Origin: Nakazawaea peltata
Taxonomy: Eukaryota > Ascomycota > Pichiomycetes > Alaninales > Pachysolenaceae
Reading direction: 5' to 3'
NCBI GenBank assembly: GCA_001599355.1
Contig: BCGQ01000002.1
Location: 1,067,554 to 1,131,553, forward strand
Length of the DNA: 64,000 nt
Part shown: piece after piece, positions 1 through 64,000 of the stretch
Layout: the number at the start of each line of letters is the position of its first letter
Position numbering within the stretch: the stretch's first letter is position 1
The notes under the pieces: generated by a model
What the model saw: only the letters and a program-made list of their open reading frames with translations
Database searches by the model: none
What the model was told of the DNA's origin: nothing
Program-made: the position numbers and the translations under genes

Positions 1-330
1 ATCTATGGTTTTGCCAGTGTACTAACATTGTCGGCATGTACTCCACCATTGACAGAGGTGATCAAATTATGGGACTTTCTTTTCAGTTATGGGTGCCATA
101 TGAATATTTTATTTGTTATTCTGCAATTAATATTGATCAGAACTTCTTTGATAGAGAGTCTGCAACCAATGACATTGCTTAGGAACTTTCCTCCATTGAA
201 TGCTAGGGAGATAATAAAGTTGAGTGTAAGCTTTTTGACCAAATTACCAGAAGAATTATATGATTTATTAGTTAGACATACATATGAAGATATAGAACAG
301 GATTTGGAGAGGTATTATGCCAAAAGATGA
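1..330 (+). CDS. BUB2: BUB2-like mitotic-exit GAP, 3' end only
   Basis: The frame is open from base 1 and ends at TGA 328-330, so the gene enters from the left edge and only its last 109 residues are here. The residues carry the end of a TBC (Rab-GAP) domain: VLTLSACTPPLTEVIKLWDF, then MNILFV, then LLRNFPPLNAREIIKLSVSF. This pattern matches the C-terminal half of Bub2, the GAP subunit that with Bfa1 restrains the GTPase Tem1 at the spindle pole until the spindle is positioned. The catalytic Arg/Gln region lies outside the window. It is convergent with the next gene, 38 bp between stops. Another small TBC protein is possible, but the short tail right after the TBC domain favours Bub2. Confidence 0.78.
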   Translation: MYGFASVLTLSACTPPLTEVIKLWDFLFSYGCHMNILFVILQLILIRTSLIESLQPMTLLRNFPPLNAREIIKLSVSFLTKLPEELYDLLVRHTYEDIEQDLERYYAKR

Positions 331-368
331 TTGAAATTACCAGCTAAAGAATATTTAAATAGATATTT

Positions 369-1987
369 TTATAAGAGATAATCAAGGTTACCGGCTATCG
401 CGGTGATGACAGCACGCTCACGGAATTTATAACCTGATAATGACAGCAGCAGTTTCAGAGCATCTTCAGAAGATTCAAATTCCACATAAACACGCCCTCC
501 TACTGACCCTTGAGCAATTTCAACACCACGAACATTACCGAAATTCAGACATTGTTGACGGAATTCAGATTTAAGCTCTTCAATCACCTCTTCTGGTGCC
601 TTGAAATCCTTTGAATCAAGACAATTCAAAAGTAAAAGTACATTAGAAGATTGGAACGAAGTTCCAATCTTCCCCTCAACTGCATCGACAAGATTTTTAT
701 ATGTGATACTGAAATCTTGTTTATAAATGGACTCCGTTAAATTGAAACATACCACTTTATTGTCATCCAACGGTTTATCGTGGAGCTTAGTGAGAATTGA
801 TAAATCTGTTGAGTCTAAAATGGCTATTCCAGTACTCTCATTCGTGATAGAATTCACAAGTAATTTAAAAGAAGTTATCAGTACATCTCCAGCTTCAGTA
901 TTGATCCATTTTTCAACCTCTTGTCCAGATTTTGAAGATGGGATATTGGTGACTGCTATAGTACTTGGTTGGTTGGAGACAATGTATGTTGCCGGTCTTT
1001 CAAGATCAAGAACAAGCTCTGATAATGCTGGAATAGATTTCCCTTTGAGCAGATATGTAATAGTAGTGACTTCAGGAGTAATAAATTTAAGAACTAAAGT
1101 ATTTTCACCCACTTTAGTATGACTTGTTATAGCAGAAGTAGACTGTCCTGTAAGAACATCTTCAAGAGTGATAATAAAGTTATTGAGATACTGAACAATG
1201 GCATCTTCAGTCAGTAATGAGAAATCTATCTTACGTAAGATCAATGTACGTGCCAGAACTGAACTGGAAGGTTTCAATTTCAGCTCCATTTCTGGATTAG
1301 CAACAGCAGCAGCTTCGGCTTCTAACTCTTCGAGATTTTTACCTTCTAAAAGAGCTAATAATTTACCATAATCGAGATCTACTCTACGAGCACCCACTTT
1401 TTGGAAAAGTCCTATCAGTTTCAGATCTTCGGCCTTTAACTTTTCATAGTTTTTTGGGGGTAAGTCCCATTTTGATTTGGACTTGATTTGTTCAGATACT
1501 TCTTTCAAAGTAGGGACGGTAGATAAATCGACTCCTGCGGCGAAATCGACAAAAGTCGATCTCTCACGGTTACGAGATTGTGATTTATAGTGCTGATCTC
1601 TGAATCTGTCTCTGTCCCTATAATCTCTACTATCTCTATCTCTACCATCTCTACCATCTCTTCTATAGTCTCTAGGGCCTCTAGAGTTATAGTCTCTATA
1701 CCCCCTGGAGTCCCTACTATCTCTGAAATCTCGATCTCTGAAATCTCTGTCTCTGTAGTCTCGATCTCTAGAATCCCTTACATCTCTAGACTCCCTTCCA
1801 TCTCTGTAGTCTCTCCCCTCCCTTCCATCTCTATATGGAATCCTCCGATCATTTCTCCCTCCTCTTGGGCCTTGAGGTGTATCTAAATTGTTAGTAAATC
1901 CACTCCGAAAAAGCTCAAATACCAGACTAGAGCCACCCAATCTGCTTCCAATCCAATATCAGCACATTTATACTCACTTCTATCCAT
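369..1987 (-). CDS. MUD2: U2AF large subunit / Mud2 splicing factor (2 exons)
   Basis: Predicted 507 aa, exons 1987-1978 and 1882-369. The first exon is only 10 nt (ATG GAT AGA A); the intron 1977-1883 has donor GTGAGT, branch site TACTAAC (1896-1890) and acceptor TTTAG. Splicing gives MDRNTPQGPRGGRN followed by about 90 residues of RD/RE dipeptide-rich sequence, an RS-like domain. Next come WDLPPKNYEKL, like the segment before the RRMs of U2AF65, degenerate RRMs, and a C-terminal RRM/UHM ending LSGYKFRERAVITA, typical of U2AF65. In the family this protein binds the polypyrimidine/branch region and contacts branch-point protein BBP/SF1. A longer unspliced frame starting with TTG at 1940 reads through the intron and is rejected. 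Divergent from NUP170. Confidence 0.8.
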
Positions 1988-2278
1988 TGCTGTTCTCTTC
2001 AATCCACCTCGCTCTTAGCTACCGCTCTCTTAACTAACTACCTCTTCTATATGAGAAAAATTTTTGACTATACCTATTATAGTATTTCCTAATAGGGTAC
2101 TTCTAAATGAGCACCTAAATTCATAGAATGCTCTCATCTCACCCAGCTCGCCTAGCTCACCTTTAGTCGTGTACTCCCAATTTTCTTCAACATCAAAAAA
2201 TTCTTCTCAAAAGTTGTAAACAAACTCGATCGACTAAAGAACTCTTCAGTGAAGGAGTATCTGAAGATTTCGAAAGAT

Positions 2279-5200
2279 ATGTCTGCTCATCTCAATCAGT
2301 TCTTCAACGTAGGATCAAGCGCCGTTGGTGGAGGCGCCAATTCCACCTCCAGTACTACCAATGACGCCACCCTGAATGAAAAATTAGACTTGAGAAATGA
2401 GATGCAACAGAAGAGAGCCGTCAAGAAGACCTCCAACAAGACCAATATCATTGGAAACACCGGGCTTGGAGTGAACTCTGGATCCTCGGGAATCAGGCCA
2501 GCTCAGTTTTTCTCCTCTTTACAATTCCAAGGCTCTGGCCCAACGGCGTCATCTCTGGTCACGTCTCAACATCATCAAATCAGTAACGATTTTGTATCAT
2601 CGCCATTGAAATTCAAGATCCCGAACCTTTCCAAGTTGGCGCCTCTTGAAATGGCCACCGAATTCGTCAATGGTGTCAATAATAAGGACAATGACACCCC
2701 AGCCTTGAGTGAGGTCTTCACCAAGTACCAAATTGACAACTATAATTTCAAACCGGTGACGGGATTGCAGAATTTCACCCGTTTCGAGAAAGTCTCCATC
2801 CTTAACATCCCAGATGAGATCATGAAGGAATACAGCAATACGAAATGTGTGACATCTATGGGAGTTTTCCCTGAATTGAATAAATGCTGGCTCACAGTTG
2901 ACAATAAGTTGATTTTGTGGGATTTTGAAGATATCACCAGTGCTAATTATTCGACAATTGATGAGATTAAGCATACTATTTTGCTGGTGAAGTTGGTCAA
3001 GCCAAAGAAAGGTGTCTTTGTAGACAATGTTAACTATTTGTTGCTTGTTTCTACCCCAATGGAGATCCATATTTTACTGATAGAGTACGACCTGAGAGTT
3101 AATAAGATGGATATTTTCAATACTGGCATGACAGTTTCTGTGCAAGGACTCATCGTTAACAATTTCATCACTTATGAAGCTACTGGAGATATCTTTTTTA
3201 CCGGGTTAGGTGATGGTATTAACGTTTGGAAATTGAATTATTCTAGTAAACAGGATTGGTTCACTAATAAATCTTCCAAGGAATGTCTTACAAGGAGCGG
3301 AATTTCGACTATATTACCAGACTCATGGAGCGGGGGACTTGGATTATTCCATTCCAATTCCACCATCCCAAACCCAGACAATATCAAGCAAGAATATATC
3401 ACTCAATTAGAAATGGACCAATCCAGAGGAATATTGTATACTTTATCTTCTAAATCGGTGGTTAGAGCTTATAAATTGAGAGTTGACAAGCTGAATAATG
3501 TCACTATTCCAACTGAGATATCCAAATCCGGAAACGACATGTTGAAAGATTTGAGTACCACCACCATAAATATCCATTCACCATTATTACTGAGAAATTC
3601 GTTCAAAATTTCAAAGATATTCCATGTCTCGAAACTGGAGAGTAATAATTTGTATCTTATTGTGGTTTTGGACAATGGAACTAGAATTTACTTGAATGGA
3701 GCCTTTTACGCCGGTTTCCGTAGTGCTCAGAGTCTGTCAAATTCACTGGGTTTGACTAGATTGACGGCTAGTTTTGTCAAATTCCCACCTCTGGATTTCC
3801 AATTCTACGAAAAAATTGAAAAACGTAGTGAGGATCGTAAAAAATTGGAATTACAACAAAAGACCTCGATTGGCACAAACAATAATTTGCTGTTCAACTC
3901 TCTTTTAACAAAAGATCAGTTACTGCAACTGCAACTGCAACAACTGCAGCAACTGCAAGAGTTATTCACTCCATTGGAGTTGAAGACAGCTCAAGAATCA
4001 TCTTCATTGTTGAAAAACTTGAAGACCACCAAAATTATAGCTCCAGGTATCTATTTTGGTATTACAAAATCTGGTAATAAAGATGGAGAGGATAAATTAT
4101 TCGTATCTCTTCCAGATTATGGAGTATTAAAGAAGGACAAAGTGTATGTTGAAGATTTCGAGTTTTTGGATACTTTTGGCTCCATTCATGATATCATTCC
4201 ATTGAATATCAAATCTGCTTCTGATGTAAACTTATTTGCAACCCAATATGTGGATCCTCCTCTTAGTGTCGCCATTTTGACTAGCAGTGGATTGCATATT
4301 TATCGTTATAGAACACCTGATCTGATTTTGGAGGATTCTTTGGAAGAAGATACTTTCAAGGAGTTCTGTGCCAAGTATGGATCAGAAGAGGCTTGTTCTA
4401 CTGCGTTGTATTTAGCTTGTAAACATAGTAATTCTGAGCTGTTTAAGACTAAAGCTCTTCAATTCTTTGTTACCGGGGGTAAAGACGGTGAGATTAATAA
4501 GAATTTGACTCCTGTGTTGGATAATGTCGAGTTGAGTGACCGTTTCTTTGGATCATTGATGCTCATATCGAGATTATTTAAACATGCATGGGACAAGGAA
4601 GTATTCTCATTGGATTCCCAAGTGGTCCAATTTGACAAATCAGGTTTCGTTCAAGAACTGACAATGTTAAAGAAATTGAATGAGTTCAAACTGCAACAGC
4701 TCCAACCATTGAGTGGATTAAATTTCACTAAACTGGACATTGAGTATATTTTGAGTTCTGTTTTAGTCGTGGGAGGTTTCTTCGAGAAAAATAGTAGTAA
4801 AATTCCAGGTTTAGGATTACAAACTCAACCTCTGCATCCTCTGCTGTTTGGAAATGGAAATGATCGTAATCTTGATATAATTGTCCAACTGGAGAGTATG
4901 TCATTCCGTACTCTTCTCCAATTTTTGGACAGCGTAAAAGAACTGTTATCATTTTTACTTGTATTGTGGGATGAAGCCAATCCTTCCACTGGTTTCAAAG
5001 ATATCTTCCAGTACTTGTCATTACAATCGCAATTAGATTTAAGTTGTTTGACTTTACAAGAATTTATTGCTCCTCGTACTCCATATGTCAAGCAATTGAT
5101 CAAAGAAATTTTAAGTGCAATCATTAATAAGAATATTTCTCGTGGTACTAGCGTCGAATTTATCACTCAATCTTTACAAGAAAGATGTGGTACTTTCTGT

Positions 5201-5992
5201 TCCAGTGACGACGTGATCATCTATAAACTGATTGAGAATTTCAAGAAAGCTCGTGAATTATATTTCAAAGACTTTGAATTATCAAAGAAATATCTTTCTA
5301 CTCTGATTAAGCTTTTCGAGAAATGTGATGACAAAAACTTGAATTTCGAAATTATCCAAAGTTGTGTCGATATCATGATCGATATGAAACTGTACGAAGA
5401 AGTGATCGGGTTCTTGTTGGAATTCTCGAGCAAAGAATCTAAGCCAGTTAAACATTCATTTTATAAAGATCAAGCTCAAGCAGTTCAAGATAAACTGCAA
5501 GATTTGAATAAGAAATTACAATACTTCGATTTGGTATTCAAGATTTTGATCGATATCGGTCAGAAGGCCAATGCCTCAGCTAATAATGAATTCGTCCTGT
5601 TAAAGAATTCCCTGTATCAAAAATGCTTTAACTTCAAGGACAAATTTTTCCAATTCGAATTATACAAATTCCTTATTTCGCAAAACAACAGTGAGAAATT
5701 ACTTGATGTCAATGGTGAGTATATTTTGCCATTTTTAGAGGAATATTCTTCCAATGATATCAATATTGCTTACTTGTTATGTAACTATCATTTAAAGAGG
5801 GGTAATTATTTGGAGCTGGCCAATATTTTGGTCTCGATTACCATAGCATTTGAGGATTTGGATGATAATACCAAGATCCAATTGCTCTGTAAGTCCAAGG
5901 TATACTTGAATCTGGCTGATTCGACCAATAATAGTAGTAAATTGAGTGCTGCTATCGATGAGTTGATCAATAGTTTGGTTTCCAGTGATTAA
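2279..5992 (+). CDS. NUP170: Nucleoporin of the Nup155/Nup157/Nup170 family
   Basis: 1237 aa, starting at ATG 2279; an upstream in-frame GTG at 2249 is not credible. The first about 100 residues are low-complexity (Ser, Gly, Asn). Then comes the family's N-terminal beta-propeller, with landmarks LAPLEMATEF, IPDEIMKEY, MGVFPELNKCWLTVDNKLI, LWDFED and LVKPKKGVF. The second half is an alpha-solenoid. A Gln/Leu tract (LLQLQLQQLQQLQELF) sits mid-protein. The family forms the inner ring scaffold of the nuclear pore and contacts the pore membrane. S. cerevisiae has two paralogs, Nup157 and Nup170; I cannot say whether this is the only copy here. It is somewhat shorter than S. cerevisiae Nup170. Confidence 0.85.
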   Translation: MSAHLNQFFNVGSSAVGGGANSTSSTTNDATLNEKLDLRNEMQQKRAVKKTSNKTNIIGNTGLGVNSGSSGIRPAQFFSSLQFQGSGPTASSLVTSQHHQISNDFVSSPLKFKIPNLSKLAPLEMATEFVNGVNNKDNDTPALSEVFTKYQIDNYNFKPVTGLQNFTRFEKVSILNIPDEIMKEYSNTKCVTSMGVFPELNKCWLTVDNKLILWDFEDITSANYSTIDEIKHTILLVKLVKPKKGVFVDNVNYLLLVSTPMEIHILLIEYDLRVNKMDIFNTGMTVSVQGLIVNNFITYEATGDIFFTGLGDGINVWKLNYSSKQDWFTNKSSKECLTRSGISTILPDSWSGGLGLFHSNSTIPNPDNIKQEYITQLEMDQSRGILYTLSSKSVVRAYKLRVDKLNNVTIPTEISKSGNDMLKDLSTTTINIHSPLLLRNSFKISKIFHVSKLESNNLYLIVVLDNGTRIYLNGAFYAGFRSAQSLSNSLGLTRLTASFVKFPPLDFQFYEKIEKRSEDRKKLELQQKTSIGTNNNLLFNSLLTKDQLLQLQLQQLQQLQELFTPLELKTAQESSSLLKNLKTTKIIAPGIYFGITKSGNKDGEDKLFVSLPDYGVLKKDKVYVEDFEFLDTFGSIHDIIPLNIKSASDVNLFATQYVDPPLSVAILTSSGLHIYRYRTPDLILEDSLEEDTFKEFCAKYGSEEACSTALYLACKHSNSELFKTKALQFFVTGGKDGEINKNLTPVLDNVELSDRFFGSLMLISRLFKHAWDKEVFSLDSQVVQFDKSGFVQELTMLKKLNEFKLQQLQPLSGLNFTKLDIEYILSSVLVVGGFFEKNSSKIPGLGLQTQPLHPLLFGNGNDRNLDIIVQLESMSFRTLLQFLDSVKELLSFLLVLWDEANPSTGFKDIFQYLSLQSQLDLSCLTLQEFIAPRTPYVKQLIKEILSAIINKNISRGTSVEFITQSLQERCGTFCSSDDVIIYKLIENFKKARELYFKDFELSKKYLSTLIKLFEKCDDKNLNFEIIQSCVDIMIDMKLYEEVIGFLLEFSSKESKPVKHSFYKDQAQAVQDKLQDLNKKLQYFDLVFKILIDIGQKANASANNEFVLLKNSLYQKCFNFKDKFFQFELYKFLISQNNSEKLLDVNGEYILPFLEEYSSNDINIAYLLCNYHLKRGNYLELANILVSITIAFEDLDDNTKIQLLCKSKVYLNLADSTNNSSKLSAAIDELINSLVSSD

Positions 5993-6189
5993 TGGATAGC
6001 ATTTTACGAATATTGACACTCCTGAGCACTTTATTAAATAAATAATCATCTCTACGAATATTTTGTGTAGCAATTTCCTGAGCGAAATACTAATTAAATT
6101 CATTTCTTTACCGCTTATTTCGATTAAATAATTTTCAATTTGAGTCGATTCAAAGACCGTCATCAAGTACTCCCCAGAACACTTTTATC

Positions 6190-6574
6190 ATGTCAGGTGG
6201 AATTCAACTTTCGAAATCCAAAACATTCTGGAAACAAGCAGCTTTCATTTCCGGAGTCGCCATCGTTGCTGCTTATAACGTGAAGCAAAACATCTACCTT
6301 CGTAAGCGTCAGCAATACAGACCGGATGAGTTGGAGATCAGTCAATATGAAAGCAAAGATGGTAGCGTGAATGATATTTCGAAGATCCGTCCTGGTTTTC
6401 CTACAGAGCAGCGCGATCTGACTCAGAGAAAAAGTGAATACGAAGGCACTCCCGATAGTTACATGGTAAGTAAACATCATAACACCAACCCGAGATAAAT
6501 TTCATACTAACAAAGAGCTAATTTAGACTAAGAAAAGAGGTGATAAGTTCAGTTACGGTATATGGGGTAAATAA
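6190..6574 (+). CDS. COI1: Small single-TM mitochondrial protein, COI1-like (2 exons)
   Basis: Predicted 107 aa from exons 6190-6465 and 6527-6574. The 61-bp intron 6466-6526 has GTAAGT, TACTAAC (6505-6511) and ATTTAG. Exon 2 adds TKKRGDKFSYGIWGK. One hydrophobic segment lies near the N-terminus (about residues 14-31, AAFISGVAIVAAYNV) followed by a basic patch (YLRKRQQYR), as in small inner-membrane proteins of mitochondria. It is convergent with YRA1, 41 bp between stops. From memory, S. cerevisiae COI1 (YDR381C-A) is a small intron-bearing gene convergent with YRA1 and acts at respiratory complexes III/IV, so size, intron, topology and position agree. Sequence similarity alone I could not confirm. 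Confidence 0.6.
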
Positions 6575-6615
6575 GTCTTGTAAATAATACATTATACACA
6601 GTATAACTTTTGAAT

Positions 6616-8008
6616 TTATTTAGATTCTTCAAAGTAGTCGGCCATTTCCTTGTCCAAGTCCTCGATGGTCTTCTTAGGCTTCTTAGCAGGCTTCTTCTTT
6701 GGTTGAGGCTTCTTGGCAGCTGGTTGAGCCTTTTTGGCAGCTGGAGCTGGAGCTGGAGCGGCACCGTTAGGCTTTTTAGCCTTCTTGGACTTCTTTTGTT
6801 GAGCAGCAGCGACGGCAGCGGCAAGAGGGCTAAAAAATGTTAGTAAAAATATGTCTAAATAGTACTATAAATAATCAGTTTTAACTTACTTGGCGGTGAT
6901 TCTGGCACTCAAAGGCTTTCTGGTTGGGTCAACAACGATCTCAACCTTCAACTTTTGACTTCCGTTATCAATTGGAGCACCGTTAAACTTCTGGTAGGCA
7001 GCAGACAGCAACAGAGGGGTTTGGAATACAATGGTAGCAATACCCTTGGATTGACCTCTCTCGTTGTAACTCAACGAAACGGTTCTAATCTTTCCGACTT
7101 GAGATTGGAAGAATTCCTATATTAAAGCAATTAGTTAGCATCATGAATTTCCTTAATAGGAGAGCTTATATCCTGGAGAGATGAGAGTTTGACATAGTCA
7201 CAATGTCGTTCCCTAAAGATTATTAATCTGAGTACTAGACAATTTTCGAGAAAAGAAACCTGGAAAGTTCTAGCCTGAGACAAAACATAAAATACTGATT
7301 CCAATTACTCCCTGTCTGCTCACGTATCAGGGGAGTCATGAGGAGGAATCATTGACATAAATCAGTGCATCTTAATTAAAAGGACCGATCCATTTGTATT
7401 TTCGTTAATGTCTCGAATACATTTGTATTCTTCAATCCTAGGTTATATTCTTTTCTTCTGAGCATATTGTATATATCCTCTGTGACACGATGGAACTTTT
7501 TACAGATTCCATTTCGAGGTTTGTATTGACAGTGGTCAACATAGTCCTTTTTAAAGTTATTCAATCATTAGCCAGACCATAAAAGACTGGCTCAACAATA
7601 TGATAACATACTCTCTTATGAGTGCGATCTGGACCAGCCAGATCTTGTCTCACTCTCTCGCTCGAGGAAGGCCCAAAAAAATGAGCCGGCGTCTCAACCA
7701 CAAAGTTGAACGCCGAACAGTCCGCAAAAACATACCTTGATATCCTTCTCAGAAATATCCCTTGGCAAATTGTGGATAGTAACCTTGGCGGTGTAACTGA
7801 CATCGCTGGCAACAGCCTTTGGAGCAGTTGGAGTACTACGAGGAATGGTAATACCCTTCTTAACAGCCTTCTTTGGAGCTGGCTTGGCCTTACCGACCTT
7901 GCTGGAAGCAGTGGTGGCGGTGACCTTCTTCTTCTTTGGCTGAGCCTTCTTGGCTGGTTTGTTGGAGGCGATGATCTCGTCCAATGATTTGTCTAATTGA
8001 GCTGACAT
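6616..8008 (-). CDS. YRA1: Yra1/ALY mRNA export adaptor (3 exons)
   Basis: Predicted 237 aa from exons 8008-7736, 7116-6890 and 6829-6616. Residues 1-15 (MSAQLDKSLDEIIAS) are the UAP56/Sub2-binding motif of the REF/ALY family. A Lys/Pro/Ala-rich linker follows, then one RRM (VTIHNLPRDISEKDIK across the first splice to EFFQSQVGKIRT, then LSYNERGQSKG), a basic Ala/Lys tail, and a C-terminal repeat of the Sub2-binding motif, IEDLDKEMADYFEESK. The family recruits Mex67 to mRNA in TREX. Intron 1 (7735-7117, 619 bp) is far longer than the other introns and has GTATGT and TGCTAAC; intron 2 (6889-6830, 60 bp) has GTAAGT and TACTAAC. In S. cerevisiae the long YRA1 intron mediates autoregulation. Confidence 0.93.
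7117..7735 (-). other. YRA1 intron 1 (619 bp)
   Basis: Donor GTATGT (7735-7730), branch-like TGCTAAC (7140-7134), acceptor ATATAG ending at 7117. It is phase 0 and falls directly before EFFQSQVG, inside the RRM. All stop-free frames within it are short and lack ATG, so I see no protein in it. No convincing snoRNA box pair was found. Confidence 0.9.
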
Positions 8009-8904
8009 TTTGATTGATTGATCGGTAATTTGATCCTAATGAAAAGGGGATTAAAATTGATTTGAAAGGGCGTTTTTTTTATAAAATTCGTCGGGTGGCT
8101 GGTTATTGGCACGTGGAATATAATGGCAGTGAGGAATATTACTTGAATAGGAAGGAGAGAGGTTGTGGGAGGTTGAGAATAGTGCGCGTGAGACTGCGAG
8201 AAGGATCTTATTGAGCTGCATCTAATTTAGGGGCGATAGGGCAGAAGTGGGGGCTCGTAAGGTGAAGGGTGGAAGGAGTGCAAGGAAGGGGGAGAAATAC
8301 GTGGAAGATAAGTGGAAGAAGTAAATATGAGGAGGGATTGAGTTATTTAGTTGATTCTTTATTGGGTTAGATCTGTTAATATCTGTTAATATCTCTCCTC
8401 GCACCCTCCTTGAATGTCTAAGTCTGCCTAAATATGCCCTAACTATACCTTAATATGCCTTAGTATGCCTTAATATGCCCAGTTCACTATGAAATAACTT
8501 GAAATGACCTTGCCCCAGTGTGTTCTTCTTTATTTTAATAAGGTCGTGTAAATAATATCAATAATTCATCTAATACTAACAACCTAAATAGATTCAATTA
8601 ATACTAACCTTAAATTCAAAATTTCACCCTATTGATCCTCATCTCTCTCACCTGATAACTGTGCCCTTTCAAATTTCACCCAAACTCCTCCCCTTCCACC
8701 CTTGCTATCCCGCCTCACCCCCTCCCCCTTGCCCACAATATGCCCTTTTCTGCCCCTGACATAGAACAAAGTCTCCAAAAAAAGACGAAAAAAGGCAAAG
8801 CTTAAAAATTGTCCTCGACAATCAGACGACAAGGCGCTTCATCGTGGTGATAAATCAGTCAAAGAACCCGTGAATTCGAATCTTGGAAGTAATCAGCACC
8901 CAAT
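8009..8904. promoter_or_regulatory. Divergent intergenic region YRA1 / AFI1-like
   Basis: No gene seen. It holds a phased 10-bp repeat at 8427-8477 (separate entry), a GGTCGTGT site at 8542-8549, and a C-rich stretch at 8690-8760 with repeated TGCCC close to the AFI1-like start. Both flanking genes start outward from it, so it must carry both promoters. Confidence 0.6.
8427..8477. repeat. 10-bp tandem repeat, about 5 units
   Basis: Units of CCTTAATATG and close variants follow one another at 8427, 8437 (11-bp variant), 8448, 8458 and 8468. The period equals about one DNA helical turn. It lies in the divergent promoter between YRA1 and the AFI1-like gene. Confidence 0.8.
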
Positions 8905-11385
8905 ATGACGATAGAGTTGATCTTCGCGTCGGAATTCGACCTCAATTTGGGCCCCCAGATCAAAAAACAGTACCCCCAAACCACGCCTCATCTTAAAGAC
9001 CAATTGGAGTTTCTTTCAGAGTTGGTGATTCCAGATCAGCTTCATAATAAGGCCATTGATAAGGAAGATTTCACGTTATTCCCCATCTACCGTGATGTGG
9101 AGACCGGCAGGNACAAATACACGAGGGCCAAACCCTCCGATTATCAGTTGATGTTGTTCACTGTGTGTAACTACAAATTTGATTCGAGTATTTCTAGAAA
9201 TTACTCCATACGTTCGGTATCTATAGTGACGAGGTTACCATTTTTCAGTGTTTTTAAGCCTCTTATGATCATGCTCTTGGAACAGCACTTCCAGAACCCA
9301 GCTGACTTCACCCCAATGGAATCCTTCTACAGAGAAGTTAATAAGCACGACTTGGGAAGGTTACTGAATTTGGTCAAGTTGGATTCGATCTCAAGGTTGT
9401 CGTACTTGGAATACTTGAAGGAAAATGAGTTCAATGGTGAGTTGCTGGGGAAGTATACTCTTTGTCTTCGTGACACCAAGACTGGCACTGATATCTTTCT
9501 GGATTTGGTCTCTCGTTATAATCAGAACAAAGAGACTATTGAGGTGATGGTTCCTATGACTTTACAGCTGGGAATCACCGTCAATATTCCTGTAAGGGTC
9601 TCTATACACTCGATGATCGGATCTCCAGTCCATTTCTTTGGTTATAATCTCGATCATGATAACGTTATTAAGACGTTCTTGTCGACCTTATCTCAAATGA
9701 CACTTAACTCATCTCTTTCAAGTATTGAGCAACATAGGGAACTTTTCAGCTTGGATTTGGATGACGTCTTCTCTACACCGCCTCTCATTGTCTTAATGAA
9801 TGCTGTGATGTCCAATAAGAAGATTGTCGTCTTATCTTATACCAAATCTATCGTGGTTATTGTGGAATTTATTCTTTCGATGTTAATTTTGTTCAGCCCT
9901 GAAGTTGATGATACAAATGCCGATATTTTACAGTTCAATGCTTTCCCATACTTCGATATCAGCAAGATGTACGTTCTTAAAGGCTTGAAAGGGTATATTC
10001 TCGGGACCACGAACCCGATTTTCAAGAGTATGCCAAGCGATGATGGTTCAGATAATATGATATGGGATTTATTTGTAGATTTAGACCTGAACCAGATCGT
10101 TGTGGGTAAAGAAGGCTTCAATATGAGTCAAAGACAGGCTAGTACAGTTTCTAGAACTAGTGTAATGTCCAATGGTAGTAATTCGATCGTATCAAATTTG
10201 GCTTCTTTGGATATAAATGGAGCTACTCTTGCTCAAGAATCTCAACCACCACAGTCTAATGGTAAAAAGAGAAGTCAATTTGTAAATTCTATGATGATAA
10301 AATTCCCCCAATCACTCAAAATTCGATCCAAATCTGTCTCTAGTGCACCTGGATCTAAATCCAAGAGAAGCTCTGCACTGCAAAGTACTACTAGTACCAC
10401 AGGAAGTGGATCTATTGTAGATGAATATTTGCGTGATGATTATTCTGTATATACGGCTCATGAGTCTAAGTTTGATTTCGCCAAAGCTTTAAAAGTTTAT
10501 TATAACAGTAATTCTGAGACCGTCAACAGACTCCAAGATAAGAGCAGTTATCATCTGCTGCTCAATATCTTGCAACTGATAGAGAAGTTGAATGAGGAGG
10601 TTGCAAATAAAGAAGATGATATTGTAATTTATATGCTGTTTATGCGACAAATGCGTGTTTTAGGGGTCGACTTGACCTTGAGAACATTGCAATTGAGCTA
10701 CAACTTGAACAAATTGATCGTTTATAGGACAGATATGTATGAACAAGAGTTTAAAAATCTTGGATCTGACCGTACTGTCGATCAGCTGTTAGAATCGATG
10801 AAAAATTCGGTGCTTTCTTTACAAGAGAATCTCAGTTTGATGATCCCATATGGATTCAATTTATTTGAATTTGGAGAGACAGAAAAGAAGATGCTCGAAT
10901 ATTATAATGCTGAGCTGGTGAAGAACTTGAAGTATGTAAAATTATTATTACTCCCGAAGTTGGAAATGAATGCCTCGACTATAAATGATGCTGTTGTCGT
11001 TGGGGATTTTGGTGTAGTTGATTTTGCTTACTATATTGATCGGTTATTCACATTATTTGTACAGTTGAATGAGATCGAGGTGACGAGGCTACATCAATTT
11101 TTGGAGACATTCTATCATCTCCTAACTAAAGTTCCTGATCATCTGTTAGTTAGTGTTTTATATTATATGACACTGATTACAAGGAAGATCAAATTTGGGG
11201 GTAGTGAGAATAGTTCGGAGTATATTCAAGATTTTAATAGTTTGCAAATCTTGGTTCTTATGCAGAAGTTTATTAAATTACAAGATGAGACACAGTTGCT
11301 TATTCAGAAGATTATATATAGGTTTAAAGCTCATTGGTATTGTTCTATTAAGATTGATGAGCTGGTGGTTGATTTTGTTGATTAG
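8905..11385 (+). CDS. AFI1: DENN-type protein, AFI1-like (Arf3 polarity partner)
   Basis: 826 aa. The N-terminus reads MTIELIFASEFDLNLGPQIK, the start expected for the Afi1/DENN entry module, and the middle holds a core DENN signature (FPYFDISKMYVLKGLKGYIL, then GTTNPIFKS and WDLFVDLD near residues 350-395). A Ser/Lys-rich low-complexity insert (about residues 410-520) separates this from a helical C-terminal part. S. cerevisiae Afi1 binds the GTPase Arf3 and helps set cell polarity; other yeast DENN proteins such as Avl9 are the main alternatives. One base (9112, N) makes codon 70 ambiguous, changing one residue at most. Confidence 0.65.
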   Translation: MTIELIFASEFDLNLGPQIKKQYPQTTPHLKDQLEFLSELVIPDQLHNKAIDKEDFTLFPIYRDVETGRXKYTRAKPSDYQLMLFTVCNYKFDSSISRNYSIRSVSIVTRLPFFSVFKPLMIMLLEQHFQNPADFTPMESFYREVNKHDLGRLLNLVKLDSISRLSYLEYLKENEFNGELLGKYTLCLRDTKTGTDIFLDLVSRYNQNKETIEVMVPMTLQLGITVNIPVRVSIHSMIGSPVHFFGYNLDHDNVIKTFLSTLSQMTLNSSLSSIEQHRELFSLDLDDVFSTPPLIVLMNAVMSNKKIVVLSYTKSIVVIVEFILSMLILFSPEVDDTNADILQFNAFPYFDISKMYVLKGLKGYILGTTNPIFKSMPSDDGSDNMIWDLFVDLDLNQIVVGKEGFNMSQRQASTVSRTSVMSNGSNSIVSNLASLDINGATLAQESQPPQSNGKKRSQFVNSMMIKFPQSLKIRSKSVSSAPGSKSKRSSALQSTTSTTGSGSIVDEYLRDDYSVYTAHESKFDFAKALKVYYNSNSETVNRLQDKSSYHLLLNILQLIEKLNEEVANKEDDIVIYMLFMRQMRVLGVDLTLRTLQLSYNLNKLIVYRTDMYEQEFKNLGSDRTVDQLLESMKNSVLSLQENLSLMIPYGFNLFEFGETEKKMLEYYNAELVKNLKYVKLLLLPKLEMNASTINDAVVVGDFGVVDFAYYIDRLFTLFVQLNEIEVTRLHQFLETFYHLLTKVPDHLLVSVLYYMTLITRKIKFGGSENSSEYIQDFNSLQILVLMQKFIKLQDETQLLIQKIIYRFKAHWYCSIKIDELVVDFVD

Positions 11386-12447
11386 GATAGTGTAATTATG
11401 ACGATGATTGAAATATAAGTGTAGAAATAGATTATGAGGGATTATTTGAATGTGGATGTAGATATGAAATTCGAGCTGGGGTTGAGTGTGTGGTTTTGAA
11501 TTTGGGTGACTTGGGGGTGATTTGGGGTGATTTGGGGGTAATTTGAAATTGGGGATAATTTGGTGTTACGATGTTAGGTTATGAGTTGGGTGTTTTTGTT
11601 TGGTGTTATGATGTTTATTGTGTATCGGAAGGGTGACGATTAGAGTGGGATATGAATGAGATTCACCGTGAGGTATTGGGCATTGGATCAGAAAGATGAG
11701 TTGAGAAGTAAGACACAATTGGAGGATCGCCTCTTCAAATCTTATCGAGTTATTCCCACCCCTATTATCCCCCCCAATATTCCTTAATATTCCTCACCTT
11801 TCTCTATTATGCGAGTGATGCATACAACACGCAGAAACAATCAAAGTTTGCAGATGATAAATAGTGTAGAGTGTAGGTGGGTGTGGTGGGTGGTTGAGAT
11901 GTGTATAATTAGGGATTGTGGGGCTATGGGTGATCTGGAACTGTACAACCGGAACTAGGCAAATGACCTGGGACTGGGAAACTGGTCACCATACTAGGTG
12001 CTCGGAACAGGCAATGGCACCAAACTTGGCGTAACGATGTACGTTGGTGTAACGATGTATCTACATAATCGGATACTGTCAATAATCTTATCATTTATGT
12101 TCTCAATTTCAGTTTACTCCCACTCTTTGATCTTGACTATCTGCTCACTCTACTATCTACTCACTCTCTTCCCATTCTCTGGTATTACCCTCTACTATTA
12201 TACCCTCACACCATCCTCTCACACCATGTTGTCGAATCCTCGCTTATTCGTTCCTGCCCTTCCCCGCCCAACGTCTGCCCTTTTCCAACCTTTTTCTGCC
12301 CTCTCCCACGGCAAAAAAATTTTCGCACCGCCTGACCTAGGTACTATCTACCAATTGGAGTTGGACTGGAGTGTTCGGGAGTAGCAGCCTAAGGAATCAT
12401 TTGTGTATTTTGAGGCTTATTTGAGCAGACGAGTACTACGGAATCGA
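11386..12447. other. Intergenic region with G-rich tract, 1.06 kb
   Basis: No supported gene. A 128-codon frame at 11998-12384 begins with GTG and has no recognisable features. Contents: a G-quadruplex-type tract at 11504-11538, an 18-bp imperfect tandem pair built on GTAACGATGTA (12025-12042 and 12043-12060), and a pyrimidine-rich stretch with repeated TGCCC at 12255-12310 upstream of the 7-TM gene. Confidence 0.6.
11504..11538 (+). repeat. G-quadruplex-type motif, 3 bp-spaced G runs
   Basis: Four runs of 3-5 G are separated by three 6-nt loops (TGACTT, TGATTT, TGATTT), which fits the standard intramolecular G4 pattern. It lies 118 bp past the AFI1-like stop, on the coding strand, so it could be in that gene's 3' UTR or beyond its end. 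Confidence 0.6.
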
Positions 12448-13962
12448 ATGACGAACTTGATACTCAATTTTTGGTGGGTCTTCTGGGCTCTCTTATTGAC
12501 CCGACCAGTAAGGGCCTCTCAAAGTTTCATCTACGATTTGACAGCAGACCAATATCATGACAATTGTTTCTTCATCACCAATTTGAACCACTCGTTCATC
12601 GAGTATAAGGATCCGTATATCTCGGTTCATCTGATGGTCAAACAATTCGACAATGATAAGGGTGAAAAGACAAGAGTCGACTATGAGATCAATGTGATTT
12701 TACTCAACGAGAAGGACGTGCTGCACACCTCTATTAAGGATACTGAGATTAATCATTGTACACCGGAGATGGTCAAGGAACATAAGTGTGAGGCTGAGAA
12801 GCTCGGAGTCATTGATGTGCAAGAGGAGGTCAAGCATGCCGTACTGAATGTCATGTTGCTGACCAATGGGGCCAATTTGTTGGTCTATCCAATTTTGGAG
12901 ACTGGTTGGTATTGTACTTTTGTTAAGATTCATCCGTTCAGTAGTAATGATGCCGGTTTGGATTTCCCGATCCGTTTCGAGATCCAGCAATCCATTGGTG
13001 AGTTATCTGTTCATGGATATGAAGATTTGGAGACGGGAATTCTCATGTTCTTGCTGTACTTGGCTTTCGGAGCTGGTTATTATTATTATAATTATAAGTT
13101 TACTCAAGGTTTGGATATGAGTGATTATTCGTTGCTTGTCAAGGTTAGTCGTTTCCAGAAATTACAGAATTTGTTATATAAATACTGTGTCTTCAATGCC
13201 GTTTTATACTTGGTGACCGTCTTGAGATATAGTGTCATCAATGTCACTACATATAATCATGATTATGTTCTGTTGAAGTTATTCCAATTCTTCGAATTGG
13301 TGTCAAATACAGTGTTTACCACATGGATCGTTTATGAGATTTTGCTATTCAGTGACGGTTATAATTTGATCAACAACAAAAAGAATTCTCTTGTGAACAT
13401 CATCACTACAAGGCTGTTGACTTTAGTACTTTTCATCAGTTTTGTCATCTTTGATTTGGAGTCATCTTCCATTTTCTCGATCCAGAGTTACTTGTCTGAT
13501 TTCTTCAGACCTTTCACTCAACAAAATGAGTTGAACTTGAGTATCTCTCAAGTTGGAGGATGGATGTTATATGCTATTTTACTGATGGTTGTAGTTAAGA
13601 TTTTGTTGAATTGTATCTCCACTATCAATATGTTGAGATACCGCAACTCTAGTAGGTTGATCAAGAGATTCTCCTTGACCATTGCTTTGATTTTGATGAC
13701 TCCTGTCCATATGTTTGTCTTGCTGCCGATGTTGAACTCATTAGAGATCAGCCTTGGGGGTGGTTTAGGTTATTTCTGGTCCTCCAAATACTTTGTATAC
13801 ACACTTTTACCGTTTGGAACCATTTTGAATTTCCTTAACTTTGGTCTGGTATGTTATATTTGGAAGGGAACAGATCTTGTCGATGATCTGGAACTGCAAT
13901 CACATCATGTAAGAGATGGAGTTGATGATGAGGAGGAGGAGATAGAATTAACTAAGTTATAA
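12448..13962 (+). CDS. Secretory seven-TM protein, possibly GOST/Lung-7TM family (PTM1-like)
   Basis: 504 aa from ATG 12448; an in-frame GTG 45 bp upstream is rejected because the ATG places a good signal peptide at the N-terminus (hydrophobic NLILNFWWVFWALLLT, then VRAS). A luminal domain of about 180 residues with several Cys follows, then about seven hydrophobic helices beginning near residue 200 (ILMFLLYLAFGAGYYYY) and an acidic cytosolic tail (DDEEEEIEL). Signal peptide, luminal domain, 7 TM and acidic tail are the layout of the Golgi GOST/Lung-7TM family, which includes yeast Ptm1. The phrase LLFSDGYNLI resembles that family's S-x-G-[YW] helix end. I do not recognise the gene firmly; another 7-TM Golgi or ER protein is possible. 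Confidence 0.5.
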   Translation: MTNLILNFWWVFWALLLTRPVRASQSFIYDLTADQYHDNCFFITNLNHSFIEYKDPYISVHLMVKQFDNDKGEKTRVDYEINVILLNEKDVLHTSIKDTEINHCTPEMVKEHKCEAEKLGVIDVQEEVKHAVLNVMLLTNGANLLVYPILETGWYCTFVKIHPFSSNDAGLDFPIRFEIQQSIGELSVHGYEDLETGILMFLLYLAFGAGYYYYNYKFTQGLDMSDYSLLVKVSRFQKLQNLLYKYCVFNAVLYLVTVLRYSVINVTTYNHDYVLLKLFQFFELVSNTVFTTWIVYEILLFSDGYNLINNKKNSLVNIITTRLLTLVLFISFVIFDLESSSIFSIQSYLSDFFRPFTQQNELNLSISQVGGWMLYAILLMVVVKILLNCISTINMLRYRNSSRLIKRFSLTIALILMTPVHMFVLLPMLNSLEISLGGGLGYFWSSKYFVYTLLPFGTILNFLNFGLVCYIWKGTDLVDDLELQSHHVRDGVDDEEEEIELTKL

Positions 13963-14113
13963 ATGTATTATGATAGGGGATGGATGTAGGGACTGTAGGT
14001 GTAGAAACCTGATGTCGGTGGGGTGAGTATCACTGGGGAACGAATGTAGGTGAAGTAAATTAAAGAACTGCTGATCTGGAACGTCGTGTATTAAATCCTA
14101 ATTTCTTAGATCT

Positions 14114-14129
14114 TTCCCTAATTAGGAAA
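14114..14129. promoter_or_regulatory. Mcm1-type palindrome upstream of ERG5
   Basis: The core CCTAATTAGG at 14117-14126 is a perfect CC(A/T)6GG box with flanking TTTC and AAA, as in Mcm1 P-box sites. The same 15 bases, core plus AAATA, recur downstream of ERG5 at 16322-16336. Confidence 0.5.
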
Positions 14130-14242
14130 TAAATATACCCAAAAAAATTCTAAATTAGGAAATAAATTTACCCCCAATTATCTCAAGTAGGAAATTCCTC
14201 GTTTACAAAACACGCACTTCCTAAAGAAAATATTCTGCTGCT

Positions 14243-14249
14243 TCGTATA
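14243..14249 (+). promoter_or_regulatory. Sterol response element 1 (TCGTATA)
   Basis: Exact match to the core bound by the zinc-cluster regulators Upc2/Ecm22 in S. cerevisiae. It lies 337 bp before the ERG5 ATG and faces site 2 as an inverted pair 7 bp apart. Binding here is inferred. Confidence 0.65.
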
Positions 14250-14256
14250 AATTTTA

Positions 14257-14263
14257 TATACGA
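14257..14263 (-). promoter_or_regulatory. Sterol response element 2 (TATACGA)
   Basis: Reverse-strand exact match to TCGTATA, forming an inverted pair with site 1, upstream of ERG5. Confidence 0.65.
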
Positions 14264-14297
14264 TCGCGCACTAAGCATATCAGCAGATAATTCTATC

Positions 14298-14304
14298 TAT
14301 ACGA
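14298..14304 (-). promoter_or_regulatory. Sterol response element 3 (TATACGA)
   Basis: Third exact match in 62 bp, 282 bp before the ERG5 ATG. Three copies next to a sterol gene make chance unlikely. Confidence 0.65.
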
Positions 14305-14585
14305 GGGGATCTCAAAATCCAATGATCTTCCCCTCGTCGTGGCTTGCTTGCCTTCTGATGTTGTTATTATCCTCGTATCACTCCATCCGGTTCTCCTCTC
14401 TCCATAACTTCGCCTCTTTCAAACCCCTTCTCCCTGGCTCTGCCTCCCCCACCTTCCCCGTCCCTTCCCTGCAAATTTTGCTCCAGAAAAAAAAAGGCAC
14501 AAAATTCGCAGCTTAAATTTTTTCTCTTAAATTTGACCCATTTGTTTATTAAGTCAACAGACTAGACGAGGATAAAAAAGTAGAG

Positions 14586-16211
14586 ATGGACAGTGCTATT
14601 GCTTCAGTTTCTGCATACGCGTTCAACGCGACATCCGGTCGTTTCGGAGCAGGATTCCCAAGATCCAAGACCGACGCCTTGATCCAATACGAAGTGGCTA
14701 AAAGTTACTTGCAACAGTTGTCTTGGTTAAAAATCGGACTGATTCTGTTGGTACTTTTGTTGGTTTATGATCAAGTGATCTATCAAATCCGTAAAGGTTC
14801 CATTGCTGGACCTAAGTTCAAGTTTTGGCCTATCATTGGTCCATTTTTAGAATCTTTGGACCCAAAGTTTGAAGAGTATGTCGCCAAATGGAATTCTGGT
14901 CCTTTGAGTTGTGTTTCCATTTTCCACAAGTTTGTTGTCATTGCTTCTCAACGTGATTTGGCTCGTAAAATCTTCCAAAGTCCTCTGTATGTTAAGCCAT
15001 GTGTTGTTGATGTTGCTGTCAAGATCTTGAGACCTACTAATTGGGTCTTTTTGGACGGTCAACAACACGTTGATTACAGAAAATCTTTGAATGGTTTATT
15101 CACTAGAAAGGCTCTTGAAATCTATGTTCCAATTTGGGAAAAGTATATGGATGTTTACATGGATCGTTTCATTGAAGACACCAAGACTGGTCCAACCGAG
15201 TTCTTCCCTCATTTCCGTGAAATTATGTGTGCTGTCTCATTGAGAACTTTCTGTGGTAGTTATATTACTGAGGATCAAATTAAGGAGATTGCCGATAACT
15301 ATTACCGTGTTACCCTGGCTTTAGAATTGGTCAACTTCCCTATTATCATCCCATACACCAAGACATGGTACGGTAAGAAGATTCTGCACGAGACTATGGA
15401 GGTATTTGCCAAATGTTCTGAACAAGCTAAGAAATATATTAATGAGGAAGGTGGAAAGCCAACCTGTGTCATGGATGCTTGGATTACTCTTATGAAGGAG
15501 GCTAAGGAAGCTAAGGAATTGGATCTGGAGTCAAAACTTTTGGTTAGAGAATTCACTGACAAGGAAATTTCCGAACTGATCTTCACTTTCTTATTTGCAT
15601 CTCAAGATGCCTCTTCTTCTGCTTGTTGTTGGTTATTCCAAATCATGGCTGACCGTAAAGATGTCTTTGAGAAAGTTAGACAAGAACAATTACTGGTCAG
15701 AGGTGGTGATGCTTACAAGAAATTGGATGGTGCTTTGATCGACAGCATGCGTTACACCGAGTCTGTCGTCAGAGAGACTTTACGTTACAGACCTCCAGTC
15801 TTGATGGTTCCATATGTTGTTAAGAAGACTTACCCAGTCAACGAGAACTATAGTGTTCCTAAGGGAGCCATGGTTATCCCAACAACATATCCATCTTTAC
15901 ACGATCCAGAAGTTTATGAGAACCCAGATGAGTTCATCCCAGAACGTTGGCTCGACCCAGAAAGTCCTGCTAATAAAGGTAAAAAGAATTGGTTAGTATT
16001 TGGTACTGGACCTCATGTATGTTTGGGTCAAAGGTATGTTATGATGTTGTTTACTGCTTTGATCGGTAAGCTGTCCATGTTTGTTGACTTGGAACATATG
16101 GTCACTCCATTAAGTGAAGAGATTAAAGTATTTGCTACTATTTTCCCTAAAGATGATTTGATTATGAAATGGAGAAAGAAGGATCCATATACTGGGGAGG
16201 TTGTAGAGTAG
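14586..16211 (+). CDS. ERG5: C-22 sterol desaturase, cytochrome P450 CYP61
   Basis: 541 aa, about the length of S. cerevisiae Erg5 (538). It introduces the C22-C23 double bond late in ergosterol synthesis, in the ER. A membrane anchor lies near residues 48-62 (IGLILLVLLLVYDQV), followed by the Pro/Gly hinge before the P450 fold. P450 landmarks are the I-helix segment FLFASQDASSSA, the K-helix ExxR in VVRETLRYRPP, the PERW motif, and the heme loop FGTGPHVCLGQR with Cys479 as the axial ligand. The start is the first ATG after a purine-rich leader. Regulation by sterol sensing is suggested by three TCGTATA-type sites upstream. Confidence 0.96.
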   Translation: MDSAIASVSAYAFNATSGRFGAGFPRSKTDALIQYEVAKSYLQQLSWLKIGLILLVLLLVYDQVIYQIRKGSIAGPKFKFWPIIGPFLESLDPKFEEYVAKWNSGPLSCVSIFHKFVVIASQRDLARKIFQSPLYVKPCVVDVAVKILRPTNWVFLDGQQHVDYRKSLNGLFTRKALEIYVPIWEKYMDVYMDRFIEDTKTGPTEFFPHFREIMCAVSLRTFCGSYITEDQIKEIADNYYRVTLALELVNFPIIIPYTKTWYGKKILHETMEVFAKCSEQAKKYINEEGGKPTCVMDAWITLMKEAKEAKELDLESKLLVREFTDKEISELIFTFLFASQDASSSACCWLFQIMADRKDVFEKVRQEQLLVRGGDAYKKLDGALIDSMRYTESVVRETLRYRPPVLMVPYVVKKTYPVNENYSVPKGAMVIPTTYPSLHDPEVYENPDEFIPERWLDPESPANKGKKNWLVFGTGPHVCLGQRYVMMLFTALIGKLSMFVDLEHMVTPLSEEIKVFATIFPKDDLIMKWRKKDPYTGEVVE

Positions 16212-16519
16212 ATATTTATTGGTATATTAAGTGGTACATTAATAGTACGTTATAAATTAAATACATTGAAGTGTTAAGTTATAGTGATTATGTAAGCGTT
16301 CCTGATTAGGGTATTAAGTGTCCTAATTAGGAAATATATGTATGCACGACTTTTCTCGCTAAACGTTATCTGTAACCTATTTGGGAAATTGTATGTACAC
16401 GACCTTTACTGACTGATTCAAAGGCTTCCTGTGAGATGGTCCGTAAGGTCACCTCAGGATACAAAATGCAATACCAACTACATGTAATATGAGGCTAAAC
16501 TCTGGTCAGTTTAAGTCAT
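16212..16519. other. Convergent 3' region ERG5 / YHI9
   Basis: No gene seen. It contains the second Mcm1-type palindrome (16322-16331) and two RCACGACY sites (16344-16351, 16397-16404). Termination signals for both genes must lie here. Confidence 0.5.
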
Positions 16520-17425
16520 CTATATATTAATTACTCCATCGATAACAGTTACACAATTTCCCCCAACTCTAATTTCACCATTCTCATATAATTCAACAGA
16601 GATCTTACCGTCTCTTCCCAACATGATACCTTGTCTCAAACTAACTTTAATAGGGCCATAAGCCGGTTGTTTCAAAAGTCCTAAAGATTTAAGATGAGAC
16701 CCAACAGCTCCAGCACCAGATCCACAAACTGGATCCTCATTAATACCACTATGTGGAGCAAAAGTACGAGTCTCGAAAAGAGGCAGATCAGAAGTAGACT
16801 CTCCAGCAGGGAACTCTCCAAAACAACAACACCCAGTAATGCCAAATTCTTTCGACAGCTCCAGTAACAGAGTCATGTTAGGAGCGAATTTCAAAACTTG
16901 GTCACGTGACTCGAATCTGATAACTAACCATTTTGGACCGACATCGAAAAGGGCATAAGACAACAGTTTAAGACCTTCTGGACCGCCTAAGGTGCCGACA
17001 ATACGTTCAATTTGCAGTTCGGTGAAGTCTAATTGAACCTTACGGGCGAGCTTGAAATAGTATTTTTCATCTTCTGCGGTATAATTGAGATCGATAAGTC
17101 CAATGTTACATTGTTGGATGAAAGAGGACTTGATTTGGACGTCATCGCCGGCAGCCTTGGATACCAGATAGCAAGCACCAAGAGTAGGATGTCCTGCAAA
17201 TGGAAGTTCACCATCTGGACAGAAAATTCTCACTTTATAGTCGGCACCAGTTTCGGTTGGTGTTTCCAAAAAGATAGTCTCACTCAAGTTTGTCCATTTG
17301 GCGATGAGGGCCATTTTCTCGGTGGAAATGTTATCGGCATTATAGACGACGGCCAATGGGTTACCTCCGTAAGGTTTGTCGGTGAATACGTCCACCTGCT
17401 TGAATTTGTAAGTGGTAAGAGACAT
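16520..17425 (-). CDS. YHI9: PhzF-family protein, YHI9-like
   Basis: 301 aa, a complete PhzF/diaminopimelate-epimerase-like fold made of two similar halves. Family marks are FKQVDVFTDKPYGGNPLAVV at the N-terminus, WTNLSETIFLETP, FCPDGELPFAGHPTLGACYL and, in the second half, EDPVCGSGAGAVGSHL. The NLSET segment carries the conserved acidic residue that acts as general base in PhzF. S. cerevisiae Yhi9 has this fold but no firmly established substrate, so the reaction here is unknown. Divergent from MRI1. Confidence 0.9.
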   Translation of the reverse strand: MSLTTYKFKQVDVFTDKPYGGNPLAVVYNADNISTEKMALIAKWTNLSETIFLETPTETGADYKVRIFCPDGELPFAGHPTLGACYLVSKAAGDDVQIKSSFIQQCNIGLIDLNYTAEDEKYYFKLARKVQLDFTELQIERIVGTLGGPEGLKLLSYALFDVGPKWLVIRFESRDQVLKFAPNMTLLLELSKEFGITGCCCFGEFPAGESTSDLPLFETRTFAPHSGINEDPVCGSGAGAVGSHLKSLGLLKQPAYGPIKVSLRQGIMLGRDGKISVELYENGEIRVGGNCVTVIDGVINI

Positions 17426-17828
17426 GACGATTTCTGGTCAAGGACAGAGAGATTTGTTATCGGGGGAAATAGAAGGATTATATAGGGGAGCGGAAGGGGC
17501 AGTTAATTTTTCCGAAGGCAGGGACTGTGAGTCAGCGGGGCACGAATGGAGAGGGGTGGTGGCCCTTGTTGAGCAAATAATTAATTTCTTGCAAGGCTGT
17601 TCCACCGTTCGTTCTGTGTGGCTTCGGTTGTCTGTGTTATGCCCTTGATTTGCCCCATTTTGCCTATTCTGCCCCCACATGGTCCCTGAAAAATTTGTCA
17701 CCAAATCACTTCATCTCCATAAGCTCTTGCCTCCAGGAGACTCGTATCGTCCCATTGCGTTATCTTAAACCGACTCATATCACTGCTGATCTTCTAGTTT
17801 TGTTTCTTACTAGTTCCATCTGCCAATA
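17426..17828. promoter_or_regulatory. Divergent promoter region YHI9 / MRI1
   Basis: No gene. It has a run of TGCCC/TGCCCC repeats at 17640-17675, like the C-rich stretches before the AFI1-like, 7-TM and CHC1 genes. Stop-free frames in both strands are under 90 codons and show no features. Confidence 0.5.
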
Positions 17829-19085
17829 ATGTCCCAAAAAACTCTCCAAGCCATCAAGTTCGATTCAGAAACTGTGGAGTTAGAGATTCTCGATCAGCTC
17901 TTGATCCCTTACCAAACCGTTTACTTGTCTGTCCGTAACATTGATGAAGGATTCGAAGTCATCAAGAAGATGCAGGTACGCGGAGCACCTGCTATTGCAA
18001 TTGTGGGTAGTTTTTCCGTTGTTTGTGAATTGAAGGCAGCTGCTGAAGGTGCACTTCTGACTTATAAAGCCGATGATTTGAAGCTGTTTGTAAGTCAATT
18101 GAGTACCAGACTTGATTATCTTGTCACATCTCGTCCTACTGCTGTCAACTTGTTGAATCTGTGTAATGACATTAAACAAGTCGTACTGGATGTATCAAGC
18201 ACACTGTCTGCCAATGCTCAAGCTGTCTATGAAGCCGTCAAACTGTACGCAATCAAGCTTTATGAAGATGATTTGATCAATAACTTCAAGATTGGAGATA
18301 ATGGATATGAATACATTGCTACTGACTTGAAATCTCAAGGAATCACGTCGGGTCCTTTCAGTGTTATGACCATTTGTAACACTGGATCTCTTGCTACTTC
18401 TGGTCACGGTACCCTGTTGGGTATAATCAGATCTTTGTGGAAACGTCTGGCCGAAGACAAGGCTCTGGGAAAGCCATATCTTGACCATGTTTACGCATGT
18501 GAGACTCGTCCATATAATCAAGGGTCTCGTCTTACTTCATATGAGTTGGATTATGAACAGATTCCATTCACTTTGATCACCGATAACATGGTTTCTTTCT
18601 TAGTTGAATCCTTGACCAACAATAGTGACAGTGAGAATGTCAAATTGCCTAATAAGCTGCCACTTAAGTATATCATAGTAGGAGCTGATCGTATTGTGAA
18701 GAACGGTGATTTGGCCAACAAGATTGGAACTTTCCAATTGTCGTTGATTCTGTCTCTGTACTCTCCGGCCATCAAGTTCATTGGGGCCGCTCCAAGAACT
18801 ACGATCGATCTCACTAAATCCAGCGGAGCCGAGATTGTTATTGAGAACCGTCCAGCTATTGAATTGACTACATTAAAGGGAGCAGAATTGGACCCTGTTA
18901 CTGGAGAATATGTCAAGCAAGATGAAAATGTCAAATTGACCAAAGTCCAAGTACTGACCCTTGGAATTGATGTTTGGAATCCTGCATTTGACGTTACTCC
19001 TCATAGATTGATTGATTGTATTGTTACAGAGGATGAATGGATTGTTAAAAAGGGAGGAGAGTTTGATCTTTCAGTTAAGAAATGA
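17829..19085 (+). CDS. MRI1: Methylthioribose-1-phosphate isomerase
   Basis: 418 aa, close to the about 411 of S. cerevisiae Mri1. It converts 5-methylthioribose-1-phosphate to the ribulose form in the methionine salvage pathway (cytosol). Motifs of the eIF2B-like isomerase family are in order: RGAPAIAIVGSFSVV near residue 50, MTICNTGSLATSGHGTLLG with the catalytic Cys, ETRPYNQGSRLTSYEL, VGADRIVKNGDLANKIGT with the catalytic Asp, and APRTTID. The catalytic Cys distinguishes it from the eIF2B subunits. A short linker of Ser/Asn/Asp (TNNSDSENVKLPNKL) is an insertion relative to bacterial enzymes. Confidence 0.96.
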   Translation: MSQKTLQAIKFDSETVELEILDQLLIPYQTVYLSVRNIDEGFEVIKKMQVRGAPAIAIVGSFSVVCELKAAAEGALLTYKADDLKLFVSQLSTRLDYLVTSRPTAVNLLNLCNDIKQVVLDVSSTLSANAQAVYEAVKLYAIKLYEDDLINNFKIGDNGYEYIATDLKSQGITSGPFSVMTICNTGSLATSGHGTLLGIIRSLWKRLAEDKALGKPYLDHVYACETRPYNQGSRLTSYELDYEQIPFTLITDNMVSFLVESLTNNSDSENVKLPNKLPLKYIIVGADRIVKNGDLANKIGTFQLSLILSLYSPAIKFIGAAPRTTIDLTKSSGAEIVIENRPAIELTTLKGAELDPVTGEYVKQDENVKLTKVQVLTLGIDVWNPAFDVTPHRLIDCIVTEDEWIVKKGGEFDLSVKK

Positions 19086-19792
19086 TATACAGGCAACGGC
19101 ATGTACCTATGATAGAAGGTGGATACCACGCACTATATATGTTTTATATGCTATATGATGTCACTGAGGGTATCCTTATCTGTTATATATTCTCCTCATT
19201 TAATGCAACTTGTTATAGTTAAACTTAAGTTAACATCTATTGTAAATGGGCTATTGTAAATACAATTTCCCAATCCACCGTGCATGATCATCATGTCCAT
19301 CTTCCCCTCTCTAAATTTCCCGAATTGACTATCTCTAAGTGATCTCATGCGGGGTTTATTACCCAACATATTTGAAAAGGGGTAAATCTTGTAACGAATA
19401 GTCAAAATTATTAAATTAAGGGGTGCATAAAATTCGGAACGCATGTGATTAGTGAGAATAAAGAATATTGCAAGAACAAGGAGGAATCCCTGTCACATGC
19501 CAATCACTTGATAACGGTAGCTCATGCATTAATCACATGCTCGTCACCTGCACTAGTCATATATAAAGCAACTAATCTTCAATTAAATTCAAGTTCATTT
19601 AGATCTGTAGATTTTTAGATCTAGGAAAATTTTGGTAATTTGTAAGGAAATGGTGTCCTAGTAATAATTGCCGATCCCATGGTGACTTACTAATGATCAG
19701 TGACTGTCCCATCCTAATCTACATCTCATAATCTAACTCTTTTATTCAAATCACTATTTTTTTGGTTTTATATTTTCTATTCAACACTTTGT
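19086..19792. other. Convergent 3' region MRI1 / CHC1, 707 bp
   Basis: No supported gene. It is long for a convergent gap. It has several CACATG/CACTTG/CACCTG E-box-like hexamers at 19494-19552 followed by CATATATAAAGC at 19558-19569, which looks like a promoter with TATA box. That could drive an unannotated short transcript; no recognisable RNA follows. Confidence 0.4.
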
Positions 19793-22700
19793 TTAAAATC
19801 CATTTCCAAACCCGAATCCAGTTGGTTGTAATCCAATTGGTTGCAGAGGTCCAGTCAGCAATGGAGCACCCATTCCAGGTCCATTAGTAAGTAATAAACG
19901 AGGTCCAGTAGCTGATCCATTACCAGTCTCATCACCTTCCAGTTCCTTCAGCTCCAATTCACGTTTCTTCAAATCCAGATGAACCAGATCCAATTTCTCA
20001 TGTTGTTCACGAGTCTTAGTCAATACATATGGTTTAATGTAGTCATCCAACTTGTGTAACCAAGCCAACTCCAATACTACATCGTAACGGATCAAGTCAT
20101 AACAAGAGTATAACATAGCAATGAAACACTCAATGTTACCGGTCTCGACAAAGTAAGACAACAAGTCTTCGGCAATGTCTTGCTTTTGAGACAAGCAAGC
20201 AGTCTCAATGACATCTTCCCATAACTTATCGATCTTCAAGATACCCAACAGCTTAGCCCATTTCTTGTTGTTACGGTACAAGATAGCGGCGATTTGACGG
20301 AAGAAGACCAACTCGTGTTTCTCCAAACGCTCGGCTAATCCAAGGGCATCGAACTTGTCATTCGATTCTACAACACTACGTAAGGTCTTGTAATCCTCTT
20401 CCTCGATCAACAAGTCGTGGTACAGCAGATTAACTACCGAGTTATTCTTGTCCAAAACAGAGATCAAGAACGGCTTGATCATTGGCAAGTTATCGGACTT
20501 TTGGAAGATACGCACGACTCTTGGTAAATCGATACGAGGAGCCAAAACACTCAATAAATCAACTAATAATGGAGGATGTTCATTGACGTAGAAGTTCACC
20601 AGTTTGTAGTAGATTTCCAAGTTGGATACCTTGACTACGAGTTCCTTGAAAGAGGCGTGGTCGAAGGCCGATTCCGATCTCTCCATCATAGTCAAAGCAG
20701 CATTGTCCCACTCATCGTAATGACAGTACAAGAAGATTAATTCTGGCCATAAATGCAGCAGCTCACAGGCACGGATCACCTTTGGAATGTTGATACGAGA
20801 CCAGAACAATTTGAGGTGTTCCATGGTACGATCTGGGGCATATTTGGTGTACAAACAGGCCAACTCGGTGAACATACCCATATGAGCACGTTCCAAACCT
20901 AAACCTGCCTCGAATAACGAGATTAATTCGTTGAAATAACCATGGTATTCATACTTAGCAACGAGCTCCAGCAATTCATCGGCATGAACAATCAAGTTCA
21001 AACCACAAATTTGCAGTAAACGGAACTCCTTGTTATCGATACAGGCGTCGTTGACTTGTTTCCAGACACTGATGTTGGACAGTTTACGGGCACAGTCAAC
21101 GGCTGCTTGGTAATCTTTCAAGTAAACCAAGGTAGAAGCCAATTTGGAGTAATTGGAGACCGAGGAGAAGAGCAATTTGGCCAGCTCGTAGTTTCCTTGC
21201 TCGTACAACTTGTCTCCGATAGTTTCCAAATCGGCAACGTTGGTCAATTGCAAGAAATCTTCAATCTCAGTCAAACTGTTGGCGTTGGCATAAGCATTGA
21301 TGATAGCACCATCAATCTTTGGCTCTCTCAAGGTTTGTCTAGCCATCTTTAAGTATGGAATCAACTCCTCTTCCTTACCAGCATGCTCGGCAATCTCAAT
21401 AACGTTGTCGAAGTTCGAAGGATCATTCAGCTTGATATAAGATTCGATCAGTTCTGGGATTCTTAAACCGTTCAATTGGGCTCCACCTAATTGAGACCAT
21501 AATTCTGGCTTATCCAACTTCTCAACGTATTGTTCAGCACGGTCCAAACTCAAGATATCCTCACACAACACCTTCAAAGCTTGAGAATGTAACTCAAACT
21601 TGTCATAGACCTCAAAGGCCTCCTCGAGTAAGCCATTTTCAACACAAATAGAACCGATTTCTTCAGGATCATAAGAATCCAACTTGTCAATGTAAGAAGC
21701 AACTCTTGATGGGTCCAGTCTGACGGCAGTCAAGACAAGCAAACCTTGTAAAGATGGGTTATCGTTGAATGGAGAAGGTTCCAAGATGATCTTCTCCAAT
21801 AATTCGATCAATTCAGAAGGCAAGTCGGCTTCCATGAACAGCTTAACAGCGATCGAGATAGGTTCTGGGTCTTCCAATTCAGGAATGGCAGTTCCAACGA
21901 CTTGGTCGATCAATTGACGACGGTGCAAATTGGAATCATCCAAGACACGGGCCCAAAGTTCCAAATCTGAACGTTCCAAAAGGTAACGCAGTTGATATTT
22001 GTACATGGCGTTCTCATTGGTGATCTGGATCAACTCGTCATCGTTTTGTCCCTTCTTATAAGCAATATAAGCGAGGAATGGGTCACGTTTCTCACAGTAT
22101 TTACCTACAACACGGGTGTCATAGAGATCATTCTCCTTCAAGAACTTCTCTGGGTTGTTGTTGGAGTCGATGTAGATCTTAGCGAGTGTATCGTGAACAG
22201 CCTTGTCGGTAGAAGCACCAGAAGAAAGAGTAGCCTCAAGGTAAGGCAACAAAATCTTCAATCTGTTACGTTTTTCAACCTCATCTACAAGTTCTTGGAT
22301 AGGAACAAGACCAAGAACCGATTGTAAAAGAGACTTGATGATACTTTCGTCACAATCAACGTCTAACAATGCAGCAACTACAGCTGGAGTACGTGAAGCA
22401 TTGACTTGTTGGACGTAAATCTCGATGAACTTGAACAATTGGTTCTTGTACAAGTACAAAATCAAGTCATGGACGTAGTTATAACGATCACAAACGACAA
22501 TCAAAGGTAATTGGTCGTCCAATTTGGCCTCCTTCAAGAAGTTCTTAACCTTCTCACCATTGTAAACGTTGTTTTCACGGACAACACGTTCGATTTCTTT
22601 GACTTGACCCAATTTAGCAGCCAGTTGAATGTACTTAAGGACAACTTCTGGCTCTTGGGTAAGGTTGACGACCGACAGTAAGTAGTAGTATTCACCTTCG

Positions 22701-24817
22701 ACACATTTGAAGTCCTCAAAGATCTTAATCAAGGTAGGAGCACCGATCAAATCTGAGTATTTGGTGGCTACTTGAATAACAACCTGCAAATTTTGAGCCA
22801 TGTTCTTGCTCAACATCTCACGAAGACAAGCGACACTTTGCTCAACGTTCAATTTACCGAAATAAGCAACCAACCAATCAGCTGGTAAGACATTGGTATG
22901 GATAATGACACGTTTGATGTCTTTGATATCTTCATAATGCTCCAAAGCACGTTGGAAAAGACCGGCTTTCTCACATAAGACGGCAATAGAAGGCTTGTCA
23001 TAGTGGGAGAACATGTTGTTACCCAAAATAGCATCGGCGACTTGAGGCAGGTGTAACAAATTGACCTCTAAAAGACGAGTTTGCAAATGTCCTTGCAGAG
23101 GTTCATCTGATTTCAAGGCATCCAAGAGGAACAGAGTACCTTGTTGGATGTAATTTTGAGAAAGGAAAACATCTGCGGTCTTGGCGACATCCAAATCTGG
23201 TTTGGAGGCAAGCAATTGAACGGCAAATTCACTCAGCTTATCTGGGTTCAAACGTAAGATGTTCTGGATCAAAATAGTGTAATCTGGATGGTAACCAACC
23301 TTCTCACAGTAAGGCAAGATCTTGTCGAATTGGTCAAGTTCAGCGAGGGCTCCAACTACCTTGACAGGAACATTAGCTTTATAATAAATCAGTAAGGCAA
23401 GTTTTGTATCATATGGCTTGATAATGTCACCCAATTCTTCAGAACCAGTCAACTTGTCCTCTCCTATCCATTTCTCCAACAACTGTTTACGGTCTTGTTG
23501 TAATACAGGTTTAGCCAATTCTATGGACTCGAATTTGTTCAATGAACCTTTGTCAAGTAAGATGGAAAAGTATTGCAAGATTGGAGAAATTTGGCCTGGA
23601 GTAGCCTGAATGTTCTTCAATTTGGCAATGGTGTCAGGAGTTCTAAGTTGCTGAGACGACAGGGCAATCTTGGCGGCTCCAGCATAATCTCCAGTCAGTA
23701 AACTTTGTCCAAATTGTTGTTGGAACAAGTTCTCCAGTCCCGGGAATCCACCTCTGGAAGAAAGACTCAACAGCAATGGAGTATTGGCGAGTTTTTGTAA
23801 GACATAAGGAACGATACGATCTTTGGCGATCTCGACACTCAAAACTTGTCCACTACGGTTGACACAAAGAATACCAGTGGCTTCATTATAAGCACTAGCG
23901 GTGAAAACGGACTCGGAAGAGATACGGTTGACAAAGATGTTAGCACCAGACTCCAAATCATAAATATGGATGAACCCAAGCTTAGTCAACAAGTAGACAA
24001 TACCATATTTATCAGAAACTTGAAGAGAAACCGGGAAATCGTTTGGCAGATCCAGAGGGAAGAAAATATCAACGGTTTTCTTCTGGAAAACCGGCAGACC
24101 ATCGGTGTGGTCAATCTCAATGATATGCATTTGACCTCCTGAGACCCCACGGTTACCGCAAACAAACACCTGAGTGTCGACAGAAGCACCTTCTAAACGG
24201 AGCTTGGCGAATTTGGACACGTGACCCTCGATAGCCTGGGAGATGTTTCTCAGTTTGGAGTAAAGTTGGATATGACCGGCGATACGGCCGTCTTCTTGCA
24301 GGATACCGGTGACGGCGAACCAAGAATGCAGTTCATTGGCGACGAAATTGATGATCTGAGCGTTATTCAAACTGGCGTGACGGTCGGCAAGCTTAACTGG
24401 TCCATTGTTAGTACCGTCAAAGATATTCCAAGTGAAGATTTGCGACAGGGTGACCAAACCAAGCACCTGAGAATCGAGCCAGCGCCAATAAACAACAGGC
24501 TCGGACATGGTGAAGGATTTCAACCGTTGTTTGGACTCGAGGTTGAAGATCTGAAGCGTTGTTCCATTGGCGCGTAACGAGATGATCATCTGATCCGGGT
24601 GCATGATGGCGTTGTCGGCGGACATGTTCTTTCTTGTGACGGCGTTGTTGTTTTTCAAGTCGATGATGGCGACCGAGTTGCCGCCCGCGCCCTGCTCACG
24701 TACGCACACGTATCTGTCCGACTCCAAAGTGGTGGAGCGGAACTCGAGCGACAGTGGGGCGACCCCAAGGGCGGTCAACTGGGCCAATTCGGTGAATTCA
24801 ATGGGGATATCAGACAT
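19793..24817 (-). CDS. CHC1: Clathrin heavy chain
   Basis: 1674 aa, close to the 1653 of S. cerevisiae Chc1. It forms the triskelion that coats endocytic and trans-Golgi vesicles. The first about 330 residues are the seven-blade propeller that binds adaptors (MSDIPIEFTELAQLTALGV, then ESDRYVCVREQ and NAIMHPDQMIISLRANGTTL). A linker and a long alpha-zigzag of clathrin heavy-chain repeats follow to about residue 1580, with the leg and trimerisation region near the end. The C-terminal tail (PLLTGPLQPIGLQPTGFGF) is Gly/Pro/Leu rich. No break or intron is seen; codon choice is that of a strongly expressed gene. Confidence 0.98.
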   Translation of the reverse strand: MSDIPIEFTELAQLTALGVAPLSLEFRSTTLESDRYVCVREQGAGGNSVAIIDLKNNNAVTRKNMSADNAIMHPDQMIISLRANGTTLQIFNLESKQRLKSFTMSEPVVYWRWLDSQVLGLVTLSQIFTWNIFDGTNNGPVKLADRHASLNNAQIINFVANELHSWFAVTGILQEDGRIAGHIQLYSKLRNISQAIEGHVSKFAKLRLEGASVDTQVFVCGNRGVSGGQMHIIEIDHTDGLPVFQKKTVDIFFPLDLPNDFPVSLQVSDKYGIVYLLTKLGFIHIYDLESGANIFVNRISSESVFTASAYNEATGILCVNRSGQVLSVEIAKDRIVPYVLQKLANTPLLLSLSSRGGFPGLENLFQQQFGQSLLTGDYAGAAKIALSSQQLRTPDTIAKLKNIQATPGQISPILQYFSILLDKGSLNKFESIELAKPVLQQDRKQLLEKWIGEDKLTGSEELGDIIKPYDTKLALLIYYKANVPVKVVGALAELDQFDKILPYCEKVGYHPDYTILIQNILRLNPDKLSEFAVQLLASKPDLDVAKTADVFLSQNYIQQGTLFLLDALKSDEPLQGHLQTRLLEVNLLHLPQVADAILGNNMFSHYDKPSIAVLCEKAGLFQRALEHYEDIKDIKRVIIHTNVLPADWLVAYFGKLNVEQSVACLREMLSKNMAQNLQVVIQVATKYSDLIGAPTLIKIFEDFKCVEGEYYYLLSVVNLTQEPEVVLKYIQLAAKLGQVKEIERVVRENNVYNGEKVKNFLKEAKLDDQLPLIVVCDRYNYVHDLILYLYKNQLFKFIEIYVQQVNASRTPAVVAALLDVDCDESIIKSLLQSVLGLVPIQELVDEVEKRNRLKILLPYLEATLSSGASTDKAVHDTLAKIYIDSNNNPEKFLKENDLYDTRVVGKYCEKRDPFLAYIAYKKGQNDDELIQITNENAMYKYQLRYLLERSDLELWARVLDDSNLHRRQLIDQVVGTAIPELEDPEPISIAVKLFMEADLPSELIELLEKIILEPSPFNDNPSLQGLLVLTAVRLDPSRVASYIDKLDSYDPEEIGSICVENGLLEEAFEVYDKFELHSQALKVLCEDILSLDRAEQYVEKLDKPELWSQLGGAQLNGLRIPELIESYIKLNDPSNFDNVIEIAEHAGKEEELIPYLKMARQTLREPKIDGAIINAYANANSLTEIEDFLQLTNVADLETIGDKLYEQGNYELAKLLFSSVSNYSKLASTLVYLKDYQAAVDCARKLSNISVWKQVNDACIDNKEFRLLQICGLNLIVHADELLELVAKYEYHGYFNELISLFEAGLGLERAHMGMFTELACLYTKYAPDRTMEHLKLFWSRINIPKVIRACELLHLWPELIFLYCHYDEWDNAALTMMERSESAFDHASFKELVVKVSNLEIYYKLVNFYVNEHPPLLVDLLSVLAPRIDLPRVVRIFQKSDNLPMIKPFLISVLDKNNSVVNLLYHDLLIEEEDYKTLRSVVESNDKFDALGLAERLEKHELVFFRQIAAILYRNNKKWAKLLGILKIDKLWEDVIETACLSQKQDIAEDLLSYFVETGNIECFIAMLYSCYDLIRYDVVLELAWLHKLDDYIKPYVLTKTREQHEKLDLVHLDLKKRELELKELEGDETGNGSATGPRLLLTNGPGMGAPLLTGPLQPIGLQPTGFGFGNGF

Positions 24818-25526
24818 CGTTAGGACGAAAGGCGCAGTGCTTGCTACTCAATTCGGCTTTAATTGATGGATTGATTGCTCAATTGATGTGGAATGGAAGA
24901 GTGGGTTTAAATGTTTTTGAGGATAATTTTGGGGGGGGCGGCGGCTTTCTGAGATTGATTTGCTGGCAATTGGGGTGCGCACGACCAAATTGGGGCACGG
25001 ATCAAGGAGGAGGGGGGCATGACAATTGGGGAAATTTACACGACTAAATTGATATATCAGGCAGTTATGTTATAAAGAGAGGGATGATAGTTGGAATTGG
25101 ATGATCTGTTTTGACTCGGTAGGTTGGGTCTGGTAGGTTGTAGTTGGTAGGCTGTAGCTGGTAGGCTGTATCTGGTAGGCTGTATCTGGTAGGCTGTCTC
25201 TGGTATGTTGTCTCTGTTAAATAGCCCCTGCTAAATTGTCTGTTCTCTTTCTTTATTGTTTTTCCCCAGCTTACACTTCCGTTTCTGCCCTATCACCCTG
25301 CCCCGATCACTATTTCCTGCCCGATAAAGCTCAATTTTTCATTTTTCAGTCTCAGAACATCATAACACCAATTTCCATACTCTGACCATTTCAACATCAT
25401 AACACCAACAAACACCCCCAATACATATAGACCATTTCATAGTTTACTGATCATTGTCGGCTGATCGCTTGTCTCTCCTCTCTACTGCCACTCCCCCTAC
25501 AATCATCAATAATCTAATTATCTATT
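24818..25526. other. Region upstream of CHC1, with 14-bp minisatellite
   Basis: No gene. It holds the CHC1 promoter on the minus strand. Contents: an 8-G run near 24931, two RCACGACY sites (24979-24986, 25038-25045), a 14-bp tandem repeat (25118-25215), and TGCCC repeats at 25280-25320. Confidence 0.55.
25118..25215 (+). repeat. 14-bp minisatellite, 7 units
   Basis: Seven head-to-tail units with consensus GGTAGGCTGTATCT start at 25118, 25132, 25146, 25160, 25174, 25188 and 25202. Units 4 and 5 are identical; the outer ones carry one to four changes, as when an array grows from its middle. Confidence 0.9.
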
Positions 25527-27338
25527 TCATTTACGTAATTGCTTCTCAATAAGACTCAAAATACCAACTCCATTGGCATATTCAGTCCATTGATCCTTCG
25601 TTTCAAACTCCTCTACATTATCTTCGTAGCTGAACGACTTTTCCAACCATTCATCATAGCCCAATCCTAACCCCTTCTTTTCACAAAGATACGACCAAAT
25701 AGATTTGTAGCATCCTCCTAAAGCACAGGCGTCATTCAATTCAACTTTATAATCACCTTGAGTAGCCCCCAAAATCGAAGCGAATTTCTGGATAATTTGA
25801 AGATTCTTGGCTGCTCCTCCTACATAGTAAACTTTATTAGGATGAGATGTCAACAGTTGTGGAGATTGCTTGATTCCGTCACTCTCAATGGTTCCATACT
25901 CTTTCAAAATATCCAAAGCCTTTTGTTGCTCATCACTGAAAGTGTTTGCATCGGAGTCGGATCCTTCTTCTGCACTAACCATCATTGGACCAGCTCTCAA
26001 TCTACAACTTAACAGTTGACTCTCTACAATACTGACTACATCCTGTTCAACAGGCCATGAATCTACCTCTTTCAACTGGTGGTTGGAATACTCGAATCTC
26101 CTGGTCTGCAGTAAACAGTTAGGAACGATTTCTCCCTTGTCGAAATAGACACCCAATTTAGATCCACCATTCAAAGGCTTCAGCAGAGAAAGAATCTCTC
26201 CAAATTGAGTCCAATCCGACCCATTACCCCCATTCAACTTCTTATTGATCTCAACACGAGGCAATGACCCATTACAGTAACAAATCATACCCATATAAGC
26301 ATCTGGGATCGTTGGATGTTTGAAAAGATGGTAATTAGGAGAAGAAACATACTTATCGGTAACCAATAAAACAGTAGTGGAAGTTCCCAAAGAAATCAAA
26401 ATATCATTTGTAGCTAATGGTAACAGCAAAATAGTTGCAAGATTATCACCAGTGAAAGGATAGATTTGACAGTCTGGAGGGAATCCATAACGTTCACAGA
26501 AGTACGGAGAGATTGCCGAAATCAGCTTGTAACCTACTTTGTCTACAGAAGGGCCGATTTTCAGTTTCAACAGATCTACAGCCAGTTTAGTTTTCAGAGG
26601 GTCAGATTCTCCGTCAATCTTTGGATGAGCACTTGCCAGTACCAGGAGCAAATTATCATCCCATTTGGAGGCACCAATATCGTACAAATTCATACCACAA
26701 GCATCGGATTCTTCGATATTGGTGATAAAACCAGTGAACAAAGAAGCCAAGAATGAAGAAACCAATGAAATACGAAGAGTAGCAGCGTAGATCTCAGGTT
26801 TCTTCTTAGATATTTTACGAATTTGAGAACCGGTAAAACGGTAGTGCAGACGAGAACCAGTAACTTTACTTAATCCGAATTCATCCCCAGCAGCTTCCTC
26901 AAAGAGAGGTAATTCTTCTCCGGTGGAATGATCTTGCCAATTTGGAGAATGGTTAGTAGCAAAACAATCCAAATCAAGTTGTTCTCCTAAAGACTGATCA
27001 GCTCTTAAAGAAGCCAACCTGTCAGGCAGCAGCTGGGACCAAAAAATTGACCCATGTTGCTGACAAGAACCACTCATTCCCCGCACTCTGTTGAATGGAA
27101 ATCCATCCAGTTTCATATTTTGTAAAATCAAATCTACCGATTCGATCCACATTTCGACCGGAGAATAGATTTCTCCTGTCTCATCGTTGCTTCTGACACC
27201 ATTACGAATGTCGTATTTCTCCAGAAACTCGGCATCGAAATCAACACGGTAAGTCTTGAAATGTTTGAGCTTGTCATCAGTGACGATGATCTTGATCAGC
27301 TGGGTGGACAAATCGAAACCCAAAAATAAGTCGGACAT
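25527..27338 (-). CDS. XKS1: Xylulokinase
   Basis: 603 aa, about the length of S. cerevisiae Xks1 (600). It phosphorylates D-xylulose to xylulose-5-phosphate, feeding the pentose phosphate pathway. FGGY-kinase motifs are FLGFDLSTQLIKIIV at residues 5-19, GMSGSCQQHGSIFW, NWQDHSTG, the phosphate loop SLGTSTTVLLVTD, and VGGAAKNLQIIQKFASILG. Its ATG lies 6 bp after the stop codon of the SPC1-like gene on the same strand and in the same frame, so its promoter must lie inside that gene or the two share a transcript. Xylitol dehydrogenase lies just upstream on the same strand. Confidence 0.94.
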   Translation of the reverse strand: MSDLFLGFDLSTQLIKIIVTDDKLKHFKTYRVDFDAEFLEKYDIRNGVRSNDETGEIYSPVEMWIESVDLILQNMKLDGFPFNRVRGMSGSCQQHGSIFWSQLLPDRLASLRADQSLGEQLDLDCFATNHSPNWQDHSTGEELPLFEEAAGDEFGLSKVTGSRLHYRFTGSQIRKISKKKPEIYAATLRISLVSSFLASLFTGFITNIEESDACGMNLYDIGASKWDDNLLLVLASAHPKIDGESDPLKTKLAVDLLKLKIGPSVDKVGYKLISAISPYFCERYGFPPDCQIYPFTGDNLATILLLPLATNDILISLGTSTTVLLVTDKYVSSPNYHLFKHPTIPDAYMGMICYCNGSLPRVEINKKLNGGNGSDWTQFGEILSLLKPLNGGSKLGVYFDKGEIVPNCLLQTRRFEYSNHQLKEVDSWPVEQDVVSIVESQLLSCRLRAGPMMVSAEEGSDSDANTFSDEQQKALDILKEYGTIESDGIKQSPQLLTSHPNKVYYVGGAAKNLQIIQKFASILGATQGDYKVELNDACALGGCYKSIWSYLCEKKGLGLGYDEWLEKSFSYEDNVEEFETKDQWTEYANGVGILSLIEKQLRK

Positions 27339-27344
27339 TGTTAA

Positions 27345-27560
27345 TTAATTCTTGTTTTTCGAACCGTATGGAGGAACAATTACACCCAAAGCGACTAAAT
27401 ATCCAATTCCAAATACCAAATACAGCACACTGTAATCTTGTAAAGCGTAAGATAAAATACACAGGACGGTGGCACTGATTGCAAGCAAGGATTTAGTTTT
27501 GACGGCGGCAGATTTTTGGGATTCAAAATCGATTGCTCCGAATTCAAGAACAGAGTTCAT
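27345..27560 (-). CDS. SPC1: Signal peptidase complex subunit 1-like (SPCS1), 71 aa
   Basis: Two hydrophobic segments (about residues 23-41 and 45-63) are joined by a short QDYS turn. The N-terminus reads GAIDFESQK and the second helix ends VIVPPY. This matches the SPC1/SPCS1 family pattern (IDF-x-SQ or MD-x-GQK; Q-Q between helices; PPWP or PAYP after helix 2). The family is a non-catalytic part of the ER signal peptidase, with both termini cytosolic. It is shorter than S. cerevisiae Spc1 (94 aa), mostly at the C-terminus. Its TAA at 27347-27345 is followed by only TTA ACA before the xylulokinase ATG, in frame. Confidence 0.7.
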   Translation of the reverse strand: MNSVLEFGAIDFESQKSAAVKTKSLLAISATVLCILSYALQDYSVLYLVFGIGYLVALGVIVPPYGSKNKN

Positions 27561-28226
27561 TTCTATTCAATTTCTCCGTATAGATTAAGCGGTCAAGAGC
27601 CTATTTATATCCCCTCTCATTTCTTGACCCGCTTCATAGTGAGCTTATTTTTTTGTGTGATTCGACGGCTACGTGGCGTCCTGAAAGGAGAGGTGTTGCT
27701 TACCGCGCGCTTGCGCGCTTGCGCTCGCGCGGGCTGTTTTTGATGGTGTGCGGATCCGGATAAGAGAGGTGGACGGCATCGGAGTTTCCCCGGATTTGTG
27801 TTGGTTTGGGTTCGGGGGTCGGAACGAAGGTGGTGCGAGGGGTGCAGGCGGCGTTGGGTGATGCGGATGGCATGCAGGGATGGGTCACGTTATTATGGGG
27901 GGTTGACGGGTGGATTGATGGGTGGAGGCTTATCTTAAGTTAGGGGTTGGCTGGCTGGGTTGGGCTGGGGTCAAGTCAAGGGACTGACTGATGATCAGTA
28001 GAACAATCCTGTTATTTGTGAGGGGAATAATTAGGATCTGGGAGTAGTTTAGTTAGTGATATGCACGGTTGACGAGTCGGTTGGATCCGGTCTTGGCCAA
28101 TCAAAGCTGCTCATCTTGACGCATAATGCACCCCACAATTTCACATATCAAAAATCGGGTCGTGGTATTTCCGATCTTTCTTAACCTACTCATCTACTAA
28201 CAATTCCACACTATCAATTATATTAT
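27561..28226. promoter_or_regulatory. Region between SPC1-like and xylitol dehydrogenase
   Basis: No gene. It has to hold the promoter of the SPC1-like gene and, perhaps, of xylulokinase. A GC-rich stretch made of overlapping GCGCTTGCGC units lies at 27706-27735, and the next 250 bp are G-rich. The shared hexamer-rich phrase ACCGCGCGCTTG also occurs near 56248. Confidence 0.45.
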
Positions 28227-29339
28227 CTATTTAAATTTCTTAGTAGCTCTGTTATCAGCTGGTCCATCAACCATTACCTTAATGGCCTTACCACTCTTCA
28301 ACAGTTCGTACAGCTCTTCAATTTCTTCAAACTTGTATCTATGAGTAATGAACTTAGAAACATCAACTCTGCCACTAGAAATCAAAGTGACAGCAGTACT
28401 GTAACAACCATCATCGTATCTACTAGAACCGGTCAAGGTGATTTCCTTCTCGGTGATGAAGAAAATAGGGAAGTCGTTCATGGTTTCGGCTCCCATACCA
28501 ACTTGACAGTACTTACCCTTGTTGTCCAAGAGACGGATCAGTTGGTTGATACATGGGGAAATACCGGTACAGTCGAAACTGACGGTCAGAGGCTTTCCTC
28601 CAAATGCAGCGATTTGCTTGGCTCTGATCTCCTCGTAACTCAAACCTCTGTCACCAGATCCATTGTAGATATGGGTAGCGACACCAAGAGTGTCCTTGGC
28701 AAAGTCCAACTTGTCTTGGACCAAGTCACACAACAAGATCTCGGTAGCTCCGTACAGCTTGGCGACACTGGCGACGACCAAACCGATAGTACCAGCACCA
28801 ATGATGGCGACTCTGTCACCGAATTTGGTACCTACTTGGTTGTTGGCATGAACACCAACACTTAATGGCTCACACATGGCACCTTGCTCCAAAGACATGT
28901 TGTCTGGCAACTTGTAAAGGAAATCTTCTGGCAAGACGTAGTATCTCAGCAAAGTACCATCGATTGGAGGAGTCAGCAGGAACTTCATATCTGGGTCCAA
29001 GTTATAGTAACCGGATCTGAATTCCTTGGAGTAACGAGAAGGAACACCTGGCTCCATTGCAACGTTGTCACCAACTTTCAAAGTGGTGACCAGAGAACCA
29101 ACTTCAACGACGGTACCAGCACTCTCGTGACCCAAAACCATAGGAGAGGTAACCTTGAAGGAACCACATTTGAACTCATCGTAGTACAAGACATCAGAAT
29201 GGCAACATCCAGTTTTCTTGACCTCGACCTTAACGCCGTGAGGCTCATCAATGGTTGGGATTGGTCTGTCCTCGAACAGGACCTTTTGAATACCGGTCAA
29301 GACAATCGATGGGTTGTCACAGGTGGCGATATCGATCAT
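28227..29339 (-). CDS. XYL2: Xylitol/sorbitol dehydrogenase, zinc MDR family
   Basis: 370 aa, a polyol dehydrogenase that oxidises xylitol to xylulose with NAD+. Catalytic zinc ligands are in KKTGCCHSDVLYY and LGHESAGTVVEVG, with the Glu of GHE. The coenzyme fold is VAIIGAGTIGLVVASVAKLYG ending in LLCDL; the Asp there favours NAD+ over NADP+. The second, structural zinc site seems lost: the lobe reads SRYSKEFRSGYYNLDPD, with no Cys. Yeast XYL2 proteins vary there. D-arabinitol or sorbitol are alternative substrates. A TATA box lies 87 bp upstream. It is on the same strand as xylulokinase. Confidence 0.86.
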   Translation of the reverse strand: MIDIATCDNPSIVLTGIQKVLFEDRPIPTIDEPHGVKVEVKKTGCCHSDVLYYDEFKCGSFKVTSPMVLGHESAGTVVEVGSLVTTLKVGDNVAMEPGVPSRYSKEFRSGYYNLDPDMKFLLTPPIDGTLLRYYVLPEDFLYKLPDNMSLEQGAMCEPLSVGVHANNQVGTKFGDRVAIIGAGTIGLVVASVAKLYGATEILLCDLVQDKLDFAKDTLGVATHIYNGSGDRGLSYEEIRAKQIAAFGGKPLTVSFDCTGISPCINQLIRLLDNKGKYCQVGMGAETMNDFPIFFITEKEITLTGSSRYDDGCYSTAVTLISSGRVDVSKFITHRYKFEEIEELYELLKSGKAIKVMVDGPADNRATKKFK

Positions 29340-29425
29340 TGGATTAGAAGTGAGATTGAAAGTAATATATGTTTAGAAAAACAGATAATTGGCGGTACTT
29401 TTTCGATGCCGGTCGAATTGCCTCT

Positions 29426-29433
29426 TATTTATA
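29426..29433 (-). promoter_or_regulatory. TATA box of XYL2
   Basis: TATAAATA on the minus strand, about 87 bp before the XYL2 ATG. Confidence 0.6.
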
Positions 29434-29656
29434 TCCGACTCAATCTTATTTTCTCCACCAAAAAGTTATTTACCCCAGGATTTGCTGCACCTCTGTAATC
29501 CGGAACTGCGTGAAAAATTTGAAGGCTGAATTGTGGGGCTCCGTTAGGGGGAAAAAGGGGCAGCGCATGGAGATTGTCCCGACGAGGCAGGGGGGACTAT
29601 TTTGGGGGAGAGAAGGATCCGGGGGAGATGGGGTGATGCGATAGGCTATGTATTGT

Positions 29657-29683
29657 GGGGAAAGGGGATATGAAGGGTATGGG
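29657..29683 (+). repeat. G-quadruplex-type motif in XYL2 upstream region
   Basis: Four G runs (GGGG, GGGG, GGG, GGG) are separated by AAA, ATATGAA and TAT loops. Confidence 0.5.
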
Positions 29684-30489
29684 AAGGAGAAGAGGGAAGG
29701 GGGGTTACAAGGAAGGGAATCAAGAGGTATAGAGTCACGGAGGGGGTGGAGATATATGAGCTATGAAGAGGGTGGATTACGGTCTTCCGTAAATAGTCTT
29801 CTTGAATTGAAATGACAGGTTTAAAAAGAGACGATTCTATTTTTGGGTTACATTTTTGTAGTTTAATTTTGTAGTTTAATTTTGAATGCTTATTTTGGTT
29901 GATCGAGTGATTTTTCCCCAGAGAAAAAGCGCTTATTATTTTCGTCCTGCTTTTCCTATCTTTCCATTCTTTTTCTGTGTTTTTGTCCTTTTCCTTTGCT
30001 CCTGCTTCGAGTGTAGTGGTTCCAGATTTATTCTTTCAAGATTTATTCACTTGGTATTTTCTTTCGGTTCTGAGTTTATTTCTTATATAGCATATATTTA
30101 AGGAGAGTAACGGGGTAGAACAGGGAATAAAAAGGATTGAATGGTTGAGAATTTTCACCTTACATATTTCAAGTTATCTGTTTCAGCACAAATGCCAATT
30201 CTGAATTTGATAACTAATCATCTCAATTCTCCAAACCTCTTCCACCCCACTCCACCTCCATCTGCCTTCGTTTTCAATGGTCCTCCATTTACCCCCCACC
30301 ACAATATTTAATAAAATGCTACACAAAATCTCCCTACCTAAATTCGTAATATGCTGATCATAAATCCGCGTTTTTGTACCTTACACGACCTTCACTTGCA
30401 GCCGCTTCTTTTAAGCGATAAGATTGAAATCGATAGTTCAAATTCAATTATATTACATTTATTCGATAATAAAAACTAGTGGAATCGAG

Positions 30490-32256
30490 ATGTCTTACAG
30501 TAAGGGACATTCGTTCAAACAAAGCACGCAACAGCGTCGTGCCTCGGTGGTAATTAGTGGCTCATTGGGTCGTGGAGGAATATTCACCCCGGCCGATTTC
30601 ATTGATACTCCTTCAAAGAAGCCTGTTTTACTGGATGAAGAATCACTTTTAGGTGAAGAAGTTCTGTTGATGCATGAAAATGGTGTGGCAATTGCTGGAT
30701 ATGATAGTGTGCTGATCCCCTCTGCTGGAATCCCTAAAAAATCGGTCTCTGGACCTACCGGGAACTCCTTGTCACCTTCAGCCACACCTGCCGACGGAGC
30801 TCACAATCTTTTAGCCGCTACACAGTCTCGGGAAGAGATCTCTCTGGCATGGGAAGACCTGATACACAACGACAAGATAACCCAGGCTTCTGTATGGCTT
30901 GAACTCCGTACTTTGATCGCCTCTTCCATCCCATTGATCATCACATTTGTATTTGAAAATTCTCTTAGTGTTCTGAGTATTTTCAGTGTTGGTCATTTGG
31001 GATCTGTCGAGTTACTGTCGGTGTCTTTGGGTGCTATGACACTGAATATCACACTGTACTCCATCATTCAAGGATTGGCCACGTCTCTTGATACTTTATG
31101 TGCTCAACTGTACGGTCTGAACAACCACTCGTTAGTTGGTCTTCATTTCCAGAAGGTCACCGTACTGATCTTTGCCGTATTTGTTCCAATTTTCATTTTC
31201 TATTGGATTGGGGGCCATTGGTTATTCACCAAGATGATCCCTGACCCAGTCAGTGCATTGCTTCTGAGTAACTACTTGAAAGTGGTGTCTTTAGGTGTTC
31301 CGGGCTACATTCTTTTCGAGACAGGTAAGCGGTTTTTGCAATCGCAGGGAATTTTCCATGCCTCTACTTACATTTTATGTATTTGTGCTCCATTAAATCT
31401 GTTAATGAACTATTTGTTCGTCTGGAACAAATATATCGGTATCGGGTACCTTGGACTGCCAATCCTGGTCCTGATCAACTACTGGTTAATGCTGCTTGGT
31501 CTTCTCGTTTATACTTTATACACTAAAAGTGACGTCAACCCTATGAAATGTTGGGTCCCTATCAATTGGAAGTTCATCACCAGTGACTGGGCCTCAATGT
31601 TCCGTTTACTGTTACCGGGAGTCATCATGATCGAGCTGGAGTTCTTGCTGTTCGAGCTGTTGACTTTGTTGTCCTCCTATTTGGGTACCGATGTCTTGCT
31701 GGCTCAAAGTATCGTCACCACTATGCTGTCTTTGAGTTACCAAGTGCCATTCCTGATCTCGATTCTGTGTGGTACCAGAGTTGCTAATCTCCTCGGTGCC
31801 TCTTTACTGAATTTACTGAAAGTCCATTGTATGGTTGCATTGGTGTTTGCTTTCTTCATTTCTTTGCTTAGTTTCTCGCTGCTTTACTTTGGAGATGACC
31901 AGATCGCCAAGTTCTTCACCAATGACGAGACCACTATCAAAATTGTTTCTAATGTGATTCCATTTGTCGCTGTGATCCAGATTTTTGACGCCTTGAACGC
32001 TGTCAGTGCAGGTTTGTTGAGAGGTCAAGGTTTACAGAAGATCGGAGGTATCGTCAACTTGGTCAGTTACTATTTGGTGGGTCTTCCAGTGCTGATTATT
32101 CTGACGTTCAAGTTGGATTATGGATTGAAGGGATTGTGGCTTGGAGCAGGAGTCCTGTTATTAATCATTGGAGTTGTGCAGAGTTACTATGTTATTTACT
32201 CTGACTACGACGAGTTAGTCCGCGATCTGGAGAGACGTAATGCTTTAGAAGAGTAG
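30490..32256 (+). CDS. MATE-family transporter 1, ERC1-like
   Basis: 588 aa from ATG 30490; an in-frame TTG 66 bp upstream is rejected. About 150 N-terminal residues are hydrophilic, then about 12 TM helices of the MATE fold follow, in two halves. Landmarks are SSIPLIITFVFENSLSVLSI at helix 1, GLATSLDTLCAQLYG, the RFLQSQG loop, APLNLLMNYLF, and GLLRGQGLQKIGGIVNLVSYY in the second half. S. cerevisiae Erc1 and YDR338C have the same form; Erc1 confers ethionine resistance. The substrate here is unknown. The next gene downstream is a paralog in the same direction, 237 bp on, so this is a tandem duplication. Confidence 0.9.
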   Translation: MSYSKGHSFKQSTQQRRASVVISGSLGRGGIFTPADFIDTPSKKPVLLDEESLLGEEVLLMHENGVAIAGYDSVLIPSAGIPKKSVSGPTGNSLSPSATPADGAHNLLAATQSREEISLAWEDLIHNDKITQASVWLELRTLIASSIPLIITFVFENSLSVLSIFSVGHLGSVELLSVSLGAMTLNITLYSIIQGLATSLDTLCAQLYGLNNHSLVGLHFQKVTVLIFAVFVPIFIFYWIGGHWLFTKMIPDPVSALLLSNYLKVVSLGVPGYILFETGKRFLQSQGIFHASTYILCICAPLNLLMNYLFVWNKYIGIGYLGLPILVLINYWLMLLGLLVYTLYTKSDVNPMKCWVPINWKFITSDWASMFRLLLPGVIMIELEFLLFELLTLLSSYLGTDVLLAQSIVTTMLSLSYQVPFLISILCGTRVANLLGASLLNLLKVHCMVALVFAFFISLLSFSLLYFGDDQIAKFFTNDETTIKIVSNVIPFVAVIQIFDALNAVSAGLLRGQGLQKIGGIVNLVSYYLVGLPVLIILTFKLDYGLKGLWLGAGVLLLIIGVVQSYYVIYSDYDELVRDLERRNALEE

Positions 32257-32493
32257 TTTAATTGTAATAAAAACTGGCATTTGAAATTTGTAGTGACTGT
32301 GTGTCAGTGTGTCAGTGCAGTGTCACCATGACGCCCTTTTTAGCCCAGCTGGCGACACTCGACCCTTCAATTTCCCGATTTGGAAATGAAAAATATTATG
32401 TAAAAAAAATTTCACCTGTCAGAGGGATGAGCTCTCGAGGATTGAAGGGTCTTAAAATCGGGGATCACACAAGGTAACGGGACTGATACGGAA

Positions 32494-34275
32494 ATGGGAC
32501 ATGATAATACCGATAATATATGGATAAGGAACAAGAATTCTCGAGAAATCCCCGGGGAGCTGCAAGAAAATGCTAGAGCCACACTGTCACTGATTGGTGT
32601 CACTAGTAGTTCTTTGGGCAGAGCAGAGATGTTGGGAAGTAGTTTCAACGGGAGACATTCTGGACACCATGATATTGATCGTGATTTGGTCGATTATGAT
32701 GGAGAAGGTGATGTTGAGGTACAAAAATATTTAGAAGAGCAACTGCATTTGAAGCAAACCAAGCAGGGCAAACACAAGAATGACAGCAGTGAACAGTTGG
32801 AGTTACGTGGACATAGTAGTGAACAGCAAGGAGAATATGGTGCAATAATAGACGAAGATGAGGTTTCAGATTCAGTTGAACTTCAAAATGAAGTAGGAAC
32901 CTCGAAAGTGTCGTTTTGGAATGAGTTTGTATCTATATCTGCAAATTCTGCCCCATTAATTGTCACATTCTTTCTTCAGAATTCTCTCAATGTCGCTTCT
33001 ATTATGAGTATAGGACATTTGGGGGCCACAGAGTTGGCTGGTATCACATTAGGATCAATGACACTGAATGTAACTAGTTTTAGTGTGGTATCGGGAATTT
33101 CCACCTGTCTTGATACTCTTTGTGCCCAACTGTATGGGGCAGGAAAGTACCATTTAATTTCTTTGTATTTTCAACGATGCAATGCTTTGTTATTAATGAT
33201 TATTTTACCCATAATTATCGGTTATTATCTGGTGGGTTATCGATTACTATATAGTATTACTGGAGATGAGCAGACTCTGCATTATCTGCTGCAATATTTG
33301 AAGATCACCGCTGTGGGATTACCAGGGTACTGTTTATTCGAGACTGGAAAAAGATATCTTCAAGCTCAAGGTGTATTCCACCTGTCGACATACGTTTTAT
33401 TTGTCTGTGCTCCGGTAAATGCTTTCTTAAATTATTATTTAGTATGGGGTCCTGGTTCTCCTCTTGGATATCTGGGTCTGCCTGTCGCTGTACTGGTGAC
33501 TTACTGGTTAATGCCATTAGGTCTTTTCTTATATGTCTGGAAATTCGATACCAGTTTACAAAAGTGTTGGAGATGGTATCCTATCGTTAAGATATTCCAA
33601 AATTGGTCAACTTTGATTCATTTACTGCTCCCGTCTTTGGTTATGATTGAACTGGAATTTATCCTATTCGAATGTATGACAATATTTGCTTCTCGTTTGG
33701 GGGTAATAAGTTTACTGCTGCAAAGTTGTGTCGCCAGCATTTCTCTGTTGGTATGGCAATTGATTTTCGCCATTTCGGTGCTGCTGTCGACCAGAGTACT
33801 GAATTATTTAGGACTGGGAAGACTCGAGGCTAGTAAAATGTGTTGTAGTATTTCTTATTGGTTTGCGATTTTGGTCTCCATTATGAACTGTTCACTTCTT
33901 ATCATCTATGCGAGACCAATCAGTTTTATATTCACTTCTGACCCCCAAATTGCTGAGATGGTTGTAGATGTGATGCCAACTTTGCTGCTTTTCCAATTTG
34001 TAGATTCCTTAAACAGTGTAGGAGCCGGTTGTCTTCGTGGTCAAGGTCTTCAAAAGATCGGAGGAATCATCAATTTAATCAGCTACTACATTGTTGGATT
34101 ACCTTTCAGTTACTATCTTACATTTGATAGAGAATTCGGTATCAAAGGATTATGGCTCGGTACTTCCTTCCTGTTGTTGATCAACAGTATAGTGGAGATC
34201 GTCTACGTTTTCTTCAGTGACTGGAATGTCTTGTATGAACAGCTGAAGGCCCGTAGCAGTGATGACCTTGCATAA
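32494..34275 (+). CDS. MATE-family transporter 2, tandem paralog
   Basis: 593 aa with a longer acidic, Gln/His/Glu-rich N-terminus of about 145 residues, then the same 12-helix MATE layout: APLIVTFFLQNSLNVASIM, GISTCLDTLCAQLYGAG, RYLQAQGVFHLSTYV, APVNAFLNYYL and GCLRGQGLQKIGGIINLISYY. Conserved blocks agree closely with the upstream paralog, while the N-termini share nothing obvious, so the regulatory ends seem to have diverged. It probably exports small cationic or amphipathic compounds in exchange for H+ at the plasma membrane or vacuole; this is family inference. Confidence 0.9.
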   Translation: MGHDNTDNIWIRNKNSREIPGELQENARATLSLIGVTSSSLGRAEMLGSSFNGRHSGHHDIDRDLVDYDGEGDVEVQKYLEEQLHLKQTKQGKHKNDSSEQLELRGHSSEQQGEYGAIIDEDEVSDSVELQNEVGTSKVSFWNEFVSISANSAPLIVTFFLQNSLNVASIMSIGHLGATELAGITLGSMTLNVTSFSVVSGISTCLDTLCAQLYGAGKYHLISLYFQRCNALLLMIILPIIIGYYLVGYRLLYSITGDEQTLHYLLQYLKITAVGLPGYCLFETGKRYLQAQGVFHLSTYVLFVCAPVNAFLNYYLVWGPGSPLGYLGLPVAVLVTYWLMPLGLFLYVWKFDTSLQKCWRWYPIVKIFQNWSTLIHLLLPSLVMIELEFILFECMTIFASRLGVISLLLQSCVASISLLVWQLIFAISVLLSTRVLNYLGLGRLEASKMCCSISYWFAILVSIMNCSLLIIYARPISFIFTSDPQIAEMVVDVMPTLLLFQFVDSLNSVGAGCLRGQGLQKIGGIINLISYYIVGLPFSYYLTFDREFGIKGLWLGTSFLLLINSIVEIVYVFFSDWNVLYEQLKARSSDDLA

Positions 34276-34865
34276 TTCAGAAGGGGGTTAGGACAGTATT
34301 TCCGTTTAAGGTAATTAGAAGACATTTCCCAAAATAGCAACCAAAATTTATATACCTTCAACCTTCTCCATATAAAGAGTGTAATCCATAATTTATTTAT
34401 TAGTTTGATTTTGATCAACTCATTGTAGTGTCATAGTTGTTGAGGATGTTCTGGTGATCAATTACCTCAATGGAGACGACTAAAGATCTACGCCGTCATC
34501 GTCATTAGAGATGGTCTCACCTCTCCTGGGGATTCCACAGGCCTTTTGATCTATCAGTTGATGACGGAAATCGAATACCAGTTCCTTTTAATGGTGTGTA
34601 TGGAGATCACTACTGCTTAGATGTGGATTGGTGATGAGATTTTGTACACTATAAGGCAAGGGAGCAAATTTTAAATGTAAATATACAGACTATCGGCCCT
34701 CATACTTTCCCTCTAAAGTTGAAACTACATCTAATCATATCAATCTCTCCTATAATACCCTACAACTGGTCATGATAATAAATAAATCGGATAGCCATCT
34801 ATTCAGATAGTAAATGTTGTTAACTATATACGGACTAATATCGCTATGGGAAATACATAAGATAT
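34276..34865. other. Convergent 3' region MATE 2 / GRX5, 590 bp
   Basis: No supported gene. A lone RTGATGA box C-like sequence at 34631-34637 has no box D partner in range, so I do not call a snoRNA. Confidence 0.4.
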
Positions 34866-35318
34866 TTACTCATCTTCTTCGACCAAAGCACCAGCTTTCT
34901 CCAACATCTCCAGCAACTCACCGGACTGACTCATGCTCATGACAATATCACAACCACCGACAAACTCATTCTCAACGTATAATTGAGGTATTGTCGGCCA
35001 TTCACTGTATTCCTTGATACCGTTACGAAGGTCGTCATCTTCCAAGACGTTGTACAGGGCGAACTTCTCTGGGTTGACACCTTGTTGACCCAAGACCTGG
35101 ATAGTAGCTCTACTGAATCCACACAGAGGAGCCATTGGAGTACCTTTCATGAAAAGAACCACTGGAGCTGACTTGACCAGCGACTCGATCAGTTCTCTTG
35201 TCTCATCAGAGAGGAAACGGACAAAGCCACCACGGTTGGCCAAACTGTTCTTGAGCAACAGAGGGGTGATCTGTCTAGTTGCTGTTCTTCCAGCACTGAA
35301 TACCGATCTGCTAAACAT
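34866..35318 (-). CDS. GRX5: Mitochondrial monothiol glutaredoxin
   Basis: 150 aa, as in S. cerevisiae Grx5. Residues 1-35 are Arg/Ser/Thr-rich with no acidic residue before Asp38, a mitochondrial targeting sequence. The monothiol glutaredoxin fold then carries [19 protein letters not shown] with the CGFS active site at 66-69, [19 protein letters not shown] for glutathione binding, and an acidic tail. The family hands 2Fe-2S clusters from Isu1 to other proteins. Two TGCACGACT sites lie 120 and 160 bp upstream. Confidence 0.96.
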
Positions 35319-37400
35319 TGTATACCTTTCTTGTTATAAGAAGTGCTTACTCTTAAGGAACTCACCCCTTCTCTTTTTTTGCCTCTTAGTAAGCTAAATC
35401 TATGGCGCTTGGTGATTGGAGAAAAATTTTAGAGAAGAGTCGTGCATTTGAAACCAAATCACCCAGGGGCCGGGGGAAGTCGTGCATGTTATACCGAAAA
35501 TGCAGGTGAAAGAACTGGATCTAGATTGATCACATGAAAACTGCTCGGGAGTTCCAAGGCGTTGGACTTAGATCGGTCTCGAAAATTCGGTCGATGGCCT
35601 CAGGCGTTATTGTGGCTATAGTCTCTCTGACTAGGGGTAGCCGACCACTCAATTCTTCTTGGTAACTGCAAGGCTTGCCGTGATATGACGCAAGGTGACG
35701 CGTGAACTTTATGAAATACCGAAATATAGATCGTTGACAATGCACTCTATATGGATACCTAAACAGGAAATACGCACGTCGTCGAAGACGTGTCGAAACT
35801 TCTCCAAATTGGAGGAAAAAAAAGGCTCACCCACCTACGGTTGCAGAGAAAATGCGCAGATTGATGGTTACCACGCAAATATACCAGGGTTGTTAGTGTG
35901 TGAAGAAAAGCACCTTGAGGAGCGTTTGGGCGAAAAAGGAGAGACATTGTAAGACATAAGCCATGCCGAACTTATATAGCTTGCAGGATATCGTCAATAA
36001 CAGAACATCTTAGTTCTAGACTAAAATGGAGGAAATCACCGTAACTGAATCAGTTTTTCAAATCAAATCAGGATTTTTCTTTTTTTTTCTCCGTCTTTCT
36101 TAACGGGATTTCACATAGAGTTAAATTAGACTGACCCACAGGTTAGTTTTACATATAGAGCAAATAGCGCAATATGCCCTGATTTACACAAGTTATGAGA
36201 TTAGTACATGAAATTTTGTTATCTAGCATTGGTTTACAATTTGATCCACGTACTGTATGCATTGCAGCTAACTAAACAGACCTCACACAAGTGTAAAACA
36301 GTGACTCCATCAAGGCCAAGAAGCAAAGTAGCAAGCACAACCTTCTTCAATAACTTAACTCCAAACAGATAATTGACAACTTCCTCAAAATTTGCCGTAA
36401 ATCCGTAACAGTGGTCGAATCACACTACTAAGACCCGTTAAATCAAAGCCTACCGGTGAAAATTTATTTAACTTTTTCCTTCGTTGGAGAAGATATTGGG
36501 GCCGAGCGGGAATGTTGCTACTAAAATTAGGAATAAATTGTTTCCGAGAAGTCATCCAATGATCCCAAAACAGAAATGTGATATTATTTGACCCCTCAGC
36601 ATCCGGGTGGCAGCAATGTCGAATTTCTAAGAAGCTTAGCTCGGTAGGAAATGAAAGGGCCCCGAGATCAATAAGTGAGGTGCACCTGATGGAGGAATCG
36701 TGTTTGATTTGAAAGTGTTCTATTTTTGTCTCTACTAGTTTTTGTTTACCAAGTCTCTGACCTTTGTTGTATTTCCTAATAACCGTAGTTGTTTATTAGA
36801 TTTCCCTCAAACATGGCCCCTCGTTTGCCTTCCTGCTCTCTTTTGTTAGTCGCAACAATAAAGGACACACATCAAGGCACTGTTTGGAGAAGATTTTAGC
36901 ATAACTGGAGAAAAAAACTGCAGATCATTTTCAATTTTTTCTCCGACCCTCTCTTTTTGAATTAATACCACAGACTCAATGTAATCTCTATTTTGAATAC
37001 AAGACTCAATTGATGTATCTAGATAGGCTATAGCATCCATTCAGCCAACTAAGTGATGATTCCAACGTCGTAGATTGGACCCTGCCACCCACCACCTCAA
37101 TACCTACTCCCCATTCCCCATTTCTTATTTATAGAAGCTCACGAAAAAATTACTACTAATATTACTTCATTTTTTTCCCGACATGCGCCTGCGTGCAGCG
37201 GCTTCTTATTACCCCCTTTGGTTTCTTTTTATAAATCAGATAATAGGATTATAATTACGGTTTTAATTATCGAAGCATGGTCGGGCTGCTCTAAGCTTGG
37301 ACGTCCAAATTTAATATAAATAGAGTCTCAAATTTCCAGTAGTATCAAAGTTGTAGAAGTTTCTTTATCTCCATCTTTTTTCCATAAGAGTAAATCAAAG
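35319..37400. promoter_or_regulatory. 2.1-kb divergent region GRX5 / PIR gene
   Basis: No gene I can support. It holds two AGTCGTGC sites (35438-35445, 35478-35485) before GRX5, poly-T runs near 36070 and 37170, and a TATAAATA at 37315-37322 before the PIR gene. Two small minus-strand frames (35947-35759 and 37040-36846) start with ATG but show no known motif. The length fits a complex cell-wall gene promoter. Confidence 0.5.
37315..37322 (+). promoter_or_regulatory. TATA box of PIR gene
   Basis: TATAAATA, 79 bp before the PIR ATG, the normal distance for a strongly induced yeast gene. Confidence 0.6.
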
Positions 37401-38492
37401 ATGCAATTATCTAGATCTATTTCAATCTCAATTGCTTTGGCTCTGAATGCCATGGCCGCTTATGTTCCAAGTGAGCCATGGTCCACTTTGACCCCAGATT
37501 CTCCATACCCAAGTGGTGCCATCACTGATTACCCATCTACTTTTGGTATTGCCATTTCTCAAATTTCCACCTCTGCATCTGCCGAGGCCACTGGAAATGC
37601 TAAGAGAGCTTTGCCACAATTGGTCAAGAAGGATGTCACCCAAATCGGTGATGGTCAAGTCCAAGCTACTACTGCTACTGAGAAGACCACCGAGGAGGCT
37701 GCTACTCAAATTGGTGATGGTCAAGTTCAAGCCACTACTTCCACTGCCAAGAAGACCACCGAAGCCGCTGCTACCCAGATCGGTGATGGTCAAGTTCAAG
37801 CTACTACTGCTACCGCTAAGACCACAGAGGCCGCTGTTACTCAAATCGGTGACGGTCANGTNCAAGCTACTACTGCTACCGCTAAGACCACCGAGGCTGC
37901 TGTTTCCCAAATTGGCGATGGTCAAGTTCAAGCTACTACTGCTACCGCTAAGACCACCGAGGCTGCTGTTTCCCAAATTGGCGATGGTCAAGTTCAAGCT
38001 ACCACCAAGACCACTGCCGGTGCTGTTTCTCAAATTGGCGATGGTCAAATCCAAGCCACCACTAAGACCGCTACTGGTGCTTCTCAAATTGGCGATGGTC
38101 AAGTCCAAGCTACTGATGCTGCCAGTTCCGAGGATGATGGTCAAATCACTAACGTTGAAGGTGATGACACCTCCGACCCAGTTACCCTGGTCTCTTGTTC
38201 TTCTGACTCAACTTTGCTGATGACCTTGAACAACTCCGTTTTGACCGACTCTTCCGGTAGAATTGGTTCCATCGTCGCTAACCACCAATTCCAATTCGAC
38301 GGTCCTCCACCACAAGCCGGTGCCATCTACGCTGCTGGTTGGTCTATCACCGAAGATGGTTTGTTGGCTCTTGGTAACAACACTCACTTCTACGAATGTT
38401 TGTCTGGTACCTTCTACAACTTGTACGATGAGGACATCGGAAGTGAATGTTATGAGGTTGTCTTCTCTGTTGTCGATTTGGTTGACTGTTAA
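37401..38492 (+). CDS. PIR cell-wall protein (internal repeats, 4-Cys tail)
   Basis: 363 aa. A signal peptide of about 20 residues ends near LNAMAAYV. A Kex2-type KR site (NAKR before ALPQLVKK) separates a propeptide from the repeats. Eight copies of the PIR repeat [11 protein letters not shown] follow, most with an ATAKTTEAA spacer. In such repeats a Gln forms an alkali-labile ester to beta-1,3-glucan, anchoring the protein in the wall. The C-terminal domain has the four spaced Cys of PIR proteins ([21 protein letters not shown] and the final VDC). Two N bases at 37859 and 37862 make the GQV of the fourth repeat uncertain, probably because the near-identical repeats collapsed or vary. S. cerevisiae PIR1/HSP150 are the closest types. 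Confidence 0.94.
37644..38118 (+). repeat. Internal PIR coding repeats, 8 units
   Basis: Near-identical 57-69-bp units encode [11 protein letters not shown] plus spacer. They are in frame throughout. Repeats 4 to 6 are the most alike, so unit number is the likeliest thing to vary between strains or assemblies. Confidence 0.85.
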
Positions 38493-39773
38493 GAAGATTG
38501 TATATGAGAAGTTGATTTACAGGACTCTAGCTAGCTAGGAGGTCTACTATAATTTCATTTTGCATCAAGTCCCAGATATATTTTGTTTTCTTCTTTCGTT
38601 TGAGAGGTCTTGGGTTGTATGGCCCAATTCTTCTATTTCTTTCGTTATGTATCATCCCTAATACATTATATCTATTATTTTCCATTAAGAGTAGTGAACT
38701 TTACTTAATTTTTGTACGCTTTACCTAGGCAAAATAAAATTGTACAACCTTTCTGATGCTGGTTGGTTATTTTTTAGGTTAATTGATCACAATACTTTTA
38801 CCAGGGGGGTTTCTAATTTTATCGGAATCCTTAGATTTATGGCATTACCTCGAGAGTGGCGAGAAGAACAACAAAGTTGTTCAGAACGAAACACACAAAG
38901 AGCGAATAATCCGTCAATAGACGATATGCGTGAATTAATCCGGCTTGTCGCAGCTTGTCTAATAAGGATAAACTACTGTGAATTAAGGGGTATGGTAGAG
39001 AAAAGACCCACGTAATGTAGCGCAGACCTCACCCAACGTTAGAATTTTGTTAGGAGATAGCGTGGGGCCACAATTGCGCGCACAACGAATAGAAAAAAAC
39101 CACGCGGTGAAGGGCGGTGGCGCCGGGTAAGAAAGCGTGGGGCCTTCTTTTCGCACGGAAGAAAAAGGGTCCTCAGTGCCGTAATTTTAAGGGTGGCTCA
39201 GAATAAGGTATCTCATCGGATATCGAATCACCTTATTTCCTATGCTTCGAAGGCGACTCGGAAAGGGGTAAAATTGTAGAGATATTTCAGAACTGGTTGC
39301 ATTGAATTAATAATTGAAGATCCGCTTTTTCACTCCCCTCATTTATACAGGCACCTGCCTCCTTCAATTCCTCTCGTTCATTAAGGCCCAATAATTAATT
39401 TTGGGCTTGCTCTCTTTTGCATGGTTGTCAGATGATGCTTTTTTTTTTTTTTGTTCAGTCCAAAAAGTCTAGAGTTTTTCCGAATGGTTAGACAGAGCCG
39501 AAAAATCTCTCATAGCAACTAAAAAAAGAAACGAGATTCGGAATGCGCACACCACACCATCGCATCTGTTTAACTACTGCAACATCATCGGATGGCCTGA
39601 GCAGCTGCAGAGCAAGGGGAACGTTCCGAAAATCATCTTACGGACTCCAATTCCTTCAGGCGGCTTTGATATAAATATGAAGCCAATTCTCACGTTGCTC
39701 TCTTGATTCAATTCCTTTCTCTATCACATAATCATAATATAATTACAACTTTTCATACCACATACATTAAACA
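38493..39773 (+). promoter_or_regulatory. PDC1 upstream region, 1.28 kb
   Basis: No gene; a 91-codon frame from a TTG at 38740 has no features. It contains a poly-T run (39440-39452), GC-rich GCGC motifs near 39078, and a TATA box. A long, rich promoter is usual for a highly expressed glycolytic gene. Confidence 0.5.
39670..39677 (+). promoter_or_regulatory. TATA box of PDC1
   Basis: TATAAATA, about 97 bp before the PDC1 ATG. Confidence 0.6.
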
Positions 39774-41477
39774 ATGTCTGGTCAAATTACAATCGGTCAA
39801 TATCTTTTTGAAAGATTGCTGGAGATGGATGTCAAGTCCATCTTTGGTGTCCCAGGTGACTTCAACTTGCGTTTGTTAGACGACATTGATCTCGTTGAGG
39901 GATCCAGATGGGTTGGTAACGCCAACGAATTGAACGCTGCTTACGCTGCTGATGGTTACTCCCGTGTCAAGCGTATGGCCGCTTTGATCACCACTTTTGG
40001 TGTTGGTGAATTGAGTGCCTTGAACGGTGTTGCCGGTGCTTATGCCGAGCACGTTGGTTTAGTCCACATCGTTGGTACTCCAGCCACTTCTTCCCAACAA
40101 AAGCAATTGTTGTTGCATCACACTTTGGGTAACGGTGACTTCACTGTCTTCCACAGAATGTCCAGTGAGATCTCCGAGACTACTGCCTTCCTTGAAGATG
40201 TTGAGAAGCTGCCAGAAATCATTGACAACTTATTGGCTACTGCCTACAAGTTCCAACGTCCAGTCTATCTTGGTTTACCAACCAACATCGCCGTTGGTAT
40301 GGTTGACAAGTCTCGTTTGGACACTCCAATCGACTTGTCTCTTAAGCCAAATGCTCCTCTGGTTCAAGAAGAGTTCATCGAATCTGTCTTGGATTTGATC
40401 AAGAAGGCCAAGAACCCAGTCATTCTTGTTGATGCTTGTGCCTCTAGACACGGATGTAAGGAAGAAGTCAGTGAATTGGTTGCTCAAACTCAATTCCCAG
40501 TCTTTGTCACCCCAATGGGTAAGGGTGGTATCGATGAATTGAACCCACGTTTCGGAGGTGTCTACGTTGGTTCTCTTTCTGAGCCACACGTCAAGGAATA
40601 CGTCGAGTCTGCTGACTTGGTCTTGAGTATCGGTGCTTTATTGTCTGATTTCAACACTGGTTCGTTCTCTTACCACTACCAAACCAAGAACATTGTCGAG
40701 TTCCACTCTGACCACTCCAAGCTTAGATCTGCCGTCTTCCCAGGTGTTCAAATGAAGGAGCTGTTACAAGTCTTGTTGAAGGATGTCAAATCCCTGGCTG
40801 CTTCTTACACTCCACAACCAGTTCCACATGTTAAATTGATCAACAGTCCAGCACCAGCCAACACCCCAATTTCCCAAGAGTGGTTATGGACTAAGGTTTC
40901 GTCATTCTTGAGAGAAGGTGACGTTGTCATTACCGAGACCGGTACCTCGGCCTTTGGTATTATTCAAAGTAGATTCCCTAAGGACACTATTGGTATTTCC
41001 CAAGTCTTATGGGGTTCTATCGGTTACACCGGTGGTTCTACTTTGGGTGCCGTCTTGGCTGCTGAAGAGGTTGATCCTAACAAGAGAGTCATTTTATTCA
41101 TTGGTGACGGTTCCTTACAATTGACTGTTCAAGAAATCTCTACAATGATCAAGTTGAAGCAAACTCCATACTTATTTGTCTTGAACAATGACGGTTACAC
41201 TATTGAGAGATTGATCCACGGTCAATACGCTGACTACAACTGTATCCAACCATGGCAACACATGAAATTGTTGGACGTCTTCGGTGCCAAGCCAGAATCT
41301 TCCGAAAGTATCAGAGTTGCTACTACTGGTGAGGTTGATCTGTTGTTTGCCGATGAAGAATTCAACAAAAACTCCAAGATTAGACTTATCGAGGTCATGT
41401 TACCTATGATGGATGCTCCAATCAACTTGGTCAAGCAAGCTGAGTTCTCTGCTAAGACCAATGCTCAACTGGAGTAA
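39774..41477 (+). CDS. PDC1: Pyruvate decarboxylase
   Basis: 567 aa (S. cerevisiae Pdc1 is 563). It decarboxylates pyruvate to acetaldehyde, the committed step of alcoholic fermentation, in the cytosol. Thiamine diphosphate enzyme marks: VPGDFNLRLLDDI, GNANELNAAYAADGYSRVK with the catalytic Glu, FGVGELSALNGVAGAYAEH, the HH pair in LLLHHTLGNGDF, and the cofactor motif GDGSLQLTVQE ending LNNDGYTIE. Codons are strongly biased (GGT, GTC, TTG, AAG), as expected of a very highly expressed gene. The TATA box is about 97 bp upstream. Confidence 0.97.
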   Translation: MSGQITIGQYLFERLLEMDVKSIFGVPGDFNLRLLDDIDLVEGSRWVGNANELNAAYAADGYSRVKRMAALITTFGVGELSALNGVAGAYAEHVGLVHIVGTPATSSQQKQLLLHHTLGNGDFTVFHRMSSEISETTAFLEDVEKLPEIIDNLLATAYKFQRPVYLGLPTNIAVGMVDKSRLDTPIDLSLKPNAPLVQEEFIESVLDLIKKAKNPVILVDACASRHGCKEEVSELVAQTQFPVFVTPMGKGGIDELNPRFGGVYVGSLSEPHVKEYVESADLVLSIGALLSDFNTGSFSYHYQTKNIVEFHSDHSKLRSAVFPGVQMKELLQVLLKDVKSLAASYTPQPVPHVKLINSPAPANTPISQEWLWTKVSSFLREGDVVITETGTSAFGIIQSRFPKDTIGISQVLWGSIGYTGGSTLGAVLAAEEVDPNKRVILFIGDGSLQLTVQEISTMIKLKQTPYLFVLNNDGYTIERLIHGQYADYNCIQPWQHMKLLDVFGAKPESSESIRVATTGEVDLLFADEEFNKNSKIRLIEVMLPMMDAPINLVKQAEFSAKTNAQLE

Positions 41478-42122
41478 ATCTAACCCCCCTGAAAAATCTA
41501 CAGTTTTTCCCTATATAAAATTTGCTTTTTTGCCCACATATCATGAATAATGAGTTAATATTGATCTGAAAAATACATTGTAGGTTTAGTAAATTCAGTA
41601 AATTGACATCACGATACCATTAACCAAGAAGAATTTGTCATAGGACTCGTTTCCAGCAGTTGTTACTCTCACATTAGGTGATATCGGGTCTCTTTAGAGC
41701 TTCGGATATTTTTCGCATCACGTGTGCACCTCTTCCGAAAATCCCACCTTAAATCTATTTTTCAGAGCAAATTAGAAAATTTCCTATCCGACCTTCAGAA
41801 CGTTTGCCGAGAAGTGTTTGGAAATGCCTTGAGATTCTGACGGGATCTCAGATCTCGGTTATGGTATAGATAAGGCTGTCAATGGAGGTTCTGCCGACTT
41901 ATCTTATCTTTCAAGAAGACCGGATCAGTTAACCGTCAATAACCAAATATCAGCCACCAGACACCGGCTTTTATTGTCTGAAGGGGGGTTACTTTTTACC
42001 GTTGCGTTTGTGTAGCGATTTTAATATGCGCGCCCCTTTTAAGTAAATTTTGGGGGTGATTTAATTAGGTAGCCGCTGTTAAACCACTGAATCAATTTGA
42101 GTACTTTATTATCGTCTACACT
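41478..42122. other. Between PDC1 and GH72 gene
   Basis: No gene. It holds the PDC1 3' end and the promoter of the GH72 gene, whose start is at 42123. I see nothing else of note. Confidence 0.4.
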
Positions 42123-43629
42123 ATGAGATACCAAATCAAATTTATTACTCTCCTTCTCTGTTTCTGGACTCTGTGCCATTGTTTAAATCCTATTTCTATC
42201 CGCGGAAGACATTTCGTCGATTCCTTGACAAACCAATTGGTAAGTCCAAATAAGCTAAACTGACCTTAGTGAATGTAACTAACTCCGTGACTTTTCCAGT
42301 TTCTCATAAAAGGTGTAGATTATCAACCAGGGGGCTCCTCTGGCGTTACTTTGTCTAGAGACCCTCTTTCAGATCCCAATCTGTGTGCCAGGGATATTCC
42401 CTTATTTCAGGAGTTAGGAATCAACACGATCCGTGTGTATTCAGTTAACCCTGAGTTGAATCATGACAAGTGTATGTCTATGTTACTGGAGCTGGGTATT
42501 TATATCGTTCTTGATGTCAATTCTCCCTTGGAAAACTCATATTTGAATCGGTACGAGCCATGGACAACTTACAATGAGTTTTACTTGGAACATATTTTCA
42601 AAGTAGTTGAACAATTTGGTCACTACCCAAACACTTTACTGTTCTTTGCTGGAAATGAGGTTATCAATGATCACAGATCAGCTAAAGTTAGTTCAATTTA
42701 TATGAAGCTGGTAGTACGTGATTTGAAAACTTATATCAAGAAGAATTTACCTAGAAAGATTCCCGTTGGGTACTCTGCAGCTGATGACCTTCATTATCGA
42801 ACTTCATTGGCGAAATACATGGAGTGCAGGGATAAATCTGATAATGATCTGGACATAGACTTTTATGGAGTCAATTCATATCAATGGTGTGGAAATCAAG
42901 ATATTCATTCTAGCGGCTATGATGCTCTTCTTCGAGATTATAAAGATTTCACCAAACCAATATTCTTATCAGAGTTTGGGTGCAATGAAGTAACGCCGAG
43001 GGTTTTCCAAGAAGTCGAAGCTATATATTCACCTGAAATGGTGAAGGTCTTCAGCGGAGGACTTGTTTATGAATTCACAGAGGAGCCTAATCATTATGGG
43101 TTGGTGTCTGTGGATTCAGAAGGAAATGTAAATATTTTACCAGATTTTGACCTGTTGAGGGCTAAGTTAGAAGCAACGAAGAATTATATCCCGGTAGCTA
43201 CTTTGCATGAGTCCAAGAAAACTCAGCAGCTGCCTTTTTGTGCTGATCAATATGAGAATTTAGATATATCTCATCATCTACCAACCACATTGGCTCTGAA
43301 CTTAATCCAACATGGTGTACCAGTTAGACGTGGAAAGCTTTTAAGTCTCTCAGACTCTGAAATGCAAACTACCTTCAAAGTAGCTGATTCACAAGGAAAC
43401 ATCAAACAGCTAAAGATCACAAAAATCCAGTCTGAGTCTGGTGCCGAATCTTCTGGAGATGTTCTTCCTTCCTTCTACAATAATGGTAAGTGAATTTCTA
43501 ATCCTGGACTTATCTTAACATTCTACTAACATAACAGGTGTCAGCTCCAGATTTAAAACAGATCTCGCAATGGGAGGAAATTTGATTATGATTATGTTAA
43601 CATTATATATAATATCACGTCTCTGGTAG
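42123..43629 (+). CDS. GH72 beta-1,3-glucanosyltransferase, GPI-anchored (3 exons)
   Basis: Predicted 464 aa from exons 42123-42239, 42300-43485 and 43538-43629. Intron 1 has GTAAGT and an AACTAAC branch site; intron 2 has GTAAGT and TACTAAC (43524-43530). Exon 1 encodes a signal peptide (KFITLLLCFWTLCHC). Splicing then yields FLIKGVDYQPGGSS, the GH72 entry motif. Catalytic Glu159 (FAGNEVIND) and Glu264 (FLSEFGCNE) are both present, so it should be active. There is no C-terminal X8/CBM43 cysteine module. Exon 3 encodes only the GPI signal (hydrophobic LIMIMLTLYII, ending RLW). It remodels wall beta-glucan. Convergent with an aldo-keto reductase, 6 bp between stops. Confidence 0.88.
43486..43537 (+). 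other. GH72 last intron (52 bp)
   Basis: Donor GTAAGT at 43486-43491, branch TACTAAC at 43524-43530, acceptor ACAG. The intron starts GTAAGTGA and read through from exon 2 gives GGT AAG TGA, a stop at once. Confidence 0.85.
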
Positions 43630-43635
43630 TATCAA

Positions 43636-44583
43636 TCATTTGTAGCCGAAAACATCGACTCCCCAGAAATCCTTTTCAATTGGATCGTATACTCTGAGTT
43701 CTCCTAATTCTTTATGAAGGTTATTGATCGATTGAGCATCCTCATCAGATAAGGTGATAGTCTTCAAGTTGGAAATGATTCTCGATTCAGAGATAGATTT
43801 CACAATAACAACGAGGCCCCTCCACACTTGCCATGAGACTACTATTGTGGCCGGAGAAACGTCATACTTCTTACCAAGAGTTTGAATTAGTTCATTTTTC
43901 AAGATCGGAGCACCTGTGGATCCCAAAGGAGAAAATGACTCCAAAACAATCCCATTCTTAGTGCAATACTCGAATAACTCATGTTGGGGCAATTGAGGGT
44001 GATTCTCAACTTGGTTGATCAGTGGTTTAATTTCCAGAACAGCCAACAACTTCTCCAACATAGAGATAGGAACGTTCGAAACACCTATGGCCTTAATCTT
44101 GTTGGTTTCTTTGTAGATTTTTTCCAATGTCCTCCATGTAGCAATCAAGTCTCCCACTAAGTCGTCATTTACAACATCAGCTACAGTCTCACCTTTTTCA
44201 TTGACTTTGGTAGGGTTCTTTTCATCATTGCCATTTGGATTCAAAGGAACAGGCCAGTGGATAAGGTATAAATTAACATAATCGAAGCCGAAATTTTTCA
44301 AAGACCGGTCCAACAGCATTTCGACGCGGGAGTGATCAGTACACCATAATTTGCTAGTGACAAAGAACTCTTCTCTAGGAATACCAGAATCAAGAATGGC
44401 CCTGCCAACACTTGACTCACTACCGTACTTCCAAGCACTATCAAAATGCCTATAACCAGCCTTAATTGCGGTCGAGGTAAGATCGTAGAAGTCATCCTTC
44501 TCTGGGTGCCATGTCCCAAATCCGATAACTGGGATTTCAGTTCCATTGTTCAACTTGGTTTTTTCAGTATTGTTAGTAGCCAT
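43636..44583 (-). CDS. Aldo-keto reductase, GCY1/YPR1-like, copy 1
   Basis: 315 aa from ATG 44583; an in-frame TTG 15 bp upstream is rejected. It is an NADPH aldo-keto reductase with the tetrad Asp48, Tyr53, Lys78 (VTSKLW) and His109 (IHWPVP). Closest family type is yeast Gcy1/Ypr1 (glycerol dehydrogenase or 2-methylbutyraldehyde reductase), though xylose reductases have the same fold. The cofactor motif near the C-terminus reads VVIVKSISESRI, where the paralog has VVLPKSVTELRI: the Pro is changed, the Lys kept. It is the downstream member of a tandem pair with the gene at 45060-46004. Confidence 0.88.
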   Translation of the reverse strand: MATNNTEKTKLNNGTEIPVIGFGTWHPEKDDFYDLTSTAIKAGYRHFDSAWKYGSESSVGRAILDSGIPREEFFVTSKLWCTDHSRVEMLLDRSLKNFGFDYVNLYLIHWPVPLNPNGNDEKNPTKVNEKGETVADVVNDDLVGDLIATWRTLEKIYKETNKIKAIGVSNVPISMLEKLLAVLEIKPLINQVENHPQLPQHELFEYCTKNGIVLESFSPLGSTGAPILKNELIQTLGKKYDVSPATIVVSWQVWRGLVVIVKSISESRIISNLKTITLSDEDAQSINNLHKELGELRVYDPIEKDFWGVDVFGYK

Positions 44584-45059
44584 TTTCACCTCTTCCAATA
44601 ACCCTTGATTGTCTTCTACTGTACCTGAGCCTCAGAAGGAGAAATAAATCTGTTTAAATATTGCCTAAAAGTTGAATGATCTTAGAAGGGAATACCGTTG
44701 TTTGAGCTTTTTTTTGCTATAGATACAGCAACTATTGCTAATCAGTGTTGTTAACTGAACAAACCCCCCACGCAAGAAGGTATTTCTCACGAAACAATAG
44801 GGGCGCGGGGGGTTGCATATTTTCAGGTAAACCCCGAAAAAGATCTTTAAGCGGGATCTCAGATCTGGGTATTTTGGGGGTTAGCGCAGGAAAAGAGCAA
44901 TTGAATTGGTTGAGAAGGTAGAGGGCGATAATCAAAAACTGTGGCTTATTGATGGATATATAATACTTGTTGACTAGAGTGATTTACGGAGGTCGATAAA
45001 GTTTCAGTTACAAAAATTCGAATTAATTTGCTATCTGTATTCTTATTCTATAAAGATAT
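44584..45059. other. Between the two aldo-keto reductases
   Basis: No gene. It is the promoter of the first and 3' end of the second reductase. A CCCC/GGGG-rich stretch lies near 44760-44885. Confidence 0.4.
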
Positions 45060-46004
45060 CTATTTCTGGGTACCGAAAAGATCGGTCTTCCAGAATCCTG
45101 CAGGATCACAAACTCTGAATTCACCAACCTCATTGTAAAGCTCGCTGATCAGCTTGACATCCTCATCAGCTAAAGTTACAGTCTTCAAGTTGGAGATAAT
45201 TCTCAGCTCGGTGACGGACTTTGGCAAGACAACGACACCTCTCAGTACTTGCCAAGAAATGGCAATGGTAGCTGGGGAAACATCGTATTTCTCAGCAAGA
45301 GCTTGGATCTTCTCGTTCTTCAAGACTGGAGCACCAGTGGATCCCAATGGGGAGTAAGCCTCGATGACGATGTCGTTCTTAGAACAGAACTCGTACAATT
45401 CTGGTTGAGGCAATTGTGGGTGGTTCTCAACTTGGTTGACAACTGGCTTGATCTCCAGAACAGCCAACAACTTCTCCAACATCAGGGCTGGGACATTAGA
45501 AACACCAATAGCCTTAAGCTTGTTGGTCTCCTTGTAGATCTTCTCCAATGACTTCCAAGTCTTGATCAAGTCTTCGGCGTAGTCAACATCCAAGATATCA
45601 ACAACCTTCTCACCATCGGCACCAACCTTGGTTGGACTCTTGTCATCGTTACCTTCTGGGTTGAATGGAACTGGCCAGTGGATCAAGTATAAGTCAAGGT
45701 ATTCCAAGCCCAAGTTCTTCAACGAACGCTCCAACAGCAGCTCAGCACGAGGGTGATCAGTGTTCCACAATTTGGTGGTGATGAACAATTCCTCTCTTGG
45801 AACACCAGAGTCAGCAATAGCCTTACCAACGGTTGGTTCATTACCGTAAATCCAAGCAGTGTCAATGTGCTTGTAACCAGCCTTAATAGCGCTTAAGACA
45901 CCATTGTAAGCGTCCTCTGGGGATGATTGCCAGGTACCCAAGCCGACAATTGGAATTTCGGTTCCGTTATTCAATTTGACCTTTTGAGTGTTGATAGTAG
46001 CCAT
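45060..46004 (-). CDS. Aldo-keto reductase, GCY1/YPR1-like, copy 2
   Basis: 314 aa from ATG 46004; an in-frame TTG at 46040 is rejected. Tetrad Asp48, Tyr53, Lys78 and His109; NADPH loop VVLPKSVTELRIISN. It shares most of its sequence with copy 1 (KLNNGTEIPI, GVSNVP, LEIKP, NQVENHPQLPQ and similar), so this is a tandem duplication. Its codons are more biased than copy 1 (GGT, TTG, CCA, AAG), which suggests this is the strongly expressed copy. Confidence 0.9.
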   Translation of the reverse strand: MATINTQKVKLNNGTEIPIVGLGTWQSSPEDAYNGVLSAIKAGYKHIDTAWIYGNEPTVGKAIADSGVPREELFITTKLWNTDHPRAELLLERSLKNLGLEYLDLYLIHWPVPFNPEGNDDKSPTKVGADGEKVVDILDVDYAEDLIKTWKSLEKIYKETNKLKAIGVSNVPALMLEKLLAVLEIKPVVNQVENHPQLPQPELYEFCSKNDIVIEAYSPLGSTGAPVLKNEKIQALAEKYDVSPATIAISWQVLRGVVVLPKSVTELRIISNLKTVTLADEDVKLISELYNEVGEFRVCDPAGFWKTDLFGTQK

Positions 46005-46577
46005 CTTATATCTTAATATTCGATTGTATATAGTATTCAATTGAAAATTTCAATTCAGCAAAGTTACTGTTTAAATAGGATTTCAAGATTGCATTTTTTC
46101 CCAATCAGAGAGGGAGGATGGTCGAAGCGAGCGGCTAACACAGATAAGATTTAGAGAGAAGACTAAGGAAAAATAGAGACGATGTGAGGGGGAGCCACAA
46201 TGGGGCTCGGATAAAATAAGTCTAATTGCTGTGTAAGAAGAAAGGGGAGTTGGATGGACTATTGCTAAGCAATTATAAAGAGAAGAATCGTATGACGTTG
46301 AGCCAGAAACCTCAATTAGCAATCAGATCGCTACCAAATCTCCTCGCCCATAACCAATAATTCCACCCAACGACGTCATATCCTCTGCGCTGTTGCTTCG
46401 CATCTACCTTCTAGAATTGTCCACAGATTTTAATCCACAGATAAACTGTGAGTCAGCGGGAGCTATTCCCTAAAGGGGGTTCGTCGATTTAGTTGAAAAT
46501 CTATAATTTGCTAAGAAAATTCTACAATTCGTTCATTATTCGTTTTTATTCCCATACATTAGCGATTTATTAAAAAA
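46005..46577. other. Between aldo-keto reductase 2 and RPS22
   Basis: No gene. Reductase 2 promoter on the left, RPS22 3' end on the right. Nothing distinctive seen. Confidence 0.4.
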
Positions 46578-47276
46578 TTAGTAGACGAAACCCAAAATCT
46601 TACCAGAGACGTGCTTTCTTCTGGCCTCCTCGTGGTCCATGATACCAGCAGAGGTGGTCAAGATGACGAAACCGAATTGTCTGGCTGGCAACAAGTTGTC
46701 AGTCCACTTCTCAATGTCACCAATCTTGACGTTGTATCTTGGGGAGATGACACCACACTTGTTCAATCTACCGTTCAATTGAATGACAATCTTACCGGAT
46801 CTGTGGTCATCGATGTATTCGAATTCTCCAATGTAACCTAAAGTTGAGTTAGTAAATTTGGACAGCTCAAAGCTATTGACCTATGTGAAATACAAGTATT
46901 ATTATTCGATCAGAATGTAGAGGAAAAGTAAACAACCACCAAGTATTGAGATCTCCGAAGGAGAAACCTGGGATTGTGTAAGAAATCATTTCCTCTTGGG
47001 ATTCATTCTTCCTGAAATTTAAAAGACAGCAAGGGACTGCTATCCGATCTAACCATCCAGTTATCATTCAGGTGTTAAACATAAATCTGATCACATAATA
47101 ATACTCAGCAAAACAGTGCGGTCTTTTTGCACTATCTACTTACCGTGCTTTTGCATGACAGACAAGAACTTGATGATAACCTTGGAAGAAGGTCTGATCA
47201 AGACTTGACGTTTACCGGTCTTCTCGGCGTTGTTAATAGCGTTCAAGGCATCAGCTAAGGCAGAAGTTCTGGTCAT
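46578..47276 (-). CDS. RPS22: Small ribosomal protein uS8 (2 exons)
   Basis: 130 aa, exactly the usual length, from exons 47276-47144 and 46837-46578. Exon 1 is [20 protein letters not shown] and continues to LSVMQKH; exon 2 is [16 protein letters not shown] through [16 protein letters not shown] and [11 protein letters not shown]. It binds 18S rRNA in the 40S subunit. The 306-bp intron (47143-46838) has GTAAGT, branch TACTAAC (46854-46848) and acceptor TTTAG; it is five times as long as most introns here. Confidence 0.97.
46838..47143 (-). other. RPS22 intron (306 bp)
   Basis: GTAAGT donor, TACTAAC branch site, TTTAG acceptor. It holds a perfect 5-bp hairpin around TCTCCTTCGGAGA and a second hairpin between GCAGTC and its complement. 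In S. cerevisiae the RPS22B intron hosts an H/ACA snoRNA (snR44). Whether one is here I could not confirm; no clear H and ACA boxes were seen. Confidence 0.5.
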
Positions 47277-47922
47277 TTTGCTAGAGGGAGAGTTAGTATT
47301 TTACAATATTGAAAGACTCAACATGGAAACAGTCCCAAGGTGTGTACTACTAAACTCAAATCTAACCAAAGCTGATCTATATCTAATACGGGTGTCCCGG
47401 AAAGTCCTGGAGCCGTAGAGAATAGGAGAGAACAAGCTCTCCTCTAGGATGGGGTATCACAACATATAATCGACATTCACTTACAAATCTTATGATGAGA
47501 ACCTCATCACAACACTTGCACATATTCTTCGACCATTTCTGATTTCCCATTCCTAGGCAGCCTTAGCAATTTGAGCCGTAAAAACGACAAAGTCTCGATA
47601 CCAATACAACACCACTGGAACTCATTTCCATTTTTCTTCACCAGCGGTTCTTCCAAATAGGTACATACTATTATATATGTTCTATTAAGAAGTATCGATA
47701 CTCTATATTGGTCTATGAAAACTGTAAGAATATAAGAAAGATTTTTAAAAAGGGGGAAATTCTGGGTGAAAAATTTTTTCGCGAGGGAGCGTAAACGTGC
47801 TGAAAGTTACGCTTTGTTGGGATGTAATTTACTCGTGATATTTTTGAGTCGCACACGACTAAATTGGGGGTGTTTCTACGAGACTTTAAATAAATATTAA
47901 ATTCAAATTATAACATATGCCA
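47277..47922. promoter_or_regulatory. Upstream of RPS22 / 3' of permease
   Basis: No gene. The RPS22 promoter lies here on the minus strand. An ACACGACT site at 47853-47860 continues as AAATTGGGGG, the same extended phrase as near 24979. Confidence 0.45.
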
Positions 47923-49644
47923 TTAGAATAACCACTCGAAGTATCTTTCGTAGAATCTTTGAGCTTTAGTGGTTCCGTGTTCACGTCTGTGAGCTTCTTT
48001 CTCCTCATCAGCTCTCAGACATTGCAGATCAACAACCTCTTTGTAACTCCATAAATCAGCGTCCTTAGATGAGACTCTCTTACTCTTCTTAATGATTTTA
48101 TATCCGAAAATGAGGATCAAGTAGACTGGAATACCTATATAACCGGTGATAAAGTCTTGGTAATCAAATTTACCGACAAAGACACCGAAATTGTTAACTA
48201 AGGCAACAATAATGACAAAAAATAAAGTGATGTACGAGAAGTAAGGTTGGAATGGAGCCTTGTAAGGTAATTGATCTCTGGAGACACCTTGGGTCTTCAT
48301 AGCTCTCATGAAACAAATGTGAGCATACAAAATAGAAATCCAGACCAACAAACCGAAGATACTGACGACGTTGACAAAGTACTTGAACACGGTTCTGGAG
48401 TTGGATGAAACGTTCATGAAGGCCAACAAACAGAACAAAGCACTGAGAATGAACGAGTAGTAAGGAATACCAAATCTGTTGGTTTTGGCAAAGAATGCAG
48501 GAGCTTGACCGTTGACAGCCAAACCGTACATTGTTCTGACAGAAACGTAGAAGTCGGAGTTGGCAGAACTAAGAGCAAAGATAAGAATACAGGCATTAAC
48601 CAAATGTGGTAAACCACGAATACCGGCATTCTCAATCAGAATGACAAAAGGAGAGGAAGCAGCAGTTTTACTGGAGGAAGATACCAGCAGCACCAATCTT
48701 GGGTCATTGTAAGCAACAAGACTTCCAACGAAGAACAATGAGACACAGTAGAAAATCAAGATACGAAGGAAAGTCATATTGATGGCTTTTGGAATGACTT
48801 TTCTGACATTTCCATCAACTTCAGAAAGCGTGACGATCAATAATTCCAAACCAACGTACGAAAAGACAGCGGTGACAAGAACAGAGATAAACGAAGCAAA
48901 TTTACCAAGATCATGGTTGGAAACTCCCTCGTAAGACTTGAATGCCCCTGGATCTTTCCAGTAATGGAATGCAATAATACCATCACTGGCTGGGCCGGCA
49001 CCGAAGAACAAGCAGATCATCAAGATAATCAAACCGACAATAGTGATAATTTTCAAGGAAGAGACGTAAAACTCAACTTCACCGAACAGCTTCACTCCAA
49101 GACTATTAATGGCCAAGATCAACACCATGTAAATGGCGATCCACACACCTGGGTTTAAAGTGTCTCTACTTACCCAATACTGCATAATTAAACTAGCACT
49201 AGTCAACTGGTTTGGAGATGAGATCAAATAATCGATCAAATAACAATAACCAGTCAGGAAACCCATAGCTGGGTCGACGTATCTTGAAGGGTAACCACTT
49301 AAATTTGCTGGTAAGATGATCCAACAAGACATTTCTGCCAAAGCTGTCATAACACCGTAAACTAACATACCAACGAAGACATACAGAATAAAAGTCGATC
49401 CAACACCACCGTTATAAAGGGCACTGTTACTTCCAACCAACAAACCGGGGCCTACCAGACCACCGATGGCAATCATAATCAAGTGTCTCTTCTTCAAATC
49501 CTTTTTCAACTGGACAGACTTGTCCAAATATTGGTCTTCTCCATTCACATTTTCCAAATCAGAGGCATAGATTTCATTAGAACCCTTTTCAATCTCATCC
49601 GTAGAGGAGTTCCCCTCCTCAGATCTTACCACCTTTTCAGCCAT
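47923..49644 (-). CDS. Amino-acid permease, DIP5-like
   Basis: 573 aa, about 12 TM helices of the yeast amino-acid transporter (YAT/APC) family. A hydrophilic N-terminus of about 50 acidic residues is followed by LKKRHLIMIAIGGLVGPGLL, the first-helix glycine motif. The C-terminal half, VSSNSRTVFKYFVN, then LPYKAPFQPYFSY, then FDYQDFITGYIGIPVYLI and KKSKRVSSKDADLWSYKEVV, is the pattern of dicarboxylic amino-acid permease Dip5. Substrate is therefore probably Glu or Asp with other amino acids, at the plasma membrane; another YAT specificity is possible. Lys and Ser near both termini are candidate sites for ubiquitin control. Confidence 0.8.
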   Translation of the reverse strand: MAEKVVRSEEGNSSTDEIEKGSNEIYASDLENVNGEDQYLDKSVQLKKDLKKRHLIMIAIGGLVGPGLLVGSNSALYNGGVGSTFILYVFVGMLVYGVMTALAEMSCWIILPANLSGYPSRYVDPAMGFLTGYCYLIDYLISSPNQLTSASLIMQYWVSRDTLNPGVWIAIYMVLILAINSLGVKLFGEVEFYVSSLKIITIVGLIILMICLFFGAGPASDGIIAFHYWKDPGAFKSYEGVSNHDLGKFASFISVLVTAVFSYVGLELLIVTLSEVDGNVRKVIPKAINMTFLRILIFYCVSLFFVGSLVAYNDPRLVLLVSSSSKTAASSPFVILIENAGIRGLPHLVNACILIFALSSANSDFYVSVRTMYGLAVNGQAPAFFAKTNRFGIPYYSFILSALFCLLAFMNVSSNSRTVFKYFVNVVSIFGLLVWISILYAHICFMRAMKTQGVSRDQLPYKAPFQPYFSYITLFFVIIVALVNNFGVFVGKFDYQDFITGYIGIPVYLILIFGYKIIKKSKRVSSKDADLWSYKEVVDLQCLRADEEKEAHRREHGTTKAQRFYERYFEWLF

Positions 49645-50051
49645 ATTATCGAATATCCTTTTTCTACTCTCCGATTATAAAGAGCAGCAGCTCCATTGAT
49701 ATATAAACCGATTAAGCCAAGACCTGCATTCACCCCCCTCATCATTCAAACTATTTTTTTTATTTTGATTATGTAATCCCTTCTTGTATTCCTATCTTTC
49801 AAAACCATGACCGCCTCTCATTATACGTGGAATGCCATAGTCATCATCACTCCATCTCTAATTCCCCTCGCGGCATATGCCCCCTTCTATGCAGAACACT
49901 AAGCTATCGAACGGCTTTAGCGAGCAGAAAAAGAAACGATTTTGAAGGTCTGCGGCATTGGGGGCGTCAACTGCCGAAAGGGGTAAAAAGCTGTATTATG
50001 CTGAGGGGTTAGAGAGACAAAAACTAAATTGATATTATGCTGAGGGGTTAT
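49645..50051. other. Between permease start and TTI1 end
   Basis: No gene. It holds the permease promoter and an 18-bp direct repeat at 49994-50011 and 50033-50050, which abuts the TTI1 stop. Confidence 0.5.
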
Positions 50052-53000
50052 TTACAGGTTTATATAGTTATGGAAATGGAACTGGGAGCCATCATGGAGT
50101 CGAATTGCGGATGGAACACGAATTGAGGAATCGGAACCAATTATTGAGTATCGAGAAACCCAAGCTATATCACTGAAATAACCATATTTGGAGGGGTCTG
50201 ATTCAATTATGATCGAATGTTCAATAATTTCTCTCAGTACTCCGTTTGATATGGTGGTAGACAACTTTGACAATCCAGTGACTAACATTTTTATCATCAG
50301 GATATAAGTTTTATAATTGACATTGTCTTGGAATCTTTGAGAAACTATCGATTCCGTTGAGACTTGGTTCTTTGACAGAAGTAATTTCGAGTATTCCTTG
50401 AATAATTTAGAATCGTGCTTTAAAGTATGCCATAATTCGGCAAACTTCTTCGACATGAAATCACCTCCATATTTGATCATACTCGAAGCTACATCTGTTG
50501 CTATTAATGCAACTCTGACATCTTCATCACTACAAAGATTCAATACGAGCGGCCATATCTCTGCGAGTATAGGCAACAAACTTTGCTTTGAAGTTGCCAA
50601 AATTGGTAAAACCTTCCCAAAAACCTCTAAGATACGTACTTGAAGCCGGATGGACTCGGTAGAAAGTATCAACCTATCTCCATACAGCATCATCTGTTGT
50701 ACAAGAGCGTACAAATCAGCAGGGATATGTGAATCCCAACGGTTTTCTTCTTCTTCTTGTTTCTGAAGTTGATAGTTGTCTATTTCCTTCTCTAAAGCAA
50801 GCTCTTCATCTTCATCGTCACTGTCTTCTTCATCATCACTATCAGGGATCTCACCAAAAGGTTTATTAGGGTGTTTAACAAGAGGAATTTCATCTGGGAG
50901 TTCCCTGGTCAAATCCAAGTTACGATTTCTGGTATCCAAAAGCTTCTTCACATCATCAATACTGGACATTCCCCAAGGACGTTTGTGATTTTCAACATTT
51001 CCCAGCAAGACCTTTTCCTCAAAATTGTAATTTTTCAAGTATGTGCCATTGATTTGGTCCAATATAGTATCGAAAACAACAAAGAATCCCTCACTCAAAG
51101 TATCATACCCATGGTACAAGTCGAGTAACGAGAACATTGTCTGAACGACATCATTTAATTGACTCACCAACTCCATACCCCCTATTTTAATCAACACCAT
51201 CAATACCAGAGGAGTTCTTGGAGTGATCAGATCAGAAGTCAACCGTAAACTTAACGAGTCAACCAAATAATCATGATTAGCATATATCAACTCAGTCAAA
51301 GACCCATTATAACAATAAGAAGCTATAGTTGTAGCAGCTGCCTGAGCATGCATACGAATCTTGTCGTCTGAGGATGCAAGACTATCAATCACAGGATACA
51401 AATAATCGATTAATTCATTTCGGAACAGTTCTCCTCCCATTACTTCACAGCACAGTGCAATACTGTCCAATCCGATGCACCGTTGCATAGAAACAACAAG
51501 GTCAGGATCCCTAGTTTCTAAAGACAGTAATAATTGATTAGAACCTTCAAGAACCTCATATATAGTCTGCGACTCAAAAGTACTTAAAGAATACAAATCA
51601 CCATCATCATCATCTCCTACTAAGAAATCATCTACGTTACTACTAGACTCTCCAACAGATCTCGACTTTAAACCCTTCATCATCTTCGTAATCAAGTACA
51701 ATGAAATCAGCTGTTTCCATTCTGAACCATCTTCTCTAAGCAATAACTGGGTCAGAACTTGTAACCACTCACCATTATTTATGGCTCCTACACATTTAAG
51801 AAGATTCTCAAGCGCAAATTCCACCTCTGGACTATAGAACTTAGACAAGACTAACATTTCCTTAGGGGGAAATTGAGAATCAGAGCTAGCTCTTAGAGAC
51901 ACCAATTCACTACTAAGATTAGAACCCTTGGTGACGGACAGAATATTCTTACTCTTGAAACTTTTAGTATTAGTCTCACCATCCACGTAATTATTTAATG
52001 TGGTGGACAAGGTGTCTATGAAATTTCTTATGACATAATGGCTTCCTTCTACCGGAACATTCTGTAGATAGAAAGTCATGGAGTTCAAGTCAGCTACAAT
52101 TTTATCCTGATTAGATGACGACAAAGACAGGGGTAGAAGAGAGATTTTGGAGTCTAATTTGGATGAGACAACGTTCGAAATTCCCGTCTCTTGAATTTTC
52201 ATCCAATTGGAGATCTCAATTTGTAACCGATCATCCCCATTTAAAACAGAAAGACAATCCACCAACGCACTTGAACAATTTTGCAATGATTTACGACATC
52301 TAGATAAGATTTCCTCGCACATACGAAGAAGCAGATTCTTTACTTCATATCTATTATGATCTTGAAGTCCTGTGATCAAAGGAATCAGCAGCTGGAGTTG
52401 CCCAGAAGTTGCCTTAAGCCACAGAGTGTTTCTATAATGAGAATTTGAATCCAGTGGAATGATGATAGCAGTTTTATTATCGTCAGATGAAGCTGCATAC
52501 TCCAGAACCAATTTTAAATCATTCTTCATTCCCTCTTTAGTATCAATAGTGCCTAAATCTCCATCATCAAAGACTTTCACAAGAATATATTGTAATACAT
52601 TGATAGTTTTCACTATGATGGTATAATGAGTAGAGATACCGTTCTTTTGGGCTAATAATCTGGTCAATTTCGATACCGTCAGAGGAAGGACATGACAAAG
52701 ACTGTCTCCAGTAGTCAAATGAACGCAAAATATCAAATATAATAGATCAAGACACCAATATTGCAATTGAATTGCATTTTGAGTGAGACTATAATCTAAA
52801 AGAAGACCTATTAATTGCCCAAGTAAGGCAAGATGATGAGAATTATCACTACTCAGTTTACTATCTTCATTTAATTGCAAATTTCCGAAGAATTTAGGGT
52901 CCGACATGGCCACTGCCTCCATAAGACCATACATACACTCGATCCCAACGGTCTTGGTCTCATTGGATATGGACTCACCGTCTTTTATCAAGTACATAAG

Positions 53001-53447
53001 TAAAGAAAACAACTGAGAGAAGAGTCCTGATGAAGTATTTGAAGGAAAGTACCAACAATGGTTCAATAACAATGTCAAGATGTTTAAAATGACTTCTTTC
53101 TGTCGATCTTGTAGCGTCAAATCCTGCTTAAGTAAGGTAGAGATGGGCACAAAAATGTAGTCTGCCAATTTGTAGTTTAACATAAGCCTAGAGTCTGGGG
53201 CTCGGGCAACAGCATTTTGAGTCCTATCAGAGCACTTTTCAGGTACCAATTGCCCCTCTTCGCCCCCACTATGTTTCTTAATCGAAGTCTCCAAAGTCAT
53301 CGACAAATTCTGGAGGAGCTCAGTCAATCGAGACATTGAGGATGGTGATTTTAGTACCTCGACCGGGAGAAATGTGACCTGCGAGAGGTCTACACAAGCC
53401 TGGCGAACATCGCTAAAGATGTGTTTGTCAATAGTCCTGACTTCCAT
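50052..53447 (-). CDS. TTI1: HEAT-repeat protein, TTI1-like (TTT complex)
   Basis: 1131 aa from ATG 53447; an in-frame TTG 18 bp upstream is rejected. It is alpha-helical HEAT repeats throughout. N-terminal marks are FSDVRQACVDLSQVTFLPVE and YKLADYIFVPISTLLKQD, as in Tti1; near the end IPADLYALVQQMMLYGDRLI then LRILEVFGK-type repeats and LLPILAEIWPLVLNLCSDED. A Glu/Asp stretch (EEDSDDEDEEL) lies about residue 890. Tti1 with Tel2 and Tti2 stabilises PIKK kinases (TOR, ATM/Tel1, ATR/Mec1). The DNA just upstream carries a duplicated 85-bp element. A general karyopherin-like HEAT protein is the alternative. Confidence 0.76.
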   Translation of the reverse strand: MEVRTIDKHIFSDVRQACVDLSQVTFLPVEVLKSPSSMSRLTELLQNLSMTLETSIKKHSGGEEGQLVPEKCSDRTQNAVARAPDSRLMLNYKLADYIFVPISTLLKQDLTLQDRQKEVILNILTLLLNHCWYFPSNTSSGLFSQLFSLLMYLIKDGESISNETKTVGIECMYGLMEAVAMSDPKFFGNLQLNEDSKLSSDNSHHLALLGQLIGLLLDYSLTQNAIQLQYWCLDLLYLIFCVHLTTGDSLCHVLPLTVSKLTRLLAQKNGISTHYTIIVKTINVLQYILVKVFDDGDLGTIDTKEGMKNDLKLVLEYAASSDDNKTAIIIPLDSNSHYRNTLWLKATSGQLQLLIPLITGLQDHNRYEVKNLLLRMCEEILSRCRKSLQNCSSALVDCLSVLNGDDRLQIEISNWMKIQETGISNVVSSKLDSKISLLPLSLSSSNQDKIVADLNSMTFYLQNVPVEGSHYVIRNFIDTLSTTLNNYVDGETNTKSFKSKNILSVTKGSNLSSELVSLRASSDSQFPPKEMLVLSKFYSPEVEFALENLLKCVGAINNGEWLQVLTQLLLREDGSEWKQLISLYLITKMMKGLKSRSVGESSSNVDDFLVGDDDDGDLYSLSTFESQTIYEVLEGSNQLLLSLETRDPDLVVSMQRCIGLDSIALCCEVMGGELFRNELIDYLYPVIDSLASSDDKIRMHAQAAATTIASYCYNGSLTELIYANHDYLVDSLSLRLTSDLITPRTPLVLMVLIKIGGMELVSQLNDVVQTMFSLLDLYHGYDTLSEGFFVVFDTILDQINGTYLKNYNFEEKVLLGNVENHKRPWGMSSIDDVKKLLDTRNRNLDLTRELPDEIPLVKHPNKPFGEIPDSDDEEDSDDEDEELALEKEIDNYQLQKQEEEENRWDSHIPADLYALVQQMMLYGDRLILSTESIRLQVRILEVFGKVLPILATSKQSLLPILAEIWPLVLNLCSDEDVRVALIATDVASSMIKYGGDFMSKKFAELWHTLKHDSKLFKEYSKLLLSKNQVSTESIVSQRFQDNVNYKTYILMIKMLVTGLSKLSTTISNGVLREIIEHSIIIESDPSKYGYFSDIAWVSRYSIIGSDSSIRVPSAIRLHDGSQFHFHNYINL

Positions 53448-53750
53448 TGCTTCAGCAGTGGTCAATGACTGATGATCAAGTCTCTATATGTCATCTTTGA
53501 GCTTCTGCTCTGTGGGCGGGAGCGAAAATGAAAAATGGGCTCGCGCTCCGTCCAAACCTCCGCCCAAAACACCACATGCTCTTAATCTACGAATTTTGAA
53601 TCTGATTTTCTTTGATGGCCCTGCTCATCGGGCGGAGCGAAAATAAGAAATGGGCTCGCGCTCCACCCGAATCTCCGCCCATTTGTCTACCAGCCTTTAA
53701 TCTACAGGTTTAGTACGTAAGATCTACAAGATGGATTGATAATTATACAT
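53448..53750 (-). promoter_or_regulatory. TTI1 upstream region with a duplicated 85-bp element
   Basis: Two direct copies, 53505-53590 and 53621-53705, share CTGCTC, GGGCGG, AGCGAAAAT, ATGGGCTCGCGCTCC, CTCCGCCCA and TTAATCTAC in the same order. Inside each, GGGCGGAGCG faces CGCTCC as a hairpin arm. Only 303 bp separate the flanking genes, so this probably is the TTI1 promoter. Confidence 0.7.
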
Positions 53751-53894
53751 TCAGAAATTGAACAATACTTTGTATTGCTCGACTTTGAGATCGTCTACAG
53801 CAGCAGGTTCAATTGGTTTAGTGATGATCGGGAAAGAGAACTCAGAGTCTAAAGATGTGTTTGGAACTGGAGTAGTGAATGCAATTGGAGCAGA

Positions 53895-53931
<37 letters not shown>

Positions 53932-54069
53932 ACAGAAGTAGCAGGTGCGCCAAAACTGAATAATGGCTTGGAGGGCAGAGACACTTGAACATCTTCGGAT
54001 TCTACTTCTTCAGCTTCAGATTCTGACTCGATTTCTTCTACTTCAGCTTCCTCTTCTTCCTCTTCCACG

Positions 54070-54107
<38 letters not shown>

Positions 54108-55309
54108 CTCCTCCTCCTCCTGATCCATATCATCCTCCTCCTCCTCATTAAACTCATCACTACCTTCATCATCGTCATCAATAACCTCTATATCATCGTC
54201 AATTTCTTCCACATCATGCAGATCTTCTACTTGAAGTGGTGTCGAAACTTCAACTGGAGGAGCCGAAGTCGGAACTTCAACTGGAGGAGCCGAAGTCGGA
54301 ACTTCAACTGGAGGAGCCGAAGTCGGAACTTCAACTGGAGGAGCCGAAGTCGGAACTTCAACTGCTTTGGCATTTCTCTGCTGTAATCTCTTCTTAGCCG
54401 AAAGCATAAAGGCTGAAGATGGTGAGGATGCATAAGGATTCACAAAATCCTTCAAATTAGATTTTGGATCACTCTTCTCTCCTCCATTATCCAACAATGA
54501 CAACAATGTAGAAGCAGTATTGCTGATCTTGGACTGTTGAAGATGACCAGAAGTATCGAATGAATGTGTAATGGTGGAGGAAGGTAATACAGAGGCATTA
54601 TGGGTGTTGTTATTGCCAAATATAACACTGCCATCGGTATTATTATTGTTCAAAGTAGATGAATGATAATTCATAGCAGGTCTCTGAACACGATTTTCCG
54701 GAATAGCAGTGTATTCATATACTCTTTGCAGTCTATTTGACCTTCCTCTTTGTTTAGGAACATGAATAACTTGCTGTTGTGGTTTCAGAATAGGAGAACT
54801 AACTACAGATTCTCCCAGACAGCTCTTGTTAATTAATGATAAGACTCCTTCAAGTTCGACATTAGACAACGGACGGTCTCCCTTCTCAGCAAAGAACTTT
54901 GATAACGTGACATTTGGAGAAACAGGCAGAGTATCCAGAGACAGGAGTAAAGCAGATGTGTCAGGAACAGACGAAACCGATTGAGTCAGTTCTGGAGTCA
55001 GACTCAGAGTCACAGGTTTACGTTCTGCCTCAGTGAAAGGATTGACGATCTTTCTCTTCTTAGCACTACCAAACTCGAAATGGGGTTCATCACGATAACT
55101 GGATGAACTGGACTCCAGTTGCCTTTTCTGTTGCTGTGGTTTTCCCCATGATAACAAATTGCGAACTTTCGAGAAAATCTGGTCAATGTTAGTAAGTGGT
55201 CATTCTATAAGGTGAGCAAAGGTCAACTTACGCCTTGTTTCTTAACATATGGGATCTGTCTTTGATCACCCAAACGATTGGATGAGAAGACCCTTCTTTG
55301 TTCAGGCAT
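53751..55309 (-). CDS. FxFG nucleoporin, NUP60-like (2 exons)
   Basis: Predicted 501 aa from exons 55309-55232 and 55178-53751. The 53-bp intron 55231-55179 has GTAAGT, TACTAAC (55194-55188) and ACCAG. Exon 1 (26 codons) ends PYVKKQG; exon 2 opens with GIFSKVRNLLSWGK, which looks like the membrane-binding amphipathic helix of Nup60/Nup1. A 9-residue repeat PVEVPTSAP occurs five times, then about 90 mostly acidic residues, then LFSFGAPAT, a PAPAPAPA run and a final FSFPIIT. Low sequence complexity makes naming uncertain; nucleoporin of the Nup60/Nup1 type is the best reading. In the family these sit on the nuclear basket and bind karyopherins. Confidence 0.6.
54242..54362 (-). repeat. 27-bp coding repeat (PVEVPTSAP), 4 to 5 units
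   Basis: Near-identical 27-bp units encode PVEVPTSAP within the NUP60-like gene. The DNA copies are almost the same base for base, so the array is recent or is kept alike by gene conversion. Confidence 0.85.
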
Positions 55310-56391
55310 GATAAGCAATAGATGGAATCTAAGGTGAAGTCAAGTTGTTCAGTAGAATTGAGTAGAAGAATTAAGCGCTGGTTAAGAGATGAAAAATAAA
55401 GGTTCAGATGGGCTATTTATTGATATTATGCTCAGATAAAATTTTACTTCAGATTTGTTTGAGTTGTGTGGAGGATTTTGTTCCGTTTTTGCTCAGTCAA
55501 TTTTAAGTGGATTGATTTTGTTAGGCTTGATTTTTGTTAAGTGAAAAGAAGACACTTAGGAGAGAAAACGCTTAGAGAAAACGTTTAGGAGGGAAAATGT
55601 TAGAGAGAAAGAAAATAATAAGAATAATCTACTGAGAATAATAGTACTAAGAACAATCTACTAAGAATAATAAAATAAGATTTCACTCAATAAGAAGAGA
55701 ACAAAGTGATGATGTGGAAGAAGATTATTATGACTCTCGGTAGTTTGGGGAGAGGGATGTCACCTTTAAGTTCTGAGTGCTGAGTTCTGAGGTCTAACTG
55801 ATCATATCAAGCTCCTAAGTCTAAAATTCCAATTCTCTCCCTCAATAAATCACATCATCATCTCTTCTTACGTACTTACGTACTTACTTCACTTACTTTA
55901 CTCACTTTTCTTCTCAAAACCTACTCTCTATGGTGAGTGCGCGCCGCGCGCTCATTCCTACTCTGCTCGTGGTTTTTGTTTACCTTATGCGCGTCTTCAT
56001 CTATTAGATTTTTTTCTACTATGCATTTCGTACCTACTTTGCATCAATTTGGGGGTGGTAATTACAGACAACTTTTCCTGGAATTGTATCACCATAATAT
56101 CCTGAACTGTATTCTCACCATCATACACCACCACTAACGTCTCTTACCTCATTTCAGCCCCTTTCCCTTCTCTTTTCCCCTTCTCCTGCCCACCTACCCC
56201 ACCTTTCCCCACCTCAGCTCCTGGCCTCCTCCCCGTCTTCTCCGATCACCGCGCGCTTGTTTGTTTGTTTTCAATCTTGGCGTCAAATTCCACTTTTCTC
56301 TCCTTTTCTCTCTCCTTTTACATTTTTCCCCTTTATATAAACAATCCAGTTCACCCAACTTGAAATTAATCAACCCATTCCATTCGTTAAA
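55310..56391. promoter_or_regulatory. Divergent region NUP60-like / GH72
   Basis: No gene. It has AGAGAAAA-rich purine repeats at 55550-55690, a GCGCGC cluster at 55936-55954, a C-rich stretch at 56155-56245, and TATATAA at 56334-56340 before the GH72 ATG. Confidence 0.5.
56334..56340 (+). promoter_or_regulatory. TATA box of GH72 gene at 56392
   Basis: TATATAA about 52 bp before the ATG. Confidence 0.5.
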
Positions 56392-57855
56392 ATGCTTTTG
56401 AACAGATTTGTCCTTGCCGCCGTTGCAGCTCAGTTACTGCAACTGATGGTCCCTATCGAGGTTTACTCCAACAGATTCATCAAACCCGCCGTTTCCTCTG
56501 ACGATGACGACGAGGTCTTTTGGATTAAGGGGGTTGACTACCAACCTGGAGGTTCTTCCCTGTATGAAGAGGGAGGTGACTCTGATGTGCTCAGTGATGC
56601 TTCAGTTTGTTACAGAGACGTCTACCTGTTGCAAAACTTGGGCGTTAACACTATTCGTGTTTACACAGTTAACCCAGACCTTAACCACGATGAATGTATG
56701 TCGATCTTGAATGATGCCGGTATCTACGTCATCTTGGATTTGGGTTCTTCTACTTATTCCATTTACAGAGAAGATCCTCAAGACTCTTACAACTACTCAA
56801 CTTTGTACCGTTTCTTCAGTGTTATTGATCTGTTTAAGAACTACCCTAATGTTTTGGGTTTCTTTGTTGGTAATGAGGTTATTAACGATGAAGAATCTGC
56901 TGCCGACACCCCTCGTTATATCCGTGCTTTCCAAAGAGATGTCAAAAACTATATCAAGAACAATGCTAAGCGTCAAATTCCAGTCGGTTATTCTCTGGCC
57001 GATGTCACCGAATTGCGTGCTCTGACTTGGGAATATTTCCAATGTAACATCGATGGAGATGAAGATGATATGTCCAAATCTGATTTCTTCGGTTTGAATT
57101 CCTATGAATGGTGTTCAGGTATCAGTGATTGGTCTTCTTCTGGTTACTCTGAAGTCAATTCTACTTTCTACGAGTCTACTATCCCAGTATTCTTCTCCGA
57201 ATACGGTTGTAACACCGACTCTCCAAGAACTTTCACCGAGGTTTCTAAAGGTTTATACGATGGTTTACTCGACTCTCTTAGTGGTGGTTTGGTATACGAG
57301 TATTCCGAAGAGACTAGTGACTATGGTTTGGTCAACATCGATGATGACTGTTCAATCACTTACGAAAAGGATTACGACAACTTATTGAAACAATTCAACA
57401 AGTTAGACTTACCAACTTGGACCGAAGACGATATCACCAAGCACTCCATTGTCAAGTGTAATCTGGACGATATTACTGACTTGTACAGTGGCTTTGGTGC
57501 TAACTTCACCTTGCCAGATGTTCCAGATGGAGTTGACACCATGATCTTGTACGGTGTCAACAACTCCAACATTGGAGAAATCATCGATGTCGATGCCAAG
57601 CTGTCCAACTGTAGTATTTATTACTCTAACAAGACCGAAATTGACGACCCAACTGTTGTTTTCTCTGAGGAGAACGAAATCAACTCTGTTGACGGTACCG
57701 CTTCCTCATTCTCCTCCTCCCCGAAGACCTCCTCGAAGAAATCTTCATCTACTCTGTCTTCTACTTCATCTGATGCCGGAGTTCTCGCTCACTCTTCTAA
57801 CTTCTTCACCGCCGGTCTCCTGGGATTGCTGACTATTTTGATCAGTTTAATCTAA
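56392..57855 (+). CDS. GH72 beta-1,3-glucanosyltransferase, GPI-anchored
   Basis: 487 aa, single exon. A signal peptide is followed by VFWIKGVDYQPGGSS at about residue 42. Catalytic Glu162 (FVGNEVIND) and Glu270 (FFSEYGCN) are both present. After about residue 370 comes a Cys-poor region, then a Ser/Thr/Lys linker (SSFSSSPKTSSKKSSS) and a GPI signal (LLGLLTILISLI). It lacks a full X8/CBM43 module, so it is of the Gas3/Gas4/Gas5 form. Codons are more biased than the spliced GH72 gene at 42123, so this is probably the main enzyme. It elongates and rearranges beta-1,3-glucan at the cell surface. Confidence 0.9.
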   Translation: MLLNRFVLAAVAAQLLQLMVPIEVYSNRFIKPAVSSDDDDEVFWIKGVDYQPGGSSLYEEGGDSDVLSDASVCYRDVYLLQNLGVNTIRVYTVNPDLNHDECMSILNDAGIYVILDLGSSTYSIYREDPQDSYNYSTLYRFFSVIDLFKNYPNVLGFFVGNEVINDEESAADTPRYIRAFQRDVKNYIKNNAKRQIPVGYSLADVTELRALTWEYFQCNIDGDEDDMSKSDFFGLNSYEWCSGISDWSSSGYSEVNSTFYESTIPVFFSEYGCNTDSPRTFTEVSKGLYDGLLDSLSGGLVYEYSEETSDYGLVNIDDDCSITYEKDYDNLLKQFNKLDLPTWTEDDITKHSIVKCNLDDITDLYSGFGANFTLPDVPDGVDTMILYGVNNSNIGEIIDVDAKLSNCSIYYSNKTEIDDPTVVFSEENEINSVDGTASSFSSSPKTSSKKSSSTLSSTSSDAGVLAHSSNFFTAGLLGLLTILISLI

Positions 57856-57921
57856 GACTTTCGTTTCTACATCCATTGTTTTATATTTTTATTTGATACC
57901 CCTCTAAAATGACTATTTAAA

Positions 57922-59040
57922 TTAACTAGACAATTTTTTTATAACTCTGTACTTCGAGTAGATCGGCTGAGCCGAATTTTCAAGATCCAGAAACAGGTAC
58001 TGCTGACAGAGGAAATTACGAATCCTCTTCTGCAGTTTCGGGATTAGCAGTTGAGACAGTCTCGGATTCCATTTCCCCTCCGCTTCAAGAGACTCTAAGT
58101 AGAGTAGGTCTTGGTACAGAATAGGCAGTAAACGATCGTACATCAATGATTTGAAATATGTCACCTTACGTTTAACCAAATTATGAGACCTGGATTTGGC
58201 AATAGGCGTCCCGAAGGCCGTCAGTGGGAACTCGATTTTTATGTCTTGAAGGCTGAACTTCAGAGTTTCTAAATGTGTCTGTTTGACTTGTCTGATGAAT
58301 TGGGTGAGCTTGGATATGATTTTAGAATATGCCGAGACTTCAGGTTCATCTGCGCCTGCATTATCGGCTAAAATTGCCGATTTTTCCAAATGCTGGTCAA
58401 TCAAGTTCATAGGAAGCCCCGATATCGCTGATGTAGATCGTAAAGATGGGAACAGCCCCAGGAGCAGATGGATGACCTCATGTTCATCTTGATTTTCATT
58501 CGACTGTCCAAACTGTCTTTCTAAATATTCATTGTAAGTGTCCTGTAACAGTACTACATCTTTCAAAGTTTTCGTCTTTTTGGTCCTGGAGCTTTCCTCT
58601 TTGATGGTCTTCTTACAAGCGTCTAACAAAATATGAGATGAGGGCCATAACCGATGTTGATACACTTTTCTGATATCATTCTTATTCCAATTCAAAAATT
58701 CCATGTACCAACGAGGGAATCTATGTTTGGAAGGACTTGCTTTCAAATACAGAATATTCAATAGCTCCATATACAGATCATTGTCAGCCCGATGCCTCAG
58801 ATGCTCAAGTACATTAAGGTAATAGTAGCACATTTTAGCATGATAAGGAAGGGTTGAATTACCATTTGAATTCTCCTGTGTCACACTTCGCACTTTTTGT
58901 CCAAATTTATATCTCTTATATTCATGTAATCGCTGCCTTGTAGTTGAATCTAACTGGAGTCTCTCGATCTGCCGGCTCATCTCTCGATAAAGAGAACTAT
59001 AGCACACCTTGTGCCCTTGGTTCACCAAAATTGACTTCAT
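57922..59040 (-). CDS. RRG1-like protein (respiratory growth)
   Basis: 372 aa, mostly basic and helical. An LYR triplet lies near residue 17 (YSSLYREMSRQI). The last part, HNLVKRKVTYFKSLMYDRLL followed by LYQDL, aligns in outline with the end of S. cerevisiae Rrg1 (365 aa), which also starts with an LYR. Rrg1 is needed for respiratory growth and mitochondrial genome upkeep; its biochemistry is unclear. The match is from memory and weak over most of the length, so treat this as a hypothesis. Convergent with the GH72 gene, 66 bp between stops. Confidence 0.5.
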   Translation of the reverse strand: MKSILVNQGHKVCYSSLYREMSRQIERLQLDSTTRQRLHEYKRYKFGQKVRSVTQENSNGNSTLPYHAKMCYYYLNVLEHLRHRADNDLYMELLNILYLKASPSKHRFPRWYMEFLNWNKNDIRKVYQHRLWPSSHILLDACKKTIKEESSRTKKTKTLKDVVLLQDTYNEYLERQFGQSNENQDEHEVIHLLLGLFPSLRSTSAISGLPMNLIDQHLEKSAILADNAGADEPEVSAYSKIISKLTQFIRQVKQTHLETLKFSLQDIKIEFPLTAFGTPIAKSRSHNLVKRKVTYFKSLMYDRLLPILYQDLLYLESLEAEGKWNPRLSQLLIPKLQKRIRNFLCQQYLFLDLENSAQPIYSKYRVIKKLSS

Positions 59041-59349
59041 ATATTTAACCCAATCAGATTCACCGACTAAAATTCACTTATAATTCCAATATTTCAAGAC
59101 TCTTATACCCCATTCACCCTCTCATCCATCACCCACATCCCACCCTGTACCTTTTCTTTCCCTCGCCCATCTCCCTCGAGGCTCGCTAAGGGGTTACCCT
59201 ACTTTTACAAAGATGAGCAAAGTATCAATTTAGTACTCCATACACAAAAAATAAACAAGGAAGAGCAGCTTTGAGGGATCAGCTTAACGAATAGGCTGCA
59301 GTAGAGACAACTATTTTGGTATTCTGACTATTAATCTATTGAGATTTCG
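59041..59349. promoter_or_regulatory. Divergent region RRG1-like / securin-like
   Basis: No gene; 309 bp that must hold two promoters. I see no recognisable motif beyond C-rich patches. Confidence 0.4.
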
Positions 59350-60198
59350 ATGTCTAGAGTGTTTCAAGATAAAGAAAACCAAGTGGTGAGGAGTAGGGGC
59401 AAGGCTGGACCGCGGACCCCGAATAGATCTCATAATGTGGTATCTCATCAGGGGAAGCAGAAGTTTAGCACGCCGCCGTTGAATGATAACAAGATTCAGA
59501 GTAAAGTTTTGGCGCCAGTGGATCCTCTGGCTAGGGTACCTTTGAATTCAACTAAAAATGGAGCTGGAATAACACTGGGTCGCGTCAACTTGAGAGTCCC
59601 TATGGGTGATGGCGATTTAATAAGGAGTAAGATTGAGAGAGCTCGATTTGAGAGGACTGACTCGAAGATAGAGGAACTTTTGAAGATGGCAGAACATGAA
59701 GATGAAGATGAAGAGGATGACAAGGATGAGATAGATGGTATTGCTGGTATTAGAGATGAAGCTCCATTGGATGCTCCAGATGACGGGATTTCCTTCAAAA
59801 ACATAGATTTGCATAGAATATATCTGACTCCGTTCCACGTTCCTACTATTGATAGTGATGAAGAATCGCTGAATGCATCTGATGACATATCTGCGAGATT
59901 GGATAAAGAACAACTTGATTGGGGAACCACTTTAGATGTTATCAAGACCCCGGTGAGTGCTTTCAAGAGACTTGATATGCACGGAAGTGCTACGAAGGGA
60001 TTCGGTAGTGCTTCGAGCACCAGAGTATCCAAGCATCAAACCCCAAGATCAAAGAGTCTTTCACAGAAGAATTTGCTTCATAAGCTTATCGAGAAAGAGC
60101 CTACTAATGCTTCACCAGTATCCGGAAAGGAATCCATTCCAGAGACGGAATTGGACCTCGGAGATTTCGAGAGTGATGAAATTAGTTTATATTTATGA
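59350..60198 (+). CDS. PDS1: Securin-like protein (Pds1/Cut2)
   Basis: 282 aa, mostly disordered. It has a KEN box at residues 8-10 (VFQDKENQVV), and a full D-box RVPLNSTKN at 62-70 that fits RxxLxxxxN. Several S/T-P sites (TP at 23, 41, LTP at about 157, KTP at about 199, QTP at about 227) are candidate CDK targets. The middle is acidic (EDEDEEDDKDEIDG) and the C-terminus is acidic (LDLGDFESDEISL). KEN plus D-box at the N-terminus, low complexity and acidic tail are the marks of securins, which hold separase inactive until APC/C-Cdc20 destroys them. Securins are poorly conserved, so the call rests on these motifs. Confidence 0.6.
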   Translation: MSRVFQDKENQVVRSRGKAGPRTPNRSHNVVSHQGKQKFSTPPLNDNKIQSKVLAPVDPLARVPLNSTKNGAGITLGRVNLRVPMGDGDLIRSKIERARFERTDSKIEELLKMAEHEDEDEEDDKDEIDGIAGIRDEAPLDAPDDGISFKNIDLHRIYLTPFHVPTIDSDEESLNASDDISARLDKEQLDWGTTLDVIKTPVSAFKRLDMHGSATKGFGSASSTRVSKHQTPRSKSLSQKNLLHKLIEKEPTNASPVSGKESIPETELDLGDFESDEISLYL

Positions 60199-61444
60199 AT
60201 TTGTATATTAGAATGAACACTATTGCATTATGAATCAGCAGTTTGGAAGATATGCACTGTTAGGTAGTGTATAATATACCAAATATATATCCAAGTGGTG
60301 TCCCGATGTAGAAAACCAGATTTGCGCGATGCGCTGAAAAAATATTTCTTATCTCAAATCCCCGGGTAAGGGTTGTGTTTAGTCCTAAAAAGGGCGGCGG
60401 AGAGGGATGGTACTAAGAGGAAGAGGACTACAAAGAAGAGGGGAGGATAGGGGCCATGATGGAGGTAGAGGAAAATCAAAATATCTAGCTTTTGGTCTGT
60501 AACTTTTGGTGATAGTAGTCAGAATCAAGCAAAGGTGGCCCACCTCCGACCTCCATAATATACAATAACCTCTTAGGCCAAATTTGCACATTTGTAGTTA
60601 TACCCGCCAAGTTAGGCCAAGTCGGCTTGTATTTATGCGCCGCATTGGCCGCTGTCTCTTACTTCTTGCTGCTATTTATCTGCTCGCGCGGACCAACAAA
60701 TTCGGCATAGAAGCGCTGAGCAGTTTATTGATGTCAATTTCATCCACAAGCTGCAAAAGCTGGCGATCCAATCCCTATCTTGCGCACGCAATACCTTCCG
60801 GCAGGCGCACACGCAGAAATTGGACGAGCAATCACAAGCGGTAACACAAACAATCACTCGTAAGGCGTCGGGTGGCGGAGGAATCAAATGCCTTCTTGAC
60901 CAATAAACGGGAGTTTCTCATAACCCGAGTTAAAAAAATCACTCGGTTCGCAATTCTTACTATTTATCCGCTCGTCACCTGTCGACATATATCGGCAATA
61001 ACATCTAGTATACCTATCAATAAATGCAAATCCCGTGACGGTAAACTACTATTTTTGGATATCATTGGTTTCACTTTCAAGATTCAGGATTCCACTCCTA
61101 CACACCCCGCACGTCTCTCACTCTTCACCCTCGTCACCCTCTTCACCCTCCAACTTCTAACCCCTCCCTACCCCTCTCCCTTTCTTCCACCCCTTTAAAC
61201 CCTCGTCCCACCTCATCGCTTACAAGAGCGCGATATTCCCGATTCGGTAATTCCATATCTACGATTATAGGCAGAAAAAAAATTTTAATCCTGTGGTTTT
61301 TCCCTTCTTTCTTTTTTTCTGATTAGGGATAAATTTAAGCGTTCCCAGGTACGTTCAGTATATATATCTGCAGAGATCTTCCAAGAGGTGAAAGTTTTCG
61401 GCAAATTTAAGAATTTGGGGACAAAGAGACGTGATACATAATAT
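60199..61444. other. Between securin-like and PIC2, 1.25 kb
   Basis: No gene I can support. The stretch 60600-60900 is richer in G+C than its surroundings and holds a 95-codon stop-free frame (60616-60903) without an ATG. The rest is C-rich then T-rich, probably the PIC2 promoter. Confidence 0.45.
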
Positions 61445-62533
61445 ATGTCGTCCGTAGCGAGTGTAATGGAAGAAAACAAGACAATCGCCAGCTCCAGTAC
61501 AGCGGTCCATCAGGCGCACCCGGAGCCGCACACAGCTGGCGGTAGTCTGGCGGCAGCGGTGTCTGCCGTGTCACATTTGAAATTACAACACCATTCTCCT
61601 GTACAGCATGAATTGGCTGGTTCCAAGATCCACATGTATAGCCCAGAGTATTACTTGCTGTGTACTGTGGGAGGTGGTTTGCTGGGGTCTTTCACCAACT
61701 CGTTAGTTACACCTTTAGATTTGGTTAAGACAAGGAGACAGGTTTTTCCGAATTTATACAAGAACACATTTCAACTGTTGGGGCTGATTTTCAAGAATGA
61801 AGGTATTTCAGGAGTTTATACCAGTTATACACTGGTCATGATGGGCTATGGTATTCAAGGTGCTGCCAAATATGGATTGTACGAGTTCTGTAAGAAGAAA
61901 TACACAGATTTACTTGGAGACGAGAAACTGACTCAATACAATACTCTGGTATATTTACTGTCTGCTGCTAGTGCAGAGTTCATCGCAGATATTCTTTATT
62001 GTCCCGCTGAGCTGGTGAAAGTTAGAATGCAACTGACTATTCCAACATTTGCTTCTAATCCTATTAGTGGGATGAGGAAAATTATTCAACTGGAAGGTGT
62101 AGGCGCTTTATACAGAGGGTTAGTTCCATTGTGGTCTCGTCAATTACCATTTACTATGACCAAATTTGCATTATTTGAGAACGTAGTCTCACTCATCTAC
62201 GACACTTTACCAAAAGAAAAGGAAGAGTATTCAGCTCTTCAACAGACTCTGGTCAGTTACCTGTCTGGTTACATTGCAGGTATTTTCTGTGCTATTGTAA
62301 GTCATCCAGCTGATGTCATGTTTTCTAAGATCAATTCTGTCAACAGGGTCTCAACAGGTGACCGTGAACTGCTCCCAAAATTGGTTTCCAAAATTTACAA
62401 AGACGTTGGTTTTAGGGGGTTATGGAACGGATTATCCATCCGTATTGTCATGGTCGGTACTTTAACCGGTTTACAATGGCTTGTTTATGACTCCTTCAAG
62501 ATCGCCGTCGGCTTGCCTACTACTGGCCACTAA
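61445..62533 (+). CDS. PIC2: Mitochondrial phosphate/copper carrier, PIC2-like
   Basis: 362 aa, longer than S. cerevisiae Pic2 (300) by an N-terminal extension of about 60 residues, where a second ATG occurs at codon 8. Three mitochondrial-carrier repeats: TPLDLVKTRRQV, CPAELVKVRMQL and HPADVMFSKIN. Near-Pic2 blocks are VPLWSRQLPFTMTKFALFE, LPKEKEEYSALQQTLVS, FRGLWNGLSIRIVMVGTL and LVYDSFK ending VGLPTTG. Pic2 imports phosphate and copper into the matrix. The segment that in Pic2/Mir1 reads PTHSS is SFTNS here, so the His essential in Mir1 is Asn (residue 85). Confidence 0.88.
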   Translation: MSSVASVMEENKTIASSSTAVHQAHPEPHTAGGSLAAAVSAVSHLKLQHHSPVQHELAGSKIHMYSPEYYLLCTVGGGLLGSFTNSLVTPLDLVKTRRQVFPNLYKNTFQLLGLIFKNEGISGVYTSYTLVMMGYGIQGAAKYGLYEFCKKKYTDLLGDEKLTQYNTLVYLLSAASAEFIADILYCPAELVKVRMQLTIPTFASNPISGMRKIIQLEGVGALYRGLVPLWSRQLPFTMTKFALFENVVSLIYDTLPKEKEEYSALQQTLVSYLSGYIAGIFCAIVSHPADVMFSKINSVNRVSTGDRELLPKLVSKIYKDVGFRGLWNGLSIRIVMVGTLTGLQWLVYDSFKIAVGLPTTGH

Positions 62534-62872
62534 TGATGTACATTAATTTTAATTTTTATAGATTATCTTTTATTCTCACCACTTGTACCCTCTTTTTCTT
62601 TTTTAAAATCTCCCTATATTTTGGTGCGGGACGACATTCGCTTGCGCTTACTTCTTGCTGCAGCAAATTTGAAAACAGCCGCTAAGAGTTGCACATCGCC
62701 TGATGCGGAAAGAAAAACCACAAAGAAAAGGCATTCCGTGATTGGTGAAATGTGCACGACCTTTGTACCCCCTTTGAGGTGCACCCCCTTTGAAGTGCAC
62801 CCCATTGATGAGATGATGAGTAAATGGGTGAAAGAATAGTTCAGTCTATTAAATATTATACAGTACGATTTA
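62534..62872. other. Convergent 3' region PIC2 / SCY1-like
   Basis: No gene. Two exact-length 16-bp units built on ACCCCCTTTGAGGTGC lie at 62767-62782 and 62783-62798; a GCACGACC site is at 62754-62761. Confidence 0.5.
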
Positions 62873-64000
62873 TCAGATCAAGGAATCACCGTTATTAGCG
62901 TTCCAGTTGATGGAAGTAGTGGCTGGTGATGTCAGTGATGCTGGTTGGTTACGTTTAGGCTGAATTAGACCCAGAGAGAAACCTGGAGGGTAGTTTGATG
63001 GCGGGGATGAGGCTTTTTGCAGAGCCACGGACCAATCAATTGAACTTGATGGAGTTGTTTGTGGGGCTGGTGTCATAACAGGAGTAACTACAGGGTTCAT
63101 TACAGCAGTATTCAATGATGCTGGAGTCGATGAATGGCTAGGGGCATTGGCTCTCATTGGACGTAACAGTGGACTAGAGGTAGTCAGGGAGGTCGAACCG
63201 AACGAAAGAGGATTATGCTGTGGAGTAGGTTTCAATTGTAATCTAGTAGCTGGTTTTGACAGAGCTGGAGTAAAATTGAAACTCGATGCTGTTGTTCTAT
63301 TCGATGACAGAAGAGGAGCAGGGTTACTAGAAGGAGAAGTCAGACTGAAATCTCCGAAATCGTCATCATCATCATCTTCATTGGTTTGATCCATTCCAAA
63401 CCCGTTGTTTGCACCAATGTTCATGTTTGGTTCGGGAGACATAGACATAGGTGGAGGAGACGTAATCGATACATCAATATGTTCTTCGAATTTGGCTATC
63501 AAAAACTTCTCAACCTTTTGAATTGAACCAACAATTACATTATAAACATCGGCCGATTTACTATACTTCAAAAGGCGCCATAATTGGAATAAAATCTGTT
63601 CTAAAATAATCTCAAGTTGCAGCTGGTCCAGCTTTTTCAGAACCAACTTGTTGAAGATCTCCTCGTACAAGACGATGATTTTCTTCAAGAACTCAAGATT
63701 ACCAAAATTTTTACTCGAAGTATTGTGCAAGATAGGCAATAACTTCTCAATTACGATGAAATTATCCAACAGATTCTCCTTATCTTTTAACAAAATAATG
63801 AACGAATCTATGGTTAAATGCTTGATCTTTAAAGAAGTGGTCTTGGTGAAGACTTGGCAGATCAGAGGAAATACCACATTACTGACTGTCTGATAGTTTT
63901 GTAATTTGATAAAAGTAGCCAAGTTTGATAAAACACGTTCCTGGAATAATAATTGCTGTTGTTCCTGGGAAACCTGAATACCATTCTTGAATATAGACAT
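62873..64000 (-). CDS. SCY1-like pseudokinase, C-terminal part (runs off right edge)
   Basis: 375 codons are open to the right edge; an ATG at 64000-63998 is probably internal, since the frame stays open there. Residues 1-175 are helical repeats of HEAT type (LSNLATFIKLQNYQTVSNVV, then KIKHLTIDSFIILL and LEIILEQILFQLWRLLKYS), as in the C-terminal half of SCYL2/Scy1. The rest is Ser/Pro/Thr-rich and disordered, with an acidic patch (TNEDDDDDDFGDF) and NPLSF, possibly adaptor- or clathrin-binding short motifs. The kinase-like domain would lie beyond the window. Scy1 proteins act at the Golgi and endosomes. Other HEAT-plus-tail trafficking proteins cannot be ruled out. Confidence 0.55.
   Translation of the reverse strand: MSIFKNGIQVSQEQQQLLFQERVLSNLATFIKLQNYQTVSNVVFPLICQVFTKTTSLKIKHLTIDSFIILLKDKENLLDNFIVIEKLLPILHNTSSKNFGNLEFLKKIIVLYEEIFNKLVLKKLDQLQLEIILEQILFQLWRLLKYSKSADVYNVIVGSIQKVEKFLIAKFEEHIDVSITSPPPMSMSPEPNMNIGANNGFGMDQTNEDDDDDDFGDFSLTSPSSNPAPLLSSNRTTASSFNFTPALSKPATRLQLKPTPQHNPLSFGSTSLTTSSPLLRPMRANAPSHSSTPASLNTAVMNPVVTPVMTPAPQTTPSSSIDWSVALQKASSPPSNYPPGFSLGLIQPKRNQPASLTSPATTSINWNANNGDSLI

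Follow-up and report, generated by a model that had tools for sequence, protein, structure and literature searches.

Within the window that we analysed, a 64,000-nucleotide stretch of the Nakazawaea peltata genome, a xylulokinase-like gene (XKS1) starts 6 nt after the stop codon of a small gene for signal peptidase complex subunit 1 (SPC1), on the same strand and in the same frame. The best reading of this arrangement, which we hold with somewhat better than even confidence, is that one TATA promoter serves both genes, with RNA starts straddling the SPC1 ATG. The two genes perhaps share one mRNA.

Both ORFs lie on the minus strand. The SPC1-like ORF (27345-27560) comprises 71 codons and a TAA stop codon (27347-27345), followed by the spacer TTAACA (27344-27339) and by the ATG of XKS1 (27338-27336), whose ORF of 603 aa (25527-27338) ends with a TGA (25529-25527). 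Read in the standard code from 27560, the minus strand gives MNSVLEFGAIDFESQKSAAVKTKSLLAISATV... up to the TAA, and translation across the junction reads ...GSKNKN*LTMSDLF..., with one stop ahead of the end of XKS1. The original prediction that stop, spacer and start follow each other in a common frame is exact to the base in both sequence and translation. The shared frame in itself is a 1-in-3 event and says little alone.

To establish the identity of both ORFs, we compared them with domain families and known structures. SPC1 matches the Pfam family SPC12 (E 2.4e-12; 47.2 bits in the standard code and 52.9 bits with CTG read as alanine, for a curated cut-off of 23.6), and the match spans residues 10-70, that is, positions 1-61 of the 71 of the profile. 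Hydropathy in windows of 19 residues reveals a strong segment at about residues 43-64 (up to 2.27) and a second, weaker one at about residues 18-42 (up to 1.55), so that the two transmembrane helices announced earlier agree only partly with the hydropathy. A search of PDB sequences with SPC1 returned no SPC chain, and the two antibody chains found at E 0.51 correspond to chance. XKS1 carries the Pfam domains FGGY_N and FGGY_C, and its best PDB match is human xylulose kinase 4bc2 (E 4.2e-82 in the standard code, 3.9e-86 with CTG as alanine). This alignment starts at residue 6 of XKS1, which fixes the start of the gene. XKS1 is hence a predicted xylulokinase of the eukaryotic XYLB/XKS1 type, with D-xylulose phosphorylation as its putative activity.

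The 6-nt gap is real, since homology anchors the junction on either side. The 27 ORFs retained as gene models include 14 pairs of same-strand neighbours, and no other pair stands so close: the remaining 13 distances range from 237 to 2,912 nt. This count rests on mechanical ORFs and leaves out those below 150 aa other than SPC1, so that small genes that were not modelled might reduce several of these distances. Three ORFs of 102 to 123 aa that we scanned had no Pfam match. The spacing is more than chance, as both genes are conserved coding genes and the gap separating them is the smallest in the window. The earlier claim that such tandem spacing is rare in yeast therefore stands within the window (6 nt against the next value of 237, among 14 gaps), and goes beyond it where yeasts at large are concerned. 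That the junction results from an error of assembly or sequencing is conceivable in a window that contains 3 N bases and whose base quality is imperfect, but it is most improbable: both ORFs are intact, the family matches end and begin at the junction, and there is no N in 25300-28400.

The gap of 6 nt and the similarity of XKS1 to its relatives from residue 6 onwards confirm that there is no space for a leader of its own, so that XKS1 transcription must begin within or upstream of SPC1. The possibilities initially envisaged, a promoter inside SPC1 or one transcript for both genes, turned out to be incomplete. A third option is a single core promoter with starts straddling the SPC1 ATG, and it is favoured by the position of the TATA box. 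Indeed, TATAAATA (27602-27609, minus strand) is the sole TATAWAWR between the stop codon of the next upstream gene, XYL2, and the XKS1 ATG, and we propose it as the core promoter of SPC1 and XKS1. Beginning at 27609, it lies 49 nt ahead of the SPC1 ATG and 271 nt ahead of the XKS1 ATG. The shorter motif TATAWA also occurs only once in 27339-28226, again at 27609, and neither motif is therefore present within SPC1.

A TATAWAWR located 40-110 nt before the ATG on the same strand was found for 6 of 25 ORFs (SPC1 included, XKS1 omitted and an ORF truncated at the edge of the window unused), versus 2.2% of random positions. This enrichment suggests that the placement of the TATA box at 27609 is probably functional in this genome. 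The other five boxes lie 58 to 104 nt from their ATG, and the 49 nt of SPC1 are the shortest of the six distances, which speaks against the shared-promoter reading. XKS1 could instead be driven by a TATA-less promoter within the SPC1 coding sequence, making the locus two independent, overlapping transcription units. A consensus TATA box is found in only about 15% of S. cerevisiae promoters according to PMC3217976, and 19 of the 25 ORFs in our own count had no TATAWAWR at 40-110 nt. Such a promoter would nevertheless have to fit into 216 coding bases devoid of any TATAWA, and a TATA box is already available 49 nt upstream of SPC1; we consider it quite unlikely.

The interval between XYL2 and SPC1 (27561-28226, minus strand; 666 bp) is presumably the regulatory region shared by both genes. 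Its G+C content is 49%, compared with 38% for SPC1, 41% for XKS1 and 40.8% for the window. A short GCGC-rich run is found within it at about 27700-27735.

In S. cerevisiae, RNA starts are reported to lie 40-120 nt past the TATA box; for S. pombe the reported distance is about 31 nt, with minor starts at 30-70 nt (PMC11514446). From these fungal distances, the expected RNA-start stretch for SPC1 and XKS1, 31 to 120 nt past the TATA box (27489-27578, minus strand), would straddle the SPC1 ATG. Applied to 27609, the S. cerevisiae range places 9 of 81 positions ahead of the SPC1 ATG, and the 30-70 nt range of S. pombe places 19 of 41 there, these being counts of positions and not of RNA. If starts in this lineage lay about 25-31 nt past the TATA box, they would all precede the SPC1 ATG, which would speak against the straddling arrangement.

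In the mechanism that we propose, the SPC1 ORF would lie within the 5′ leader region of XKS1, with a single TATA promoter for both, and RNA polymerase II would initiate across a stretch on both sides of the SPC1 ATG. On mRNAs begun before this ATG, both ORFs would be present and the leader would measure at most some 20 nt, allowing SPC1 to be made, and part of the ribosomes on these two-ORF mRNAs would pass the cap-near SPC1 AUG and start at the XKS1 AUG. mRNAs begun past the SPC1 ATG would have SPC1 cut off and would encode only XKS1, behind some 150-220 nt of leader free of AUG. Over the whole expected stretch of starts, the leader ahead of XKS1 would measure 151-240 nt. We infer the start sites, the short leader, the leaky scanning and the balance of both kinds of mRNA.

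Between the start codons of SPC1 and XKS1, none of the frames contains another ATG. Hence, a ribosome that skips the SPC1 AUG, or one on an RNA begun inside SPC1, reaches the XKS1 AUG next. None of the 25 other ORFs has its first 222 nt free of ATG, and only 137 of 11,698 overlapping coding windows are ATG-free. We rejected this feature as a sign of selection, given that recoding SPC1 with the codon usage of the window also yielded no ATG in 29% of 20,000 trials with CTG as alanine, and in 20% with the standard code. The absence of internal ATGs is largely explained by a protein without internal methionine. We also scored start contexts with a small leave-one-out matrix built from 26 ORFs, in which XKS1 (2.77) ranks 7th and SPC1 (1.68) 11th, both in the upper half. 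The direction of this difference suits leaky scanning and its size is no proof of it, the SPC1 context being middling, not poor.

These features bear as well on a stricter bicistron, in which nearly all RNAs would begin ahead of SPC1 and span the two ORFs, with leaky scanning as the sole route to XKS1. Starts at 25-31 nt past the TATA box would leave SPC1 with a leader of 18-24 nt, short enough to favour skipping, and a short 5′ UTR with a cap-near start is tied to leaky scanning in PMC11892635. There is no AUG ahead of XKS1 besides that of SPC1, and in S. cerevisiae about half of the ribosomes are described as bypassing the uORF YOR302W in the leader of CPA1 (PMC8573964). However, the start context of SPC1 is not weak, the 40-120 nt range of S. 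cerevisiae (PMC11514446) argues against starts confined to the upstream side, and S. cerevisiae is reported to leave the second gene of an artificial polycistron untranslated before selection (PMC11952965). This version is accordingly unlikely, although not negligible.

XKS1 could also be translated through termination and reinitiation, by ribosomes that have finished SPC1 and resume at the XKS1 AUG, 6 nt further on. The 80S-type reinitiation described in selected S. cerevisiae works with spacers of 0-1 nt and weakens as they lengthen from 10 to 50 nt (PMC11952965); a spacer of 6 nt would suit it. The same source reports that second cistrons are silent in unselected S. cerevisiae. As for reinitiation of the classical 40S type, it requires that the uORF be short and the spacer sufficiently long, for which PMC5972666 gives no exact limit; the 71 codons of SPC1 and the 6 nt that follow them fit neither. 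Furthermore, the RNA structure of 27300-27580 is no more stable than that of shuffled sequences (z 0.04, with 96 of 200 shuffles folding equally well or better), so that we rejected it as a reinitiation or recoding signal; this counts against the pathway. We regard reinitiation as improbable.

Read-through of the stop codon would produce an SPC1-xylulokinase fusion anchored in the ER, and according to the original prediction this would place xylulokinase on the ER membrane. The frames are in register and separated by one TAA, but a shared frame arises by chance in one case out of three, and XKS1 aligns to its human relative from residue 6. A T after the TAA is not known to make this stop codon leaky. 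When the TAA (residue 72) was translated as Q, the SPC12 match went from residues 10-70 (52.9 bits) to residues 10-73 (53.6 bits), a gain of 3 residues and 0.7 bit that did not enter XKS1. As the family match ends at the TAA and the similarity of XKS1 begins at residue 6, the fusion is unsupported and we give it hardly any credence, though read-through may occur at a low level. Splicing across the junction was discarded too, as the minus strand of 27300-27620 contains neither a 5′ splice motif (GTATGT, GTAAGT, GTACGT, GTATG, GTAAG) nor a branch-point motif (TACTAAC, CTAAC, CTAAT, GCTAA).

Some of the scores above depend on how CTG is translated. In the alignment of the clathrin heavy chain, whose gene lies 709 nt downstream of XKS1, we checked by eye 13 of the 40 CTG codons, and none of the 13 stood opposite leucine. 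For this reason we scored the proteins of the window with CTG as leucine, serine or alanine. Summed Pfam bits over 13 domains of seven proteins were 2315.7 for leucine, 2394.7 for serine and 2428.6 for alanine, and over 11 domains of ten further proteins they were 2101.7 for serine and 2160.4 for alanine. Alanine thus outscored serine in 19 of the 24 domains, tied in one (TPP_enzyme_N) and scored lower in four (p450, TPP_enzyme_M, the clathrin propeller and one aldo-keto reductase), for a sum of +92.6 bits in its favour. Left out of the 24 were two overlapping families, in both of which leucine scored highest (TPR_Vps41: leucine 41.5, serine 39.0, alanine 39.0; AA_permease_2: leucine 91.2, serine 85.4, alanine 87.0), and four weak matches (Clathrin-link, TPR_COPA_B, Glu_dehyd_C and ADH_zinc_N_2), in which alanine outscored serine or was the only reading to give a match.

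Because alanine is a forgiving residue, we ran a control on one protein, a nucleoporin, measuring costs over two domains with codon counts that cover the whole gene. Changing its 21 TCC serines to alanine cost 0.9 bit, its 14 GCC alanines to serine 8.2 bits, and its 35 CTG alanines to serine 17.8 bits, which indicates that CTG behaves as a true alanine codon. These scores suggest that the yeast in the window probably reads CTG as alanine, as does the CUG-Ala clade (Alaninales). Nakazawaea belongs, in the NCBI taxonomy, to the family Pachysolenaceae of the order Alaninales, and translation of CUG as alanine has been described in one clade (PMC5951914). ARAGORN found no tRNA gene in the 64-kb window. 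If CTG is alanine, standard-code translations of the window are wrong at every CTG, of which there are 344 in 25 ORFs.

The gene next upstream of SPC1, on the same strand (28227-29339), encodes a XYL2-like xylitol dehydrogenase. Its best PDB match is the xylitol dehydrogenase 7y9p (E 1.4e-96), which outscores the ketose reductase and sorbitol dehydrogenases in the same search. XYL2 and XKS1 act in consecutive steps, on xylitol and then on xylulose, so that the signal peptidase gene stands between two genes of the xylose pathway. For Pichia (Scheffersomyces) stipitis, PMC2784038 reports that xylose raises the expression of XYL1, XYL2 and XYL3 and that glucose represses it; its passages on these genes contain nothing on SPC1.

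Elsewhere in the window, genes for aldo-keto reductases (43636-44583 and 45060-46004) and for MatE transporters (30490-32256 and 32494-34275, with a gap of 237 nt) form tandem pairs. For a GH72 glucanosyltransferase ORF at 42474-43493, the first 85 of the 314 profile positions are unmatched, the 5′ part being missing from this ORF; it may be a truncated copy, or reflect an intron or a frame error. Another GH72 ORF, at 56392-57855, matches positions 4-313. A cell-wall-like ORF (37401-38492) with repeats that we take to be PIR-like contains two adjacent unreadable codons inside the repeats.

Comparison with known systems shows partial likenesses. YOR302W-CPA1 and the transcripts of Wu and Cox (2021) resemble our locus in that the leader of a metabolic gene contains an ORF, and the second ORF of YOR302W-CPA1 is described as being reached by leaky scanning (PMC8573964), as we propose for SPC1-XKS1. 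Among the bicistronic transcripts of that study, the highly expressed ones are reported to have shorter spacers of higher G+C content (PMC8573964). The upstream ORF of YOR302W-CPA1 is, however, a regulatory uORF and its bicistron is known from transcripts, whereas SPC1 encodes a conserved component of a housekeeping enzyme complex and SPC1-XKS1 is a candidate read from the sequence.

Green algal bicistrons (Chlamydomonas, Auxenochlorella) are characterized in PMC11892635 by a short ORF1, a long ORF2, a short gap, a short 5′ UTR, a weak ORF1 context and a scarcity of AUGs ahead of ORF2. Long reads and reporters demonstrate them there, and the reporters support leaky scanning. The size of ORF1 and the gap are comparable here: the medians given in that source for A. 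protothecoides are 291 nt for ORF1 and 40 nt for the gap, against 216 nt (stop included) and 6 nt at our locus. In contrast with the algal cases, the SPC1 context is not clearly weak, starts may fall inside ORF1, and the arrangement is known from its anatomy.

Polycistronic transcripts of Agaricomycetes likewise involve fungal ORFs on the same strand, there present on one RNA, but their mean inter-ORF distance is 364 nt and their ORFs are similar in size, as reported in PMC4503453, where the authors also describe Neurospora crassa as having no polycistronic transcripts. Finally, the 80S-mediated reinitiation of selected S. cerevisiae resembles our case in favouring very short spacers. It differs in that it concerns artificial constructs in selected strains and is inactive in ordinary cells, according to PMC11952965.

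We also searched for earlier reports and for relatives of the junction. Among the matches listed from the open-licence PMC literature, we found no report of this SPC1-XKS1 junction. In the same literature, the sole match for SPC1 together with XKS1 was SPC110, not SPC1; the sole match for SPC1 or the signal peptidase complex with bicistronic concerned a viral protein; and xylulokinase was absent among the matches listed on bicistrons or uORFs in yeast. Searches with single-protein queries, which reach close relatives only, confirmed none of the 3 XKS1 and 41 SPC1 pattern matches in viral contigs and none of the 7 XKS1 matches in genome contigs, neither set being from yeast.

A 2025 paper states that functional bicistrons are unreported in yeast (PMC11952965), and PMC8573964 counts five bicistronic transcripts with verified function in S. 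cerevisiae, mostly regulatory uORFs or merged proteins and not pairs of distinct conserved enzymes. The SPC1-XKS1 locus, with an anatomy that is demonstrated and unusual in the window, appears to be a good candidate for a natural yeast bicistron. It is a concrete one, with two separate conserved proteins encoded 6 nt apart, beside a xylitol dehydrogenase gene, in a lineage whose genetic code is probably altered. In practical terms, taking XKS1 alone would leave its promoter behind, beyond another gene. More tentatively, and with less than even confidence, the locus may be a natural functional bicistron, in which a single promoter serves both genes while start-site choice and leaky scanning would set the ratio of SPC1 to XKS1, perhaps according to the carbon source.
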